This document shows, in pieces, positions 1-64,000 of a stretch of 64,000 nt of DNA. Every line of letters starts with the position of its first letter. The stretch's first letter is position 1. The notes under the pieces were generated by a model that did no database searches, was not told where the DNA came from, and saw nothing but the letters and a program-made list of their open reading frames with translations. The DNA comes from Gemmatimonadaceae bacterium. GTDB lineage: Bacteria > Gemmatimonadota > Gemmatimonadetes > Gemmatimonadales > Gemmatimonadaceae. The stretch spans positions 1-64,000 of the forward strand of contig DASUHB010000050.1 in assembly GCA_036273715.1 (NCBI GenBank), read 5' to 3'. A program made the position numbers and the translations under genes.

Positions 1-1068
1 CAACAGGTTGTTGAACAGGAACGTCGCCTCGCGGCTCACCATGCTCTCGAGCTCGGCGCGCGCGCGCAGATCGGACAACCGCGTCGTCACGAGATACGCC
101 GTCACCGCGATCGCGAGGATGAGGAAGCCGAGGAACCAGTAGCCCACTTCCGACTGCGAGAAGGCATGCACGCTCGAGATCACGCCGCTGCGTGTAATGA
201 ACGTGCCGAGAATGGAGAGCAGGAATGCCGTCACGACGAGCGTCACGTTCCATTTGCGAAGCATGCCGCGTTTTTCCTGCACCATGATCGAGTGGAGGAA
301 GGCCGTGTTGATGAGCCACGGAAGAAACGACGCGTTCTCGACCGGATCCCAGGCCCAGTAGCCGCCCCACCCGAGCTCGACGTACGCCCACCACATGCCG
401 AGCACGATCCCGACGGTATTGAAGAACCACGAGAGGAGTACCCACCGCCTCACGGAGCTCAGCCATTCCGCGTCGAGACGACGCGTGATCAGCGCCCCCA
501 CTGCGAACGCGAACGGAATCGCCGTCGCGATGTAGCCGAGATACAAGTTAGGCGGATGCGCCGCCATGCCTGGATTCTGCAACTGCGGGTTGAGACCGCG
601 GCCGTCAGGCGGGATCCAGTCGAGTCGCGCGTACGGATTGGCGCCGAAGCACAACACGAGAATGAAGAACAGCGCGATCGCCGACAGCGTGGGCACCACC
701 CACGGCATCAGCTCGCGATTACTCTTTCGCCCCGTGTAGACAGCGATGGTGGCGTAGATCGACAGGATGAGCGCCCAGAACAGCAGCGATCCTTCCTGCC
801 CCGCCCAGAACGCCGTGAACTTGTAGACGCTCGGCAGATTCGCGCTGGTGTACGCGGCGACGAACTTGAACGAGAAGTCCGAGGTGAGCAGCGCGGTCCA
901 CAGCCCGATGGACGCGAGCACGACGAATCCGCACATCGCAAACAGCGCGCGGCGCGCGCTCGCAATCAGCTCGGCGCGACGCGTGTACGCGCCAGCAAAT
1001 CCCGCCGTCGTCCCCCAGGCCGCCATGAGGAGCGCGACCCACAGCGACAGTTCACCGATGAGAATCAC
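1..1068 (-). CDS. ccmF: Cytochrome c maturation protein CcmF (heme lyase subunit), 3' part outside window
   Basis: Integral membrane component of the system I cytochrome c maturation heme lyase, which attaches heme from holo-CcmE to apocytochrome c on the outer face of the membrane. I translated the minus strand by hand: 356 codons without a stop, running off the left edge. The tryptophan-rich WWD heme-handling motif WGGYWAWDP lies at residues 234-242, and several hydrophobic segments are visible, with an AHPPNLYLGY stretch near 170-179. The GTG start at 1068 overlaps the ccmE stop (GTGA), so the two are translationally coupled. The full family length is about 650 residues, so roughly the second half is missing here because of the window edge. 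Confidence 0.93.
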   Translation of the reverse strand, partial: MILIGELSLWVALLMAAWGTTAGFAGAYTRRAELIASARRALFAMCGFVVLASIGLWTALLTSDFSFKFVAAYTSANLPSVYKFTAFWAGQEGSLLFWALILSIYATIAVYTGRKSNRELMPWVVPTLSAIALFFILVLCFGANPYARLDWIPPDGRGLNPQLQNPGMAAHPPNLYLGYIATAIPFAFAVGALITRRLDAEWLSSVRRWVLLSWFFNTVGIVLGMWWAYVELGWGGYWAWDPVENASFLPWLINTAFLHSIMVQEKRGMLRKWNVTLVVTAFLLSILGTFITRSGVISSVHAFSQSEVGYWFLGFLILAIAVTAYLVTTRLSDLRARAELESMVSREATFLFNNLL

Positions 1069-1526
1069 GTGCGGGCCGGCGCCGCACCGCCCGAGCGATA
1101 GCCCGGCGTCGCGCGGTATTTCGCAGGCGCGTTCTCATATCGCGACGCGCACTTGGCGAGCACGGTCGTCGCGCGGAACGTCCCGTCCTGCGCCAGACGC
1201 CCATCCATGACGACGTCTACGCTGTCGGTGAACGTGTCCGGCGCGATGCCGTGGAAGCTGACCGGATAGGTCTTGTCGCCGTCGGTGACGCGGAACGTCA
1301 TGTCGCGGCCGCCGGGCGCGCGATTGACCGAGCCCGGCACCACGCGTGCACCCACCTTCACGCCGGTTCCGTAGAAGGATGGATCCTGTGCGACTTTGGT
1401 GGCCAGCTCGGTTGGCGTGAGGTAGTAGGTTCCGGTCTGCGCGATCGCGCTCGCCATCAAGTAGCCGGCGGTTCCGAGAATCAACGCGCCGCCTAACAGA
1501 AACTTCGTCCGCGGTTTCAACGCCAT
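1065..1526 (-). CDS. ccmE: Cytochrome c maturation heme chaperone CcmE, Cys-type (CxxxY)
   Basis: Membrane-anchored periplasmic heme chaperone that binds heme covalently and passes it to CcmF. 153 residues: an N-terminal membrane anchor at about residues 8-29 followed by the OB-fold domain. The heme-attachment site reads KCASRYE, so residue 126 is Cys and residue 130 is Tyr (CxxxY); the classical proteobacterial protein has His (HxxxY). Cys-type CcmE is known from archaea and sulfate reducers. I chose ATG at 1526 because an AGGAAG Shine-Dalgarno precedes it and the anchor starts right after; a longer frame reaches 1589 but adds an arginine-rich stretch unlike the family. It overlaps ccmF downstream. 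Confidence 0.92.
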   Translation of the reverse strand: MALKPRTKFLLGGALILGTAGYLMASAIAQTGTYYLTPTELATKVAQDPSFYGTGVKVGARVVPGSVNRAPGGRDMTFRVTDGDKTYPVSFHGIAPDTFTDSVDVVMDGRLAQDGTFRATTVLAKCASRYENAPAKYRATPGYRSGGAAPART

Positions 1527-1554
1527 ACGCTGCGCTTCCTGTGCAAACGCCCGC

Positions 1555-1788
1555 TCACGGCCGGGCGACCCGCGAGCGTGCCGCCTCATCCCGCACGCGC
1601 GCCATGATGACCTCGAGCTCCCGTTCCGCTTGCGCCCGTTCCTCGGCGCTCCAGATCGCGGTCCGCCGGCTCAGATCGCGAACGCCCTGGAGCATCTCGT
1701 TCACCAGCGACCGGAGCACCTCATTCGTGCGACGCTCGGCCGTCTGCGACTCCACTGCATCGGTCGACTTGCTCGCGGCATCGGTCAT
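1555..1788 (-). CDS. Small hypothetical protein upstream of ccmE
   Basis: 77 residues, hydrophilic and charged, mostly predicted helix, with no signal peptide or membrane segment. I recognise no family. ATG at 1788 is supported by a GGAG element about 8 bases upstream. It lies 28 bases before ccmE in the same direction and is probably cotranscribed with the cytochrome maturation genes, but nothing in its sequence ties it to heme handling. Confidence 0.6.
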   Translation of the reverse strand: MTDAASKSTDAVESQTAERRTNEVLRSLVNEMLQGVRDLSRRTAIWSAEERAQAERELEVIMARVRDEAARSRVARP

Positions 1789-1885
1789 CGGAACAGCTCC
1801 AAGCTGTGGCAAACGTCGGTCCGTCGCTGGACGCGACCCCATGAATATATCGAATGAAACCGCCGCAAGCGGACAGCGCGAGACC

Positions 1886-2197
1886 TCACTGTGCGTGCGA
1901 GAGAAAAGCTGCTCCGGCGGCGGTGCCGGCGAGGTCCCAGCTGAGGTCGCGCATCGAGAATCCTTCGCCGGTCCACTGGTCGTGCACTTCCTTGGCGACC
2001 CCGACGCTCACCGCGATCCCGGCGGCGCTCACGAGCGCATCGTGGTGATCGACCCGCATCGCGCGCAGCGCGCCATAGCTCGCGGTCTCGACGAACGCCG
2101 ACATGAAAAAGTGCTTGAGCTTGTCAGGCGCGAGCCATTTGTCGCCGCCCTGATGGCCGCCGAGCGAGAGCGAGAATGCGAGAACGAGCGCGCGCAT
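1886..2197 (-). CDS. YfiM/DUF2279-like small exported protein
   Basis: 103 residues with a short hydrophobic N-terminus. The body follows the pattern of E. coli YfiM: DKLKHFFMSA, then a hydrophobic VSVGVAKE stretch, then FSMRDLSWDLAGT. Function unknown in the family. The start ATG overlaps the glpK stop (TGATG), so it is probably translated by coupling to glpK. A 97-base gap separates it from the next gene downstream. Confidence 0.72.
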   Translation of the reverse strand: MRALVLAFSLSLGGHQGGDKWLAPDKLKHFFMSAFVETASYGALRAMRVDHHDALVSAAGIAVSVGVAKEVHDQWTGEGFSMRDLSWDLAGTAAGAAFLSHAQ

Positions 2198-3672
2198 CAG
2201 CCGCGATCCCGCGCCCAGGCGAGGGCCGTTCGCACGGCGCGGGCCCAGTCGCGAGCGCCGTCTCGGGCTGCCGGCGCATCCGCTCCAGGCTCGAACCGCT
2301 GGTAGGTTCGCGTCGCGAGGAACGACGACGCGCTGGACCAGACTCCCGTCGCGACACCCGCCAGTCCCGCCGCGCCTAACGCCGTGGTCTCGATCACATC
2401 GGGCCGCTCGACCGGGACGCCGAGCACATCCGCCTGGAACTGCATGAGCCACGCATTTTCGGTGGCGCCGCCGTCAACACGCAAGCGGTCGAAGGGCACC
2501 CCGCTTCGCCGGCGCATGAGGGCGAGCACATCGGCCGTCGAGTACGCCATCGCCTCGAGGGCGGCGCGCGCCAGGTGCGCACGCGTGGTCCCGCGGGTGA
2601 GCCCGACGATGGTTCCCCGCGCACCCGGCTCCCAGTGCGGTGCGCCGAGTCCAACCAGCGCCGGCACGAAGTAGACGCCGCCGGTGGACTCGACCTGCGC
2701 GGCGAGGCGCTCCGTGTCGGCCGCTCGCTCCACGATGCCTAACCCATCGCGCAGCCATTGAATGGCGGCGCCGGCAATGAAGATCGCGCCCTCGAGCGCG
2801 TACGCTGCGCCGCCCGCCTCATCGCACGCCACCGTCGCCAGCAGTCCGCCCCCGGCCGCCGCGCGCTGCCGGCCCGTGTTGAGGAGCAAGAATGCTCCGG
2901 TGCCATACGTGTTCTTCCCTTCCCCGGCGCGCCAGCATCCCTGCCCGTAGAGCGCGGCTTGCTGATCCCCTGCCACTCCGTGAATCGGCATCTCGGCGCC
3001 GAAATGCTCGCGCGCTGCAACGCCGAACAACGCGCTCGACGCTCTCACCTCGGGCAGGATGCTCCGCGGCACGCCAAACAAGCGGCAGAGGTCGTCGCTC
3101 CAGTCGAGGCTGCCGATATCGTAGAGCATGGTGCGCGACGCATTGGTCGGATCCGTCGCGTGCACCGAGCCGCCCGTGAGATTCCAGATGAGCCACGTGT
3201 CCACGGTTCCGGCGATCAGCTCGCCGCGGTCGGCGCGTTTCGCGATCGCCTCGTGCGACAACAGCCATTCGATTTTGGTGGCCGAGAAATACGGATCGAG
3301 CACCAGACCGGTGCGCGCCGCGATCGCGTCGGACTCGTCGGCGAGCTCGGCGCAGCGCGCCGCCGTACGCCGATCTTGCCACACGATCGCGCGGCCCACC
3401 GGCTCGCCCGTCGTCCGATCCCACATCACGACCGTTTCGCGCTGATTGGTGATGCCGATGGCGTCGGGCATCGCCTTCGCCTGCGCGATCGCGTCGCGGC
3501 CGGCCGCAAGCGTGCACGCAACGAGGTCGCGGGCGTCGTGCTCCACCCAGCCCGGCTGTGGGAAATGCTGCGGAATTTCCCGGTAGCCGCGCCCAACGAT
3601 GCGTCCGGTCGCATCGATGACGAGACACGTCGATCCCGTAGTCCCCTGATCGATCGCGAGGACGTGCGTCAC
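2197..3672 (-). CDS. glpK: Glycerol kinase
   Basis: Cytoplasmic FGGY-family kinase that phosphorylates glycerol to sn-glycerol 3-phosphate with ATP. 491 residues, the usual length. The N-terminal phosphate-binding loop DQGTTGS is at residues 8-14, and GDQQAALYGQ followed by KNTYGTGAFLL marks the second FGGY half and the glycerol kinase subgroup. The start overlaps the mtnA stop by four bases and its stop overlaps the YfiM-like gene, so mtnA-glpK-YfiM-like form a tight operon. No glpD or glpF lies nearby, so the uptake route for glycerol is not visible here. Confidence 0.95.
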   Translation of the reverse strand: MTHVLAIDQGTTGSTCLVIDATGRIVGRGYREIPQHFPQPGWVEHDARDLVACTLAAGRDAIAQAKAMPDAIGITNQRETVVMWDRTTGEPVGRAIVWQDRRTAARCAELADESDAIAARTGLVLDPYFSATKIEWLLSHEAIAKRADRGELIAGTVDTWLIWNLTGGSVHATDPTNASRTMLYDIGSLDWSDDLCRLFGVPRSILPEVRASSALFGVAAREHFGAEMPIHGVAGDQQAALYGQGCWRAGEGKNTYGTGAFLLLNTGRQRAAAGGGLLATVACDEAGGAAYALEGAIFIAGAAIQWLRDGLGIVERAADTERLAAQVESTGGVYFVPALVGLGAPHWEPGARGTIVGLTRGTTRAHLARAALEAMAYSTADVLALMRRRSGVPFDRLRVDGGATENAWLMQFQADVLGVPVERPDVIETTALGAAGLAGVATGVWSSASSFLATRTYQRFEPGADAPAARDGARDWARAVRTALAWARDRG

Positions 3673-4697
3673 GGCACGAACCGATACGGCGGATAGTGAA
3701 TGGCGCGATCGCTGATGATCGCGGTGACCAGATCGGCCGGCGTCACGTCGAAGGCGGGGTTGTCCACCGGCACCTCGTTAGGCACGATGGATCGGCCGTT
3801 GATGCGCGCCACTTCCGCACGGTCCCGCTGCTCGATGGGAATCGCGCTCCCGTCGGGGATGGCCGGATCGAACGTCGATGTCGGCGCGGCGACGTAGAAC
3901 GGGATCCCGTGGTATCGCGCCTGGAGCGCCAGCGCGTAGGTACCGATCTTGTTCGCCACGTCGCCGTTGGCGGCGATGCGATCGGCGCCAACGATGACGA
4001 GGTCCACGCGACGCGCGCGCATGGCCGACGCGGCCGCGCCATCCGTGATCACGCGCACCGGCACACCGGCGCGCGACAGTTCCCACGCCGTCAAGCGCGC
4101 CCCCTGGAGCAACGGGCGCGTCTCGCAGGCGAGCACCGAAACCTGGCGGCCGTGCTCCGCGGCCACGTACACCGGCGCGAGCGCGGTTCCGATGCCGGTG
4201 GTGGCGAGCGCACCGGCGTTGCAGTGCGTGAGGACGCGCGCGCCATCGCCGAGCAGCTGCTCGCCTAACGCGCCGATGCGACGGCACATTGCCGCGTCGT
4301 CGGCCAGGAGCGCGTCGGCTACGGCGCGCATCGCCTGCAGCGCCGCGCGCCCCGAGGCGTGCGGCTCCTTCGCTGCCGCTGCGACGGTGTTCACGGCCCA
4401 CGCCAGGTTCGCTGCCGTTGGCCGGGTGGTGATGATCCGTTGCGCGTGGACCGCGATGCGCGCCCGCAGGCGCTCGGTCGTCGGGTCCTCGAACGAGGCC
4501 AGCGAGATCACCAGGCCCATGGCGCCGGCGATCCCGATGGCCGGAGCGCCCCGAACGGCCAGCGACGATATGGCCGCGCACACATCGTCGAGCGACCTGA
4601 GATCGCGCTCGATGTACCGCTCCGGCAATGCCGTCTGATCGATGATGCGAACGGCATTGCAGTCCGGCGACCAACGGACGGCCTGGATGGGTTGCAC
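3669..4697 (-). CDS. mtnA: S-methyl-5-thioribose-1-phosphate isomerase
   Basis: Methionine salvage enzyme that converts methylthioribose 1-phosphate to methylthioribulose 1-phosphate. 342 residues, typical for the eIF2B-alpha-related family. Diagnostic segments are LAVRGAPAIG near residue 50, HCNAGALATTG with the catalytic Cys near 160, and VGADRIAANGDVANKIGTY with the catalytic Asp near 240. It is the first gene of the minus-strand run 4,697-1,886. No mtnB, mtnC, mtnD or mtnP is in the window, so the rest of the pathway must lie elsewhere. Confidence 0.95.
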   Translation of the reverse strand: MQPIQAVRWSPDCNAVRIIDQTALPERYIERDLRSLDDVCAAISSLAVRGAPAIGIAGAMGLVISLASFEDPTTERLRARIAVHAQRIITTRPTAANLAWAVNTVAAAAKEPHASGRAALQAMRAVADALLADDAAMCRRIGALGEQLLGDGARVLTHCNAGALATTGIGTALAPVYVAAEHGRQVSVLACETRPLLQGARLTAWELSRAGVPVRVITDGAAASAMRARRVDLVIVGADRIAANGDVANKIGTYALALQARYHGIPFYVAAPTSTFDPAIPDGSAIPIEQRDRAEVARINGRSIVPNEVPVDNPAFDVTPADLVTAIISDRAIHYPPYRFVP

Positions 4698-4882
4698 CGA
4701 CGGAAACGTACCAGCGGAGGGCCAGACGCGGAACAGTCGAGTACAGGTCGGCTCGAGCCGGACTCGGGCGCCACGGTTCGAGATGGCGGCGGCGCGTCGC
4801 CGGACTCGACTCGCGCGTTACATTTCGGCTCGCGCGCCTCGTGCCCCGACGCTCGGCCGCGTTCCCTCAGCGCTCGTCGACC

Positions 4883-5665
4883 ATGCCCTTCCAGAACCTC
4901 GCCTTCGACGTCCATGACCGCGTTGCGACCATTCGCGTCAACCGGCCGGACAAACTCAATGCGCTCAACGACGAGACCATCGCCGAGCTGGATGAGGCAA
5001 TGGAGTTGGTGGAACGGCGCGAGGACGTGGCAGGCGTCCTCGTGACCGGCGCGGGGACGAAGGCGTTCGTCGCCGGCGCCGACATCGCCGAGCTGTCGCG
5101 CCAAGGACCGGCCGAGGGGCGGGTGCGCGCGCGCACGGGCCAGCGCGTGTTCACGCGCATCGAGCGCTGTCCCAAGCCGGTGATCGCGGCGCTCAACGGC
5201 TTTGCGTTAGGCGGCGGCTGCGAGCTGGCGATGGCGTGCCACATCCGCATCGCCGCCGACACGGCCAGGCTCGGCCAGCCGGAGCTCAAGTTAGGCATTA
5301 CGCCCGGCTACGGCGCCACTCAGCGCCTGGTGCGGCTGGTCGGCAAAGGCCGCGCGCTCGAGCTGCTGCTCACGGCGGAGATGATCGACGCCGCCGACGC
5401 GTACCGCATCGGGCTGGTCAACAAAGTCGTGCCCGCGTCCGACCTTCTCGCCGAAGCCGAGCGGATGCTGCGGCAGATCATCGCGTTCGGACCCGTCGCG
5501 ATTGCGCTCTGCATCGAAGCCGTGAACCGCGGCGATGACCTCCCGCTCGACGCCGGCCTCGAGGTCGAAGCCTCCTACTTCGGCCTCCTGTCCGCCACCG
5601 ACGACATGCGCGAGGGGATGCAGGCGTTCCTCGAGAAGCGCGCGGCGCGGTTCAGCGGCCGTTAG
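4883..5665 (+). CDS. Enoyl-CoA hydratase/isomerase (crotonase family)
   Basis: Hydrates trans-2-enoyl-CoA to 3-hydroxyacyl-CoA in fatty-acid or butyrate-type metabolism. 260 residues from ATG 4883, which matches the family start (MPFQNLAFDV); an in-frame upstream start at 4841 would add an arginine-rich stretch. The oxyanion-hole segment AGADIAEL is present, and both catalytic glutamates are visible, in GGGCELA and in QPELKLGITPG. The TAG stop at 5663-5665 lies inside a copy of the GTTAGGC word, four bases before recF. The exact substrate cannot be told from sequence. Confidence 0.92.
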   Translation: MPFQNLAFDVHDRVATIRVNRPDKLNALNDETIAELDEAMELVERREDVAGVLVTGAGTKAFVAGADIAELSRQGPAEGRVRARTGQRVFTRIERCPKPVIAALNGFALGGGCELAMACHIRIAADTARLGQPELKLGITPGYGATQRLVRLVGKGRALELLLTAEMIDAADAYRIGLVNKVVPASDLLAEAERMLRQIIAFGPVAIALCIEAVNRGDDLPLDAGLEVEASYFGLLSATDDMREGMQAFLEKRAARFSGR

Positions 5666-5669
5666 GCAG

Positions 5670-6839
5670 ATGGTCGTGGCGGACGCGCGCCGAGAGCCGC
5701 CCGGGGCAGCGGGCGTCGCGCCCGCGAGCCCGGCGCGCGCCGTGCTCACGCGTCTCGCGATCCGCGATTTCCGGAATCTCGCCCGCCTCGACTTCGCGCC
5801 GCCGCCCGAGGGCTTCGCGCTCATCGGAGAGAACGGCCAGGGCAAGACCAACCTGCTCGAGGCCATCCACTATCTCCAGCTCCTCCGCTCCTTCCGCGGC
5901 GCGCGGGATGCCGAGCTCGTTCGCTTCGACACCGCGGGCTTTCACCTGTCGGCCGAGATGGCAGACGCGCCCCACCGGTCGGTGTCCGTGGGCTTCGAGC
6001 GCGCCGGCAAACGCAAACGCGTGCTGGTCGACGGCGACGAGCGCGCCCGCCTCGCCGATGCGTTAGGCGCGTTCCCCGCCGTGCTCCTGTCGCCGCGCGA
6101 CGCCGACATCGTCGCCGGGGCGCCCAGCGCGCGACGCCGCCTCCTGGATGTGATGCTCGCGCTCAGCTCGCGCCCGTACCTCGCCGCGCTGCAGCGCTAT
6201 CGCGCCGCACTCGCCCAACGGAGCGCCGCGATGCGCCGGCCCGGCGCGCTCAGGGACCAGAGCGTGGCCGTGTGGGATGCGCCCCTCGCCGAGCACGGCG
6301 CCATTCTGTGGCGCGCCCGGAGCGACTGGGCGCTCGCCTACCGCACCCGCTACGCCGAGCTCTGCGCCGCGATCGGCGAGCGCGCGACTGCCGACCTCTC
6401 CTACGCCAGCACCATCGAGGACTCCGGCGACGTCGAAGCCGCGCTGCGCGACGCGCTCGCCCGGAACCGGTCCGCCGACATCCGGCGTGGACTCACACAT
6501 GCCGGCCCGCACCGCGACGACCTGTCGCTCACCCTCGGCGGACGCGACCTTCGAACCTACGGCTCGGCAGGCCAGCAACGCACCGCCGCGATCGCGCTGC
6601 GCCTCCTCGAAGCGGACACGCGCCGCGCCGCGTCGGGCTGCGAGCCGATCGTCCTGCTCGACGATCCGTTCGCCGAGCTCGATGCGCGCCGCGCCGCGCG
6701 CATCCTCGAGCTGCTCGTCGCGCAGGGCAACGGGCAAGCCATCCTCGCCGTGCCGCGCGCCGACGACATTCCTCCACGCCTCACTCGGCTCCCGCGGTAT
6801 CTCATTGCCGCCGGCGTCGTGCAGCGCGCTCCCGAATGA
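5670..6839 (+). CDS. recF: DNA replication and repair protein RecF
   Basis: SMC-like ATPase that loads RecA at single-strand gaps together with RecO and RecR. 389 residues from ATG 5670; GTG 5742 is an alternative start nearer the conserved VLTRLAIRDFRNL. Walker A GENGQGKT is at residues 53-60, the signature SAGQQR is near 300, and Walker B PIVLLDDPFAELD is near 325. Its stop overlaps the dciA start (ATGA). The usual dnaA-dnaN-recF-gyrB neighbourhood is broken: dnaA and dnaN are absent, and a crotonase gene sits upstream. Confidence 0.95.
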   Translation: MVVADARREPPGAAGVAPASPARAVLTRLAIRDFRNLARLDFAPPPEGFALIGENGQGKTNLLEAIHYLQLLRSFRGARDAELVRFDTAGFHLSAEMADAPHRSVSVGFERAGKRKRVLVDGDERARLADALGAFPAVLLSPRDADIVAGAPSARRRLLDVMLALSSRPYLAALQRYRAALAQRSAAMRRPGALRDQSVAVWDAPLAEHGAILWRARSDWALAYRTRYAELCAAIGERATADLSYASTIEDSGDVEAALRDALARNRSADIRRGLTHAGPHRDDLSLTLGGRDLRTYGSAGQQRTAAIALRLLEADTRRAASGCEPIVLLDDPFAELDARRAARILELLVAQGNGQAILAVPRADDIPPRLTRLPRYLIAAGVVQRAPE

Positions 6840-7147
6840 CGCAGCGCAAAGGTCCGCCTGAGCCGTTGGGCAAGGCCCTGGCCGGATTTCTCGCGCGCGC
6901 AGGCCTCACGCAGCGCATCGAGCAGGCCTCCATCGTCGACGCGTGGGCGCTGCTGGTCGGTGAACAGATTGCCTCGGTGACCATGGCACGCATGATCACA
7001 CGAGACGGCACGCTGTTCGTGGATGTAGCCACCAACGCGTGGATGCAGGAGCTCTCCCTCATGGAGCCTCAACTGCTCAAGGTCCTCGCGCAACACCCCG
7101 CCGGCGCGAGCGTTCAACAGATTCGATGGCGCCTGGCGCGCGTCTGA
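6836..7147 (+). CDS. dciA: DciA-like replicative helicase loader (DUF721)
   Basis: 103-residue protein of the DUF721 family, known as DciA, which loads the DnaB helicase in bacteria that lack DnaC or DnaI. Visible landmarks are an N-terminal LGKALAGFLARAG helix, the VDAWALLVGEQIA motif at about 34-46, and the beta-strand TLFVDVATNAWMQEL near 59-73. ATG 6836 overlaps the recF stop. Its place between recF and gyrB is a common setting for this gene and supports the call. Confidence 0.88.
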   Translation: MTQRKGPPEPLGKALAGFLARAGLTQRIEQASIVDAWALLVGEQIASVTMARMITRDGTLFVDVATNAWMQELSLMEPQLLKVLAQHPAGASVQQIRWRLARV

Positions 7148-7256
7148 GGCGAATCGGGCGCTCTGGCTTGCCTCTGCACCCGCCGTCATATTTGCAACCT
7201 GTCCCTACTAATTCGGCGCCCACGGCGGCTGCCACCTCCCGCTTCCCATTCGCGAC

Positions 7257-9002
7257 ATGAGATCGTCTCTCGCTCGAATCGCACTCGCTCTGGCTGTTCC
7301 GGTGTCGCTGTCTGCCCAACAAGCCGCGGCGCCGGACGCGTCGGCCGGCGGCGTCGTTCCGCTGCCGCCTGTCACGCTGCCGCTCAAGCACGCGCCTCAG
7401 CCGACGACGGCCGCCATCACGCCGGCCGATCTCATGACGCGGCTCTACATCTTCTCCGACGATTCGATGCAAGGCCGCGAAGCCGGTACCGCCGGCAACG
7501 TGAAAGGCACCGACTACATCGCGGGCCAGATCAAGCAGATGGGTCTCAAACCCGCCGGCGACAACGGCACCTACTTCCAAACCATTCCGCTCGAAACGCG
7601 ATCGGTGGACTCGTCGTCGTCGATCTCGGCGGGCGACACGAAGCTCGTCGCGAACACTGACTTCGTCGTGTTGTCGCGGCAGCCGGCGGCCGCGTCGGAT
7701 GTGCCGGTCGTGTTTGGCGGCGACCTTGGCGACAGCTCGCGCATCAGCGACGACGCGGCCAAGGGCAAGTTCGTCGTGTTCACGGCGCACGGCGGGTGGA
7801 CGCGGTTCCTGCGCGCGGCGCGCCGCGGGATGGGCCTGGACAGCGCAGCCGGCATCGCGGTCGCGACGCTGGACAGCGTTCCGCCACAGATCCGTGGATT
7901 CCTGACGCGGCCGCAAACGTTCCTCGAGGACAACACCACGCGTACGCCCACCGGTCCCACGGTGTTCTTCGTGACCGAGGCCGCGGCGAGCAAGTTGTTA
8001 GGCGCCGAGCCGAACGGCCTAACGGTAGGCAGCGCGCACGGGACCGCGTCGTTCGACGTGAAGTACTCGACCAAACCGTCGGAGTTTCCGGCGCGCAACG
8101 TGGTCGGCATCATCGAGGGCAGCGATCCCAAGCTGCGCGGCGAATACGTCGCGATCGGCGCGCACAATGATCACATCGGCATGATCCAGCACCCGGTGGA
8201 TCACGACTCGCTGCGCATCTGGAATCACACCGTGCGACCGGAAGGCGCGGACGACGGCGGCAAGCAAGCGACGCCGGAAGAACAGTCCGAGGTGGACCAG
8301 CAGCTCGCCGCCTATCGCGCCGCGCATCCGCACAGCGAGCGGCCCGACTCGATCGACAACGGCGCCGACGATGACGGCTCGGGCAGCGTCTCGGCGCTCG
8401 AGATGGCGCAGTACTTCGCGGCGATGAAGACCAAGCCCAAGCGCTCGCTGCTCTTCGTCTGGCACGTCGGCGAAGAGAAAGGGCTGCTCGGCTCGCGCTG
8501 GTTCACCGATCATCCGACGGTCCCGCGCGACAGCATCGTGACGCAGCTCAACATGGACATGGTGGGCCGCGGCGACGCGTACGACGAGACCGGACGCACC
8601 AAGGCAGGCGCGCCGATTCACGGCAGCGCCGGCTATCTGCAGCTGGTGGGCTCGCGCCGCCTGTCCACTGAGTTAGGCGACTTGATCGAGAAGGTGAACA
8701 AGGAGGATCATCACAATCTGACCCTCGACTACTCGATCGACGCCGACGGCCATCCGGCGAACATCTATTGCCGCAGCGACCACTACGAGTACGCGCGCTA
8801 CGGCATTCCGATCACGTTCTTCACCACCGGCTTGCACTCCGATTATCACCAAGTGACGGACGAGCCGGAGTACATCGACTACAATCACATGGCAAAGGTG
8901 GCGAACTTCGTCGCCGACGTGGCGCTGCACGTGGCGAACCTGGATCATCGCGTCGTGGTGGACCACCCGAAGCCCGATCCGAACGGGACCTGCCGCCAGT
9001 AG
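7257..9002 (+). CDS. Exported M28-family zinc aminopeptidase with PA-domain insert
   Basis: 581 residues with a Sec signal peptide (cleavage near residue 20, after LSAQ). A protease-associated region occupies roughly residues 130-250, followed by the M28 catalytic domain. The co-catalytic zinc ligands can be followed in order: IGAHNDH, NGADDDGSGS, HVGEEKG (with the general-base Glu), LNMDMVG and SDYHQVTDE. It probably removes N-terminal residues from peptides in the periplasm or outside the cell. It is monocistronic, with a hairpin just after the stop at 9029-9063. Confidence 0.92.
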   Translation: MRSSLARIALALAVPVSLSAQQAAAPDASAGGVVPLPPVTLPLKHAPQPTTAAITPADLMTRLYIFSDDSMQGREAGTAGNVKGTDYIAGQIKQMGLKPAGDNGTYFQTIPLETRSVDSSSSISAGDTKLVANTDFVVLSRQPAAASDVPVVFGGDLGDSSRISDDAAKGKFVVFTAHGGWTRFLRAARRGMGLDSAAGIAVATLDSVPPQIRGFLTRPQTFLEDNTTRTPTGPTVFFVTEAAASKLLGAEPNGLTVGSAHGTASFDVKYSTKPSEFPARNVVGIIEGSDPKLRGEYVAIGAHNDHIGMIQHPVDHDSLRIWNHTVRPEGADDGGKQATPEEQSEVDQQLAAYRAAHPHSERPDSIDNGADDDGSGSVSALEMAQYFAAMKTKPKRSLLFVWHVGEEKGLLGSRWFTDHPTVPRDSIVTQLNMDMVGRGDAYDETGRTKAGAPIHGSAGYLQLVGSRRLSTELGDLIEKVNKEDHHNLTLDYSIDADGHPANIYCRSDHYEYARYGIPITFFTTGLHSDYHQVTDEPEYIDYNHMAKVANFVADVALHVANLDHRVVVDHPKPDPNGTCRQ

Positions 9003-9028
9003 CCGTCGACTCCGGACGAAGCACGAAC

Positions 9029-9063
9029 GGGCGCCCCCCGGCAATGAGCCGGCCGGAGCGCCC
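9029..9063 (+). terminator. GC-rich hairpin after M28 peptidase
   Basis: GGGCGC at 9029-9034 pairs with GCGCCC at 9058-9063, with an inner CCGGC/GCCGG helix. The following bases are GCTTCTT, weakly T-rich, so it may act as an intrinsic terminator for the peptidase gene, whose stop is about 27 bases upstream. Confidence 0.55.
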
Positions 9064-9088
9064 GCTTCTTGCCGGCCCCATATGTCTT

Positions 9089-9220
9089 GCATCTACGTTC
9101 ATGAAGACGCGAACACAGCACCGACACAGCGGACACGACACGAGCAAAACCAGGGCTTTGATTTTTTTGTCGGTGCTTTGTCTGTTGTGTCCTGCTTTGT
9201 CCGCGTCTTCATGAGCGTAG
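9089..9220. repeat. Dispersed inverted repeat, copy A
   Basis: Two facing arms: GCATCTACGTTCATGAAG from 9089 and, facing it, CTTCATGAGCGTAG ending at 9220. Each arm continues inward through a GACGCG(G/A)ACA block and a run of ACACGAC/GTGTC-like words; the arms are about 50 bases long and imperfect. The same arm occurs twice at 48983-49157 in the opposite order, so this is a multi-copy element. No transposase or long target duplication is visible. Confidence 0.75.
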
Positions 9221-9345
9221 CACTCTGCCCGTCCGGCCTGCCGCACGATCCATCTTCTCTCGTTCGATTTTTTCGGCCTCGTTTCCCGGAAATTCCCAAA
9301 GAACCTCTTTTGCGCATGCCCTACGCCTAACGGAAATGCGCCGGG

Positions 9346-10818
9346 TCAGTGCGTCCAGATCAGCACCGTACCGCAGTCCCCGGACTTGTACTGGGGCGGC
9401 GTAGTCGACGCGTCCGCGTAGATCTCGATGCCGGCAACCGAGCTCGGATCGAGGAACGTGTTGATGTTGTGCGCGGCATCGTGCATGAATGCCCCGTCGA
9501 TGTACACGGCGGGGTAGCAGAATCCGGTGTTCGACATCGCGATGCTCACCTGGCCCCGCGCGCTCACGATACCGAGCATGAAGGTCGAGTCCTTGGGATC
9601 GATGCGAATCACGCGGAGTGTGGCTGCGCGCCGGAAGACGTCGGTCAGCTTCGTTGCCTCCATCTTCGCAATGTCGTCGGCCGTGAAAAACTGACCGGCG
9701 CCTTCCGTCCGGCGCTGGTCGAACCCAGCGAGCTTCGAGAGCACGTTCTTGCCTTGCACCTTGACCGTCGCCAACACCGCCACTGGTTGAGTCATCTTGA
9801 TGTCGATGGAGGCGGGGTGATGGCTCGCGAGGTCGACCGTGGTGCGCACCGGCATGAGCCCCACGTGTGCGATCACGAGCGGCTGCGTGCCCGACGGCAG
9901 CGATGCGATCTGGAACCGCCCATCGGCGCCCGTGGTGGCAGCGGCGCCGGCCGCGGGCAGCGTGACTTCCGCGCCGGCAAGCGGGGCGCCGGATGGATCC
10001 CGAATCACGCCGTCGAGCACGGCCGCCGCCTGGGCCGCTGGTCTGCCTAACGACGTACCCGCGGCCCGCGATGGGGCGCCCGCGGCGCTGTCGCCGCCCA
10101 AGCGCAGGTCGCGGATGGCCAAGCCGCGCGAGGTCGCGTCCACTTGGACGAACGGCGTGGCGCGCGCGCCTAACTGCGCGCGAATGTCGAACACGCCATC
10201 GCCCGGCACGCCGCAGATGGCAAACCAGCCGCTGGCGTCGGCCCTGGCGTCGACCTGGCGCGGTTCGCTGTGGAATCCCTTTTTGTCGATGTCGAAATTG
10301 CGCCACGCAACCGTGATGCGTGCGCCCGCGACCGGCATGTCGCTGTCGGCGTCGCGCACGAAGCCAACGACCGTCCCGCTGGAATCACCGGCAGCCGGCG
10401 CGCCGCAGAGCGCCGTACGGATCGCCACCGCTCCCGGAATGGACAGCTCCACGTGCACGACCGGTTTGGAGCCCACGCGCACATTGCGCGAGATGGCCTG
10501 GAGATCGAGCTCACTCAGCTCGGCGTGCAGGAAACCGATAATGAATGTTCCGTGCGGCACGCCGGCGATGCGGAACGCACCGGACGAATCGGTTTCGGCG
10601 GAGAATACCTGCGACGGCTCATCGCGCGAGACGAGTTGCACGACGGCGCCGGTGAGCGGCGCCGAGCGCACGCTGTCGTACACGACGCCCTCGACTGTTG
10701 CGGTGGTCGATGCGCCCGCCTGTTGTGCGCTGGGCCGGTGGACCGGAATGACGAGAAGGCAAAGGGCGGCCACCGTGCCGTTGAGGAAGGCGTTCACTGC
10801 ACCTGACCGGCACCTCAT
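9346..10818 (-). CDS. Exported carboxypeptidase-regulatory/TonB-plug domain protein
   Basis: 490 residues. I chose ATG 10818 because an excellent GGAGGGGG Shine-Dalgarno precedes it and a signal peptide follows directly (hydrophobic core to PSAQQA). Three Ig-like carboxypeptidase-regulatory repeats can be seen: VEGVVYDSVRSAPLTGA, VVGFVRDADSDMPVAGA and LDGVIRDPSGAPLAGAEV, each followed by a GxF strand. The last about 130 residues resemble a TonB-dependent receptor plug (AVLATVKVQG, then YPAVYIDGAFM), but no beta-barrel follows. It is therefore a plug without a pore, perhaps a surface or adaptor protein. Function unknown. Confidence 0.8.
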   Translation of the reverse strand: MRCRSGAVNAFLNGTVAALCLLVIPVHRPSAQQAGASTTATVEGVVYDSVRSAPLTGAVVQLVSRDEPSQVFSAETDSSGAFRIAGVPHGTFIIGFLHAELSELDLQAISRNVRVGSKPVVHVELSIPGAVAIRTALCGAPAAGDSSGTVVGFVRDADSDMPVAGARITVAWRNFDIDKKGFHSEPRQVDARADASGWFAICGVPGDGVFDIRAQLGARATPFVQVDATSRGLAIRDLRLGGDSAAGAPSRAAGTSLGRPAAQAAAVLDGVIRDPSGAPLAGAEVTLPAAGAAATTGADGRFQIASLPSGTQPLVIAHVGLMPVRTTVDLASHHPASIDIKMTQPVAVLATVKVQGKNVLSKLAGFDQRRTEGAGQFFTADDIAKMEATKLTDVFRRAATLRVIRIDPKDSTFMLGIVSARGQVSIAMSNTGFCYPAVYIDGAFMHDAAHNINTFLDPSSVAGIEIYADASTTPPQYKSGDCGTVLIWTH

Positions 10819-10972
10819 ACACCCCCTCCGGAAGCTGCCGACGAAGACGTGAAGCACCGCGCGGCGTCGCGGGTCAAGGCCCAGCCTAACGACGAAAGCC
10901 GGCCCCGGCAATAGTTCTGTGGCGAGGGTTGGAAGACGGGCGGCAACGGGTCTCACGCAGTCACCTAACTAC

Positions 10973-13013
<2,041 letters not shown>

Positions 13014-13027
13014 CGCAAACGAAGTGT

Positions 13028-13065
13028 GTGGGATGTGCTGTCCGGAATCGGACAGCATGTCCCAC
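13028..13065. terminator. Long hairpin after gyrB
   Basis: GTGGGA-TGTGCTGTCCG faces CGGACAGCATGTCCCAC around a GAAT loop, about 17 pairs with one imperfect step. It begins 14 bases after the gyrB stop. No T-run follows, so it could be a terminator helped by other factors, an mRNA-stabilising stem, or an operator for the permease gene downstream. Confidence 0.55.
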
Positions 13066-13177
13066 TCACGAACAATCCGAGCGGGCGCCGCGCTCGCCGG
13101 CTCGCGCCCAAGCGCTGCGGCCGCAACGAGTTTCGCATCGGGCGATGGCGGCACGATAGTTCCTCTGCGCCACGCGC

Positions 13178-15628
13178 ATGTCACTCACACACGACCTCCG
13201 CTTCGGACTGCGCAAGCTGATGCGCATGCCCGGCTACACGGCCATCGCCATCGCCACCATCGGCATCGCGATCGGCGCAACCACGGCGATTTTCAGCATC
13301 GTCGACAACGTGCTGCTCAGGCCGCTGCCGTTCGTGGATCCGTCGCGACTGATGTTCATCGAGTCGACGTCGCCCGACGGAAAGCCGATGAATATGTCGC
13401 CGCCGGACCTCGACGACTACCGTGCGCAGAGCCACAGCTTCATCGCGATGAGTCCGGTGGTGGGCGGCGGCAGCGCGACGCTGGGCCGCCCGGGCCTGCC
13501 GGCGCTTCGGCTCAATCGGGCGCGTGTGGGCGCCAACTTCTTTTCTTTGTTAGGCGTGGGGTTCGAGCGCGGCCGGGGCTTCGTGGCCGGTGAGGATTCG
13601 GCGCAGGCGACCAAAGTCGCCGTCCTTTCGGATCTCGCGTGGCGGCGGTGGTTCGGCTCCAACCCATCGATCATTGGCACGAGCATCCGGCTCAACGACA
13701 CGCCGTATCGCGTCGTTGGCATCGCACCGCCGCGCTTCTCCTATCCCGCCGATCCGGACGTCTGGGTTCCGGCCGTGTGGCGCGACTTCGAGCGCGGCGA
13801 CCAGGCGCACGGGTTGCACGAGATGTCGGCGATCGGACGGTTGCGCCCCGGCGTCACGGTGGCCGCCGCCCAACGCGACCTTCAGGCCATCGCCGAGCGC
13901 ATCGCCCACGATTTCCCGGGCCAGGACGCCAAGATCGGCGCCTACGTATCGCCGCTGCGCGACGAGCTCGTCGGCGATGTGCGGCCCGCGTTGTGGTCGC
14001 TGTTCGGAGCGGTCGCATTGGTCCTGCTCATCGCCTGCGCGAACATCGCCAATCTGTCGCTCGTCCGCGGGGCATCGCGCTCGACCGAAATTGCCGTGCG
14101 GACGGCGCTCGGCGCGTCGCGCTGGCGGCTGATCCGGCAGCTCCTGACCGAGAGCTTGCTCATTTCCGTTGGCGGCGCGGTGATCGGGACGCTGCTGGCG
14201 GCGTGGGCCGTGGATCTCGTGGTATCGTTCGGCCCGCACGGACTGCCCCGCCTAACCGAAATCGCCGTCAACGGGCGGATCCTGCTGTTCGCGGCGCTGC
14301 TCGCCATCGCGACCGGCGTGCTGTTCGGCCTGGTGCCGGCGCTGCACGCGACACGCGGCGACGTCACGCCGGCGCTGCGTGACGGCCAGCGCGGCTCGAG
14401 CCACGGCGGGACGGCGCGCACGCGCTCGCTGGTCATCGTCATCGAAATGGCGCTCGCCATGGTGCTGCTCGTCGGCGCGGGCCTGCTCATCCGCAGCTTC
14501 GAGCGGCTCACGCACGTCGATCCCGGATTCCGGGCGGACCAGCTGTACGTCTTCGACATCGCGCTTACCGGCAAACGGTACGATGATTCGCCGCCGACCA
14601 TCGCGTACACGAGGGACGTGCTGCAACGTCTCGCCGCGCTGCCGGGCACCGAGCAGGTTGCGGTCGCCGCGGGCCGTCCGTTAGACCCGGATCCCACCTA
14701 CAGCGTGTCGACGTCGTTCACGCTCGATGGCGAACCGAAACCCGAGCCGGGCCGCGAACCGGAGTCCGCGGTCATCCCCGTTTCGCCGAGCTATTTTCGC
14801 ACGGTCGGCCTGGGTCTCGTGCGCGGGCGCGTGTTCACCGAACCGGAGAACCGATTGGACGCGCCGCCGGTGGTGGTGGTGAACGAGGCGCTGGCCAAGC
14901 GGTACTTCCCGGGGCAGGATCCGATCGGCAAGCACATCACGTTCGGGGTCTCGTACACCCCGCGGTCGAACGACACGACGACGGTCACGGTGCGCGGCGA
15001 GATTGTGGGCATCGTGCACGACGCGAAGCAGGAATCGCTCGCCGAAACGCCGGCGCCGGCGACGTACGTGCCGTACAACACGTTTCCGTTAGGCGTGACG
15101 TTTCTGGTGCGGAGCCACGCGCCGAAGGCCGCCGTCGAAGCCGCGATCGCGGCCCAGGTGCGCGCGGTGGATCCCAACGTGGCGATGTACGAGCTGGGCA
15201 GCATGAGCGACGCGATGGCGGCCTCGACGTCGCAACCATTGTTCTACACCGTGCTCCTCGGCGCCTTCGCGCTTTTGGCCCTGCTGCTGGCGACGCTCGG
15301 CATCTACGGCGTGATCGCGTTCCTCGTCACGGAGCGCACGCGCGAGCTGGGCATCCGGATCGCGTTAGGCGCGACGTCGGCGGCGATCGAGCGGCTCGTG
15401 GTCTCGCGCGGCCTGCTGCTCACGCTCGGCGGCATCGCGTTCGGACTGCTGGGCGCCATCGGCGCGACGCGCGGCATCCGGTCGCTGCTCTACGACGTCA
15501 CGCCGCTCGACGTCCCGACGTTCGCCGCCGTCGCCGTGGTCCTCGGCGCGGTCGCCGCCGCGGCGTCGTGGATTCCGGCGCGGCGCGCGTCGCGCATCGA
15601 TCCGGCGATCGCGATGAAAGCCGAGTGA
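13178..15628 (+). CDS. MacB/FtsX-type permease of the duplicated-orphan (ADOP) family
   Basis: 816 residues. The N-terminal leader MSLTHDLRFGLRKLMRMPG is typical of this family, followed by a first transmembrane helix, a long MacB-type periplasmic domain, three helices near 285-400, a second periplasmic domain, and three C-terminal helices near 690-805. This is two permease halves fused, without an ATPase. Such duplicated orphan permeases are abundant in Acidobacteria and Gemmatimonadota and are thought to work with a separate MacB-like ATPase; none is in the window. Substrate unknown (drug efflux, lipoprotein or signalling roles are all possible). Confidence 0.88.
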   Translation: MSLTHDLRFGLRKLMRMPGYTAIAIATIGIAIGATTAIFSIVDNVLLRPLPFVDPSRLMFIESTSPDGKPMNMSPPDLDDYRAQSHSFIAMSPVVGGGSATLGRPGLPALRLNRARVGANFFSLLGVGFERGRGFVAGEDSAQATKVAVLSDLAWRRWFGSNPSIIGTSIRLNDTPYRVVGIAPPRFSYPADPDVWVPAVWRDFERGDQAHGLHEMSAIGRLRPGVTVAAAQRDLQAIAERIAHDFPGQDAKIGAYVSPLRDELVGDVRPALWSLFGAVALVLLIACANIANLSLVRGASRSTEIAVRTALGASRWRLIRQLLTESLLISVGGAVIGTLLAAWAVDLVVSFGPHGLPRLTEIAVNGRILLFAALLAIATGVLFGLVPALHATRGDVTPALRDGQRGSSHGGTARTRSLVIVIEMALAMVLLVGAGLLIRSFERLTHVDPGFRADQLYVFDIALTGKRYDDSPPTIAYTRDVLQRLAALPGTEQVAVAAGRPLDPDPTYSVSTSFTLDGEPKPEPGREPESAVIPVSPSYFRTVGLGLVRGRVFTEPENRLDAPPVVVVNEALAKRYFPGQDPIGKHITFGVSYTPRSNDTTTVTVRGEIVGIVHDAKQESLAETPAPATYVPYNTFPLGVTFLVRSHAPKAAVEAAIAAQVRAVDPNVAMYELGSMSDAMAASTSQPLFYTVLLGAFALLALLLATLGIYGVIAFLVTERTRELGIRIALGATSAAIERLVVSRGLLLTLGGIAFGLLGAIGATRGIRSLLYDVTPLDVPTFAAVAVVLGAVAAAASWIPARRASRIDPAIAMKAE

Positions 15629-15643
15629 GCGCGCCCGCTGCGT

Positions 15644-16972
15644 TCAGGCGGTCCGCGTCACGCCATCGATCGTGACGCGGTGCGAGACCAGCGGCAGCGG
15701 GTGATCGGCCTCGTCCGCGATCCCGATGGCCGTGCGCAGCGCGGCGCGGCCGACCTCGATGCCCGCGTCGTCGCGGGCGAAAATCGTCGCGATCGGCTCC
15801 CCGCGCTCCACCCAGTCGCCCGGTTTGGCGGTGATCACGAAGCCGACACCCGGGTCGAGCGGATCGTCCGGGCGCTCGCGGCCGCCGCCTAACGCAATCA
15901 GCGCGCGGCCGATGGGCCGCGGGTCCACGCGCGCGACGAAGCCGCGGCGCGACGCCTCGAACAGCTCGCAGGCGCCGGCCTGCGGCAGCACGGCCGGGTC
16001 GTCCACCACGCCCGGGTTGCCGCCCTGCGCCTCGATGACCTCCTGCAGCCGGCGCGCCGCCTCACCCGACGAGATCGCGCGCTCCATGCGCCGGCGTGCG
16101 TCGTCGCCATCGGCGGCCACGCCGCCCAGCTGCAGCATCTCGGCGCCTAACGCAAAGGTCACGGCCATCAGGTCCGACGGACCGTCGCCCTGCAGCGCGT
16201 GGATTGCTTCCTCCATCTCCAGGGCGTTGCCCACCGCGCGCCCCAACGGACGGTCCATGGCCGTGAGCAGCGCCACCACCGTGCAGCCGCGGCTCTCGCC
16301 TAACGAAACCATCGTCCCGGCCAGCTCGAGCGCCGCGTCCAGATCCGGCACCAGCGACCCCGACCCGCGCGTGATGTCGAGCACCAGCCCCGTCAGATCC
16401 TCCGCCAGCTTCTTGCTCATGATGCTCGACGCGATGAGCGGTACCGACTCGGACGTCGCCGTTGCGTTGCGCAGCGCGTACATCCCGCGGTCCGCCGGCA
16501 CCACCTCCGCCGACTGGCCCATCATCACGCACCCGATTCGCTCCAGCTGCGCGCGCGCGTCCGCAAGCGCGATGTCCGTCCGCATGCCCGGGATCGATTC
16601 CAGCTTATCGAGGGTTCCTCCAGTATGCCCGAGCCCGCGACCCGTCATCATCGGCACCGCCACGCCCAACGACGATACCAGCGGCGCAAGGATGAGCGAG
16701 GTTTTGTCGCCCACGCCGCCCGTCGAGTGCTTGTCCACGCGCGCGGCGGCAAGATGTGCCAGCGAGAGTTGGGCGCCGCTTCGCCGCATGGCATCGGTCA
16801 GTGCAGCCGTTTCAGTGCGGTCGAGACCGTGCACGTACACGGCCATCAGCATCGCCGCCATCTGATAGTCGGGGACGTCGCCCGCCACATATGACCGGAT
16901 CAACGCACTCCATTCCGACGGCTCGAGACGGCCGCCGTCTCGTTTCCGCTCGATGAGCCGTGTGACGAGCAT
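15644..16972 (-). CDS. pdp: Pyrimidine-nucleoside phosphorylase (thymidine phosphorylase family)
   Basis: Cleaves uridine/thymidine with phosphate to base and (deoxy)ribose 1-phosphate for pyrimidine salvage. 442 residues. The signature DKHSTGGVGDKTS is near residue 80, and the pyrimidine-binding residues are present in MYALRN and SIMSKKLA. The conserved segment that usually reads DVKxGSGAF is DITRGSGSL here, a substitution of a normally invariant Lys. A C-terminal alpha/beta domain (VGFVITAKPGDWVERG) is present. It starts at the point where the plus-strand promoter of the TPR gene begins. deoA is an equally acceptable name. Confidence 0.9.
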   Translation of the reverse strand: MLVTRLIERKRDGGRLEPSEWSALIRSYVAGDVPDYQMAAMLMAVYVHGLDRTETAALTDAMRRSGAQLSLAHLAAARVDKHSTGGVGDKTSLILAPLVSSLGVAVPMMTGRGLGHTGGTLDKLESIPGMRTDIALADARAQLERIGCVMMGQSAEVVPADRGMYALRNATATSESVPLIASSIMSKKLAEDLTGLVLDITRGSGSLVPDLDAALELAGTMVSLGESRGCTVVALLTAMDRPLGRAVGNALEMEEAIHALQGDGPSDLMAVTFALGAEMLQLGGVAADGDDARRRMERAISSGEAARRLQEVIEAQGGNPGVVDDPAVLPQAGACELFEASRRGFVARVDPRPIGRALIALGGGRERPDDPLDPGVGFVITAKPGDWVERGEPIATIFARDDAGIEVGRAALRTAIGIADEADHPLPLVSHRVTIDGVTRTA

Positions 16973-17000
16973 TGACCGGGGTTGGGGGTATTTCTACGTT
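16972..17000 (+). promoter_or_regulatory. Promoter of RMDN-like gene
   Basis: TTGACC at 16972-16977, 17-base spacer, TACGTT at 16995-17000. Transcription would begin near 17007, giving a leader of about 54 bases. It abuts the start codon of the divergent phosphorylase gene. Confidence 0.55.
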
Positions 17001-17060
17001 GTCGCCGGCGCGAAGCGCTGCGACCTGATGCGCTTTCACCGTCCAAATGTCGGAGCTTTC

Positions 17061-17834
17061 ATGTACATCCGCTACCTCATCGCCGCGGCGGCGTTCACAC
17101 TCGTTGCCGGCTCCGCTCACGCGCAGTCCGCGGCTGTCCACATTGCCGAAGGCGACAGCGCCGACGCCGCGCTGCAGCCGTCGACCGCGCTCGAGCACTA
17201 CGAAGCGGCGCTGTCCGCCGACTCGACCAACTACGAGGCGCTCTGGAAGGCGTCACGCGAAGCCGTTGACCTCGGCGAATTCGAGCCCGACAAGAACAAA
17301 CGAAAGGACTATTTCGCAGAAGGCGAACGCTTCGCGCGCCGCGCCGTAGCGGCGGATTCGACCAACGCCGAGGGTCACTTCGCGCTCGCGCGAGCGCTGG
17401 GACGCGTCGCGCTCACGTTGGGCGCGCACGACCGCGTGAAGTACGGAAAGGAAGTTCGCAATCAAGCGCTCGATGCGCTCAAGTACGACTCGCTCCACGC
17501 CGGCGCCCTGCACGTGCTCGGCCGCTGGAACGCGGAAATCATGCGTTTGAGCGGCTTCTCGCGCTTCTTCGCCAAGACCTTCCTCGGCGGCGGCGTGTTC
17601 GATCAGGCGAGCTGGGACTCGGCGGTCTACTACATGGAGAAGTCAGTCGCCGTCGATCCCAAGCGCATCGTCCACCGACTGGACCTGGCCGAGATCTACC
17701 GCGATCGGGACAAGCCCGGCGATCGGGAGAAGGCACGCGAGCAGTTTCAGGCAGTGATCGACGGCCCGATCACTGAATACAACGACAAGTTCTACAAGAA
17801 ACAGGCAGCAGAGGAACTCGCCAAGCTCCACTGA
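17061..17834 (+). CDS. Exported TPR protein resembling RMDN (regulator of microtubule dynamics) proteins
   Basis: 257 residues with a signal peptide (cleavage near AHAQ, residue 20) and then all-helical TPR-type repeats. The repeats follow the RMDN family pattern: TNYEALWKASREAVDLGEF, AEGHFALARALGRVAL, GALHVLGRWNAEI and HRLDLAEIYRDR. Eukaryotic RMDN proteins sit at mitochondria; bacterial relatives are uncharacterised exported proteins. ATG 17061 is supported by a GGAG element and the signal peptide. Its own promoter is at 16972-17000 and a perfect hairpin ends it. Role unknown. Confidence 0.82.
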   Translation: MYIRYLIAAAAFTLVAGSAHAQSAAVHIAEGDSADAALQPSTALEHYEAALSADSTNYEALWKASREAVDLGEFEPDKNKRKDYFAEGERFARRAVAADSTNAEGHFALARALGRVALTLGAHDRVKYGKEVRNQALDALKYDSLHAGALHVLGRWNAEIMRLSGFSRFFAKTFLGGGVFDQASWDSAVYYMEKSVAVDPKRIVHRLDLAEIYRDRDKPGDREKAREQFQAVIDGPITEYNDKFYKKQAAEELAKLH

Positions 17835-17857
17835 CCGGTCTCGAAGACGCGCAGAAT

Positions 17858-17883
17858 CCGGCGCCGCAGACTTGCGGCGCCGG
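17858..17883. terminator. Perfect bidirectional hairpin
   Basis: CCGGCGCCGCA at 17858-17868 and TGCGGCGCCGG at 17873-17883 form an exact 11-bp stem around a GACT loop, between the convergent TPR and YtxH genes. No T-run; probably terminates both. Confidence 0.7.
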
Positions 17884-17888
17884 CCGTC

Positions 17889-18254
17889 TCACGAGAGGTT
17901 CAGACTCTGCCGCAGTTTCTTTTCGCCCTTCCGCGCGCTCCTCCGAATGTCATCCCGCAGGTCTTCTACACGGTCGGACACGTGCTCGCCGAGCCGCCGC
18001 GCGCGACGGCGAAGAAATCGGCGTGTTTCGTCGCCGGCGCGCGGCGCCATCAAGAGCGCGCAGCCCGCGCCCAGCACCAGACCAAGCATGAGGCCGCCGG
18101 CAAACATTGCGACGCCCGAGGTTTCGTCTTCCGTCTCATTGTCCTGGTCCTCGACATCATCTGCATCATCGGTCGCGTCAGACACGTTCGCCTCCGCTGC
18201 GTTGGGGTCGTTGTTTCGGGTTCGGGAAGTAATGGAATCTGTTGGGCGAGACAT
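17889..18254 (-). CDS. YtxH-like membrane protein
   Basis: 121 residues: an acidic N-terminal 45 residues rich in Asp/Glu, one transmembrane helix (GGLMLGLVLGAGCALLMAP) at about 53-72, then a basic helical tail ending in KKLRQSLNLS. This is the arrangement of the YtxH/DUF3618-like general stress family. The strong acidic head is unusual. No clear Shine-Dalgarno. Function in the family is unclear, with a link to stress or envelope maintenance suggested. Confidence 0.75.
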   Translation of the reverse strand: MSRPTDSITSRTRNNDPNAAEANVSDATDDADDVEDQDNETEDETSGVAMFAGGLMLGLVLGAGCALLMAPRAGDETRRFLRRRARRLGEHVSDRVEDLRDDIRRSARKGEKKLRQSLNLS

Positions 18255-18468
18255 CGTTAACGTGCGTTACTCTGATGCCGATGGGAGCGAGCATGGCAAG
18301 AAGCTTGCTTAACGCTGCGGTATCTGTCGAGGTCTCACGCCACACGAGGCATGTGCCCGACGAGACGGACACTGGCCGTGCGTTCGAGCGTTTCGGCGAT
18401 CAGAACGAGAGCAGCCTGCGATCCGCCTGTCTTCCGAATGCAGCAGGGCACTCCGCTCGAGGACACGA

Positions 18469-18861
18469 ATGACCAGCATCAGATTGAAGACTGTGCTGCT
18501 CGTGGAAGACAACGAAGACAACAGGATCGTGTACTCCACGATTCTGCAGCACTTCGGCTATCGAGTCACCGAGGCGTTGAACGGCGAGGAAGGCATCGCC
18601 AAGGCGCGCACGGAGCAGCCCGATCTGATCTTGATGGACATTTCGATTCCGGTGATCGACGGCTGGGAAGCCACGCAGGTGCTCAAGCGTGATCCGAAAA
18701 CGCGTCGCATTCCGATCATCGCGCTCACCGCGCACGCGCTGGCGTCGGATCGCGAGAAAGCCATGGAAGTCGGATGCGACAGTTATCTCGCGAAGCCGTG
18801 CGAACCCAAGACGGTCGTGAGCGAGGTGGAGCGATTCATTGGCCGAGGCGATGGACGGTGA
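18469..18861 (+). CDS. Single-domain response regulator (CheY/DivK-like)
   Basis: 130 residues, a receiver domain only. Acidic pocket E13/D14, phosphoacceptor D57 in LILMDISIP, T87 in ALTAHA and K109 in LAKP are all in place, so it should be phosphorylatable. The IPVIDGWEA segment resembles DivK-like receivers. It overlaps the following diguanylate cyclase gene by 23 bases, and the GAF gene is nested further on, so the three are one operon. No histidine kinase is in the window. Confidence 0.93.
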   Translation: MTSIRLKTVLLVEDNEDNRIVYSTILQHFGYRVTEALNGEEGIAKARTEQPDLILMDISIPVIDGWEATQVLKRDPKTRRIPIIALTAHALASDREKAMEVGCDSYLAKPCEPKTVVSEVERFIGRGDGR

Positions 18862-19882
18862 AGTTCGGCGCGCACCGCGGGTCCTGATTGTCGATGACAG
18901 CGAGGACAGCCGCGAGGTGTTGCGTGTCCGGTTCGATGCGACCGGGTACGTCACGGAGTGCGCGTGTGATGGCGCGGAGGCGCTGAAGATCGTCGCCGAT
19001 TCTCCGCCCGACGTCATCGTGCTCGACGTGATGATGCCACGGGTGGATGGCAACGAAGTCGCGCGCCGCATCAAGGCCGATCCGTCGCTGCCGTTCATTC
19101 CGATCATCATGCAAACGGCGCTCGACGAGGTCGAGCAAAAGGTTCGCGGCTTGAGCGCGGGCGCCGATGACTACGTCACCAAGCCCGTCGAGTTTGCAGA
19201 GCTCGAGGCGCGCGTGCGATCGATGCTCCGCATCAAGGCGCTGCAGGATGCGCTGCAGCGCCGCGAGTCCGAGCTCGAGCGCGCAAACGCGAAGCTCCTC
19301 GAGCTCGCGGTGTCGGATCCGCTGACGGGACTCGACAATCGCCGCCGGTTGGACGAGCGGTTCCACGAAATGTTCGAGCACGCTGTTCGCCTAAAAGAAC
19401 CGTTGGCGGTCGCGATGTTCGACCTCGATCATTTCAAGCAGGTGAACGACGACTTCGGCCACCGCGCCGGCGACGAGATGCTGCGCCAGATCGGCTCGGT
19501 GCTGCGCGCGTCGATGCGTGAGATCGACCACGTTGGGCGCTATGGCGGCGAAGAGTTTCTGGTCCTCCTCCCCGGCACCGCGCTCGACGCCGCGGTGACC
19601 TTCGCCGAGCGGGCGCGTCTCAGGGTAGCGGCGCATCGGTTCTCCTTCGAGGGACGGCCGTTCCAAGCCACGATCAGCTGCGGCGTTGCGGCCTGGCCGG
19701 ACCAGCGGCTGGTGAATCGCGACGAATTGCTGCAAGCCGCCGACGACGCACTGTATGTGGCCAAGCGAACGGGACGCGACCGCGTCGTCCGATACGCCAG
19801 CGCCGAGTTCACCGCGAACGTCAGGAAATCTCATGATCAGCATGGCAGTGGAGCGCCCGCGGGAGGAGCAACCGTCGGGTAA
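18839..19882 (+). CDS. PleD-like response regulator with GGEEF diguanylate cyclase domain
   Basis: 347 residues. An N-terminal receiver domain (D19/D20, D63 in VLDVMMPRVDG, Lys in YVTKP near 116) is joined by a coiled linker to a diguanylate cyclase domain. The active site is GGEEF near residue 235, and an RxxD product-inhibition site (REID) lies the standard five residues before it. The protein should make cyclic di-GMP when phosphorylated and be inhibited by its product. Start ATG 18839 overlaps the upstream receiver gene; ATG 18851 is also possible. Its end overlaps the GAF gene by 50 bases. Confidence 0.93.
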   Translation: MAEAMDGEVRRAPRVLIVDDSEDSREVLRVRFDATGYVTECACDGAEALKIVADSPPDVIVLDVMMPRVDGNEVARRIKADPSLPFIPIIMQTALDEVEQKVRGLSAGADDYVTKPVEFAELEARVRSMLRIKALQDALQRRESELERANAKLLELAVSDPLTGLDNRRRLDERFHEMFEHAVRLKEPLAVAMFDLDHFKQVNDDFGHRAGDEMLRQIGSVLRASMREIDHVGRYGGEEFLVLLPGTALDAAVTFAERARLRVAAHRFSFEGRPFQATISCGVAAWPDQRLVNRDELLQAADDALYVAKRTGRDRVVRYASAEFTANVRKSHDQHGSGAPAGGATVG

Positions 19883-20642
19883 CGGTGACACGATCGCCAC
19901 GCTTCGCGCGCGCATCTCCGAGCTCGAGCGCGAACGCGATCACCTCGTGGCCGTCGTCGACATCCTCACCGAAATCTCGTCTTCGCTGCATTTCGTCGAC
20001 ATCCTGCAGACCATCGCCAAGAAGTTAGGCGACACGTTCGGCCTCGACCGCTGCTCGATCTATCTGTTGGGCGAGCAGCGCGATGTCCGCCTCATGGCGA
20101 CGTACGAAGCGCCGGCAATGAACAACCTCATCGTCGACCTCGACCGGTATCCCGAGCTCAAGCGCGCCTTCGAGAGCGGCGAGACGGTCTTCATTCCCGA
20201 CGCCGCCGCCGACCCGATGCTCCAGCAGATGCAGCCGGTGCTCGCGCTGCGAAACGTCCGCTCGATCGTGGTGGTGCCGATCCGGTGGCGCGGCACCGTG
20301 ATCGGCGCGATTTTCCTGCGCACCGAGCGCGAGGGCGCGCCGTTCTCCGACCGCGACATCCGCTTCTGCCAGGTGGTCGCCGCCCTGACCGCCAATGCGC
20401 TGCGCAACGCGCACCGCTACGAAGCTCTCCAGCGCGGGCAGAAAGAAGCCCAACGCAATGGCCGCCAGGGCGAGCTCCAGCGCATCGCGCTCATCGCATT
20501 CGTACGCCGCCTGCTCGACCGCTACACGAACACCGAAGACCACATGTGGGCCGAAACGCTCCTGGCAACGTCGGCGGATGAGGAGCTGGAGAGGCTGGTG
20601 TCGGTGACGCTCGAGGTAGTCGGAGAAGAAGCGAAGAGCTGA
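19833..20642 (+). CDS. GAF-domain sensor protein
   Basis: 269 residues. A short coiled coil (TLRARISELERERDHL) leads into one GAF domain at about residues 45-200 (FGLDRCSIYLLGEQ, SIVVVPIRWRGTVIGAIFL), and a helical C-terminal tail follows. No output domain is present. Start ATG 19833 has an AGGAAA element six bases upstream and lies inside the end of the diguanylate cyclase gene. It probably feeds a ligand or redox signal to the two-component partners. Ligand unknown. Confidence 0.85.
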   Translation: MISMAVERPREEQPSGNGDTIATLRARISELERERDHLVAVVDILTEISSSLHFVDILQTIAKKLGDTFGLDRCSIYLLGEQRDVRLMATYEAPAMNNLIVDLDRYPELKRAFESGETVFIPDAAADPMLQQMQPVLALRNVRSIVVVPIRWRGTVIGAIFLRTEREGAPFSDRDIRFCQVVAALTANALRNAHRYEALQRGQKEAQRNGRQGELQRIALIAFVRRLLDRYTNTEDHMWAETLLATSADEELERLVSVTLEVVGEEAKS

Positions 20643-22757
<2,115 letters not shown>

Positions 22758-22800
22758 CGCGGCGCGACAGGCGCCGACTCGTCCAACACACGAGGCAGTC

Positions 22801-23361
22801 ATGGCCGACACGATCAACCTCGCCGATCACGCACTGGTGGCTGTGAGCCGTCCCGCCATACACGCGCTGCGCGCCGCCCTCCTGCGCGACGTCGGGCCGG
22901 CGTCGGCGGCGGCGCTGCAGGAAGCGGGATACGCCGGCGGCGCCACAGTGTTCGAAGCGTTTCGCGCCTGGCTGCACGAGCGGGGTGACGGCGCTCCGGA
23001 AGATCTCGACTTCGAAACCTTCCAACGGCGCGCGTCCGAGTATTTCCGGCTCGCCGGTTGGGGCACGTTGGAGATCGGCTCGCTGCGGGACGCGGTGGCG
23101 ACCGTCGACACCGATGACTGGGGCGAAGCGAATCCCGACGAGCACCTGGATCAACCCGGCTGCCACTTCACGACCGGAATGCTCGCCGATTTCTTCGGGC
23201 GCTTCTCCGATGTGCCGCTCGCAGTGCTCGAGGTAGAATGCCGCTCCGCCGGCCACGAGCGGTGTCGCTTTCTTCTCGGGAACGGCGACGTCATGCGGTT
23301 CCTGTATGACCGGATGGAGCAGGGCGACACGTACGACGCCGTTGTCTCCGCGGTCGAGTAG
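22801..23361 (+). CDS. V4R (4-vinyl reductase-like) domain protein
   Basis: 186 residues. The C-terminal part carries the V4R pattern (FSDVPLAVLEVECRSAGHERCRFLLG) with two Cys and a His that are typical of the metal or heme-binding site in this domain. V4R domains bind small hydrophobic ligands and occur in BchJ and in NtrC-type sensors. Here the domain stands alone. ATG 22801 follows a 43-base gap after ligA. It ends just before a perfect palindrome of the GTTAGGC word. Confidence 0.8.
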   Translation: MADTINLADHALVAVSRPAIHALRAALLRDVGPASAAALQEAGYAGGATVFEAFRAWLHERGDGAPEDLDFETFQRRASEYFRLAGWGTLEIGSLRDAVATVDTDDWGEANPDEHLDQPGCHFTTGMLADFFGRFSDVPLAVLEVECRSAGHERCRFLLGNGDVMRFLYDRMEQGDTYDAVVSAVE

Positions 23362-23371
23362 CCGCGCCTTC

Positions 23372-23387
23372 GTTAGGCGCGCCTAAC
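23372..23387. repeat. Perfect 16-bp palindrome GTTAGGCGCGCCTAAC
   Basis: Two copies of the over-represented GTTAGGC word in head-to-head arrangement form an exact palindrome between convergent genes (stops at 23361 and 23394). It may act as a short terminator stem in RNA or as a protein-binding site in DNA. Confidence 0.75.
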
Positions 23388-23393
23388 CAACGA

Positions 23394-23882
23394 TCAGGAG
23401 ACGGACGACAGCAGGTCTTCGTCCCATGGGAGCACGATCGTGCTCTCCGTTTCCAGCGCCGAGAAGTCGGGCTCGTACGGCCCGGTGCGGAATCCCACCG
23501 CCGTGCGCACATCGGCGGCCCCCGCATTCACCAGCGCGGCCACGGCCATACGCATCGTCTCGCCCGTGTCGCAGGTCTCGTCCACGAGCAGCACGCGACG
23601 GTTGCGAACCTCGGGCGGCGCAACGCCCAGAATGGCCGGCGTCTCGCGCACCGATTGGGCGTGATAGCGGCGGCTCACCACAATCGAGTGGAACTCGCGA
23701 CCGAGGATCGCCGCGATCACCGCGCCCGGAATGACGCCGGCAGTGGCGATGCCGACGACGATCTCGGGATCGTACGTCCGGGCCACCTTGAGCGCGAGTG
23801 CGCGAGACAGCTCGCCGAAGAGCGGCCAGTCCACCTCGAAGACGCCGCGCGTTCGGTCCGCGGGCTTACGTCGTGGCGCCAC
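23394..23882 (-). CDS. Phosphoribosyltransferase (type I PRTase fold)
   Basis: 162 residues. The PRPP-binding motif reads VLLVDETCDTGETM near residue 97-110, and the PP loop lies in VVGIATAGVIPG near 45. The hood is short, so it could be a purine or xanthine PRTase or a relative of the ComF/hypothetical PRTases. VSRRYHAQSV follows the pattern of hypoxanthine/xanthine enzymes. The substrate cannot be fixed from sequence. It is monocistronic and convergent with the V4R gene. Confidence 0.82.
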   Translation of the reverse strand: MAPRRKPADRTRGVFEVDWPLFGELSRALALKVARTYDPEIVVGIATAGVIPGAVIAAILGREFHSIVVSRRYHAQSVRETPAILGVAPPEVRNRRVLLVDETCDTGETMRMAVAALVNAGAADVRTAVGFRTGPYEPDFSALETESTIVLPWDEDLLSSVS

Positions 23883-24075
23883 GTGTCCTCCAGGTTGGCG
23901 GCCGACTTCGACTCAGCGCGAAAGCTACCGTCGCACGCTCGCGGCCGACAGCGCGGTTGCCGCCCCGCGTGGGCCTGCATAAGTTTGCCCTCGACAGGTA
24001 CGCCGAGTGCGCATTCCTGCACCGCGCCACCGTGGTGCGCCTTCCCACCCAAGTTCTCGACTCTAGACGCATCGC

Positions 24076-24531
24076 ATGTCCTGGTGGAGCCGCTTGACGG
24101 GTGGTGGAACGGCGCACACGCCGCGCCCACAACGTCTCGACTACTTGAGCGAAGCGCTGGCGCTGGAGCGCCAGGGTGACTACGACGCCGCGCTCACGTC
24201 GTACCGGCTCGCACTGCGCGATCAGCCCAACGATCAGCGCATCCTCCAGAACATGGCGATCGCGTATTCGCGAACCGGACGACTGGACGACGCCATCCGC
24301 TGCTATCGCCGGGCACTCGAAATCGACCCGCAGTTGAGCGGCGCGCACTATGGCCTGGCGTATCTGCTGCTCAAGCGCGGCGACGGCCAAGGCGCCCAAC
24401 GCCACCTGACGGCCTTTCTGGAGCATCCGCCGTCCACGGTCGAGGCGGAACGGTGGGTCCAGCATGCGCGGCAGACCATCGAGCAGATCAAGGCAGGCGG
24501 CGGGGCGGACTCCGTCCCCGGCACGGAATAG
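24076..24531 (+). CDS. TPR-repeat protein
   Basis: 151 residues with three TPR units: residues 24-57 (ALALERQGDYDAALTSY), 58-91 (NMAIAYSRTGRLDDAI) and 92-125 (AHYGLAYLLLKRGDGQGA). No signal peptide; the N-terminus begins MSWWSRLTGGG. It sits four bases before the ParA gene, so they are likely cotranscribed and may act together. Confidence 0.85.
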   Translation: MSWWSRLTGGGTAHTPRPQRLDYLSEALALERQGDYDAALTSYRLALRDQPNDQRILQNMAIAYSRTGRLDDAIRCYRRALEIDPQLSGAHYGLAYLLLKRGDGQGAQRHLTAFLEHPPSTVEAERWVQHARQTIEQIKAGGGADSVPGTE

Positions 24532-24534
24532 CGA

Positions 24535-25302
24535 GTGGGAACCGTCCTCGCCGTCGTGAGCCAGAAAGGCGGTGTCGGTAAGACGACCACCGCAGTGAAT
24601 CTCGCCGCCGCGTTCGCTCGGCGCGGTATGAAAACGCTCCTCGTCGACGTGGACCCTCAGGGCGCAGTGCGCTACGGCGTGGGGCTGCGCGCGGACCATG
24701 TCACCGTTGGAATTTCCGATTATCTATCGGGAGAGAAGACGCTGCGCGACATCATTTTGCCGACGGCGTTACCATGGCTTCGCGTGATTCTGGCCGGGAC
24801 CGTCAGCGCGGCCACGAATCACGTCGCGTACCAGCACCGGATGGAGGAGTCCACGTTGCTTCCCGACTTGTTGGCCATGGCGCGGCAGCGCACGGACATC
24901 GTCGTGGTCGACACGCCGCCGGGACTGGGCCCGACGGTCGAGCGGGTGCTCTCGGCCTCGCAGCACGTGATCGTGCCGCTGCAGGCCGAGCCGCTGGCGC
25001 TCCAGACGACGCCGCAGATTCTGCGCGGCATCCAGGACATCGTGATGACTAACGACGAGCTGACGCTCGACGGACTCGTCCTCACGATGTACGACGAAAC
25101 GAGTGAAACCAGCGTGCGCGTGTCGGAATACGTGCGGCGCCACCTGCCGCGCAACATGGTGTTCGACCTGGTGATACCGCGGAGCACGGCGGCGGCCGAT
25201 GCATTCGCGGCGGGCCAGCCGGTGGTATTGCGGTCGCCGGCCGACGCGGCGGCGCAGGCGTACGTGAACCTCGCCACCGAGCTTGCATCACGGTTCGAGT
25301 GA
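24535..25302 (+). CDS. ParA/MinD-family ATPase (orphan, no ParB)
   Basis: 255 residues. Deviant Walker A KGGVGKTT at residues 11-18, Walker A' VDVDPQGAV near 38, and Walker B VVVDTPPG near 122. Sequence is close to Soj-type chromosome/plasmid partition ATPases. No parB or parS is visible, and the neighbours are a TPR protein and a lipoprotein, so it may position a protein complex instead of DNA. The start is GTG at 24535, three bases after the TPR stop; its stop overlaps the next ATG. Confidence 0.92.
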   Translation: MGTVLAVVSQKGGVGKTTTAVNLAAAFARRGMKTLLVDVDPQGAVRYGVGLRADHVTVGISDYLSGEKTLRDIILPTALPWLRVILAGTVSAATNHVAYQHRMEESTLLPDLLAMARQRTDIVVVDTPPGLGPTVERVLSASQHVIVPLQAEPLALQTTPQILRGIQDIVMTNDELTLDGLVLTMYDETSETSVRVSEYVRRHLPRNMVFDLVIPRSTAAADAFAAGQPVVLRSPADAAAQAYVNLATELASRFE

Positions 25303-26078
25303 TGCGGCCCTCCCTCCGGGCGGCGTCGCTCGCGCTGTCGGTCGCCGCGGTGGCCGCGGCGTGCAACGAGGTCGGGACCAACGCCAACGCGCCGGTCGCG
25401 ATCCAGCTCGATGCGCCCGCGTCGCCGTCCGTCCTGCTCGGCGATACGCTGCGCGACAGTCTGGGGCAGGTCGCGCCGCTGCACGTCGTGGTCTTCAACT
25501 TCAAGAACGACAGCATCCCCGGCATCCCGGTGTCGTTCCTGGCCGTCGACTCGACGCACGCGGTGACCGTCGACCCAGCGTTAGGCATCGTGGTCGGACA
25601 CGCGCTCATTCCGCGCGTGCTCGTGGTCGCGACGGCGGCCGGCCTGCAGTCGATTGCCGACACGATCGCCGTGGTCGACACGCCATCCGTGATGCTGGCC
25701 GAAGATTCATCGCGGGACAGCGTCGACTACAGTTTTGCCAACGGACTGCGCGATACGACCATCACCCTCCGCGTGCGCCTGCTGCACCTGCCGGACTCGG
25801 TGCCCGTGCCCACGTACGCGGTCCACTACACGATCGTACACCCGTCGCCCTACGACAACACGGATTCGACCAATGCGCAGCTCGTGAAACTCGGCGGAGC
25901 GGTCGGACAGCTGGTGGACACGACGGACGTGAACGGCAGCACCAACCTCGGCTTGCGCATCACGCCGTTCACGCACGCGTTCAACGACTCGATCGTCGTA
26001 CAGGTGAGCGCATCGGCGCCGGGCGGCCTCCCGACGGGCAGTCCGATCACGTACGTTAGGCGCATCAACATCCACTGA
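25302..26078 (+). CDS. Lipoprotein of unknown function
   Basis: 258 residues. The N-terminus has a positively charged start, a hydrophobic stretch and a lipobox-like AAAC (Cys near 21). The remainder is beta-rich with Ig-like features (PVSFLAVDSTHAVTVDP), rich in Thr, Val and Asp. I recognise no family. ATG 25302 overlaps the ParA stop (TGATG), indicating coupling with ParA. Confidence 0.75.
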   Translation: MRPSLRAASLALSVAAVAAACNEVGTNANAPVAIQLDAPASPSVLLGDTLRDSLGQVAPLHVVVFNFKNDSIPGIPVSFLAVDSTHAVTVDPALGIVVGHALIPRVLVVATAAGLQSIADTIAVVDTPSVMLAEDSSRDSVDYSFANGLRDTTITLRVRLLHLPDSVPVPTYAVHYTIVHPSPYDNTDSTNAQLVKLGGAVGQLVDTTDVNGSTNLGLRITPFTHAFNDSIVVQVSASAPGGLPTGSPITYVRRINIH

Positions 26079-26121
26079 GCGCGCAGCGCGGCAGGAACGC
26101 GCCGCGCCGAGCGAGGCCTCC

Positions 26122-27978
26122 ATGACGCTGACTGCCGAGTCGAACACGTCGACGGAACGCGATCCGCGACTGTCGCCGACGACGCTCACGCGCCTCTTCT
26201 TCGACGCCGTCGAAGGGTACGATCGGCCGAACGCACTGCAGGTGAAGTCGGGTGGCGCGTACCAGCCGATCTCGCACCGCACGCTGGCAACGCGGGTTCG
26301 TCACGCCGCGTTCGGGCTCCGCGCGCTCGGCATTCCGGACGGCTCGGCCATTGCCATCCTGTCCGAGAATCGCCCGGAGTGGGCGATCGCCGACTACGGC
26401 TGTCTCACCGCGCGCTACATCGACGTGCCGATCTACCCGACCCTCCCGGCCGAGCAGGTCGAGTACATCCTCGAGGACTCCGAGACCGTCGCGATTTTCG
26501 TCTCGACACGCGAGCAGGCGCAGAAGATCGCGGCCATTCGCGCATCGCTGCCCAAGCTCAAGTGGGTGATTGCGTTCGACGACCTGGATGGCGGCGGCGT
26601 GGATTTCGCGCTCACCGCGCTCGAAGCGCGCGGCGCGGCCAGCGAGACGCCGGACGCCGGCGCGCGCTATCGGACAGAAGCATTGGCCGTCCCGCCGGAC
26701 CAGGTGGCGACGATCATTTATACGTCGGGCACGACCGGTGAGCCGAAAGGAGCGATGCTCACGCACGGGAATCTCGCGTCCAACGTGGCCGCGGTGGCCA
26801 AAGTCATCCCGATAACCGGAGACGATGTATCGCTGAGCTTCCTACCGCTCTCGCACGTGCTGCAGCGGCACTTCGACTATCTCATGTTCGCGACCGGCGT
26901 GTCGATCGCGTACGTGGAGTCGATGGACACCGTGACCGTGAACATGACGGAAATCCGCCCAACGCTGGTGGTGGCGGTCCCGCGCGTGTACGAGAAGATC
27001 TATGCGCGGGTGCTGGAGAACGCGCTGGCGAGCGGCGCGATCAAGAAGCGCATCTTTTTCTGGGCGCGCGCCGTCGGCGAACGATGGGCGGACGCTCGCC
27101 TGTCCGGTCGTGCGCCCAACCCGCTGCTCGCGGCCCAGTATGCGGTCGCGCGGCGGCTCGTGTTCTCGAAACTGCGCGATCGCGTGGGCGGGCGGTTGCG
27201 CTATTTCGTGTCGGGCGGCGCGCCGCTGGCGCCGGCGATCAACAAGTTCTTCTATGCCGCCGGGCTGGTGATTCTGGAAGGCTACGGCCTAACGGAAACG
27301 TCGCCGGTGATCGCGGTGAACACGCCGGACCGCTATCGCATCGGCACGGTGGGGCCGCCGATCGCCGGCGTCGAGGTGACGATCGCGCCGGACGGCGAGA
27401 TCATCGTGCGCGGACCGAACGTGATGAAAGGCTACTTCCACAAGCCGGAGGCGACGCGTGATGCGATCGATGCCGATGGCTGGTTCCACACCGGCGACAT
27501 CGGGGTGCTGGAAGACGGGTTCCTGCGCATCACGGATCGCAAGAAGGACATCATCGTGACCGCGGGGGGAAAGAACATCGCGCCGCAGCCGATCGAAAAC
27601 CACATCCGGATGAACAAGTACGTGTCGCAGGCGGTGATGATCGGCGACCAACGCAAATTTCCGATCGTGCTCGTGGTGCCCAACTTCGAGCAGCTCGAGC
27701 GCTGGGCGAAGCTCAAGAATCTGCTCTACGCGGACCGCAGGCAGCTCCTCGCCCAACCGATGGTCAAGGCGAAGATGGAAAAAGAAGTGTTGGGCAAGCT
27801 CGCGGGGCTGGCGCACTTCGAGACGCCGAAGAAGATGGCGTTGTTGGACCGCGACTTCACCGTCGATTCCGGCGAGCTGACGCCGACGCTCAAGGTGCGC
27901 CGCCGGGTGATCGACACGAAGTACAAAGCGGTGATCGACCAGCTCTATGCCGGCGGCGAGGCGGCGCGCCGAGGCTAA
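26122..27978 (+). CDS. Long-chain fatty acid-CoA ligase (AMP-forming)
   Basis: Activates fatty acids to acyl-CoA with ATP. 618 residues, a FadD15-like long form. Adenylation motifs are YTSGTTGEPKGAML near 200, GYGLTETSPV near 388, and the hinge region WFHTGDIGVLEDG followed by RKKDII near 455-475. The conserved AGGKNIAPQPIEN of long-chain ligases is present. It may belong to the same transcript as the TPR/ParA/lipoprotein genes (gap 43 bases). Its last four bases overlap the opposing Trm112-like gene. Confidence 0.93.
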   Translation: MTLTAESNTSTERDPRLSPTTLTRLFFDAVEGYDRPNALQVKSGGAYQPISHRTLATRVRHAAFGLRALGIPDGSAIAILSENRPEWAIADYGCLTARYIDVPIYPTLPAEQVEYILEDSETVAIFVSTREQAQKIAAIRASLPKLKWVIAFDDLDGGGVDFALTALEARGAASETPDAGARYRTEALAVPPDQVATIIYTSGTTGEPKGAMLTHGNLASNVAAVAKVIPITGDDVSLSFLPLSHVLQRHFDYLMFATGVSIAYVESMDTVTVNMTEIRPTLVVAVPRVYEKIYARVLENALASGAIKKRIFFWARAVGERWADARLSGRAPNPLLAAQYAVARRLVFSKLRDRVGGRLRYFVSGGAPLAPAINKFFYAAGLVILEGYGLTETSPVIAVNTPDRYRIGTVGPPIAGVEVTIAPDGEIIVRGPNVMKGYFHKPEATRDAIDADGWFHTGDIGVLEDGFLRITDRKKDIIVTAGGKNIAPQPIENHIRMNKYVSQAVMIGDQRKFPIVLVVPNFEQLERWAKLKNLLYADRRQLLAQPMVKAKMEKEVLGKLAGLAHFETPKKMALLDRDFTVDSGELTPTLKVRRRVIDTKYKAVIDQLYAGGEAARRG

Positions 27979-28619
27979 CGCAGTGGCCGGGGCGCCCGCG
28001 CGAGGGTGGTGAGGTCGTGCTTCTCGCCCAACCGATCGTGGGCATCGTGCGCGCGCTCGACGATGCCGTGGGGGAGCGGGCTCGCGGTGGGCAGCAGCAG
28101 GCGCCCGGAGGGCCTGAGCGCGGCGACGGTGGACGCGAGAAAGTGTTCGGTCGCATGCGCCGCATCGACCGCCATCGCGCGCACTGATTCGGGACGGAGC
28201 GGCAGCGCGTCGGGCGCGCGCGCGATCGAGACGCCGGCGCCGCTCGAGACAACGCCTAACGGATCCACCGCCAGCACATGGACGCGCTCGGCGAGCGCGG
28301 CCACGTCGTGCGCGGCGTCGGCCCACTCGCCGGCCAGCACGACCAGGCCGCCCCCTTCCGTTAGACCGAGGAGCGCCGCCGCGCGGAGGCCGCGCGCGCC
28401 GTGGTCGGTCGGCACGATCTGCGGGGCGGGCGGCGGCGGCGCCCCGGCGCCGCGAAAGTCGGCGATCCCATCCACGATCGGATACCGCGCGCCGCACACG
28501 GGGCATCCCAGTTCCCCGGCCAGAATGTCGCGGTCCTCCAGACGGTCCGCCGACGCCACCAGCCACATGAGCTCGTGCGGGCGCGGACACCGGAACGCCT
28601 CGACGATCTCGATGAACAT
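27975..28619 (-). CDS. Trm112-like zinc protein with degenerate methyltransferase-like domain
   Basis: 214 residues. The N-terminal 55 residues resemble Trm112p (FRCPRPHE at the start, GCPVCGARYPIVDGIADF near 38-55). The rest looks like a Rossmann methyltransferase fold (a strand at VVLAGEWAD and VHVLAVDP, a late LRPSGRLLLP strand), but no clear SAM-binding GxGxG is visible, so catalysis is doubtful. It could be a partner or a diverged enzyme. It is seven bases upstream-facing from the reductase gene, probably the last gene of that minus-strand run. Confidence 0.68.
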   Translation of the reverse strand: MFIEIVEAFRCPRPHELMWLVASADRLEDRDILAGELGCPVCGARYPIVDGIADFRGAGAPPPPAPQIVPTDHGARGLRAAALLGLTEGGGLVVLAGEWADAAHDVAALAERVHVLAVDPLGVVSSGAGVSIARAPDALPLRPESVRAMAVDAAHATEHFLASTVAALRPSGRLLLPTASPLPHGIVERAHDAHDRLGEKHDLTTLARAPRPLR

Positions 28620-28625
28620 CGTCCG

Positions 28626-29375
28626 TCAGCTCGCCGAGAGCCGCAGCTCGTCCACGTTCACGCGCTCGGCGCGTGTGAGGGCGTAGAGCACGGCGTCGGC
28701 GACGGCATCGGCATCGAGCATCGCGTCGCGCGAGGGGAACCGGCCGGTGCCCGGAAGGTCGCCCCAGATGTCGGTGTCGGTCGGGCCGGGCGAGACGAGC
28801 GTCGCCCGCACGCCGCTGCCGCGCAGCTCCTCGCGCAGCACGTCGTGCAGCGCGCGCGCGCCGAACTTGCCCGGCGAATACGACCCGTTGCCGGGATACG
28901 CCACGCGGTCGGCCACCGAACCGATCGTCACGATGTGACCGCGCCCCCGCGCGCGCATGCCGTCGAGCACCGCGTGCGCGAGATAGAATCCCGCATTGAG
29001 ATTGACGGCGATCGCGGCCGCGAACGCATCGGGCGTGATGTCGGCCAGCGGCTGGGGATGGAAGATCCCGGCGTTGCTCACGAGGATGTCCGGTGCGCCG
29101 CCGAAGGCGAGGGTGATCACCTGGATCGCGCGCCCAACGGCCGCGGCGTCGGACACGTCGCACGGCACCGGCAGCGCCGCTCCGCCTAACTCCGCCGCCC
29201 GTTGGGCGAGGGTGTCGGCGCTGCGGGCGAGCATCGCGACGCGCGCGCCGGCCGCGGCGAGCGCGCGCGCAATCGCCAAGCCGATGCCGCGCGATGCTCC
29301 GGTGACCACGGCGCCCCGCCCCGCCAGCACGGCGCCGGCCGCATCCGGCGCCGCCGGCGACGTGTGTCCCGTCAC
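28626..29375 (-). CDS. Short-chain dehydrogenase, candidate sepiapterin-type reductase
   Basis: 249 residues. Nucleotide-binding TGASRGIG at 25-32, LVSNAG near 104, the catalytic Ser-Tyr-Lys in SVADRV and YSPGK. After the active site the segment [11 protein letters not shown] and the C-terminal [11 protein letters not shown] resemble the sepiapterin reductase of Chlorobium, from memory. GTG 29375 overlaps the folE stop (GTGA), so it is coupled to folE. Being coupled to a GTP cyclohydrolase and a PTP synthase makes a pterin-reducing role likely, but the SDR family is broad and this is inference. Confidence 0.82.
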
Positions 29376-30034
29376 CGCACCGGCGGCGTGCGGCCGTGCG
29401 CCAGATACAAGAACTCCTCGCGCGTGCGCGCGTCGTTGCGGAAAATGCCCCGCACCGCCGACGTCACCGTCTGCGAGTTCTGCTTCTGCACGCCGCGCAT
29501 CATCATGCACAGGTGATACGCCTCGATCACCACACCCACGCCTTTCGGGTTCAGCACATCCTGAATGGCCTGGGCGATTTCTTCAGTTAGGCGCTCCTGC
29601 ACCTGCAGCCGGCGTGCGAACACCTCGACGATGCGCGGCAGTTTCGACAAGCCGACGATCTTGTTGTCCGGGATGTACGCGATGTGCGCCTTCCCGAAGA
29701 ACGGCAGCATGTGGTGCTCGCACAGCGAGTACAGCTCGATGTCGCGCACCATCACCATGCTCGAATGCGGCTCCTCGAACACCGCGTTGTTCACCACTTC
29801 GTGCACATCCATCTCGTAGCCGCGCGTGAGCCACGTGAGCGACTTCGCGACGCGGAGCGGCGTCTTGAGCAGTCCTTCGCGGTCGGGATCCTCGCCGATC
29901 AGCTGGAGCAGGCGGTGCACGATCGACTCGAGCTCCGGGGCATGTTCCGGTGTGTGATCGTCATCCGCCTCGAGCAACGCGCGGCTCACGCGGCCGTCCA
30001 GGCGCGGCGCCTTATTGCCCTTCGTATTCGACAT
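29372..30034 (-). CDS. folE: GTP cyclohydrolase I
   Basis: Converts GTP to 7,8-dihydroneopterin triphosphate, the first step of folate and biopterin synthesis. 220 residues. Zinc ligands Cys105 ([10 protein letters not shown]), His108 and Cys176 (YHLCMMMRG) are in place. The family motifs [18 protein letters not shown] and [13 protein letters not shown] are intact. It overlaps the upstream PTP synthase gene by 23 bases and the downstream reductase by four, which argues for a dedicated pterin operon instead of folate synthesis, where folE usually stands near folP, folK or folB. Confidence 0.97.
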
Positions 30035-30425
30035 AATTGTTGTCGGTCTCCCAGAGGCGCAGGCGCGTGAGCGTTGCCGGACCCATCACCGGAGCCAGCA
30101 CGTTCCAGCACGCGACCACGAGGTTTTCCGCCGTCGGGTTGATGCCCTGCATGAAATCGACGTCGATGTTCAGATTTCGATGATCCATTTTGTCGACGAG
30201 ATGTTCTTCTACCACGTCGCGCAATTTCTTCAGATCCATCACGTACCCGGACGTCGGCTCGATGTCGCCGACGACCGAGACATCGAGACGGTAGTTGTGA
30301 CCGTGCCAGTTGGCGTTGTTGCATGGCCCGAAGAGTGACCGGTTTTCCGAGTCGCTCAAGTCCGGATTGTGCAGACGATGGGCCGCGTTGAACGTGAGGC
30401 GGCGGGTAACGGTGACTCGTGGCAT
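30012..30425 (-). CDS. 6-pyruvoyl-tetrahydropterin synthase (eukaryote-like PTPS)
   Basis: Forms 6-pyruvoyl-tetrahydropterin from dihydroneopterin triphosphate. 137 residues. Zinc ligands are His16, His41 and His43 (WHGHNY), the catalytic Cys is at 35, Asp81-His82 complete the triad, and the pterin-anchoring Glu126 is present (WETDNN). The loop [11 protein letters not shown] matches animal PTPS (CNNxNxHGHNY) and not QueD, which has Cys-x3-HGH. I chose ATG 30425 over an in-frame start at 30482 because conserved sequence begins right there. First gene of the operon with folE and the reductase. Confidence 0.9.
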
Positions 30426-30575
30426 GGAGAAGGATGATGAGACGCGTCGAACGAACGCGGCGTGCCGGCCCTGGGTTCCCATGGAACCGCTTGAGCCGAC
30501 TGCGCCGCGCGTCTATGTTCCGCTCATGAAACCGCCCCGCGAGCGAGGCAATTCTGTTAATACGGACGGCGGCGG

Positions 30576-31796
30576 TTGAAAGTCAAGGTCGCTCTGACGA
30601 CGGCGGCGACCGTGAGCAGCGCAGCGTGGTCGGCGGCATGGACGTTCCCGAGCATGCTGCTCAGCGCATTCCTCGTCGCGTGGGCGGCCGAGGCGGCGCA
30701 GTTCCTCATCGCGCAGGGACTCGCCCTCGCCATCCTCGCGTGGATCCAAACGCTGCCCGAGCTCGCGGTCGAAGCCGTGATCGCATGGCAAGCGGGCCAC
30801 GATCCCGTGAGCTGCTTCGTCGCCGCGCCGCCGGCCGGTTGCAAGTCGCATCTGGCGATCGCGAATTTCACCGGCGCCGTGCGCCTGCTCATCGGGGTCG
30901 GGTGGCCGCTCATCTATTTCGTGGCCGCGTTGGGCCGGCGGAAACACGGGCGCGCGTTCCAGCCGATCCATCTGCACGACGAGCACTCGGTGGAAGTCAT
31001 CGCGACGGGTCCGCCGCTCGTGTACTTCCTCTGGATCTGGCACAAAGCGTCGATCGGCATCGTCGACGCGGTCGTGCTCCTCGCGATGTACGTGGCGTAC
31101 CTGGCGATCCTGTGGCGGTTTCCTCCCAAGAGTGAAGAGTCGCTCGATCAGGCTTCGGCCGTATCGCGTTGGGCATACTCGCGGCCGGGCGTGTGGCAGC
31201 CGATCACCATCGGCGCGCTGTTTCTGTTAGGCGGCGCCCTCATCTATTTTACCGCGCATCCGTTCCTCAATTCGATGCTGGCGGTGGCGACGACGTTCGG
31301 CGTGAGCGAGTTCGTCTTCGTGCAGTGGGTGGCGCCATTCCTCAGCGAGTTCCCCGAGAAGGTGTCGGCATTCCACTGGGCGAAGCGCGTGCGCACGGCG
31401 CCCATGGCGCTCATGAACATGGTGTCGAGCAACGTCAATCAGTGGACCGTGCTCGCGGCGACGATTCCCATCGTGTTCTCGTTCGCGCGCGGCGGGCCGC
31501 ACGCACTGCCGCTCGATCCGACGCAGCGGATGGAAATTCTGCTCACCGTGGTTCAGAGCGTGGTGGCAGCGCTCCTGTTGTCGCGCATGCGTCTGCACTG
31601 GTGGGACGCGACGGGACTCTTCGTGCTGTGGCTGGTCCAGTTCCTGGTTGCCGAATGGCGCGAAGAGGTGGCTCTGGTGTATGCCCTGTGGGCGCTCGCG
31701 ATGCTCGGCTCCTGGATCTGGAAGCGTCCGACGGCGCCGCGCATCTTCTGGGAGCTCATTCGCGGGAGGCGGCGGGTGGAAGGCGTCGCGTCGTAA
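30576..31796 (+). CDS. CaCA-family cation exchanger (Na+/Ca2+-exchanger-like)
   Basis: 406 residues, about ten transmembrane helices. Two alpha-repeats are visible: TLPELAVEAVIAW with ANFTGAVRLLIGVGWP (about 58-110), and APFLSEFPEK with ALMNMVSSNVNQWTVL (about 250-290). Both repeats keep the acidic residue that coordinates the cation. The repeats diverge from classic CaxA/YrbG, so the ion is uncertain. A TTG start at 30576 is the earliest; ATG 30654 is an alternative that begins at the first helix. It diverges from the pterin operon. Confidence 0.8.
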   Translation: MKVKVALTTAATVSSAAWSAAWTFPSMLLSAFLVAWAAEAAQFLIAQGLALAILAWIQTLPELAVEAVIAWQAGHDPVSCFVAAPPAGCKSHLAIANFTGAVRLLIGVGWPLIYFVAALGRRKHGRAFQPIHLHDEHSVEVIATGPPLVYFLWIWHKASIGIVDAVVLLAMYVAYLAILWRFPPKSEESLDQASAVSRWAYSRPGVWQPITIGALFLLGGALIYFTAHPFLNSMLAVATTFGVSEFVFVQWVAPFLSEFPEKVSAFHWAKRVRTAPMALMNMVSSNVNQWTVLAATIPIVFSFARGGPHALPLDPTQRMEILLTVVQSVVAALLLSRMRLHWWDATGLFVLWLVQFLVAEWREEVALVYALWALAMLGSWIWKRPTAPRIFWELIRGRRRVEGVAS

Positions 31797-31834
31797 CACG
31801 AGAAACGCTGCGACACAGCGGGTGCGTCGAGCAC

Positions 31835-31862
31835 AAAAAAGAGCCCCACCGGAGTGGGGCTC
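31835..31862 (-). terminator. Intrinsic terminator of the small RNA
   Basis: Read on the minus strand: GAGCCCCAC, loop TCCG, GTGGGGCTC, then TTTTTT. An A-run on the plus strand precedes the stem, so termination is strong only for minus-strand transcription. It may also reduce readthrough from the exchanger gene. Confidence 0.85.
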
Positions 31863-32024
31863 GAGAAGTTGGAACGAAGAGGTTTTTTGAAGCCCCGTCG
31901 AATGTATGAGGTCCTCACCCTGCCTTTCGCCTTCCCCGCACTGGGGCATGACGTCAAACAAAGCTTATCGAACCCACCCGAGAGACTTGTTGGCTCAAAA
32001 ATGTGAGCTCTTCGTCCCATTGCC
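31835..32024 (-). ncRNA. Structured small RNA, 6S-like in layout
   Basis: A minus-strand transcript of about 190 nt between two plus-strand genes. TTGACT (32054-32059) and TACATT (32031-32036) are 17 bases apart. From the predicted start near 32024, GGGACGAAGAG (32018-32008) pairs with CUCUUCGUUCC (31881-31871), an 11-bp closing stem with one G-U pair. Inside lie a GCUCA/UGAGC hairpin and a CCCC/GGGG hairpin. It ends in a GAGCCCC/GGGGCUC terminator with six Us. Long closing stem, central bubble-sized interior and length fit 6S RNA, but I cannot align the conserved bubble, so the family is unproven. Confidence 0.65.
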
Positions 32025-32030
32025 GATCGG

Positions 32031-32059
32031 AATGTAGCGTTCACTCAGAAGCGAGTCAA
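32031..32059 (-). promoter_or_regulatory. Promoter of the small RNA
   Basis: TTGACT, 17-base spacer, TACATT on the minus strand. It lies directly in front of the divergent small membrane protein gene (ATG 32065), so the two could influence each other. Confidence 0.7.
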
Positions 32060-32064
32060 TTCAG

Positions 32065-32301
32065 ATGACGACCGTCGAGAAGAAACGATTGCTGTACGTC
32101 GCGGCATATCCCGTCGCGATCGCAATGCTCGGGTTCTGGGCTGTGATGGTGTTCGCATTTTCCGGACCGGGCTGGGTGCATCTCTTCCTCTCGCTCGGTC
32201 TGTTCATTCTCATCTGGCGCATCGTGGCCGGCGGCACCTGGGATGCGTGGGAACGCTACGTGGCCAAGCGCGACGCCGAGGAGCGACAACGCAAGTCGTA
32301 G
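32065..32301 (+). CDS. Small two-helix membrane protein
   Basis: 78 residues with two transmembrane helices (about 9-32 and 36-54) and a charged tail ending in ERQRKS. I recognise no family. Coding character is plausible, with GC3-rich codons and a conserved-looking RIVAGGTWDAWERYVAKRD segment. It starts six bases past the small-RNA -35 element. Confidence 0.6.
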   Translation: MTTVEKKRLLYVAAYPVAIAMLGFWAVMVFAFSGPGWVHLFLSLGLFILIWRIVAGGTWDAWERYVAKRDAEERQRKS

Positions 32302-32323
32302 CGCGCGCGGGCGCCGCGGGCGA

Positions 32324-33559
32324 TCAGCGCGCGAGCCAGACCAGCATCACGACGCCCCAGGCCAGCGTTAGGAGCGTCACCGGCACGCCGGCCTTGAGCA
32401 CGTCGCCGAATCGCAGCGCCACCCCGCGCGCCGCGGCGCGCTCGGCCACGATCAGCGTGGCCATCGATCCCAGCAGCGTGAGGTTCCCGGCGAACGTCGA
32501 GCTCATCGCCATGACGAGCCAGATGAACCGTGCGTTAGGCAGCTGCGGCACCACCGGACGCCAGAGAATCACCGCCGGCACGTTGGACACGAGGTTCGAG
32601 AGCGCCGTCATCGCGGCGCTCGTCACCGCGGCGTCGTGCCACGGCGCGCCGTGCAGCGTCGACGCGGCGCGCGACGTGAGATCCACGAACACCGGCGCCG
32701 ACTCCACCCCGCGCATCACCACGAACAACGCCGCGAAGAACAACAACAGCGACCATTCGACGTTGGCGAACGCGGCCGCCGGGTCGCGGTTGCCGACCGC
32801 GATCATGAGCGCGCCCGCCGTGATCGCCACCACGGGCAGCGACAGTCCCGCGAGCCATGCCGCGAGCGCGCCGGCGAACAACACGAGCGCGCGGGCGACG
32901 AGCCCGCGATCCATCGGCCGGCCGGCCGGCGGCGCGGCAACGGATGGGAAGGGGCGCGCCAGATCGCGACGAAAGAGCACCGCCAGGACGCCGTAGACGA
33001 TGGCCAGCCCGCCTAACGACGGCAGGACGAGCAGCGCCAGGAAATCGCGGTAGGCGATGCCGCTCGAGATCCCGATCAGCATGTTCTGCGGATTGCCCGT
33101 GATGGTCATCGCGCTTCCCACGTTGGCGGCGAACGCGATGCCCAACAGGTAGGGCAGCGGACGCGTGCCGAGGGGCTCCAGCGCGGCCAGAACGAGCGGC
33201 ACGAACACCAGACAGACCGTGTCGTTGAGAAAAACGGCGGACAGGAGCCCGCTGGCCACGATGATGCCCGCGAGCAACGCGTGCGGCGATCGAAAGCGCC
33301 GCGCAATCCACACTGCCGCCCACTCGAAAAATCCGCCGAGCTCGAGATAAGCGACCAGCAGGAGGACGCCGAGCAGGAACACGATCACATCGATGTCGAT
33401 TGCTGCGTAGGCGGCACTCGGCGACAGGCCGCCCAGGACCACCATGGCGACCGCGCCGAGGAGCGATGCCGCCGGCCGGTTCAAGCGCACGCCCGGGACT
33501 TGCTGTGCAGCAATCAGGACGTACGTGACGACGAAGATCGCGAGTCGAACGCTGGTCAC
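32324..33559 (-). CDS. ArsB/SLC13-type anion permease
   Basis: 411 residues, about ten helices. Landmarks of the ion transporter superfamily are LNDTVCLVFVPLV near 115, ANVGSAMTITGNPQNML near 155 and SNLVSNVPAVI near 320. These hairpin-type regions occur in ArsB, CitMHS and related permeases; the substrate (arsenite, citrate or dicarboxylate) is uncertain. A longer frame runs to 34018 but overlaps the real NDUFA9-like gene. GTG 33559 or TTG 33580 are the plausible starts; I use GTG because the first helix follows directly. Confidence 0.8.
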   Translation of the reverse strand: MTSVRLAIFVVTYVLIAAQQVPGVRLNRPAASLLGAVAMVVLGGLSPSAAYAAIDIDVIVFLLGVLLLVAYLELGGFFEWAAVWIARRFRSPHALLAGIIVASGLLSAVFLNDTVCLVFVPLVLAALEPLGTRPLPYLLGIAFAANVGSAMTITGNPQNMLIGISSGIAYRDFLALLVLPSLGGLAIVYGVLAVLFRRDLARPFPSVAAPPAGRPMDRGLVARALVLFAGALAAWLAGLSLPVVAITAGALMIAVGNRDPAAAFANVEWSLLLFFAALFVVMRGVESAPVFVDLTSRAASTLHGAPWHDAAVTSAAMTALSNLVSNVPAVILWRPVVPQLPNARFIWLVMAMSSTFAGNLTLLGSMATLIVAERAAARGVALRFGDVLKAGVPVTLLTLAWGVVMLVWLAR

Positions 33560-33579
33560 GATTCGAAGGAGGTGGACCA

Positions 33580-34593
33580 ATGGAGGACGTTCCCATGGCG
33601 ACGGCCGGCGGTCCAGCAGCGCAACCCGCGCCTCAGGCGGTAACCGCGGAGGAGCCGCGCAAAGGTGTCGTGCTCGTGACGGGCGCAGCGGGTCTCGTCG
33701 GCTCCCACACATGTCGCGAGCTCGCGCGCCGCGGATGGAAGGTGCGCGCGCTCGTGCGCAGCCCCACCAAGGCCGACCGGCGATTGGCCGGCATTGCCGT
33801 CGATCTCGCGTTGGGCGATCTGCGCAGCTCGGACACGGTGCGCGCCGCTGTGGATGGTGTGGATGCGGTGGTGCATCTGGCGGCGATCGCGATCGAGAAG
33901 CGCGGCGAGTCTTACGAAGATGTGAATGCCGCCGCGACGATTGCACTGCTCGACGCGTCGCGCCGAGCGGGCGTACGGCGATTCCTGCACATGTCGCAGA
34001 ATGGTGCGTCGAGCGCATCGCCGTACCGATTCCTGCGCAGCAAGGGCGCGGCGCAGGACGCGGTGGTGGCGAGCGGGCTCGATTGGACGGTGCTGCGGCC
34101 GTCGGTGATCTTCGGGCCGGAAGACGAGTTCGTGACGGTGCTCGCGCGGCTGGTCCGGCTGTCGCCGGTGGTGTATCCGGTGCCGGGCGGCGGCGCAGCG
34201 AGGTTTCAACCGGTGGCGGTGGACGACGTGGCGCGGGTGATCGGGGTGGCGCTGGAGCGAGAGGACAGCGTTAGGCAGACGTATCCGGTGGGCGGTCCGG
34301 CGGCGTTGACGCTCAAGCAGATGATCGAGCGGGTGCTGCTCGCGATGCACGCGCAGCGGGTGTTGATTCCTGTCCCGGTGGCGCTGCTTCACCCGGTGAT
34401 CGCCGCCGCGCAACGGGTGCTGCCGCACCCGCCGGTAACCACGAGCCTGCTCGAGCTGCTGGCGATCGACAATACGGTGGGCGACATGCGTGTGTGGATC
34501 ACGTTTGGCTTGGCGCCGACGCCGTTCGCGCCGGAGGAGCTGACATACTTGCGGAGCATCACGGCGAGCGAGGCGTGGCACGCGCTGTGGTGA
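33580..34593 (+). CDS. NAD(P)-binding epimerase-like protein (NDUFA9-type atypical SDR)
   Basis: 337 residues. The Rossmann motif TGAAGLVGSHT is near residue 34-44; the YxxxK of classical reductases is replaced, as in atypical SDRs, with SASPYRFLRSKGAAQD. Features of the complex I NDUFA9/SDR_a5 group are RPSVIFGPEDEF near 173 and FQPVAVDDVARVIG near 208. Start ATG 33580 has a very strong AAGGAGG element (33566-33572). Probably binds NAD(P)H and supports quinone or lipid metabolism; the exact role is unknown. Confidence 0.85.
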   Translation: MEDVPMATAGGPAAQPAPQAVTAEEPRKGVVLVTGAAGLVGSHTCRELARRGWKVRALVRSPTKADRRLAGIAVDLALGDLRSSDTVRAAVDGVDAVVHLAAIAIEKRGESYEDVNAAATIALLDASRRAGVRRFLHMSQNGASSASPYRFLRSKGAAQDAVVASGLDWTVLRPSVIFGPEDEFVTVLARLVRLSPVVYPVPGGGAARFQPVAVDDVARVIGVALEREDSVRQTYPVGGPAALTLKQMIERVLLAMHAQRVLIPVPVALLHPVIAAAQRVLPHPPVTTSLLELLAIDNTVGDMRVWITFGLAPTPFAPEELTYLRSITASEAWHALW

Positions 34594-34879
34594 GGGCGCA
34601 TGGGCGCGCGCCTAACGGACGCGACTTCCGCGGTCTGGAGCATTCGCCGGTAATGTACCGCGCTCGCACCTGTGCGGCCATTCGCGGCGACCGCGGCCCC
34701 GTGCCCGCGGGGTTCGATACCGGCCGGATTCATTGGCCGCACGTGCGCCCAACGTCATCGCCGTCCCGCCCCGCTATGTACTTCTGAAACGATCCGGGAC
34801 ATACTGGCGACAGGCTGTTTCGCAGTTTCGGACTCGAAGGCCTGTATGACCGCGCTACGGTGTCCGTTCCCACGAGCGC

Positions 34880-35113
34880 GTGGGCCGTCCAACAACCGCT
34901 GTGCTTGTGACTGACGACCCGTCCGACCCTACAGCCGTCGCCCGCCAGTTTTTTGATGCGCTCCACAAATATGATTGGAGGGCGGCCGCCGAACTCATTG
35001 ACGACGAGGCCGCCGGCGAACTGCGTTCGAGCAAACTCACGTCCGTGGTCGCGTGGATCGAACATCGCGATGCCATGCGACTCGCGCAGGAACAGGGCAT
35101 GGCGTATGGGTGA
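34880..35113 (+). CDS. N-terminal piece of a split SnoaL-like gene
   Basis: 77 residues: DPTAVARQFFDALHKYDWRAAAELIDDEAAGEL matches the start of SnoaL/NTF2-like small proteins, which normally run on for another hundred residues. It stops at TGA 35111-35113. The following sequence continues the fold in the -1 frame. A GTG at 34880 is the apparent start. Either a frameshifted gene or two coupled genes; see the next entry. Confidence 0.55.
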   Translation: MGRPTTAVLVTDDPSDPTAVARQFFDALHKYDWRAAAELIDDEAAGELRSSKLTSVVAWIEHRDAMRLAQEQGMAYG

Positions 35114-35469
35114 GCACGAAGGGCGGCCTCGATCCGGCGAAGATCGAGCGCTTTGCAGATGAGCGCTTGGAGGCATTTCGCGACTCGCCAACGCTCGCCG
35201 AGCTCGTCGCGCTTGCACCGGTGCAGTTTTGCGCTCTGTTCCTGGAAGCGATTGGACGGCCCGTTGGCCCGTACCGGGTGTTCGGATGCGTACTGGAGCG
35301 CGACGATCTGACGCACGTGATTTATCGCGCCCAAGCCGGTCGGTATCGCGGGTCGATCCAGGTCGATGTCCTGCAGGCACGATGTCGCAACGGCCCGTGG
35401 CGTCTCGTCCCGGGTCGGGAGATCATCTCAGGCATCATGCTGTCGTTGGACAGGCCGCGCCGAGGCTGA
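35110..35469 (+). CDS. C-terminal piece of a split SnoaL-like gene
   Basis: 119 residues in the frame shifted relative to the preceding piece. The GTG at 35110 overlaps the TGA at 35111 (GTGA), so the second piece could be translated by coupling. Content: FADERLEAFRDSPTLAELVALAP, then beta-strands FGCVLERDDLTHVIYRAQ and GSIQVDVLQARCRNGPWRLVPG. The strand pattern looks like the missing half of the NTF2-like fold. No catalytic residues are recognised. Confidence 0.55.
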   Translation: MSTKGGLDPAKIERFADERLEAFRDSPTLAELVALAPVQFCALFLEAIGRPVGPYRVFGCVLERDDLTHVIYRAQAGRYRGSIQVDVLQARCRNGPWRLVPGREIISGIMLSLDRPRRG

Positions 35470-35512
35470 TCGCTCGTCCGTTAGGCCGACTCGGGCGGAC
35501 GGTCCCGGCCGC

Positions 35513-36487
35513 TCAAATCTCCCAGTTGCTCCACACCACGCCTTCCGCCGCCACCGGCTCCGGATGCTCGGCCAGCGTCATGCGCAGGTCGGTCCAGCGC
35601 ACCCGTCCGCCTAACGATATCAGCGTGCGGTAGGCATGCAGATAGTCGGTCTGCGACCGGAAGGCCACGCGGCGCGTGCCGCTGCGCCGCGCGTAATCGG
35701 CGAGCGCGATCACGGCGCCGCCCAGATCGGCGCCCGGGGCAAGCACGAGCTTGAGCACGCGCGTCTCCTCACGCGACCGGCCCTCGACTAACGGAGCGGT
35801 ATGGCACAGCGCGAACCCCGTCAGGCGGCTGCCGGTGCGGAACAGCACCGTGTCGCCCAGCCCCAGCTCTTCCGTCAGCACCAGCTCGCGCGTGAAATCG
35901 TAGCCGGCGAGCAACCCGTCGACGAGCGCGCGGCATTCGTCCAACGCCTCGTGCTGGTCGCGCGTGGCCATTCTGCCTAACAGAAGCGGCGCGTGCTCCG
36001 CGTGCGCGCCATCCAGCGTTACCGTGATCGTCAACCGGCCCGGCACGAAGCCCAGCGAGGAATAGAAGCCGATGTTGTCCATCGTCCGCGGCATCGTCTC
36101 GAGACCCACCGTGGACGCGCGCGCCCGCTCGAGCCACGCGATGCCCGACCGCACGATCTCCTTCCCCACTCCAGCCGCCTGGCTCTCGGGCCGCACGGCC
36201 AGCGGACCCATCCACCCCTCGCTGCCCGAACAGTGCACCACGTTGAACGCCACGATCTCGCCGCGCTCGTCGCGCCACAGGAGCGCACCCGCGCCTGCGT
36301 CCTCGATCGCGTAGCGCCAGATGAGCGGATTCAAGTACGGCACGCGCACGCCGACCATGCCGTCCCGGCGATACCGTTCCGTGAAGCTGTCGCTGAACAC
36401 CTGGTTGAGCGCCGGAATGTCCTCGACGCGCGCCCGATGCGGCCCCTCGGGATGGTGGCCCGTCCGCCACGACCGCGCCACGGCCAT
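35513..36487 (-). CDS. GNAT-family acetyltransferase with two domains
   Basis: 324 residues. The first GNAT unit has ALLWRDERGEIVAFNVVH and the acetyl-CoA loop near RPESQAAGVGKEIV (about 97-110); a second, more divergent unit covers about 170-310 (RTGSRLTGFALCHTAP). The start overlaps the sbcC stop (TGATG), so it is the last gene of the sbcD-sbcC operon. Substrate unknown. Confidence 0.83.
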   Translation of the reverse strand: MAVARSWRTGHHPEGPHRARVEDIPALNQVFSDSFTERYRRDGMVGVRVPYLNPLIWRYAIEDAGAGALLWRDERGEIVAFNVVHCSGSEGWMGPLAVRPESQAAGVGKEIVRSGIAWLERARASTVGLETMPRTMDNIGFYSSLGFVPGRLTITVTLDGAHAEHAPLLLGRMATRDQHEALDECRALVDGLLAGYDFTRELVLTEELGLGDTVLFRTGSRLTGFALCHTAPLVEGRSREETRVLKLVLAPGADLGGAVIALADYARRSGTRRVAFRSQTDYLHAYRTLISLGGRVRWTDLRMTLAEHPEPVAAEGVVWSNWEI

Positions 36488-38952
36488 CAGTCTGCCGCTC
36501 CCGCGGCCGCGAGCTCCGGCGCGCCCGCCGGGCCGCCGCCGTTAGGCAACTGCCGGTCGTCGCGCTTCGCCACCGACGCGCCCGTCGCCGCGTCGTAGCG
36601 CACCGTCACCACCTGGTCGAGCATGTCGCGCACCGACTCGATATGCGTGATGAGAATCACCTGCTCGAACCGGTCGTGCAGCCCGCGCAGCAGTTCCAGG
36701 ACGCTCGTGCGGTGCGCGTCGTCGAGCGATCCGAAAATCTCGTCGAGCACGAGCAGCGAGAACGGCTGCCCCGAACGCTCGGCGATCATCTGCGAGATCG
36801 CCAGCCGCAGCACCAGGTTGGCAAGGTCCTCCTCGCCGCCCGAGATCACCGGCTTGGCAACGCCATCCTCGAGCACGACGATGTTGTACTGGTCGTCCAG
36901 CTCGAGCTCCGTGTACCGGCCGGCCGTGAGGTCATCGAGGAACCCGCTCGCCAACTCGGACAACTCGGGGCGCAGTTGGAAGTTGAGGGAATTGCGGAGA
37001 TCGGTGTACGCGCGGTCGAGCTCCTCGTGCAGGCGTCGACGCACGTTGAGCTCGCCTAACAATCGCTTCCGCTCCTCGAGCTCGGCCGCCGCGTGCCTGG
37101 CCTGCGCCTCCGCGGCCTCCGCCGACGCGAGCTCGCTCTCGGCCGTCGCGGCGGCGAGCTCGGACGCGTGCACGTCGGCGGCGGCCTTGGCATGCTCGTC
37201 ACGCAGCGCCGCGTACTGGTGCTCGGACACCGTGAGCGCCGCCTGCCGCGCCCGGAGATCCGAGATGCGCGCGCGCAAGGCCGCTTCGGCGTCATGCAGC
37301 TGCGCGCGCTCGCGCAGCAACGCCGGCTCCCGCTCGATCTGCGCGCCGAGCCGCGTCGCCTTGGCATCGAGCGGCATCAACCGATCGAGCTCGCGGCGCA
37401 CGACGCCATGACGCTCGGCATCGTATCCGGCGGGAATGGTCTCGAGCTCGCTGCGGAGCGCGGCGATGCGATCGCTCTTGGCCGAGGTCTCCCCGCCTAA
37501 CTGTGCCAACTCCTGCACCGCGTGCTGCACCTTGAACAGCCGCCGCTCGAGCGCCTTCACCTCATCGGCTGCCGCGCGGCGCTGCTCGTCCATCTCCCGA
37601 AGATCGGCGGGCATCTCGAGCAACTGCTCCATCCGGCCCTTGTAGTAATTGCCGTCGACCATCACCGTTTCGAGCTGACCGTCGAGCAACTCCAGCACCA
37701 GACGCAGCGTGCCCTTGAGCGGGCGTGCGCACGTGGGACAGGCTCCATCTTCTCCGGCGGCGGCAAGCCGGTCGCGCTGTTGCTTGAGCTCAGCGTACTG
37801 GTCGCGCAACGCCTGGCGCTTGGTCTCCGCTTCCTGACGGTCCCGCACCCACTCGGTGCGGCGCGCCTCCACGCGGCCATCCAACTGCTCGAGCGATGCG
37901 CGCTTCTCCTCGAGCGCGACCGTTGCCTCCTCCTCGAGACGCGGTGCGGTGTCGAGGCGCGCCCGACGCTCGTGCAGCTTCGCCAACTCGTCCTCGAGCA
38001 GCGCGCGCGATGCGACGAGCGACTGCCGCTTGCCATCCTCGCGCGCCAGCAGTTCGAGGTGCTGGAATTCGGCGTGCAGCGCGGCATACGGAATGAGCTC
38101 GGCGGCCAACGCCTCACGCTCGGCTTTCGCCGACGCGATTCCGCCTAACTCCCGGGCCAGACGCTCGGCGTCACGGGCGAGACCCGCTTCCTCGCCCTCC
38201 GCACCTCGCAGCTCGGCGAGCAGGGCCTGGAGCGCGTCGCGCTCGCGCTGCACGAGCTCCCACCGCGGCCGTACACGGTCGAACGCCGCCTGCGCCCGCG
38301 TTCGCACCTCCCGCGCCGCCTGCGCGGCGCGAAGCGTGGACGCCAAACGCCGGCGCGCGTCGTCGAGCTGCTTCGCCACCTGCTCCGCGTCCGGCATGCC
38401 CTGCTGGATGCCGGTGATCTGGGAGCGGAGCTCGGTGAGATGCAGGCGCGCCAATTTCTGGGCATCGCGCAGCCGCTCGTACCCCAGCACGTGTGAGAGG
38501 AACTGTCCGCGCTCCGTCGGCTTCATCGCCGCCATCACGCTCAGATCCTTCTGTCCGGTGAAGTACGTGTTGAAGAACTCGTCGCGCGTCATGCCCAACT
38601 TGCGCGTGAGGATCTCGGTCACGCCGCTGATCGAGTTCGCAATCGGCGTCGCCGCGCCGTCCAGATAGAGCTCGGCGTTGGTGAGACCGCGGACCACGCG
38701 GTAGCGGTGGCCGGCCATCTCGAAGTCGAGCTCGACGCGCACGGTGGCGCGGGGCGCGGCGCGGTTGAAGCGGATGGACTCGCGCGTACCGCGCGCCGCG
38801 GTATTGCCGTAGATCGCCCACGCGAGCGCCTCGAGGATCGTCGTCTTGCCCGATCCGTTAGGCCCGATGATGCCCGTCAGGCCGGCGTCGAAGTCGATCC
38901 GGGTGTCCGCGTGCTGGCGGAAGTTCGCGAGGGCGATCCGGTTGAGGCGCAC
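36487..38952 (-). CDS. sbcC: SbcC/Rad50-like DNA exonuclease ATPase
   Basis: 821 residues. Walker A GPNGSGKT near 33-40, a long coiled coil interrupted at about residue 404 by the zinc-hook CPTC, a second coiled coil, the signature VISGGEEDL near 695, and Walker B LLVLDEIFGSLD near 745. With SbcD it opens hairpins and trims DNA ends. GTG 38952 overlaps the sbcD stop (TAGTG); a longer frame to 39501 is antisense-like filler within sbcD. Length is on the short side for SbcC, mainly in the coils. Confidence 0.94.
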   Translation of the reverse strand: MRLNRIALANFRQHADTRIDFDAGLTGIIGPNGSGKTTILEALAWAIYGNTAARGTRESIRFNRAAPRATVRVELDFEMAGHRYRVVRGLTNAELYLDGAATPIANSISGVTEILTRKLGMTRDEFFNTYFTGQKDLSVMAAMKPTERGQFLSHVLGYERLRDAQKLARLHLTELRSQITGIQQGMPDAEQVAKQLDDARRRLASTLRAAQAAREVRTRAQAAFDRVRPRWELVQRERDALQALLAELRGAEGEEAGLARDAERLARELGGIASAKAEREALAAELIPYAALHAEFQHLELLAREDGKRQSLVASRALLEDELAKLHERRARLDTAPRLEEEATVALEEKRASLEQLDGRVEARRTEWVRDRQEAETKRQALRDQYAELKQQRDRLAAAGEDGACPTCARPLKGTLRLVLELLDGQLETVMVDGNYYKGRMEQLLEMPADLREMDEQRRAAADEVKALERRLFKVQHAVQELAQLGGETSAKSDRIAALRSELETIPAGYDAERHGVVRRELDRLMPLDAKATRLGAQIEREPALLRERAQLHDAEAALRARISDLRARQAALTVSEHQYAALRDEHAKAAADVHASELAAATAESELASAEAAEAQARHAAAELEERKRLLGELNVRRRLHEELDRAYTDLRNSLNFQLRPELSELASGFLDDLTAGRYTELELDDQYNIVVLEDGVAKPVISGGEEDLANLVLRLAISQMIAERSGQPFSLLVLDEIFGSLDDAHRTSVLELLRGLHDRFEQVILITHIESVRDMLDQVVTVRYDAATGASVAKRDDRQLPNGGGPAGAPELAAAGAAD

Positions 38953-40175
38953 TACCGCGGTCCGTCCGCCGCCGGGCCGGCGGCCGCCGGGCCCCACGCC
39001 TGCTCGGACGCCCCGTCGGCGGCGTCGAGATACTCCAGGCCTAACGCAACCAGCGCGGCGCGGTCGAGATCGGACTCGATCGGCCGGCGGCCCAGGTAGG
39101 TCTCCACCATCTCGCGCAGCGTGGCCCGGCGGCCGCCGGCGGCGTTCAGCGTCAGCCGGACGGTGTCCGGCTTCCGTGCGTCGAGATGAAAGTGCAATGC
39201 TCGGCGCTTGTACTCGCGCAGCGCGCGGTGGTCGAGCTCGCGCACCACGTGGCGCGGCACCTCCCGGAGCACGAGCCGCACGACGCGGTCGTCGATACCG
39301 CCCTCGCACGCGTCCACGCGCTCGCGAATCGCGGCGTCCACATCCGCCGCCGACAGCCCACGCGCCAGGATCGACGGCAATTCGGCCAACCGGCGGGCAC
39401 CGGCGATGGGGTGAAACCGATGCGTGCCGGCGTCGAGGTCGTACTCGATAAATCCCTTCCCCGGCACGCCGGCTGCGCGCTCCTCGTACATCTCGCTCCA
39501 CATGTTAGGCGGGAGATATTCGAGCGAGCCGCAGTAGTACATATTCGGGGCCATTTTCTTATGTACGTGGTAGTGCCCCAGGGCCACGTAGTTCCACCGC
39601 TCGGGACCGATCGTTTCGATCGGCACCGGCCGGGACGGTTTGTCCGGATAGGCCAAGTTAGGCGGAAGCATGCCTTCCACTTCGCCGTGCATCGCGACGA
39701 CGTTGTACCGCCTGCTCGAGTCCGGCTGGAACTCCGGCAGCGGTGCCCCAGCCGGCAGGTCCGGGACCGGGAGCACCGAGAGGTCGTGCAGCCTGAGCGG
39801 AATCGGCTCGAGGTTCGTGGTCGCGACGTGGACGTAGTCGTCGATGCGCCGGAACAGCTCGAGGATACTTCCCGTTTCGCTGGCGCGCGGCCGATCGTGG
39901 TTGCCGGCCACGATGACGACCTCGGTTTCGGGCAAGGCGAGTCGTACGCGTTGGAGCTGGAAGAAGGCCTCGATGATGGCGGCGTTCATCGGGCGCACGG
40001 AGTGAAACACGTCGCCCACGATGAGCACTACATCGGGTCTGAGCGCGATCACGCGGTCCATCGCGCGACAGAAGACGAACGCGACGTCGGCCTCGCGCTG
40101 GTTGATTCCCTCGGGCGTGAGCCGGTGATACTGCCGGAAACCGAGGTGCAAGTCGGCCAGGTGTACGAGGCGCAC
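38952..40175 (-). CDS. sbcD: SbcD/Mre11-like DNA exonuclease subunit
   Basis: 407 residues. Metallophosphoesterase motifs in order: DLHLG (D8, H10), GDVFHS near 54, AGNHDRP near 92, MHGEV near 163 and GHYHVH near 198. The C-terminal capping domain follows. Nuclease partner of SbcC, with which it is translationally coupled. It begins the minus-strand operon sbcD-sbcC-GNAT. Confidence 0.95.
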   Translation of the reverse strand: MRLVHLADLHLGFRQYHRLTPEGINQREADVAFVFCRAMDRVIALRPDVVLIVGDVFHSVRPMNAAIIEAFFQLQRVRLALPETEVVIVAGNHDRPRASETGSILELFRRIDDYVHVATTNLEPIPLRLHDLSVLPVPDLPAGAPLPEFQPDSSRRYNVVAMHGEVEGMLPPNLAYPDKPSRPVPIETIGPERWNYVALGHYHVHKKMAPNMYYCGSLEYLPPNMWSEMYEERAAGVPGKGFIEYDLDAGTHRFHPIAGARRLAELPSILARGLSAADVDAAIRERVDACEGGIDDRVVRLVLREVPRHVVRELDHRALREYKRRALHFHLDARKPDTVRLTLNAAGGRRATLREMVETYLGRRPIESDLDRAALVALGLEYLDAADGASEQAWGPAAAGPAADGPR

Positions 40176-40223
40176 GCCGAAAGCTACCGCTACAGCAGAG
40201 AGGGGACTAGCCGAGGTGCGTGC

Positions 40224-41111
40224 TCAGTGCACGCTCGCGGTGTGCATGTGCTGTGTGATATCGGTCTGCATTCGCACGGGGGTGGCGCTCGCTCCTGCGG
40301 CGGGGACCAGCGTGGACACGAGACCAATCGTCGCGCGGGCGTCGATCCACCAGCCGCGCCGTCGGTCGACGCACAGCACGCCCTTCACTTTACCCGAAGA
40401 GCTGACGCGGAGACCATTCGAGCGCGGTCGAGCGCCGGGGTCGCGTGTGATGGTGCCTTCCATAGACACGAACGCGAGTGTGCCGTCGCTCGAGAGCGAA
40501 TCGAGGCGGTAGGTGGCGCGCAGCACGGCGGCGTAGCCCTTGGAGTCACCGACGACGGGGAGTGACGTCTGGCGCTGCCAGGTTTGATTCACGCTCACTG
40601 GGCGATCGGGCAGCGTGGCCGGCATGCCTGAGACGACTGCGCGGATGTCGGCGGAGAGTTGCGGTGGCACTTCGAGTACCGCTGCTGAGCCATCGGGAGC
40701 GATGTGCAGCCGCACGCGTTGGCCTTCCATTGCGCGTCGAATTTCTTCGGGCTCCGCGGGTTGCCCGTCGGATATGAGTGAGACGGAATCCGTGATGGTG
40801 GTGATGGTAGTGCCGGTCTCGTCGCTGCCCTGGACTAACACCCGTGACAGGAGGAGCAGCGACGTGTGCATGGTCATCGTGGTGTCCGCGCCGTGGATGT
40901 GGACGGTGCCTTTCATCGACACGTCCTGCTCGAATCGGGTGTACAGGGTGTCGCCGACCTTGGGTTTGATGCGGAGCACGATGTTGGACGTTTGGCCGCG
41001 TGCGACGCCGGGTGTGAGGGCGCACGCGAGCCCGAGCGCAACGATTCGGAGGCGCGCGGTGGCCTGCCCAACTGATGGAACACGCGGCCAGCCGCGCCTC
41101 GCAAAGGACAT
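40224..41111 (-). CDS. Exported protein, possibly DUF6263-like
   Basis: 295 residues. A signal peptide is followed by a beta-rich domain starting LRIKPKVGDTLYTRF. Repeated strands with a Thr/Ser-rich character (DTTMTMHTSLL, TGTTITTITDS) recall the DUF6263 family of exported proteins, but I cannot confirm that. ATG 41111 was chosen since the signal peptide starts there; the frame is open to 41549 without credible sequence. GTTAGGC words are absent here. Confidence 0.62.
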   Translation of the reverse strand: MSFARRGWPRVPSVGQATARLRIVALGLACALTPGVARGQTSNIVLRIKPKVGDTLYTRFEQDVSMKGTVHIHGADTTMTMHTSLLLLSRVLVQGSDETGTTITTITDSVSLISDGQPAEPEEIRRAMEGQRVRLHIAPDGSAAVLEVPPQLSADIRAVVSGMPATLPDRPVSVNQTWQRQTSLPVVGDSKGYAAVLRATYRLDSLSSDGTLAFVSMEGTITRDPGARPRSNGLRVSSSGKVKGVLCVDRRRGWWIDARATIGLVSTLVPAAGASATPVRMQTDITQHMHTASVH

Positions 41112-41337
41112 GTAAAGACCTGTTGATGACAGGCGATAGGTACACCGTTGGACGCTGGTTTGCTCCGTGTGCCTTCGCGGCGCCGCCCTACGAAGCGCCG
41201 CGGCGCCATCGGTTGCATTGCGCCTCGGCTCCGCGTCCATCTGCATAGCCGGTGGCTGGTCGTGCGCCGGCACTTCCAGATAGCTACTGCGTCTGCACAA
41301 CCGAGACCCGCGCGCCCAACCGCGGGATTCCCGCCCA

Positions 41338-42318
41338 GTGAACAACTCCATCGTGTGTGTGGTGAGACAACTGGCTCGGATCGCGACTGTCGGTCTGGTC
41401 GTGTCGGCTTGCTCCAAGGCGCATGCATCCCGGCGCTCTGGCGCCGCGCGGCACAGCACGCCGTCGGGTCCCGAGCTGGATGTGCGTTCGCATCCCGACC
41501 TCTTATTCGAGGTGTTCGGCGACGCGACGGATCCGCGCATCATTCCCATCGCGGCGATCAGAAGCGGCCAGTTACAGCAGATCGTGCTCGATTCGGTCGG
41601 CTGGCATCAATTAGATGCGGAGTATCTGCGGAGCTCGAAGTCGTACTCCTTGTATGAGGATGGTCGCGCGACGGGGACGGTCGACATACGTCGGGGAATG
41701 TGGGAGAAGGACGATGCGCTGTACTCGCTGCCTGGGTGTCAGTTGTTGACGCCGATGGCTGCGGTGCGCATGACCGGTCAGGGATCGAAGTCGACGTTCA
41801 CGGTAGAATATCTCGCATCGAGTGCCGCGCTTGGCCACGCTCGGGCCGTGAAGGCGATGCCGAGTGCGGATGTGGAGCGTATAGCGCGAGCGATTGGGGA
41901 GCAGGTTGCCCAAACGGTTGGCATCTCGAAGGTGACGCTCGATTCCCTCGACTTTCGCGCGGTAGCGTTCCCGAGTGGGAACGGTCCGTGGCCGACGATC
42001 GTGGCGGCGTTCATCGATCCGGCGGCTGAGAATCCTGCGTCGACGCAGGAGACGACGACGCATCTCATCTTGATCGCGGACCGCGATTCGAACGCAACCG
42101 AGTATCATCCGACGTACACGCATCGCGTGCAGGGTCCGTTGGCGTCCTCGAGTTTCCGCCGTTACTTCGACCATCTCGATGTCAACGGCGATGGTGTTGA
42201 CGAGATCTTCCTCGAAGGCTGGATGTTCGGCGGTGATACGTTCCTGTCCGTGCTTTCGTGGAAAGATGGGAAGTGGGACGAGACGTATCGGACGCGCACC
42301 AAGTGGTGCCTGGATTGA
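41338..42318 (+). CDS. Lipoprotein with C-terminal DxDGxDE repeat-like motif
   Basis: 326 residues. A hydrophobic start leads to a lipobox VSAC (Cys25). Near the C-terminus, FDHLDVNGDGVDEIFLEGW has the calcium-binding look of FG-GAP/VCBS-type repeats. I recognise no family. GTG 41338 is the earliest start; no Shine-Dalgarno stands out. Ends at a clear hairpin terminator (42322-42345). Confidence 0.65.
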   Translation: MNNSIVCVVRQLARIATVGLVVSACSKAHASRRSGAARHSTPSGPELDVRSHPDLLFEVFGDATDPRIIPIAAIRSGQLQQIVLDSVGWHQLDAEYLRSSKSYSLYEDGRATGTVDIRRGMWEKDDALYSLPGCQLLTPMAAVRMTGQGSKSTFTVEYLASSAALGHARAVKAMPSADVERIARAIGEQVAQTVGISKVTLDSLDFRAVAFPSGNGPWPTIVAAFIDPAAENPASTQETTTHLILIADRDSNATEYHPTYTHRVQGPLASSSFRRYFDHLDVNGDGVDEIFLEGWMFGGDTFLSVLSWKDGKWDETYRTRTKWCLD

Positions 42319-42321
42319 TCT

Positions 42322-42345
42322 AACGGCCGAGTGTTTCCGGCCGTT
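42322..42345. terminator. Intrinsic-type terminator between convergent genes
   Basis: AACGGCCG (42322-42329) and CGGCCGTT (42338-42345) enclose AGTGTTTC, and TTGCT follows. Four bases after the lipoprotein stop; seven bases before the stop of the opposing AsnC-type gene, so it may serve both. Confidence 0.7.
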
Positions 42346-42351
42346 TTGCTG

Positions 42352-42621
42352 TCACTCTCCGAACGCGCTTTCCACATCTCTTTTCGAGTACGCGCGGAAC
42401 GCGGTGAGCGTCTGTGTGCGATCGATGCCGGGGACCTTTGCGAATTCCTCGGTCACGACCTGCGCGATGCGTTCGTATTCTGGGACGCGGACGATGGCGA
42501 CGAGGTCCCACTCGCCCGAAACCGAATAGACCTCGGAGACCCCGTCGATTCCCGCCAATCGTGTGGCGCAGTGTGGGATCTCTTTGGGATCGCACTTGAT
42601 GAGCACGATCGTGGTGATCAT
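42352..42621 (-). CDS. Stand-alone AsnC/Lrp ligand-binding (RAM) domain protein
   Basis: 89 residues comprising only the RAM/ACT-like domain of Lrp/AsnC regulators (TTIVLIKCDPKE, VSEVYSVSGEWDLVAIV, VPGIDRTQTLTAF). The DNA-binding winged helix is missing, as in the known class of DM1-like stand-alone domains, which modulate full-length partners or bind amino acids. Start ATG overlaps the stop of the gene upstream (ATGA). Confidence 0.85.
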   Translation of the reverse strand: MITTIVLIKCDPKEIPHCATRLAGIDGVSEVYSVSGEWDLVAIVRVPEYERIAQVVTEEFAKVPGIDRTQTLTAFRAYSKRDVESAFGE

Positions 42622-43121
42622 TCGTCGCCGGGGAATGGTGGTACGTTGAGCAGCCAGATGCCGCGGATGGTGTCGTTGTCGTCGAGATCGACCAGGATAT
42701 CGCGCGCGATGCACACGGTGCGTGCGAGGCGGCCGGCGCCGAGTCTGAAGTGGATGGTTTGTTCGGACTGATCGGATTCGGCGATCAGTGTCGTGTCCAT
42801 CTGCATCATTGCGACGCCGCCTTTGGATCCAGCGGATGGAACAAGCAACCGGCCGCGGGATGTGTCGGCGGGCACGCGCAGCGACGATAGCTTCTTCACG
42901 TCGGGCCACACCGCGACTTCGACGCCGTGGATTCGACCGCCGCGCACATCGAGGATGACCCACGAGCCATCGGATCCGGCGAGCTCGACGGAGCCTGAGG
43001 CGCCGTGAGCGAACGTTGAATCTGCGAGACTCGCGGTCAGAATCGCGGTGTCCGTATCCCAGCGATACTCGACGGCCGAGGGAATGTCGGTGGCTGGTTC
43101 GATCTGCACGGTGACGTTCAC
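42618..43121 (-). CDS. Hypothetical protein, partly DUF2283-like
   Basis: 167 residues. The first 60 residues (YRWDTDTAILTASLAD, GSWVILDVRGGRIHGVEVAVW) resemble DUF2283, a small domain of unknown function; the remainder (FRLGAGRLARTVCIARDI, LVDLDDNDTIRGIWLLNV) may be a second copy of the same fold. GTG 43121 has an excellent AGGAGG element. It is translationally coupled to the RAM-domain gene and probably functionally linked. Confidence 0.62.
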   Translation of the reverse strand: MNVTVQIEPATDIPSAVEYRWDTDTAILTASLADSTFAHGASGSVELAGSDGSWVILDVRGGRIHGVEVAVWPDVKKLSSLRVPADTSRGRLLVPSAGSKGGVAMMQMDTTLIAESDQSEQTIHFRLGAGRLARTVCIARDILVDLDDNDTIRGIWLLNVPPFPGDE

Positions 43122-43250
43122 TCGGGCCTCCTGCGCAGGCGTTAGCGACGGCCCGCTTATGCTTCACCGAATTGCTGCGGAGGGCGCGTCTCTCGCGCTA
43201 AGATATCGTCTCCTCGCGCCGTGACTAGAGGATCATTCGATTGCGAGTCG

Positions 43251-44471
43251 TTATGAAATCATTTCGCGGAAGGCCGAGACGGTGCGTTGCACGCCTGTGA
43301 CCACTTGGTCGAGTGGCGCGGCGTAGGAGAGGCGCACCCAGTCGGGCGTGTAGAATGCCGTGCCGGGGACGACTGCGACGTCGTGATGTTCGAGCAGGTG
43401 CTGTGCGAAGGCGCTGCCTGCGCCTGTGCGTGAGTCACCGCGCGTCGCGCTGACATCGAGGTACAGGTAGAATGCGCCGTCGGGCGGAATGACGCCGATG
43501 CCCGGCTCGCCGGCGAGCATGGCGAGCGCTGCATCGCGGCGTCGCTCGAACTCGCCGACCATGTGCGCAATGGTTTCGTCGGCCCGGGCGCGATCGGAGA
43601 GCGCCGCGAGGGCGGCGTGCTGTGAGACCGCCGCTGCGTTAGACGTGGTGTGCGACTGTAGTGCGCCCATCGCTTGGGCGACGGGTCGGGGAGCGATGGC
43701 CCAGCCGATTCGCCATCCGGTCATTGCGTATGCTTTGGCGACGCCGTCGACGAGGACGACTCGGTCTCGCGCGCCCGCCACTTCGAGGATGGACGTTGCG
43801 ACACCGGCGTACGCGATGCGCCGATAGATTTCGTCGCTAATGACCCACCAGCCGCGTTCATCGGCGAGGGCGAGGATGGATTCGAGCTCAGCGCGATCGT
43901 ACACGGCGCCGGTCGGATTGCACGGGGAGTTGAGCATGACTCCCTTGGTTGCCGGTGTTGCCGCTTGGGCGAGGGATTCCGCGTTCACTTTGAGGCCGTT
44001 GTCCGGGTCGCCCATGACCGGCACTGCGTCTGCGCGTGCGAGCGTGACCATTTCGTAGTAGCTCGTCCAGCTTGGCGTGGGGATGAGCACTTCGTCGCCG
44101 GGTCCGAACAGTACGAAGCACGCGTTGAACAGTGATTGCTTGGAGCCGGTTGAGACGACGATATCACCAGGCGTCACACGATCGTCACCGCGATAGTCGG
44201 CGTTGGCTTGCGCGGCGATAGCTTCGCGCAGGGGCAAGATTCCTTCGGTGGCTGTGTAGTGGGTGGCGCCGGCATCTATGGCTCGCTGCGCTGCTCGACG
44301 AATGAATTCGGGCGTGTCGAAATCCGGTTCGCCGGCGCCCAGGTCGATGACGCGGCGTCCTGCCGCGCGCAGCGCTTTCGCGCGAGCGGAGACGGCGATG
44401 GTGGCGGATTCTTTGAGCTGGGCGATGTTCGGCGACGGCACGAACGCGCGGCGAACGGTCATCTCGGGCAC
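43251..44471 (-). CDS. aspC: Pyridoxal-phosphate aminotransferase (aspartate aminotransferase type)
   Basis: 406 residues. Fold type I class 1b: GAGEPDFDTPEFI near 45, SPCNPTGAVY, SDEIYRRIAY and the PLP-binding Lys in GVAKAYAMTGW near 243. Residues match the IL-subgroup aspartate/prephenate aminotransferases. GTG 44471 has an AGGAAG element; ATG 44462 is the alternative. Divergent from the pseudo-helicase gene, whose promoter lies between. The symbol is by family, not by proof of substrate. Confidence 0.88.
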   Translation of the reverse strand: MPEMTVRRAFVPSPNIAQLKESATIAVSARAKALRAAGRRVIDLGAGEPDFDTPEFIRRAAQRAIDAGATHYTATEGILPLREAIAAQANADYRGDDRVTPGDIVVSTGSKQSLFNACFVLFGPGDEVLIPTPSWTSYYEMVTLARADAVPVMGDPDNGLKVNAESLAQAATPATKGVMLNSPCNPTGAVYDRAELESILALADERGWWVISDEIYRRIAYAGVATSILEVAGARDRVVLVDGVAKAYAMTGWRIGWAIAPRPVAQAMGALQSHTTSNAAAVSQHAALAALSDRARADETIAHMVGEFERRRDAALAMLAGEPGIGVIPPDGAFYLYLDVSATRGDSRTGAGSAFAQHLLEHHDVAVVPGTAFYTPDWVRLSYAAPLDQVVTGVQRTVSAFREMIS

Positions 44472-44485
44472 TGCGACTTCCTGTG

Positions 44486-44515
44486 TTGGAGGGCGGATGG
44501 CTCGTCTGCTATACT
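44486..44515 (+). promoter_or_regulatory. Promoter of the DEAD-like gene
   Basis: TTGGAG (44486-44491), 18-base spacer, TATACT (44510-44515). Initiation near 44522 gives a leader of about 43 bases before the proposed TTG start. Confidence 0.6.
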
Positions 44516-44564
44516 TTAGTTGCGTCGCACTCGTGACGCCATTGAAAATTCGAGGAGCGACGTC

Positions 44565-46217
44565 TTGGAGCATGGGAACGCGGAACCGGCGCGCGAGCGA
44601 GTGAATGTCTCGCGCAATCAGAATGTCATGTACGTGCTGCCGGGCGATTCGGCGGCCATTGGCGAGTTCATGGGCCCGGTGCTCGAGCAGATTGGTGCTC
44701 TCGAGACAGCGGATCAGGTGATACGTGGGCCGCGCGCCGTTGTGATTACGTCCGACGGCGAGAGTGCGGTGGCGATTGGCCGGGCCATCCTGGAATCGGG
44801 TGCAGATGTGGACGCCCCGCGCGCCGTGGTCGCGACGAGTGCGGCGCGAGCGGCGCGATTGCTTGCGGCGCGACAGGCGCCAATTGTGGTTGGCCCGAGC
44901 GATCAGCTGTTGGGGTTGGTGAGGCGTGCGGCGCTCAAGCTCGACGATGTGCGGGCGGTGGTGATTGCGTGGGCTGATCTTCTGGTGGACTTGGGTGGAA
45001 CGCCGGCGCTCGAGGCGCTCATGGGCGAGATGCCGAAGGATTCGGCGCGCACGGTGGTGGCGACGCGGGTCACGCCGGAGGTCGAAGCGCTGGTCGAGCG
45101 TTATGCTCGTCGTCCGCGCCGGGTGGCAGCGGTGGAGATGTCCGAGGCGCCGGTATCGCTCGCGGTCCGGTACGTGGTGACGGGTCGGGGCGCCGATGTG
45201 CGCGGCGTTGCGCTGCGCGGCGTACTGGATGCACTCGATGCACCGAGCGCGGCGATTTTCATCCGATCTGCGGAGAGTGCGCGCGAGGTGCGGGACGTGC
45301 TGCGCACCTTGGGCTACGGCGAGGACGACGCGGTGCGGGTGGTGCGGGAGGCGCCGTCATCGGCGGCGCTCGTAGTTTTATACGATCTGCCGCCGTCCCG
45401 GTCGGAGTTGGAGGCGCTTGCTGCATCGGCGCCGAACCAGGTGGTGGCGATGGTGGAGCCGCGGCAGTTGCCGGCGCTGGTATCGCTGGCCGGCGGCGCG
45501 CAGTTGTCGCCATTTTCGCTCGATGTGTCGATTGTGGCGGCGCGGTCGAGCGACGAGCGGGTGCGGGACGAGCTGCGGGCGGTGCTGGCGGCGGGGCTGC
45601 CGGTGCGGGAGCTCCTGGCGATCGAGCCATTGTTCGGCGACTTCGATGCCGCGTCGGTGGCGGCGGCGGCGCTGGTGGTGCTGGAGCGCGAGCGGCGTCG
45701 TCCGCCGGCCGTGCCCAACGCTGCGCCCAACCTGGCGCCTAACGCTGTGCCCAACGCCGTTCCTAACGCAGCGCCGGGCAGCGAGGCGCCGACGCGGCGG
45801 AGCGCCCCGACCGGCGGCCCGGCGCGCGTCTTCATCAACGTCGGCGAACGCGACGGCGTGTCGGCCCGGGATCTCGTCGGCGCGATCGCCAACGAGTCGG
45901 GTCTGGCCGGATCGCGCATCGGCCGCATCGAAATCCGGGAGAACCACTCGATCGTCGAGCTGGATGCCGCCGACGCCGCACGCGCGATCGAAGCGCTGGC
46001 CGGCGTCAACATCCGCGGTCGCCGCGTGAACGCGCGACTCGACCGCGAGCGCCCGCCGCGCGACGGCGCGGCGCGCGGCGAACGGCGCGACCGGGGGGAA
46101 CGCCGCGAACGTCCGGCACGAGGCGCAGCCGGCGGCTCCGTTGGGCGTCCCCGCGGCAGTTTCCCGCGACGCCCCGGCACGCGCGATCGCGGACCCTCGC
46201 GACGCCGCGACGAGTGA
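44565..46217 (+). CDS. Catalytically dead DEAD-box-like protein with DbpA/CsdA RNA-binding domain
   Basis: 550 residues. The order of a DEAD-box helicase can be followed without its catalytic residues: TSDGES (62-67) replaces the P-loop, VGPSDQLL (109-116) replaces VGTPGRLL, IAWAD (134-138) replaces LDEAD, and [12 protein letters not shown] (165-176) replaces the SAT region. Domain 2 keeps the strand AAIFIRS but lacks the RxGRxGR arginines. A Pro-Asn-Ala repeat linker (about 383-405) leads to a normal DbpA/CsdA RNA-binding domain (421-493) and an RG-rich basic tail. It probably binds RNA or ribosomes without unwinding. TTG 44565 has GAGGAG before it; GTG 44601 is possible. Confidence 0.82.
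45711..45770 (+). repeat. 12-bp tandem repeat encoding Pro-Asn-Ala linker
   Basis: Five copies of a 12-base unit of the type GCNCCYAACGCN, encoding PNAx. Copies alternate between CCCAACG and CCTAACG, so two contain the GCCTAAC-like word. Linker between the helicase-like part and the RNA-binding domain. Confidence 0.8.
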
Positions 46218-46837
46218 GCGACCTGGGCGCTCTTCCCGGACAGATGCGCTCGGGATGGATCGAAGTCATCGCGGGCGTGATGTTCAGCGGCAAGAGCGAA
46301 GAGCTCATTCGGCGCGTGCGTCGCGCGATCATCGCCAGGAAGAAAGTGCAAGTGTTCAAGTCGCACCTGGATGATCGATACAACGGCGCGCTCACTGTGG
46401 TCAGTCACGACGGCCGGAGTGTCGACGCGGAGCCCGTCGATGCATCCCTGCAGATCGCGCAGCGCATCAGTCCGCTCGTCGATGTCGTTGCGATCGATGA
46501 AGCGCAGTTTCTCGATGCGGGTATCGTCGAGCTCGCAACCGTGCTCGCCGCGCGCGGCATTCGCGTCATAGTCGCCGGTACCGACACGGATTTCCGCGGC
46601 GAACCATTTGGCGCCATGCCGCAGCTCATGGCGGTTGCCGAGGTCGTCGACAAACTGCACGCGATCTGCGTTATCTGCGGCGGAGCAGCGAGTCGAAATC
46701 AGCGACTCCTGGGGGGCAAACCGGCCCGCTACGATTCGCCCACCATCATGGTCGGCGGACACGAGTCGTACGAGGCGCGCTGCAGACACTGTCATCAGGT
46801 TCCCCGTCGCGACGAAGAACAGGTGCCGCTGCTGTAG
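46214..46837 (+). CDS. tdk: Thymidine kinase
   Basis: 207 residues, type II TK. P-loop [10 protein letters not shown] at 21-30, DEAQF near 96 and the lid zinc finger made of CVIC and CRHC. Converts thymidine to dTMP for salvage. GTG 46214 overlaps the stop of the DEAD-like gene (GTGA), so they are cotranscribed. The pyrimidine phosphorylase at 15.6 kb acts on the same pool. Confidence 0.94.
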
Positions 46838-46880
46838 CTGCGCGAACGTTAGAACACTCATACGTTCTGGTTGCGGCCGG

Positions 46881-46910
46881 TTGACAGCGAGACGCGACCT
46901 GCCCTACCTT
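46881..46910 (+). promoter_or_regulatory. Promoter with consensus -35
   Basis: TTGACA (46881-46886), 18-base spacer, TACCTT (46905-46910). It precedes the lipoprotein ATG at 46949 by about 38 bases. Confidence 0.65.
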
Positions 46911-46948
46911 GGCCGCTCGTCTCGACCTATGACCAACACACGCTCGAC

Positions 46949-48046
46949 ATGAACCGAATCGCCCGATCCGGGGTGGCCGCCGTGGCGCTGCTCGCGTCCG
47001 CATGCATGAAAGACGCACCCGTGGAGCCGCATGCCGGCAGCGTCTCGCTGAGCGTCCAATTCCAGAACGGCACGCCCGGCGAAGCGATCCGTGTGTCGAT
47101 CGCATCGTTCGTCTCGGACTCGGAGGAAGCGCTCGACTCGCTGTTCAACGGCACGTTCCCTGTCACGTCGGCAACGCAGAATCTCACGGTTCAGTTCGAT
47201 CTGTCATCGTGCATCAATCGATTCCCACCCGATGATCTGGGACCGTTCTGCGAGATCGAAGTCAGCCTCGAGTTGCTGAACAACGGCGCGGTGCAGGACC
47301 AGCAGTTCCTTGGCACCATGGTGGTTCGGCCCGGTCAGGTCGTCGCTGCCCAACCAGTCGTGCTCACCGCGGGTAATAATTCACCGGTGATCACGACACT
47401 CGACACCGCACGCGTCGTCGAGTCGAGACTGATTCGCTACCATCTGATCGGGAGCGACCGCGATGGCGATCTCACATCGCTCGAGGCAACGGATTTCGTG
47501 AACGGCAATCCGGACATGGAGTCGCCGTACACGTTCTTCCCGCCGCTGGCGACGGTCGACGGAATCTTCTATGCGTTTCAGACGACATTCGCCGGCGCGA
47601 ACGAGATCGCAGTGAGTTTGTCCGACTCGAAGTTCAACTCGAGCGCGCTGGACTCGGTGCCGGCGCTTGGCCCGAACGGCGACGTGTTCCTCGACAGTTT
47701 GAGTGTCGACACCACCGCCGATTCGATTCTGGTCAACGTGAATCCACAGGTGGATAGTCTCGAGCTCGTCTTCCTCAACGAGACATCGTCCGGGGAGACA
47801 TGGGCGTTCACCTGCGGCAGTGCCGGACCGCCGGGTTTGACGACGGCGCACTTCGCGTGCAAGAGGCCGGCTGCATTCAGCAGCACGATGGTTGTCGCGG
47901 TGCCGGTAGACTTCGTCGGCAATCCGGGGAACGGTGTTCGGTGCTCCGTGCCGACGGCGTCGTGTGTTCCGCTGCCGGCAGCTGATCGGCGCACGTCGGC
48001 GCCGCACATTCAGGCGACGAGGACGCGTCCGAGGGTGCATCGATGA
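46949..48046 (+). CDS. Lipoprotein of unknown function
   Basis: 365 residues with a signal peptide and lipobox LASAC (Cys19). The body is beta-rich with Ser/Asp-rich strands and is likely a surface protein. A GSDRDGDLTSLEA segment could bind calcium. No family recognised. Its last four bases overlap the coaE start (ATGATG/TGA), so it is cotranscribed with coaE. Confidence 0.7.
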   Translation: MNRIARSGVAAVALLASACMKDAPVEPHAGSVSLSVQFQNGTPGEAIRVSIASFVSDSEEALDSLFNGTFPVTSATQNLTVQFDLSSCINRFPPDDLGPFCEIEVSLELLNNGAVQDQQFLGTMVVRPGQVVAAQPVVLTAGNNSPVITTLDTARVVESRLIRYHLIGSDRDGDLTSLEATDFVNGNPDMESPYTFFPPLATVDGIFYAFQTTFAGANEIAVSLSDSKFNSSALDSVPALGPNGDVFLDSLSVDTTADSILVNVNPQVDSLELVFLNETSSGETWAFTCGSAGPPGLTTAHFACKRPAAFSSTMVVAVPVDFVGNPGNGVRCSVPTASCVPLPAADRRTSAPHIQATRTRPRVHR

Positions 48047-48666
48047 TGCTCATCGGTCTCACCGGGAACATCGCGAGCGGCAAGTCGTCGGTCGCGAAAC
48101 TGTTTGCCGCGCGTGGTGCGACGGTGATTGACGCGGATGTTCTGGCGCGTCGCGCAGTCGAACCGGGCACGTCTGCATTGCGCTCGATCGTTGCGCGGTG
48201 GGGGACGGGCGTGTTGTCGCCCGACGGCTCGCTGGATCGCGCGGCGCTGCGTCACGTGGTATTCGACCGGCCCGACGAGCTCGAGGCGCTCAATGCGATC
48301 GTGCATCCCGAAGTTGGGCGACTGCGCGACGTGGAAATCGCGGCCGCCGCGGCGCGCGGCGATCGCGTGGTGGTGTGCGACATTCCGCTGCTGTTCGAGC
48401 GCCGCCTCGCGGAATCGTTCGCGCGCATCATCCTGGTCGACGCACCGCGTCCCATTCGACTGGAGCGGCTCATGCGCGATCGTGCGTTGTCGCACGAAGA
48501 AGCGGTGCAGATGATTGCTGCGCAGATGCCGGCCGAGCTCAAGCGGGCGCGCGCGGACTTCGTGATCGAGAATGCGGGGACGCGCGAACAGTTGGCCGAG
48601 CGTGTGGGCGAAGTGTGGGAGGAGATCGCGCGTGACCCGAGCGCTCAGGAGACCGCTCTGGCCTGA
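48043..48666 (+). CDS. coaE: Dephospho-CoA kinase
   Basis: Last step of coenzyme A synthesis. 207 residues. P-loop GNIASGKS at 8-15, DADVLAR near 31 and DIPLLFE near 113 are typical. The ATG overlaps the upstream lipoprotein stop. Confidence 0.96.
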   Translation: MMLIGLTGNIASGKSSVAKLFAARGATVIDADVLARRAVEPGTSALRSIVARWGTGVLSPDGSLDRAALRHVVFDRPDELEALNAIVHPEVGRLRDVEIAAAAARGDRVVVCDIPLLFERRLAESFARIILVDAPRPIRLERLMRDRALSHEEAVQMIAAQMPAELKRARADFVIENAGTREQLAERVGEVWEEIARDPSAQETALA

Positions 48667-48982
48667 TCGCCAACGGCGCGTTGGAGCCAGCGTTGCCGCG
48701 GCGACCTCATCAGATTGCGTTAGCGGCGATCGCGCCCGGGAATGGACATCGTACGCGTATGCCTAACTGAGGTAGGCGTAACGAAGCAACAAGCCGACGC
48801 ACCGCTGCCAGTTGCGCTCCCCAACCAGCCGTTGGAATCGGTCAGCCGCGCGGAACGCTCGGCTGCAGCGCACACACATGCTGCGCGACACCCAAAACGG
48901 CGCTCTCGTTCACCAACTAGGCGCGCGGCTCGACCGACCGCCTGTCAACGCGTTGGTCGTGTGCAGCCAAGCGGTCCGTGCG

Positions 48983-49157
48983 GTGTCCATCGTGTCCGTG
49001 CCTTGTCCGCGTCTTCATGAGCGTAGATGCCGGCTTTGGCTCGGCAGACCGCGCGCTCTACGGGACTCGAATCAGTCGGCCACATCGGTCGTCGGTGGAC
49101 GGCCCAACGGAAGCATCTACGCTCATGAAGACGCGGACAAAGCACGGACACGACGGG
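48983..49157. repeat. Dispersed inverted repeat, copy B
   Basis: Left arm 48983-49030 reads GTGTCCATCGTGTCCGTG through CTTCATGAGCGTAGATGC; right arm 49112-49157 reads GCATCTACGCTCATGAAG through CGGACACGACGG. The arms are nearly exact reverse complements over about 46 bases, with an 81-base spacer. Relative to copy A at 9089-9220 the arms point outward instead of inward. No coding capacity. Confidence 0.8.
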
Positions 49158-49479
49158 CAGAGCAACAAGAAAAAGACTCCTGTTATCCAGCTAGACGTGC
49201 CGATCGATCGGTCCCTTTCGAGCCCGCGGATATCCGCGGCGACTGACGGCGCCCATCCCGTTAGCCATGCCTGGACGTTTGATAACCGAAGCGCCGCAGC
49301 GGAGCATCGGCGAGGACATCGCGACGTCACCTCACACTGTCTCCACGAGTGTGACGCTCATAACGCTGCATCGCAGACCATGGTAGCAACCCTGCGTACG
49401 AACAGTGAGGCGAGCCGAACCGGGCGCGCTATGCCAGTGGAAACAGAGCGGCATGCCCGTCTCGGATGGAGCACCGTGC

Positions 49480-49508
49480 TTGACGCCTTCCGGCCTCGCC
49501 GGTAGACT
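49480..49508 (+). promoter_or_regulatory. gcvH promoter
   Basis: TTGACG (49480-49485), 17-base spacer, TAGACT (49503-49508). Transcription from about 49515 leaves a short leader of about 25 bases before the GTG of gcvH. Confidence 0.65.
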
Positions 49509-49539
49509 TCGCGCGACTTCAGCTTTGGGCAGCGCGCTC

Positions 49540-49929
49540 GTGTCGAACATTCCAAACGACCTGCTCTATACCGAAGAACACGAATTCGTGAAGAAGCTCG
49601 CCGACTCCGATGTCGTGCAGATCGGGATCACCGACTATGCGCAGGGTGAGTTGGGCGACGTGGTGTACGTCGAGCTGCCCAAGGTCGGCGAATCGTTCGG
49701 CCGGATGGATGTCTTCGGCACGATCGAAGCGGTGAAAGCCGTTTCGGAGTTGTTCTCCCCGCTTGCCGGCACGGTCGAAGCAGTGAATGCGCGGCTCGAC
49801 AAGGAACCGGCGCTGGTGAACACCGATCCCTACGGTGAAGGCTGGATGATTCGGCTGCGCGTGAAGGATGCGGGCGAGCAAGACCAGCTGCTCGGTCCCG
49901 AAGAATACAAGAAGCACATCGGCGAATAA
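49540..49929 (+). CDS. gcvH: Glycine cleavage system H protein
   Basis: 129 residues. The lipoylated Lys66 lies in IEAVKAVSE, and the fold landmarks DYAQGELGDVVYVELP are intact. Carries the aminomethyl group between P and T proteins. GTG 49540 starts the conserved sequence (SNIPNDLLYTEEHEF); no Shine-Dalgarno, and the frame is open upstream without similarity. Faces gcvP across a strong hairpin; gcvT is not in the window. Confidence 0.95.
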   Translation: MSNIPNDLLYTEEHEFVKKLADSDVVQIGITDYAQGELGDVVYVELPKVGESFGRMDVFGTIEAVKAVSELFSPLAGTVEAVNARLDKEPALVNTDPYGEGWMIRLRVKDAGEQDQLLGPEEYKKHIGE

Positions 49930-49944
49930 GCGGGAGCCGATGCG

Positions 49945-49975
49945 CACGGGCCCACGGCTGAGCCGCGGGCCCGTG
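49945..49975. terminator. Strong bidirectional hairpin
   Basis: CACGGGCCC (49945-49953) and GGGCCCGTG (49967-49975), with an inner CGGC/GCCG helix around TGA: 13 pairs in total. GTGTTT follows on the plus strand. Separates convergent gcvH and gcvP. Confidence 0.8.
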
Positions 49976-49994
49976 GTGTTTCCGCGTTAGATCG

Positions 49995-52892
<2,898 letters not shown>

Positions 52893-53362
52893 GAATGCCT
52901 CGGCGCCTGCGGGCGCTCGGTCGTGTCGGTCACGTGAATAGGGCGCGGGTCACCGTCGGCCCGCGTCGCAGCACCCAAATCTGGCATACCGTCAGGGGAA
53001 ATTCCATCTCGCCCGTTCGGCGACCCGGGCAGCCTCGTCGTATCTCGCTGCTCTTTGTTGTTTTTCAACAAACAACGAAGTGATGCTCACCAGGCTCGAT
53101 GGACCCAGCGCGGAGCAGCCGAGCGATCCGGGCCGTTCTCCGTTCGATCCGGCTGCACAACTTTTCCTTGCCCCACCGGCGTCTTGTCCCCATTGTTGCC
53201 ACCGTGTCATGAGGCGGGTGTACGGCTGGGCTCGCCGGGCCGCCTCGACGTCGTCAGAAGGAGGGCGAAAGCGAATCATCTCCTTGAACTGATCGTCTTT
53301 CCGTTGCCGCGCGCCCCTGGGCGCCGATGCGGAATCCTCCCTCTCTCGCCCGATCCCCATTC
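52893..53362. other. 470-base intergenic region upstream of gcvP
   Basis: Divergent region between gcvP and the peptide-binding protein gene. A 6-bp TTGTTG/CAACAA inverted repeat around five Ts lies at 53055-53071 in an AT-rich patch, perhaps part of a promoter or operator. Otherwise nothing recognised; the frames crossing it look non-coding. Confidence 0.5.
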
Positions 53363-55045
53363 ATGCGAACGCCCCACGCTGCCTCGTCCCTGCTTCCTCT
53401 GATCGCGGTCCTCGCGTGCCAGCGTGGCGATCGGGCGCGGACCGGGAACAGCGAATACGGCGGCACCATGGTGATCGCGGTGGGCATCGATGCCGACGCG
53501 CTCATGCCGCCGATCACGGTCAACGCGACGAGCTACGAGGTGGACGGTCTGGTCTTCGAGAACCTCGCGAAGCCAGGACCAACGTTAGACCCGATCGGCG
53601 ACAAAGGCTGGACGGGCGAGCTCGCCGACTCGTGGCAATGGGGCCGCGATTCGACCACGCTCGGATTCCACATCGACTCCGCCGCTCGTTGGCACGACGG
53701 CGTACCCGTTCGCTCGAGCGACGTGAAGTTCACGTTCCAACTCTATACGAATCCGAAGACCGGCTCGTTCGTCGCGCCGCTGCTCGCCAACATCGACTCC
53801 GTGAGCACACCGGATTCCTCGATCGCCGTGTTCTGGTTCAAGAAGCGCTATCCGGGACAGTTCTACGATGCCGCCTACCAGATGCGCATCCTGCCCAGGC
53901 ACGCGCTGGCCGGAACGGATCCGTCGCAGCTCCAGTCCGCGTCGTTTTCGCGCCATCCGATCGGCAGCGGTCCATACGAGTTCGTGAACTGGGTGCCGCG
54001 CCAGACGATCGAGCTGCGCGCCGACAGCTCGTACCACCGCGGTCGGCCGCGTCTCGAGCGGCTCATCTGGAGTGTCGCGCCCGAGTACAGCGCGACCGTC
54101 GTGCGCCTCATGTCGGGCGACGCGGACTTCCTGGAGTTCGTCCAACCGCCCGACATCCCGCGGGTCGGCCGCACGCCTAACGTCAAGCTGGTGCCGTACC
54201 CATCCATGGCGTACGGCTATCTGCTGTTCAACGAGCGCGACCCGGACGATCGATCGCGGCCCAACGCGCTCTTCTCGGATCGGTCGCTGCGGCGGGCGCT
54301 GACGATGGCGATCGATCGGCGCAGCATCGCCAGGAGCGTGTTCGATTCGTTAGGCACGGTGGCGTATGGTCCCTACACGCGCGCGCTGCCCTACTTCGAC
54401 AGCACCGTGGCCGAGCTGCCCTACAGCCCGGACAGCGCCCGCCGCATTTTCGACGCGCTCGGCTGGCGACCCGGGGCGAATGGCATTCGGACCAGGAACG
54501 GCGTGCCGCTCCGGTTCAGCATGCTCGTCCCGACGTCGAGCGCCGTGCGGATGCAGACGGCGGTGCTGCTCCAGGCGATGTTTCACGATGTCGGGGTGCG
54601 CGCCGACATCGAGACCGTGGACATCGGCACCTTCCGCCAGCGCAGCGAGTCGCGTCAATTCCAAACGTTGATCGAGGCCATGCAGTCAGACGGCAATCCG
54701 AGCTCGATCGTGCAGGGCTGGAGCGTCGCTGCCGCAAAGGCCAAGGATGGCGGCAACGCCGGATCGTACGAGAATCCGCAGTTCGACGCGCTGGTCGACA
54801 CGGCGATTGCCCAATTCGATGAAACGCGCGCCAAGGCGTATTTTTTTCGCGCGTACAGCATGCTCAACGAGGACGCGCCGGCGATCTGGCTCTGGGAGCC
54901 GGCGACGGTGGCCGCGGTGCAGAAACGCATTCACCCGGTGGACATGCGCGCCGACGAGTGGTTTGCTAACATCTCGCAATGGTACATCCCATCCGACGAG
55001 CGAATCGCGCGCGACCAGGTCCGTCTCGCGGAAGCCCAACGCTAG
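53363..55045 (+). CDS. Oligopeptide ABC transporter, solute-binding lipoprotein
   Basis: 560 residues, SBP family 5. The signal peptide ends at a lipobox AVLAC (Cys19). Family features are VDGLVFENLAKPGPTL near 55, WHDGVPVRSSDVKFTFQL and FYDAAYQMRILPRHAL. It captures peptides (or nickel, sugars or opines in relatives) and delivers them to the permease pair downstream. ATG 53363 preferred; ATG 53327 adds 12 residues. First gene of the operon ending at 59153. Confidence 0.88.
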   Translation: MRTPHAASSLLPLIAVLACQRGDRARTGNSEYGGTMVIAVGIDADALMPPITVNATSYEVDGLVFENLAKPGPTLDPIGDKGWTGELADSWQWGRDSTTLGFHIDSAARWHDGVPVRSSDVKFTFQLYTNPKTGSFVAPLLANIDSVSTPDSSIAVFWFKKRYPGQFYDAAYQMRILPRHALAGTDPSQLQSASFSRHPIGSGPYEFVNWVPRQTIELRADSSYHRGRPRLERLIWSVAPEYSATVVRLMSGDADFLEFVQPPDIPRVGRTPNVKLVPYPSMAYGYLLFNERDPDDRSRPNALFSDRSLRRALTMAIDRRSIARSVFDSLGTVAYGPYTRALPYFDSTVAELPYSPDSARRIFDALGWRPGANGIRTRNGVPLRFSMLVPTSSAVRMQTAVLLQAMFHDVGVRADIETVDIGTFRQRSESRQFQTLIEAMQSDGNPSSIVQGWSVAAAKAKDGGNAGSYENPQFDALVDTAIAQFDETRAKAYFFRAYSMLNEDAPAIWLWEPATVAAVQKRIHPVDMRADEWFANISQWYIPSDERIARDQVRLAEAQR

Positions 55046-55101
55046 CGCTGCGCAGGTCGCGGTGAGCCGCGTCCGGCGGCGCGCGCGCGCCGGACGCTGA
55101 C

Positions 55102-56073
55102 GTGCTTCGGCTGCTGCTGCGACGCGCCGGCCACGGCGTCCTGATCGTCTGGCTCGTCGCGACCGCTACCTTCTTTCTGCTGCACCTGGCGCCGGGCGAT
55201 CCGATCGCGGCATCGCTCGACAGCCCCCTCACACCGCCCGCCGTTCGCGCGCACTACCGGCATCTCTACGGCCTCGATCAGCCGTTGTCGGCGCAGTACG
55301 GACACTGGCTGGTGATGGTGGCGCACGGCGATTTCGGCTTCTCGTTCCCGCACCGGCGTCCGGTGAGCGCAGTGATCGGATCGGCCCTGCCCAACACGCT
55401 GCTGCTCATGGGCGTCGCACTCGTGCTCGCGTTCGCGGCCGGCATTGCGTTAGGCCTGATCCAGGCGCGCCACCGCGGGCGACCGCTGGATTGGGGGCTG
55501 GGCATCGGATCGCTCTTCTTCTATTCGATGCCGGATTTCTGGCTCGCCCTCATGCTGCTCTTCCTCTTCGCCTTCGTGTGGCGCGTGTTTCCCGTGACCG
55601 GCATGTTCGACCCGATCATGTATCCGTACTACGGATTCTGGCAGCGTATCGGGGACCGCCTCTGGCACCTCGTGCTGCCGGCGTCGACGCTCGCGCTCCT
55701 GAGCGCCGCCGCGATCGCCCGCTTTCAGCGCGCGGCGCTGCTCGACGTCGCCGGCGAAGACTTCGTCCTAACGGCGCGCGCCAAAGGTGTGAGCGAACGA
55801 CGCGTGCTCCTGCACCACATCCTGCGCAATGCGCTCCTCCCCGTGATCACGCTGTTCGGCCTCGCGCTGCCCGTCCTGCTCGGCGGATCGGTGTTCGTGG
55901 AGAAAATTTTCTCATGGCCCGGGATGGGGCTACTTACGGTGGAGGCGATCGGGACGCGCGACTATCCGCTGCTCACGGCGGCCGTCGTCATCGCCAGCGT
56001 GCTCGTGATCGCCGGCAGTGTCATTGCCGACGCGCTGTACGCGATCGTGGACCCCCGAGTTCGTCTCGAGTAG
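55102..56073 (+). CDS. dppB: Oligopeptide ABC transporter permease, DppB type
   Basis: 323 residues, six helices. The EAA loop region reads DFVLTARAKGVSERRVLLHHILRNAL near 220-245. The N-terminus MLRLLLRRAGHGVLIVWLVATATF is typical. GTG start at 55102, 56 bases after the binding protein gene. Confidence 0.92.
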   Translation: MLRLLLRRAGHGVLIVWLVATATFFLLHLAPGDPIAASLDSPLTPPAVRAHYRHLYGLDQPLSAQYGHWLVMVAHGDFGFSFPHRRPVSAVIGSALPNTLLLMGVALVLAFAAGIALGLIQARHRGRPLDWGLGIGSLFFYSMPDFWLALMLLFLFAFVWRVFPVTGMFDPIMYPYYGFWQRIGDRLWHLVLPASTLALLSAAAIARFQRAALLDVAGEDFVLTARAKGVSERRVLLHHILRNALLPVITLFGLALPVLLGGSVFVEKIFSWPGMGLLTVEAIGTRDYPLLTAAVVIASVLVIAGSVIADALYAIVDPRVRLE

Positions 56074-56074
56074 C

Positions 56075-57010
56075 GTGCACACGCTCGTCTGGATCGCGGC
56101 CGCGGTGCTCACGACGCTCGTGTGCGGCGCCGTCGCACGCGCTGGAGACGGCGAGAGCGGCTCGCCCTGGCGCATCGCGGTCACACGGTTGTGCGACAAC
56201 CGCGCCGCGTTCGCCGCGCTCTGCGTGATCGTCGCGCTGCTCGTGGTCGCCGTGCTGGCGCCGTGGCTCGCGCCGTATTCGCCGATCGCGCAGCCCGACA
56301 TCGTGCGCCTCAAGGATCTGCCGCCCTCTCTCGCGCATCCTTTCGGCACCGACTTCGCGAGCCGCGATGTGTTCAGTCGGGCATTGTACGGAGCGCGCGT
56401 TTCGTTGAGCGTCGCGCTGCTCGCCATTGTCGTTTCGGCGTCGGTCGGCACCGCTTACGGCGCCATCGCCGGCTACCTTGGCGGCCGCGTCGACACCATC
56501 ATGATGCGGCTCATCGACGCCGCGCTTTCCGTGCCGCGCATTCTGCTGCTCATCGCCGTGCTGGCGTTGTGGGCGCCGGTGCCGCTTCCCGTGCTCATCC
56601 TTCTGTTAGGCCTCACGGGCTGGTTCGGGGTCAGCCGCGTCGTGCGCGCGCAGGTGCTCTCTCTCCGCGAACGCGACATGGTCGTCGCCGCGCGCGCGTT
56701 GGGCGCGAGCGACCGCGAGATCCTCTGGCGCCACATTCTGCCCAACGTCATGTCGCCGGTCATCGTCTCGATCACGCTCGGCATCGCCAACGTGTTGATC
56801 GTCGAGGCGGGACTCTCGTACCTCGGTGTCGGCGTGCGCCCGCCATCGGCGAGCTGGGGCAACATGATTCTCGACGGCGCCGACGAAATCGCATCGTTGT
56901 GGTGGATCTCGACGTTTCCGGGATTGGCCATCGTGATTACCGTGATGGCATTCAATCTGCTCGGCGACGGCTTGCGCGACGCGCTGGACCCGCGTCAGGT
57001 TGACGGGTGA
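56075..57010 (+). CDS. dppC: Oligopeptide ABC transporter permease, DppC type
   Basis: 311 residues. An N-terminal helix, then the DppC hallmark [24 protein letters not shown], and an EAA loop [24 protein letters not shown] near 225-250. GTG 56075 is two bases after the dppB stop; a longer frame to 56018 lies within dppB. Stop overlaps the ATPase start (TGATG). Confidence 0.92.
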
Positions 57011-58050
57011 TGACGAGCCCCGCCCCGGCGCCCCTGCTGTCCGTGCGCGATCTGTCCACCTGGTTTCACACCGGTGCGCACATCGTGGCCCGCGCCGTGG
57101 ACGGTGTGTCGTTCGACGTGATGCCGCACGAGACCGTTGGCCTCGTCGGCGAATCAGGCTGCGGCAAGTCTGTGACGTCGCTCTCGATACTCCGGCTCAT
57201 CGAGCGCCCCGGCCGCATCGAGCCCGGAAGCCGCATCGAGTTCGAGGGACGCGACCTGCTGTCCCTCGACGATCGCGCGATTCGCGCCATTCGCGGCAAT
57301 CGCATTTCGATGATCTTCCAGGAGCCGATGACGTCGCTCAACCCGGTGTTCACGGTAGGCGACCAGATCGCCGAGGTCGCGCGCGTGCACGCCAACGTAT
57401 CGCGACGCGAGGCCTGGGACCGCGCCGTCGACATGCTGCAGCAAGTAGGAGTTCCCGCACCGGCCGAGCGCGCGCGCGAGTACCCGCACCAGTTGTCGGG
57501 CGGGTTGCGCCAGCGCGCGATGATCGCGATGGCGCTCATGATGCACCCAGCGCTGCTCATCGCCGATGAACCGACGACGGCGCTCGACGTGACGATCCAG
57601 GCGCAGATTCTCGAGCTGCTCGCCGAGTTACAGTCGCGGGTCGGCATGTCGATCCTGCTCATCACACACGACCTCGGCGTGATCGCCGAGTCCGCGTCGC
57701 GCGTCCTCGTGATGTATGCCGGTCAGATCGTGGAAGAGGCGCCGGTGCGAACCTTGTTTGCGGCAGCGCACCACCCATACACCGAGGGGTTGTTGAGCGC
57801 GATGCCGCGAATGGGCGAGCGCCGTGAACGCCTAACCGTGATTCCCGGCACCGTGCCGTCGCCGACCGACTGGCCGGCTGGATGCCGGTTTCACGATCGC
57901 TGCGCGTACGCGTGGGAGCGCTGCCGTGTCGAGCCGCCGCCGCTGTACCAGATCGGCGCGACCCACGTCTCAAGGTGCCACCTGGCTGACGAACCGAACC
58001 GCCGTCACGCAGCCGGCGCCCCAGCCGGCGGAGCGGCGTCGCAGCCGTGA
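57010..58050 (+). CDS. dppD: Oligopeptide ABC transporter ATPase, DppD type
   Basis: 346 residues. Walker A GESGCGKS near 48, signature LSGGLRQR near 161, Walker [13 protein letters not shown] near 180. A C-terminal oligopeptide-type tail has the CRFHDRC cysteines seen in DppD/OppD proteins, which in some species bind an iron-sulfur cluster. ATG 57010 overlaps the dppC stop; GTG 57007 is possible. Confidence 0.94.
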
Positions 58051-59153
58051 CGGCGCCTAACGCAGAAACGGTGCGACCCGATCAGGACGCGCGGTCGCCG
58101 GCGCCCTTGCTCACCGTACGCGATCTCGTCAAACACTTCCCCATCACCAGGGGCGTGTTCCGGCGGCACGTCGGCGCCGTACGGGCAGTGGACGGCATTT
58201 CACTCGACGTCTTCCCCGGTGAGACCCTCGCGCTGGTCGGCGAGTCGGGGTGCGGCAAGACCACCGCCGGCCGCTCGATCCTGCGCCTCATCGAACCCAC
58301 CGCGGGCGACATTCGATTCGACGGCGTGGATGTGCGCGCGCTCGGCGCAGCAGCGCTGCGGCGGCTCCGCCGTCAGATGCAGATCATCTTCCAGGACCCG
58401 TTCTCGTCGCTCAACCCGCGCATGACCGTGGGGGCGATCGTCCGCGAAGGCCTGACGATTCACAAGCTGGCCGAAGGTCAGGCGGCCAACGCGCGCGTCC
58501 ACGAATTGCTCGACGAAGTCGGCCTGCGCGCGGACGTCGCCTCGCGCTACCCGCACGAATTCTCAGGTGGTCAACGCCAGCGCATCGGCATCGCGCGCGC
58601 GCTCGCCGTCGAGCCGCGCTTCATCGTCTGCGATGAGCCCGTGAGCGCCCTCGATGTCTCGGTGCAGGCACAGGTGATCAACCTGCTCGAGGATCTGCAG
58701 CGCCAGCACCGCCTCGCCTACCTGTTCATCGCGCACGATCTCTCGGTGGTGGAGCACATTTCCGATCGCGTCGCGGTGATGTACTTGGGACACATCGTGG
58801 AGCTGGCGGACGCCGTCGCGCTCTATCGCGAGCCGATCATGCCGTACACGCAGGCGCTGCTCTCGGCTGTTCCGGTGCCGGACCCCACGCGCGAGCGCCA
58901 GCGGATCATTCTCAGCGGCGACGTACCATCGCCGGCCAATCCGCCCACCGGCTGTCCGTTTCATCCGCGCTGTCCGCATCCGCGCAAAGACGAGGCGTGC
59001 ACCCGCCTCGTGCCGCCGCTGGAAGAAAAAGCGCCGGGCCACTTCGCCGCGTGCATCAAGCAGCCACCGACCGCCGTATCGTGGGCCGAGCAGCAGGCGG
59101 CCGGGGGCACCAGCCCGCCGGAGCGGGTGATGCTCGCGTCGCCGGCTGCCTAA
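58047..59153 (+). CDS. dppF: Oligopeptide ABC transporter ATPase, DppF type
   Basis: 368 residues. Walker A GESGCGKT near 70, signature FSGGQRQR near 172, Walker [13 protein letters not shown] near 191, and a C-terminal tail with [16 protein letters not shown]. Its GTG start overlaps dppD by four bases. The TAA stop at 59151-59153 lies inside a GCCTAAC word. Confidence 0.94.
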
Positions 59154-59169
59154 CGACGCCGCGCCGGCG

Positions 59170-60885
59170 TCACGGCCACGTGAATACGCTCGACGGCGCA
59201 ACGAGCTCACGGCTGAACCGGATGTCGCGCGGCTCGTGCGCGAACAGGTGGCTCGCGTTGAGCACGCTGAGCCGCACCTCCCACTTGGCGTGCGCGTCGT
59301 GGTTCACCGGCAGCGCCAGATCCAACCGCCACGTCTGCTGCGATCCCGGCGGAAACGCGCCGAGAATGCCGACGCCGACGCCGGTTTTGAGCGGCGTCGT
59401 GACGCCGAACGGCGCGTCGCCGGCCCATACGCGCCCCGCATCGGCGAAGAACGCGAGGCCGATGGCAGCCTGGTCGCGCACGCGGCCCATGAACCACCGG
59501 TCCTCGATCCGCGCCACGCCGCGCCGCGCCCCGGCGTCCTGAGAATTCAGGTACCCGCGCACGCCGCCGTCCACTTCGCCTAACGAAAGCTGGAACGGCA
59601 CGCGCTGGTCCCACCCGCTGCCCCAGTCGATGGTGCCTACGAGCGTGTGGTTCGCCGTGATGCGGTGGTACGCCATGAGCCGCGCGCTGGCCAGAAGGCC
59701 ATCCCACCCGTGGCTGCGATAATCTTGCCGGCCTTCCGCCGTCGCCGTCATATAGCCAAATGTCGTGGGCGTGCCCAAGCCGACGTACACTCCGCTCGCC
59801 AGGAACAAGTCGTCATCGCGGCCATCGAGAATCCGCACGCCGCGGCCGAGCAAATTGCCTAACTGAAAGCCGACGCGGACGTCCTGGGTGGCCTCGAGCG
59901 CGTCGAAATGCTGCACCGGCAGGAAGCTGAGACTCCGCAATCCCCAGAGCACGTTGATGCGCGTGTTGCGCCGCATCGGATACCGCGCGAGCAGGGTGTC
60001 GTAATTCACCGTCGACTCGGGCACCGGCGGCAACCCGATGTTGTCCACTTCGTGCGAAACCGAAAAGCCCAACAGACTCAATTTCCGGCCACCGCCGATG
60101 CGCACCACGCCGCCGACATCGCCGAATTTCCGATCGATCGCCACCGGCACGGGGTCGAGATCGCTGCGATCGAATCCGAACACGTCGCTCCGATCTTCGC
60201 CGATCACGCGCCACGCGATGCGCTGCAGGTCCGTGATGAACGGGTGGCTCAGGTCCATCAACAGGTTGCTCTGGCCGAGATCGAAGCGTTCGGCGGCGAC
60301 GTTGAAGTGCCACGGATGTCCCCAGAACTGGTAATCCGTGTATCGGACGCCGTAGGTGTCGCGGAACTGTCCCTCGGCCCACTCGACCTGGACGGATCGG
60401 CCGCCGCCCAAAAAATTGCCTTCGCCCACGCGGAGCGACGTGATCCAGGGGCTGTGGCTCGCGGTGCCTAACGCAAGGATCGGCGTGAATTCATCGGTGG
60501 TCTCGGCCAGCAGAATCACGCCGCCCGCGCCGTCGTCGTAGGTGCCGATGTGCGCCTGCGCGATGAAGGGCTGCGCGCGCAGAATGCGTTCGGACTCGGC
60601 GATCTCGGCGGCGTTGCACGACATGCCCGGCTGCAGCAGGATGAATCGCTGCACCACCTGCGGCTTCGTGTTGGCATGGATCGAGGAGAGGATGCCGAGC
60701 GGCGTCGTCCACCACTTGCCGTTGCGCGGATAGTACGGCGGCCGCGTCTGGACCTCGATTTCCGAGATGCGCTGGCCCGCACACGCCACTTCCCGTCCCG
60801 CGACCTGGGCCGCTGCCGGCCGGCCCCAAGCCCCCATGGCCGCCGCCACCGCGCCGACGCCTAACGCAACACGGCAGATCGGCAT
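59170..60885 (-). CDS. Omp85-superfamily outer-membrane protein with a single POTRA domain
   Basis: 571 residues. Signal peptide (to AAAQVAG), one POTRA-like domain at about 40-125 (RFILLQPGMSCNAAEIAESERILRAQPFI), then a 16-strand beta-barrel ending with the aromatic Trp-Pro terminus typical of barrels. BamA carries five POTRA units and TamA three, so this is a reduced member, closer in size to single-POTRA family proteins. Could insert or secrete outer-membrane proteins or lipids. Convergent with dppF. Confidence 0.8.
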   Translation of the reverse strand: MPICRVALGVGAVAAAMGAWGRPAAAQVAGREVACAGQRISEIEVQTRPPYYPRNGKWWTTPLGILSSIHANTKPQVVQRFILLQPGMSCNAAEIAESERILRAQPFIAQAHIGTYDDGAGGVILLAETTDEFTPILALGTASHSPWITSLRVGEGNFLGGGRSVQVEWAEGQFRDTYGVRYTDYQFWGHPWHFNVAAERFDLGQSNLLMDLSHPFITDLQRIAWRVIGEDRSDVFGFDRSDLDPVPVAIDRKFGDVGGVVRIGGGRKLSLLGFSVSHEVDNIGLPPVPESTVNYDTLLARYPMRRNTRINVLWGLRSLSFLPVQHFDALEATQDVRVGFQLGNLLGRGVRILDGRDDDLFLASGVYVGLGTPTTFGYMTATAEGRQDYRSHGWDGLLASARLMAYHRITANHTLVGTIDWGSGWDQRVPFQLSLGEVDGGVRGYLNSQDAGARRGVARIEDRWFMGRVRDQAAIGLAFFADAGRVWAGDAPFGVTTPLKTGVGVGILGAFPPGSQQTWRLDLALPVNHDAHAKWEVRLSVLNASHLFAHEPRDIRFSRELVAPSSVFTWP

Positions 60886-60905
60886 GCGGCGCCCGGCGCC
60901 CGGGC

Positions 60906-61469
60906 TCAGCGGCCCATGCGGCGCTTCAGCTCCTCGAGCCGCCGCTCCGCGTCCGCCTCGCGCGCCGACCGGTCGGCCGCCCGTCGCAGTCCGGCGAGGT
61001 CCGCGTCCAACGAAGCATCCGCGGATTCCGAAGGAGAACTGCTCGCCGACGATGGCGACGGGCCGCCCACGCCAGGCAGCCCCGCACCCGACGCCATCGA
61101 GTGAAACTGCTCCGTCATCTCCGCCAACTCCTGCTCCGCCAACGCCAATTCGGATGTCTGCGCTTGGAGCTTTCGCTCCAGCATCGCGATCCGGTCCTGG
61201 TGCTTGGTCGCATAGCGCTCAGCGAGACGCACCGTCTCCGCATCGTGGATGTCCGCCGCCATCTTCCCTCGACGCCGCGCCGTCTCCAACTCGGTCTGCT
61301 CGTGCTCGAGCTGCGCACGCGTCATCCCGATCGCCGCGCGGACCTCCGAAACGCCGACCTTCGCTTCCACCAATGCTTCGCGCATCATCGCAAGAACCGC
61401 GCGCCCTTCCCCAGGAGAGGACGCGCGGCTCATCGCGTCGCGCCAGGCTTGTCTCATATTCTCGAACAT
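60906..61469 (-). CDS. PspA/IM30-like coiled-coil protein (tentative)
   Basis: 187 residues, almost entirely helical. Helices from 3 to about 120 (MFENMRQAWRDAMSRAS; ALVEAKVGVSEVRAAIGM; LERKLQAQTSELALAEQEL), then a disordered SPSSASSSPSES linker and a short C-terminal helix ending ELKRRMGR. Looks like PspA/IM30-like membrane-maintenance proteins, without a confirmed family signature. 20 bases before the Omp85 gene, so an envelope role is plausible. Confidence 0.6.
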   Translation of the reverse strand: MFENMRQAWRDAMSRASSPGEGRAVLAMMREALVEAKVGVSEVRAAIGMTRAQLEHEQTELETARRRGKMAADIHDAETVRLAERYATKHQDRIAMLERKLQAQTSELALAEQELAEMTEQFHSMASGAGLPGVGGPSPSSASSSPSESADASLDADLAGLRRAADRSAREADAERRLEELKRRMGR

Positions 61470-61506
61470 GGCGTCCGTCCTCGACGCCCAACGGAAAAGT
61501 CCGCCA

Positions 61507-61671
61507 TCACGATTTGCGTGGCGTCTTGGCGTAGAACTCGCTCATCCGCAGCTCCACGTCCTGCGATCGGCACTTGGGACACGTGACGTCGGCGTGGCCA
61601 TGCTGCGAAATCGACTCGCGCACCGAGAACGTCGATCGGCACGCGCGGCATTGATATTCGTACGTTGGCAT
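61507..61671 (-). CDS. FmdB-family zinc-ribbon protein
   Basis: 54 residues. MPTYEYQCRACRSTF begins the FmdB family; two CxxC pairs (CRAC, CPKC) bind zinc. Family members are putative regulators. ATG 61671 is where the family begins; the frame is open upstream to 61740. Same direction as the coiled-coil and Omp85 genes. Confidence 0.85.
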   Translation of the reverse strand: MPTYEYQCRACRSTFSVRESISQHGHADVTCPKCRSQDVELRMSEFYAKTPRKS

Positions 61672-61821
61672 ACGGCACCCTCGCGAAGATGCTGGCTGTC
61701 CAGTTACGATACGAATCGCTTGGTCGCGCGCGCAACCCATATCGCATCTTCTATATCCTCACGCATGTCACGATCCGATCCGGCCGCCTCCATCATCGCC
61801 GCCATCGCCGTCCCCGCTGGA

Positions 61822-62583
61822 ATGGCGCGCATCGCGATCTCGGCTACCGCGCGCACCGATGATCACCGACGACGCGTTCGGCTCAACGCGGCGTACGTCG
61901 ACGCCATCGAGCGAGCAGGAGCGGTGCCATTGGTCGTGCCGCCGCTCGCCAGCATCGCCCACGCCGCTGCAGTCATTGACGTCTGCGACGGACTCGTGCT
62001 CACGGGCGGCGAAGACATCGATCCGGATCGTTACGGCTCGGCGCGCGACGCCACGGTCGAAGACACGAATCCCGAGCGCGATGCCACCGAGATCGCTCTG
62101 GTCGAGGCCGCACGGCTTAACCTGTGCCCAACATTTGCCATTTGCCGTGGCCTGCAATTGCTCAATGTCGCGCTCGGCGGCTCGCTCGTGCAGGACATCC
62201 CGAGTCAACGCCCCGGCTCGCTGAATCACGACCCGTCCGGCCCACGAACAGCGCGCGTGCACGAAGTTGACATCGAAGCCGGATCAGCGCTTGCCTGTAC
62301 GCTTGGCTCTACCCGGCTGCGCGTGAACTCGTTCCACCATCAGGCAGCGGACCGGGTCGCCGAGGGACTGCGCGCGACGGCATGGGCGCCGGACGGGATC
62401 ATCGAAGGCCTGGAGTGGCGCGGGTCTGACGGCTGGTGGGCGGTCGCCGTGCAGTGGCATCCGGAGGAATTGGTCATCGGTCCGGAGCCCGCACCGGATG
62501 CGAACCTGTTTACGGAGTTCGTGCGCCGAGCAGCCGCGTCCAGACCGGATTCCCGCCGCGCGAGTTTTCCGCCAGACGCCTAA
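61822..62583 (+). CDS. Class I glutamine amidotransferase-like hydrolase (peptidase C26, PuuD-like)
   Basis: 253 residues. Catalytic Cys in FAICRGLQLLN near 112, with His and Glu in QWHPEE near 216; GGEDIDPDRYG near 69 and NSFHHQA complete the PuuD-like pattern. Probably hydrolyses gamma-glutamyl compounds. I use ATG 61822 because MARIAISAT matches the family start; ATG 61765 is an in-frame alternative. TAA stop lies in a GCCTAAC word. Confidence 0.85.
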   Translation: MARIAISATARTDDHRRRVRLNAAYVDAIERAGAVPLVVPPLASIAHAAAVIDVCDGLVLTGGEDIDPDRYGSARDATVEDTNPERDATEIALVEAARLNLCPTFAICRGLQLLNVALGGSLVQDIPSQRPGSLNHDPSGPRTARVHEVDIEAGSALACTLGSTRLRVNSFHHQAADRVAEGLRATAWAPDGIIEGLEWRGSDGWWAVAVQWHPEELVIGPEPAPDANLFTEFVRRAAASRPDSRRASFPPDA

Positions 62584-62616
62584 CTGTTCGGCGGGGTCCG
62601 GATCGCGTGCACGTCC

Positions 62617-63354
62617 TCAGCTCACATGCCGCCAGCGAAATTCATCCTTCACCTGGCGCATCAGCCGTTCGGGCGTGTGCAGCGTGGGGAAGAACACGCT
62701 GTCGCTCATCTCGTTGAGCGCCACGCGGATGACCGCAAATCGAGCCGCCGCTTCGCGGAACAACACGTCCAGCCCATGCTCGTGCGCCAGGCGATGGTCC
62801 GCGGCCAGCTGGAAGCCGCGCCGTCCCAGCTCCTCGTAGTACTCGAGGTCGGGGCCGCCCCGCCGCCAGCGGCGCTGCTCGATGCGGTCCGGAAAGAGTC
62901 CGCTCAGCCACAGCGCGTAGTTGCCGAGATGCTGCCTAACGAGAAAACTGCGGCGCACATCGCCGTCGTTCACATCATCGAGTAGCGCGGCGAGCGTGTC
63001 GTATTCCTGGTCGTCGTGTTCGTCGATGCGCGTCGCCCGGCTCCGGGCGCCGAAATGGAGCACGATGGCCGCCACGTAGTCGGCGAGCGCGCGGTCGCCT
63101 TCGCCGGCGCGCCGCAGCGCCTGCCGGACGATCACGTAACAGAAGAGCGGCCACGACGCGCGCATGCCTAACCGCGACGGACCCTCCAACAACGCCGCGA
63201 GCAGCCGCGGATCGTCCAGGAGCGCGTCGACACCGTGCTCCCGTAAGGCATCTTCCGCTTCCTCGAGCGCGGCGCGCGAAGATTGGCCAATCAGCCGGAG
63301 CGCCAGTTGCGCGTCATCGCGCGTGAGCGAAGCCCGAACGTTGCCGAGAATCAT
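62617..63354 (-). CDS. Hypothetical soluble protein
   Basis: 245 residues, mostly helical, with no signal peptide or membrane segment. Central blocks are LEEAEDALREHGVDALLDDPRLLAALLEG, WPLFCYVIVRQALR and DYVAAIVLHFGAR. I recognise no family. ATG 63354 has a good GGAGGGTGA element. A palindrome at 63376-63390 lies 22 bases upstream and could control it. Confidence 0.7.
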   Translation of the reverse strand: MILGNVRASLTRDDAQLALRLIGQSSRAALEEAEDALREHGVDALLDDPRLLAALLEGPSRLGMRASWPLFCYVIVRQALRRAGEGDRALADYVAAIVLHFGARSRATRIDEHDDQEYDTLAALLDDVNDGDVRRSFLVRQHLGNYALWLSGLFPDRIEQRRWRRGGPDLEYYEELGRRGFQLAADHRLAHEHGLDVLFREAAARFAVIRVALNEMSDSVFFPTLHTPERLMRQVKDEFRWRHVS

Positions 63355-63375
63355 CTTCACCCTCCGATGGATCTC

Positions 63376-63390
63376 GTGTATGTCATACAC
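63376..63390. promoter_or_regulatory. Operator-like palindrome
   Basis: GTGTATGTCATACAC is an exact 7-1-7 inverted repeat in front of the 62617-63354 gene. Its length and position suggest a dimeric repressor site. AT-rich for this genome. Confidence 0.55.
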
Positions 63391-63641
63391 CTGTTCGCAC
63401 GGCGCGGGCCGCGGGGCCGTCCTTGTGTGACGACTTACTGGCACGCGGGCAATTCGGCCGGTCCACCTGCACGGCGGCACTCCGCGCCCGAGAGTGCCAG
63501 CGTGATGCGGAACACACTCGCCGTCCTTTGCATTTCCTAAGAAGCCGGGGCATCTTGCGCCGTCGCCCTCGTGCTCCGATGCCGAATGGCCGTGCGAATG
63601 GGAACCGCACGGGCTGCTTCGCGGTATGATTCATACAGACC

Positions 63642-64000
63642 ATGCTCTACATCTGCATCCCGGCGTTCGACGAAGCGCCCACCATTGGCTTGCTGCTCTG
63701 GCGCATCCGCAAGGTGCTGGAGGAGCATCCGCGCGAATACGAATTGATCGTGCTCGACGATGGCAGCACCGACGCCACCGCCGACACGCTCAAACCGTAT
63801 GCCGACGTGTTGCCGCTCACGATCCTTCGGAATGATCAGTGTCGCGGCTACGCGAGTGCGCTCGACACGTTAGCCCGCACGGCCGCCAAGCGGACGCGGT
63901 ATCCACGCCGTGACGCCGCCATCTTCATGCAAGGCGACTTCACCGACCAACCGGAGCACCTGCCGGAGCTGATCAAGCGCTTCGAGGGCGGAGCCGATGT
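63642..64000 (+). CDS. Family 2 glycosyltransferase, 5' part
   Basis: 119 codons to the right edge, translated by hand. The GT-A motifs CIPAFDEAPTIG at the start and VLDDGSTDATAD near residue 38-49 (DD before GST binds the sugar nucleotide) are intact, and MQGDFTDQPEHL near 96 is the later acidic motif. Resembles dolichol-phosphate-mannose-synthase-like enzymes. The rest is beyond the window. Confidence 0.9.
   Translation, partial: MLYICIPAFDEAPTIGLLLWRIRKVLEEHPREYELIVLDDGSTDATADTLKPYADVLPLTILRNDQCRGYASALDTLARTAAKRTRYPRRDAAIFMQGDFTDQPEHLPELIKRFEGGAD

Follow-up and report, generated by a model that had tools for sequence, protein, structure and literature searches.

A short minus-strand feature in a 64-kb stretch of the genome of a soil bacterium of the Gemmatimonadaceae (the window) is best explained, with high confidence, as the single 6S RNA (ssrS) gene of this genome. 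6S RNA resembles an open promoter, sequesters the housekeeping RNA polymerase holoenzyme, and is released by synthesis of a short product RNA (pRNA) (PMC8876501, PMC12005410, PMC9130861). Judged from sequence, membership of the window RNA in this family is secure by homology, because its rod covaries among relatives, aligns in register with both the Rfam 6S model and Escherichia coli ssrS, and has orthologues that pass the Rfam cut-off.

Promoter, transcript and terminator

The original prediction described a minus-strand promoter with a 17-bp spacer, an 11-bp stem joining the two ends of the RNA and a U-tailed terminator, which together delimit a transcript of about 190 nt in a gap with no other explanation on that strand. 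All of these elements were recovered, the transcript as a prediction (Table 1). TTGACT-17-TACATT is the sole promoter-like site in 900 bp on both strands, as against 0.1 in shuffled sequence. The closing stem has 11 pairs in the window RNA, one of them G-U, and the predicted transcript falls within the length typical of 6S RNA (about 180-200 nt between a promoter of its own and the terminator). No credible minus-strand gene was found in the gap: most of the minus-strand reading frames there overlap the exchanger gene in antisense, and the indels of relatives across the gap are not multiples of three.

Terminator-like sites are present at 85 of 95 loci in relatives (35 of 95 after shuffling), and promoter-like sites, with at least 8 of 12 matches, at 58 of 95 (10 of 95 after shuffling). 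Upstream of the RNA body, TTGAC and TAnnTT are the only elements conserved among relatives; the terminators are present with divergent sequences, and the sequence of the RNA body is conserved.

Table 1. Features of the probable 6S RNA locus and its neighbours, in window positions.
Feature	Position	Strand	Remarks
-35 element TTGACT	32054-32059	-	promoter search; TTGAC kept here in most relatives
-10 element TACATT, 17-nt spacer	32031-32036	-	pattern TAnnTT kept in relatives, spacer sequence variable
Predicted primary 6S RNA transcript, ~190 nt	31835-32024	-	start inferred from the distance to the -10 element
Conserved 6S RNA body, 153 nt	31868-32020	-	match to model R1, 161.7 bits
Closing stem P1, 5′ strand GGGACGAAGAG	32008-32018	-	covaries
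Predicted pRNA template AUUUUUGAGCCAAC (UUUUUGAGCC-AAC)	31989-32002	-	aligned with E. coli GAGCCGAU
Helix P2, 5′ strand UUUUUGAGCC	31992-32001	-	makes up most of the predicted pRNA template as well; aligns in register with UGAGCC of E. coli 6S
Central bubble, 5′ strand	31975-31991	-	31988-31975 doubles as the 5′ strand of the collapse helix
Internal (apical) arm with near-invariant CAUGCCCCAGUGCGGGGAAGGCG region	31910-31974	-	conservation, covariation
Central bubble, 3′ strand	31896-31909	-	RNAalifold consensus; holds UACAUU (31906-31901)
Helix P2, 3′ strand GGGCUUCAAAAA	31884-31895	-	RNAalifold, covariation
Closing stem P1, 3′ strand CUCUUCGUUCC	31871-31881	-	covaries
Intrinsic terminator stem-loop	31841-31862	-	U tract 31840-31835; T6 directly after the stem
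Small ORF, 78 aa, no Pfam match	32065-32301	+	conserved divergent neighbour
Na/Ca-exchanger gene, 1.2 kb	30576-31796	+	separates the RNA from PTPS
PTPS (6-pyruvoyl tetrahydropterin synthase) gene	30012-30482	-	usual downstream co-directional neighbour
FolE (GTP cyclohydrolase I) gene	29372-30034	-	comes after PTPS

Secondary structure and covariation

The segment 32030-31835 folds at -82.3 kcal/mol (z = -4.36), and none of 200 shuffled sequences was equally stable. The RNAalifold consensus consists of the closing stem, P2, a large central bubble and the apical arm, which is the rod architecture that 6S RNA requires, and the closing stem, P2 and the apical arm all covary through compensatory changes. 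In the family alignment, which was not fitted to a model, 96.2% of cells are paired and 17 of 33 pairs have changed on both sides; none of 500 shuffles gave covariation as high, and controls in which the pairing partners were slid scored far lower. The phylum-wide alignment, which was fitted to a model and leans towards it, has 94.7% of cells paired and two-sided changes at 27 of 33 pairs, again with no shuffle as high and with the signal lost when the partners are slid. For P1, both sides have changed at 7 of 10 pairs in the family sample and at 10 of 10 phylum-wide. Covariation across relatives, on which the original prediction had been made to depend, is therefore present.

A small hairpin that RNAalifold placed in the 5′ side of the bubble (columns 38-50) was weak and was dropped. 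The 3′ side of the bubble holds UACAUU, the same hexamer as the gene's own -10 element; it may serve as a -10-like element of the promoter mimic, but its conservation is only partial.

Homology with 6S RNA

The original prediction hesitated between a 6S RNA and a new class, and proposed a search with the Rfam models for 6S RNA, RNase P and SRP. The alignment to the 6S model (RF00013) spans the whole window RNA and keeps UGAGCC and the GGGGAAGGCGAAAGG stretch in register. Its score of 18.4 bits lies far below the gathering cut-off of 46.4, and no Rfam family (RNase P, SRP and tmRNA included) reaches its gathering score anywhere in the window. Weak matches to suhB, STnc100, istR and other families either depend on the terminator hairpin or score far under the respective cut-offs.

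The distance to the Rfam model is bridged by relatives and by models built from the lineage itself. Among relatives, the best genome-wide Rfam 6S matches (up to 27.5 bits) fall on homologues of the window RNA in 11 of 13 cases. A covariance model built without Rfam from 32 copies, exclusively of the window's own family (R1), gave ssrS the highest score (17.4 bits) within 3.2 kb of E. coli. Two genera belonging to a different family (f8) of the same class have an R1 locus (64.5 and 62.4 bits) that also scores 56.6 and 51.4 bits with Rfam 6S, above the cut-off, and the same locus in another class scores 42.8 bits. A phylum-wide model (R2), run exhaustively over 50 kb of E. coli, placed ssrS first at 22.4 bits, with the next match at 11.0, and the alignment was full-length and in register.

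Like its E. coli counterpart, the window RNA has a closing stem, a P2 with UGAGCC, a template position that reads GAGCC-GAU in E. coli and GAGCC-AAC in the window, and an apical motif (GAGAAGCC and GGGGAAGGC). It differs in that its sequence score is low, its pRNA is predicted to begin with G, not A, and PTPS-FolE takes the place of fau/ygfA as the operon next to it. One likeness to Bacillus subtilis 6S-1 is the C at the predicted pRNA start, which in B. subtilis is C40 and initiates with GTP (PMC8876501); two 6S RNAs are present in B. subtilis (PMC12005410), whereas one gene was found in the window genome.

Two other readings of the RNA have to be weighed against these results, and both appear very improbable. 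Ms1 of Actinobacteria is structurally related to 6S RNA, binds polymerase and likewise contains a central bubble (PMC9130861), so an Ms1-like RNA would have a 6S-like structure and bind the core enzyme. Ms1 is about 300 nt long, with extra hairpins at both ends, binds core polymerase and was described in Actinobacteria (PMC9130861), in contrast to the 153-nt body and ~190-nt transcript here; moreover, orthologues of the window RNA pass the Rfam 6S cut-off, and the window holds no match at the gathering score of any Rfam family. A structured small RNA of a new class, resembling 6S in outline only, has about the same slight probability. It would account for the sub-threshold Rfam score of the window RNA, but it is contradicted by the sequence-level, in-register homology to ssrS at the pRNA template and apical region and by the intermediates at the same locus that exceed the 6S cut-off, and it is already largely refuted. 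The molecule is of a kind that is already well known and is not a new class. 6S RNA is typically abundant, and its level rises in stationary phase.

Distribution and genomic neighbourhood

The RNA was found by blastn in 45 of 60 relatives. Matches to a pattern for the apical arm were present in 55 stretches of public genomes, all of which belong to Gemmatimonadota where the title bears a taxon, with two lacking a taxon name. Of 297 Gemmatimonadota genomes, 273 give an R1 match to the RNA, nearly always a single one, and R2 recovers two of five re-tested genomes that R1 had missed. The Rfam 6S cut-off, by comparison, is reached in none of the 60 close relatives and in one of 31 sampled Gemmatimonadota genomes. 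These copies have diverged too far to be called by the usual Rfam model, which would leave them unannotated. A literature search returned no paper joining 6S RNA with Gemmatimonas or Gemmatimonadetes; an earlier computational mention is possible, as the surveys of Wehner 2014 and Barrick 2005 lay outside the search. Two strong model matches occur in a single genome in G071 (L160, L161), G240 and G268, and such double matches are possibly paired 6S-1/6S-2 genes.

The locus has a conserved setting. Wherever the genes were detected, the RNA precedes PTPS (74 of 74) and FolE (68 of 68) on the same strand, at a median distance of 126 bp from the PTPS match, and the small ORF lies upstream of the RNA and divergent from the 6S promoter (56 of 56 loci). 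An exchanger gene between the RNA and PTPS is a feature of the window's genus. A 5′ leader or cis-regulator of the PTPS-FolE operon would explain this invariable order, yet it is the least probable of the readings considered, given the terminator-like site just 3′ of the RNA in 85 of 95 loci, the oppositely oriented 1.2-kb gene that intervenes in the window, and a closing stem that makes the RNA a free-standing rod. The ygfA/fau neighbourhood of 6S RNA, common in Proteobacteria, is missing here, a point against the 6S reading. In E. coli ssrS precedes fau, likewise a folate-related gene; the parallel with PTPS-FolE is noted only. Elsewhere in the window, ARAGORN reports a tRNA-Gly at 32757-32843 (+) within a citrate-transporter-family gene on the opposite strand, which is probably a false positive.

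Two competing states of the central bubble

The original prediction could not verify the open central bubble by eye. The consensus structure from relatives shows the bubble, but the minimum-energy fold of the window sequence is a collapsed form, and the open-bubble rod therefore rests on comparison. In constrained folds on alignment columns, the two states of the window RNA lie close together in energy, the rod at -59.1 kcal/mol and the collapsed form at -61.4 kcal/mol.

The alternative collapse helix pairs columns 35-48 with columns 144-158, excludes P2 and adjoins an extension of the apical arm. Together with this extension it is 86% paired in the family alignment, with nine pairs changed on both sides, and by pair counting, the stronger test, the covariation of the two together is higher than in any of 500 shuffles or any slid control. 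Where the helix competes with P2 (columns 35-40) the changes are one-sided only, and two-sided changes begin at 41/152. The energy of the helix in individual sequences is suggestive only (mean -9.5 kcal/mol vs -7.5 for shuffled sequences; p ≤ 0.05 in 16% of sequences). A further pairing, helix X (columns 42-48 with 144-150), may partly close the bubble. In B. subtilis and Aquifex, release involves pairing of the 3′ strand of P2 with the 5′ bubble (PMC8876501), and the window RNA resembles B. subtilis 6S-1 in this bubble-collapse helix.

The pRNA template and its start

6S RNA requires a pRNA template at the 5′ edge of the central bubble, and by sequence GAGCC-AAC/GAT lies there, over GAGCC-GAU of E. 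coli. In the window, UUUUUGAGCC-AAC occupies the position of UGAGCCGAU in E. coli, and the predicted pRNA is 5′-GUUGGCUCAAAAAU, starting opposite the C at 31989 on the minus strand. The trinucleotide that follows GAGCC (31989-31991 (-) in the window) is AAC or GAT in most Gemmatimonadaceae. A motif search over 104 distinct sequences gave AAC in 52, GAT in 40, GAC in six, AAT in one and TAC in one, with four unread, two of which were read by eye as AAC (L011) and GAC (L094). Within a set of 68 Gemmatimonadaceae sequences that was chosen as AAC or GAT types, 29 have AAC and 39 have GAT. The carriers of GAC are deep-branching members of the family and family f4.

The predicted start of the pRNA alternates repeatedly within this one family between GUU (GTP start) and AUC (ATP start). 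Positions +1 and +3 of the predicted template change together, and on a PTPS+FolE tree parsimony counts eight changes at +3 and seven at +1 (single-method tree, 54 taxa). No structural partner was found for the AAC/GAT coupling, the next best column having 0.55 bits of mutual information. A tentative reading of these sequences, held with somewhat less than even confidence, is that the 6S RNA of one family may have switched repeatedly between a GTP-started form (AAC, 5′-GUU, as in B. subtilis) and an ATP-started form (GAU, 5′-AUC, as in E. coli). With +1 and +3 coupled and intermediates confined to deep branches, the nucleotide whose level triggers release of the polymerase would have been re-chosen several times.

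Proposed mechanism and significance

By analogy with established 6S biology, the rod would mimic an open promoter and occupy RNA polymerase in complex with the housekeeping sigma factor. Once nucleotides become plentiful, the polymerase would copy the RNA from its predicted start into the short pRNA, and this synthesis would open P2. The freed 3′ strand of P2 could then pair with the 5′ side of the bubble in the collapse helix, as in B. subtilis and Aquifex, and the polymerase would be ejected.

For the Gemmatimonadota, a lineage-specific model fills an annotation gap where the standard 6S model mostly falls short. The 6S RNA of this phylum also provides a covariation-backed case of two competing 6S states, and the coupled switch of the predicted start would serve as a natural test of whether it matters which nucleotide initiates the pRNA.
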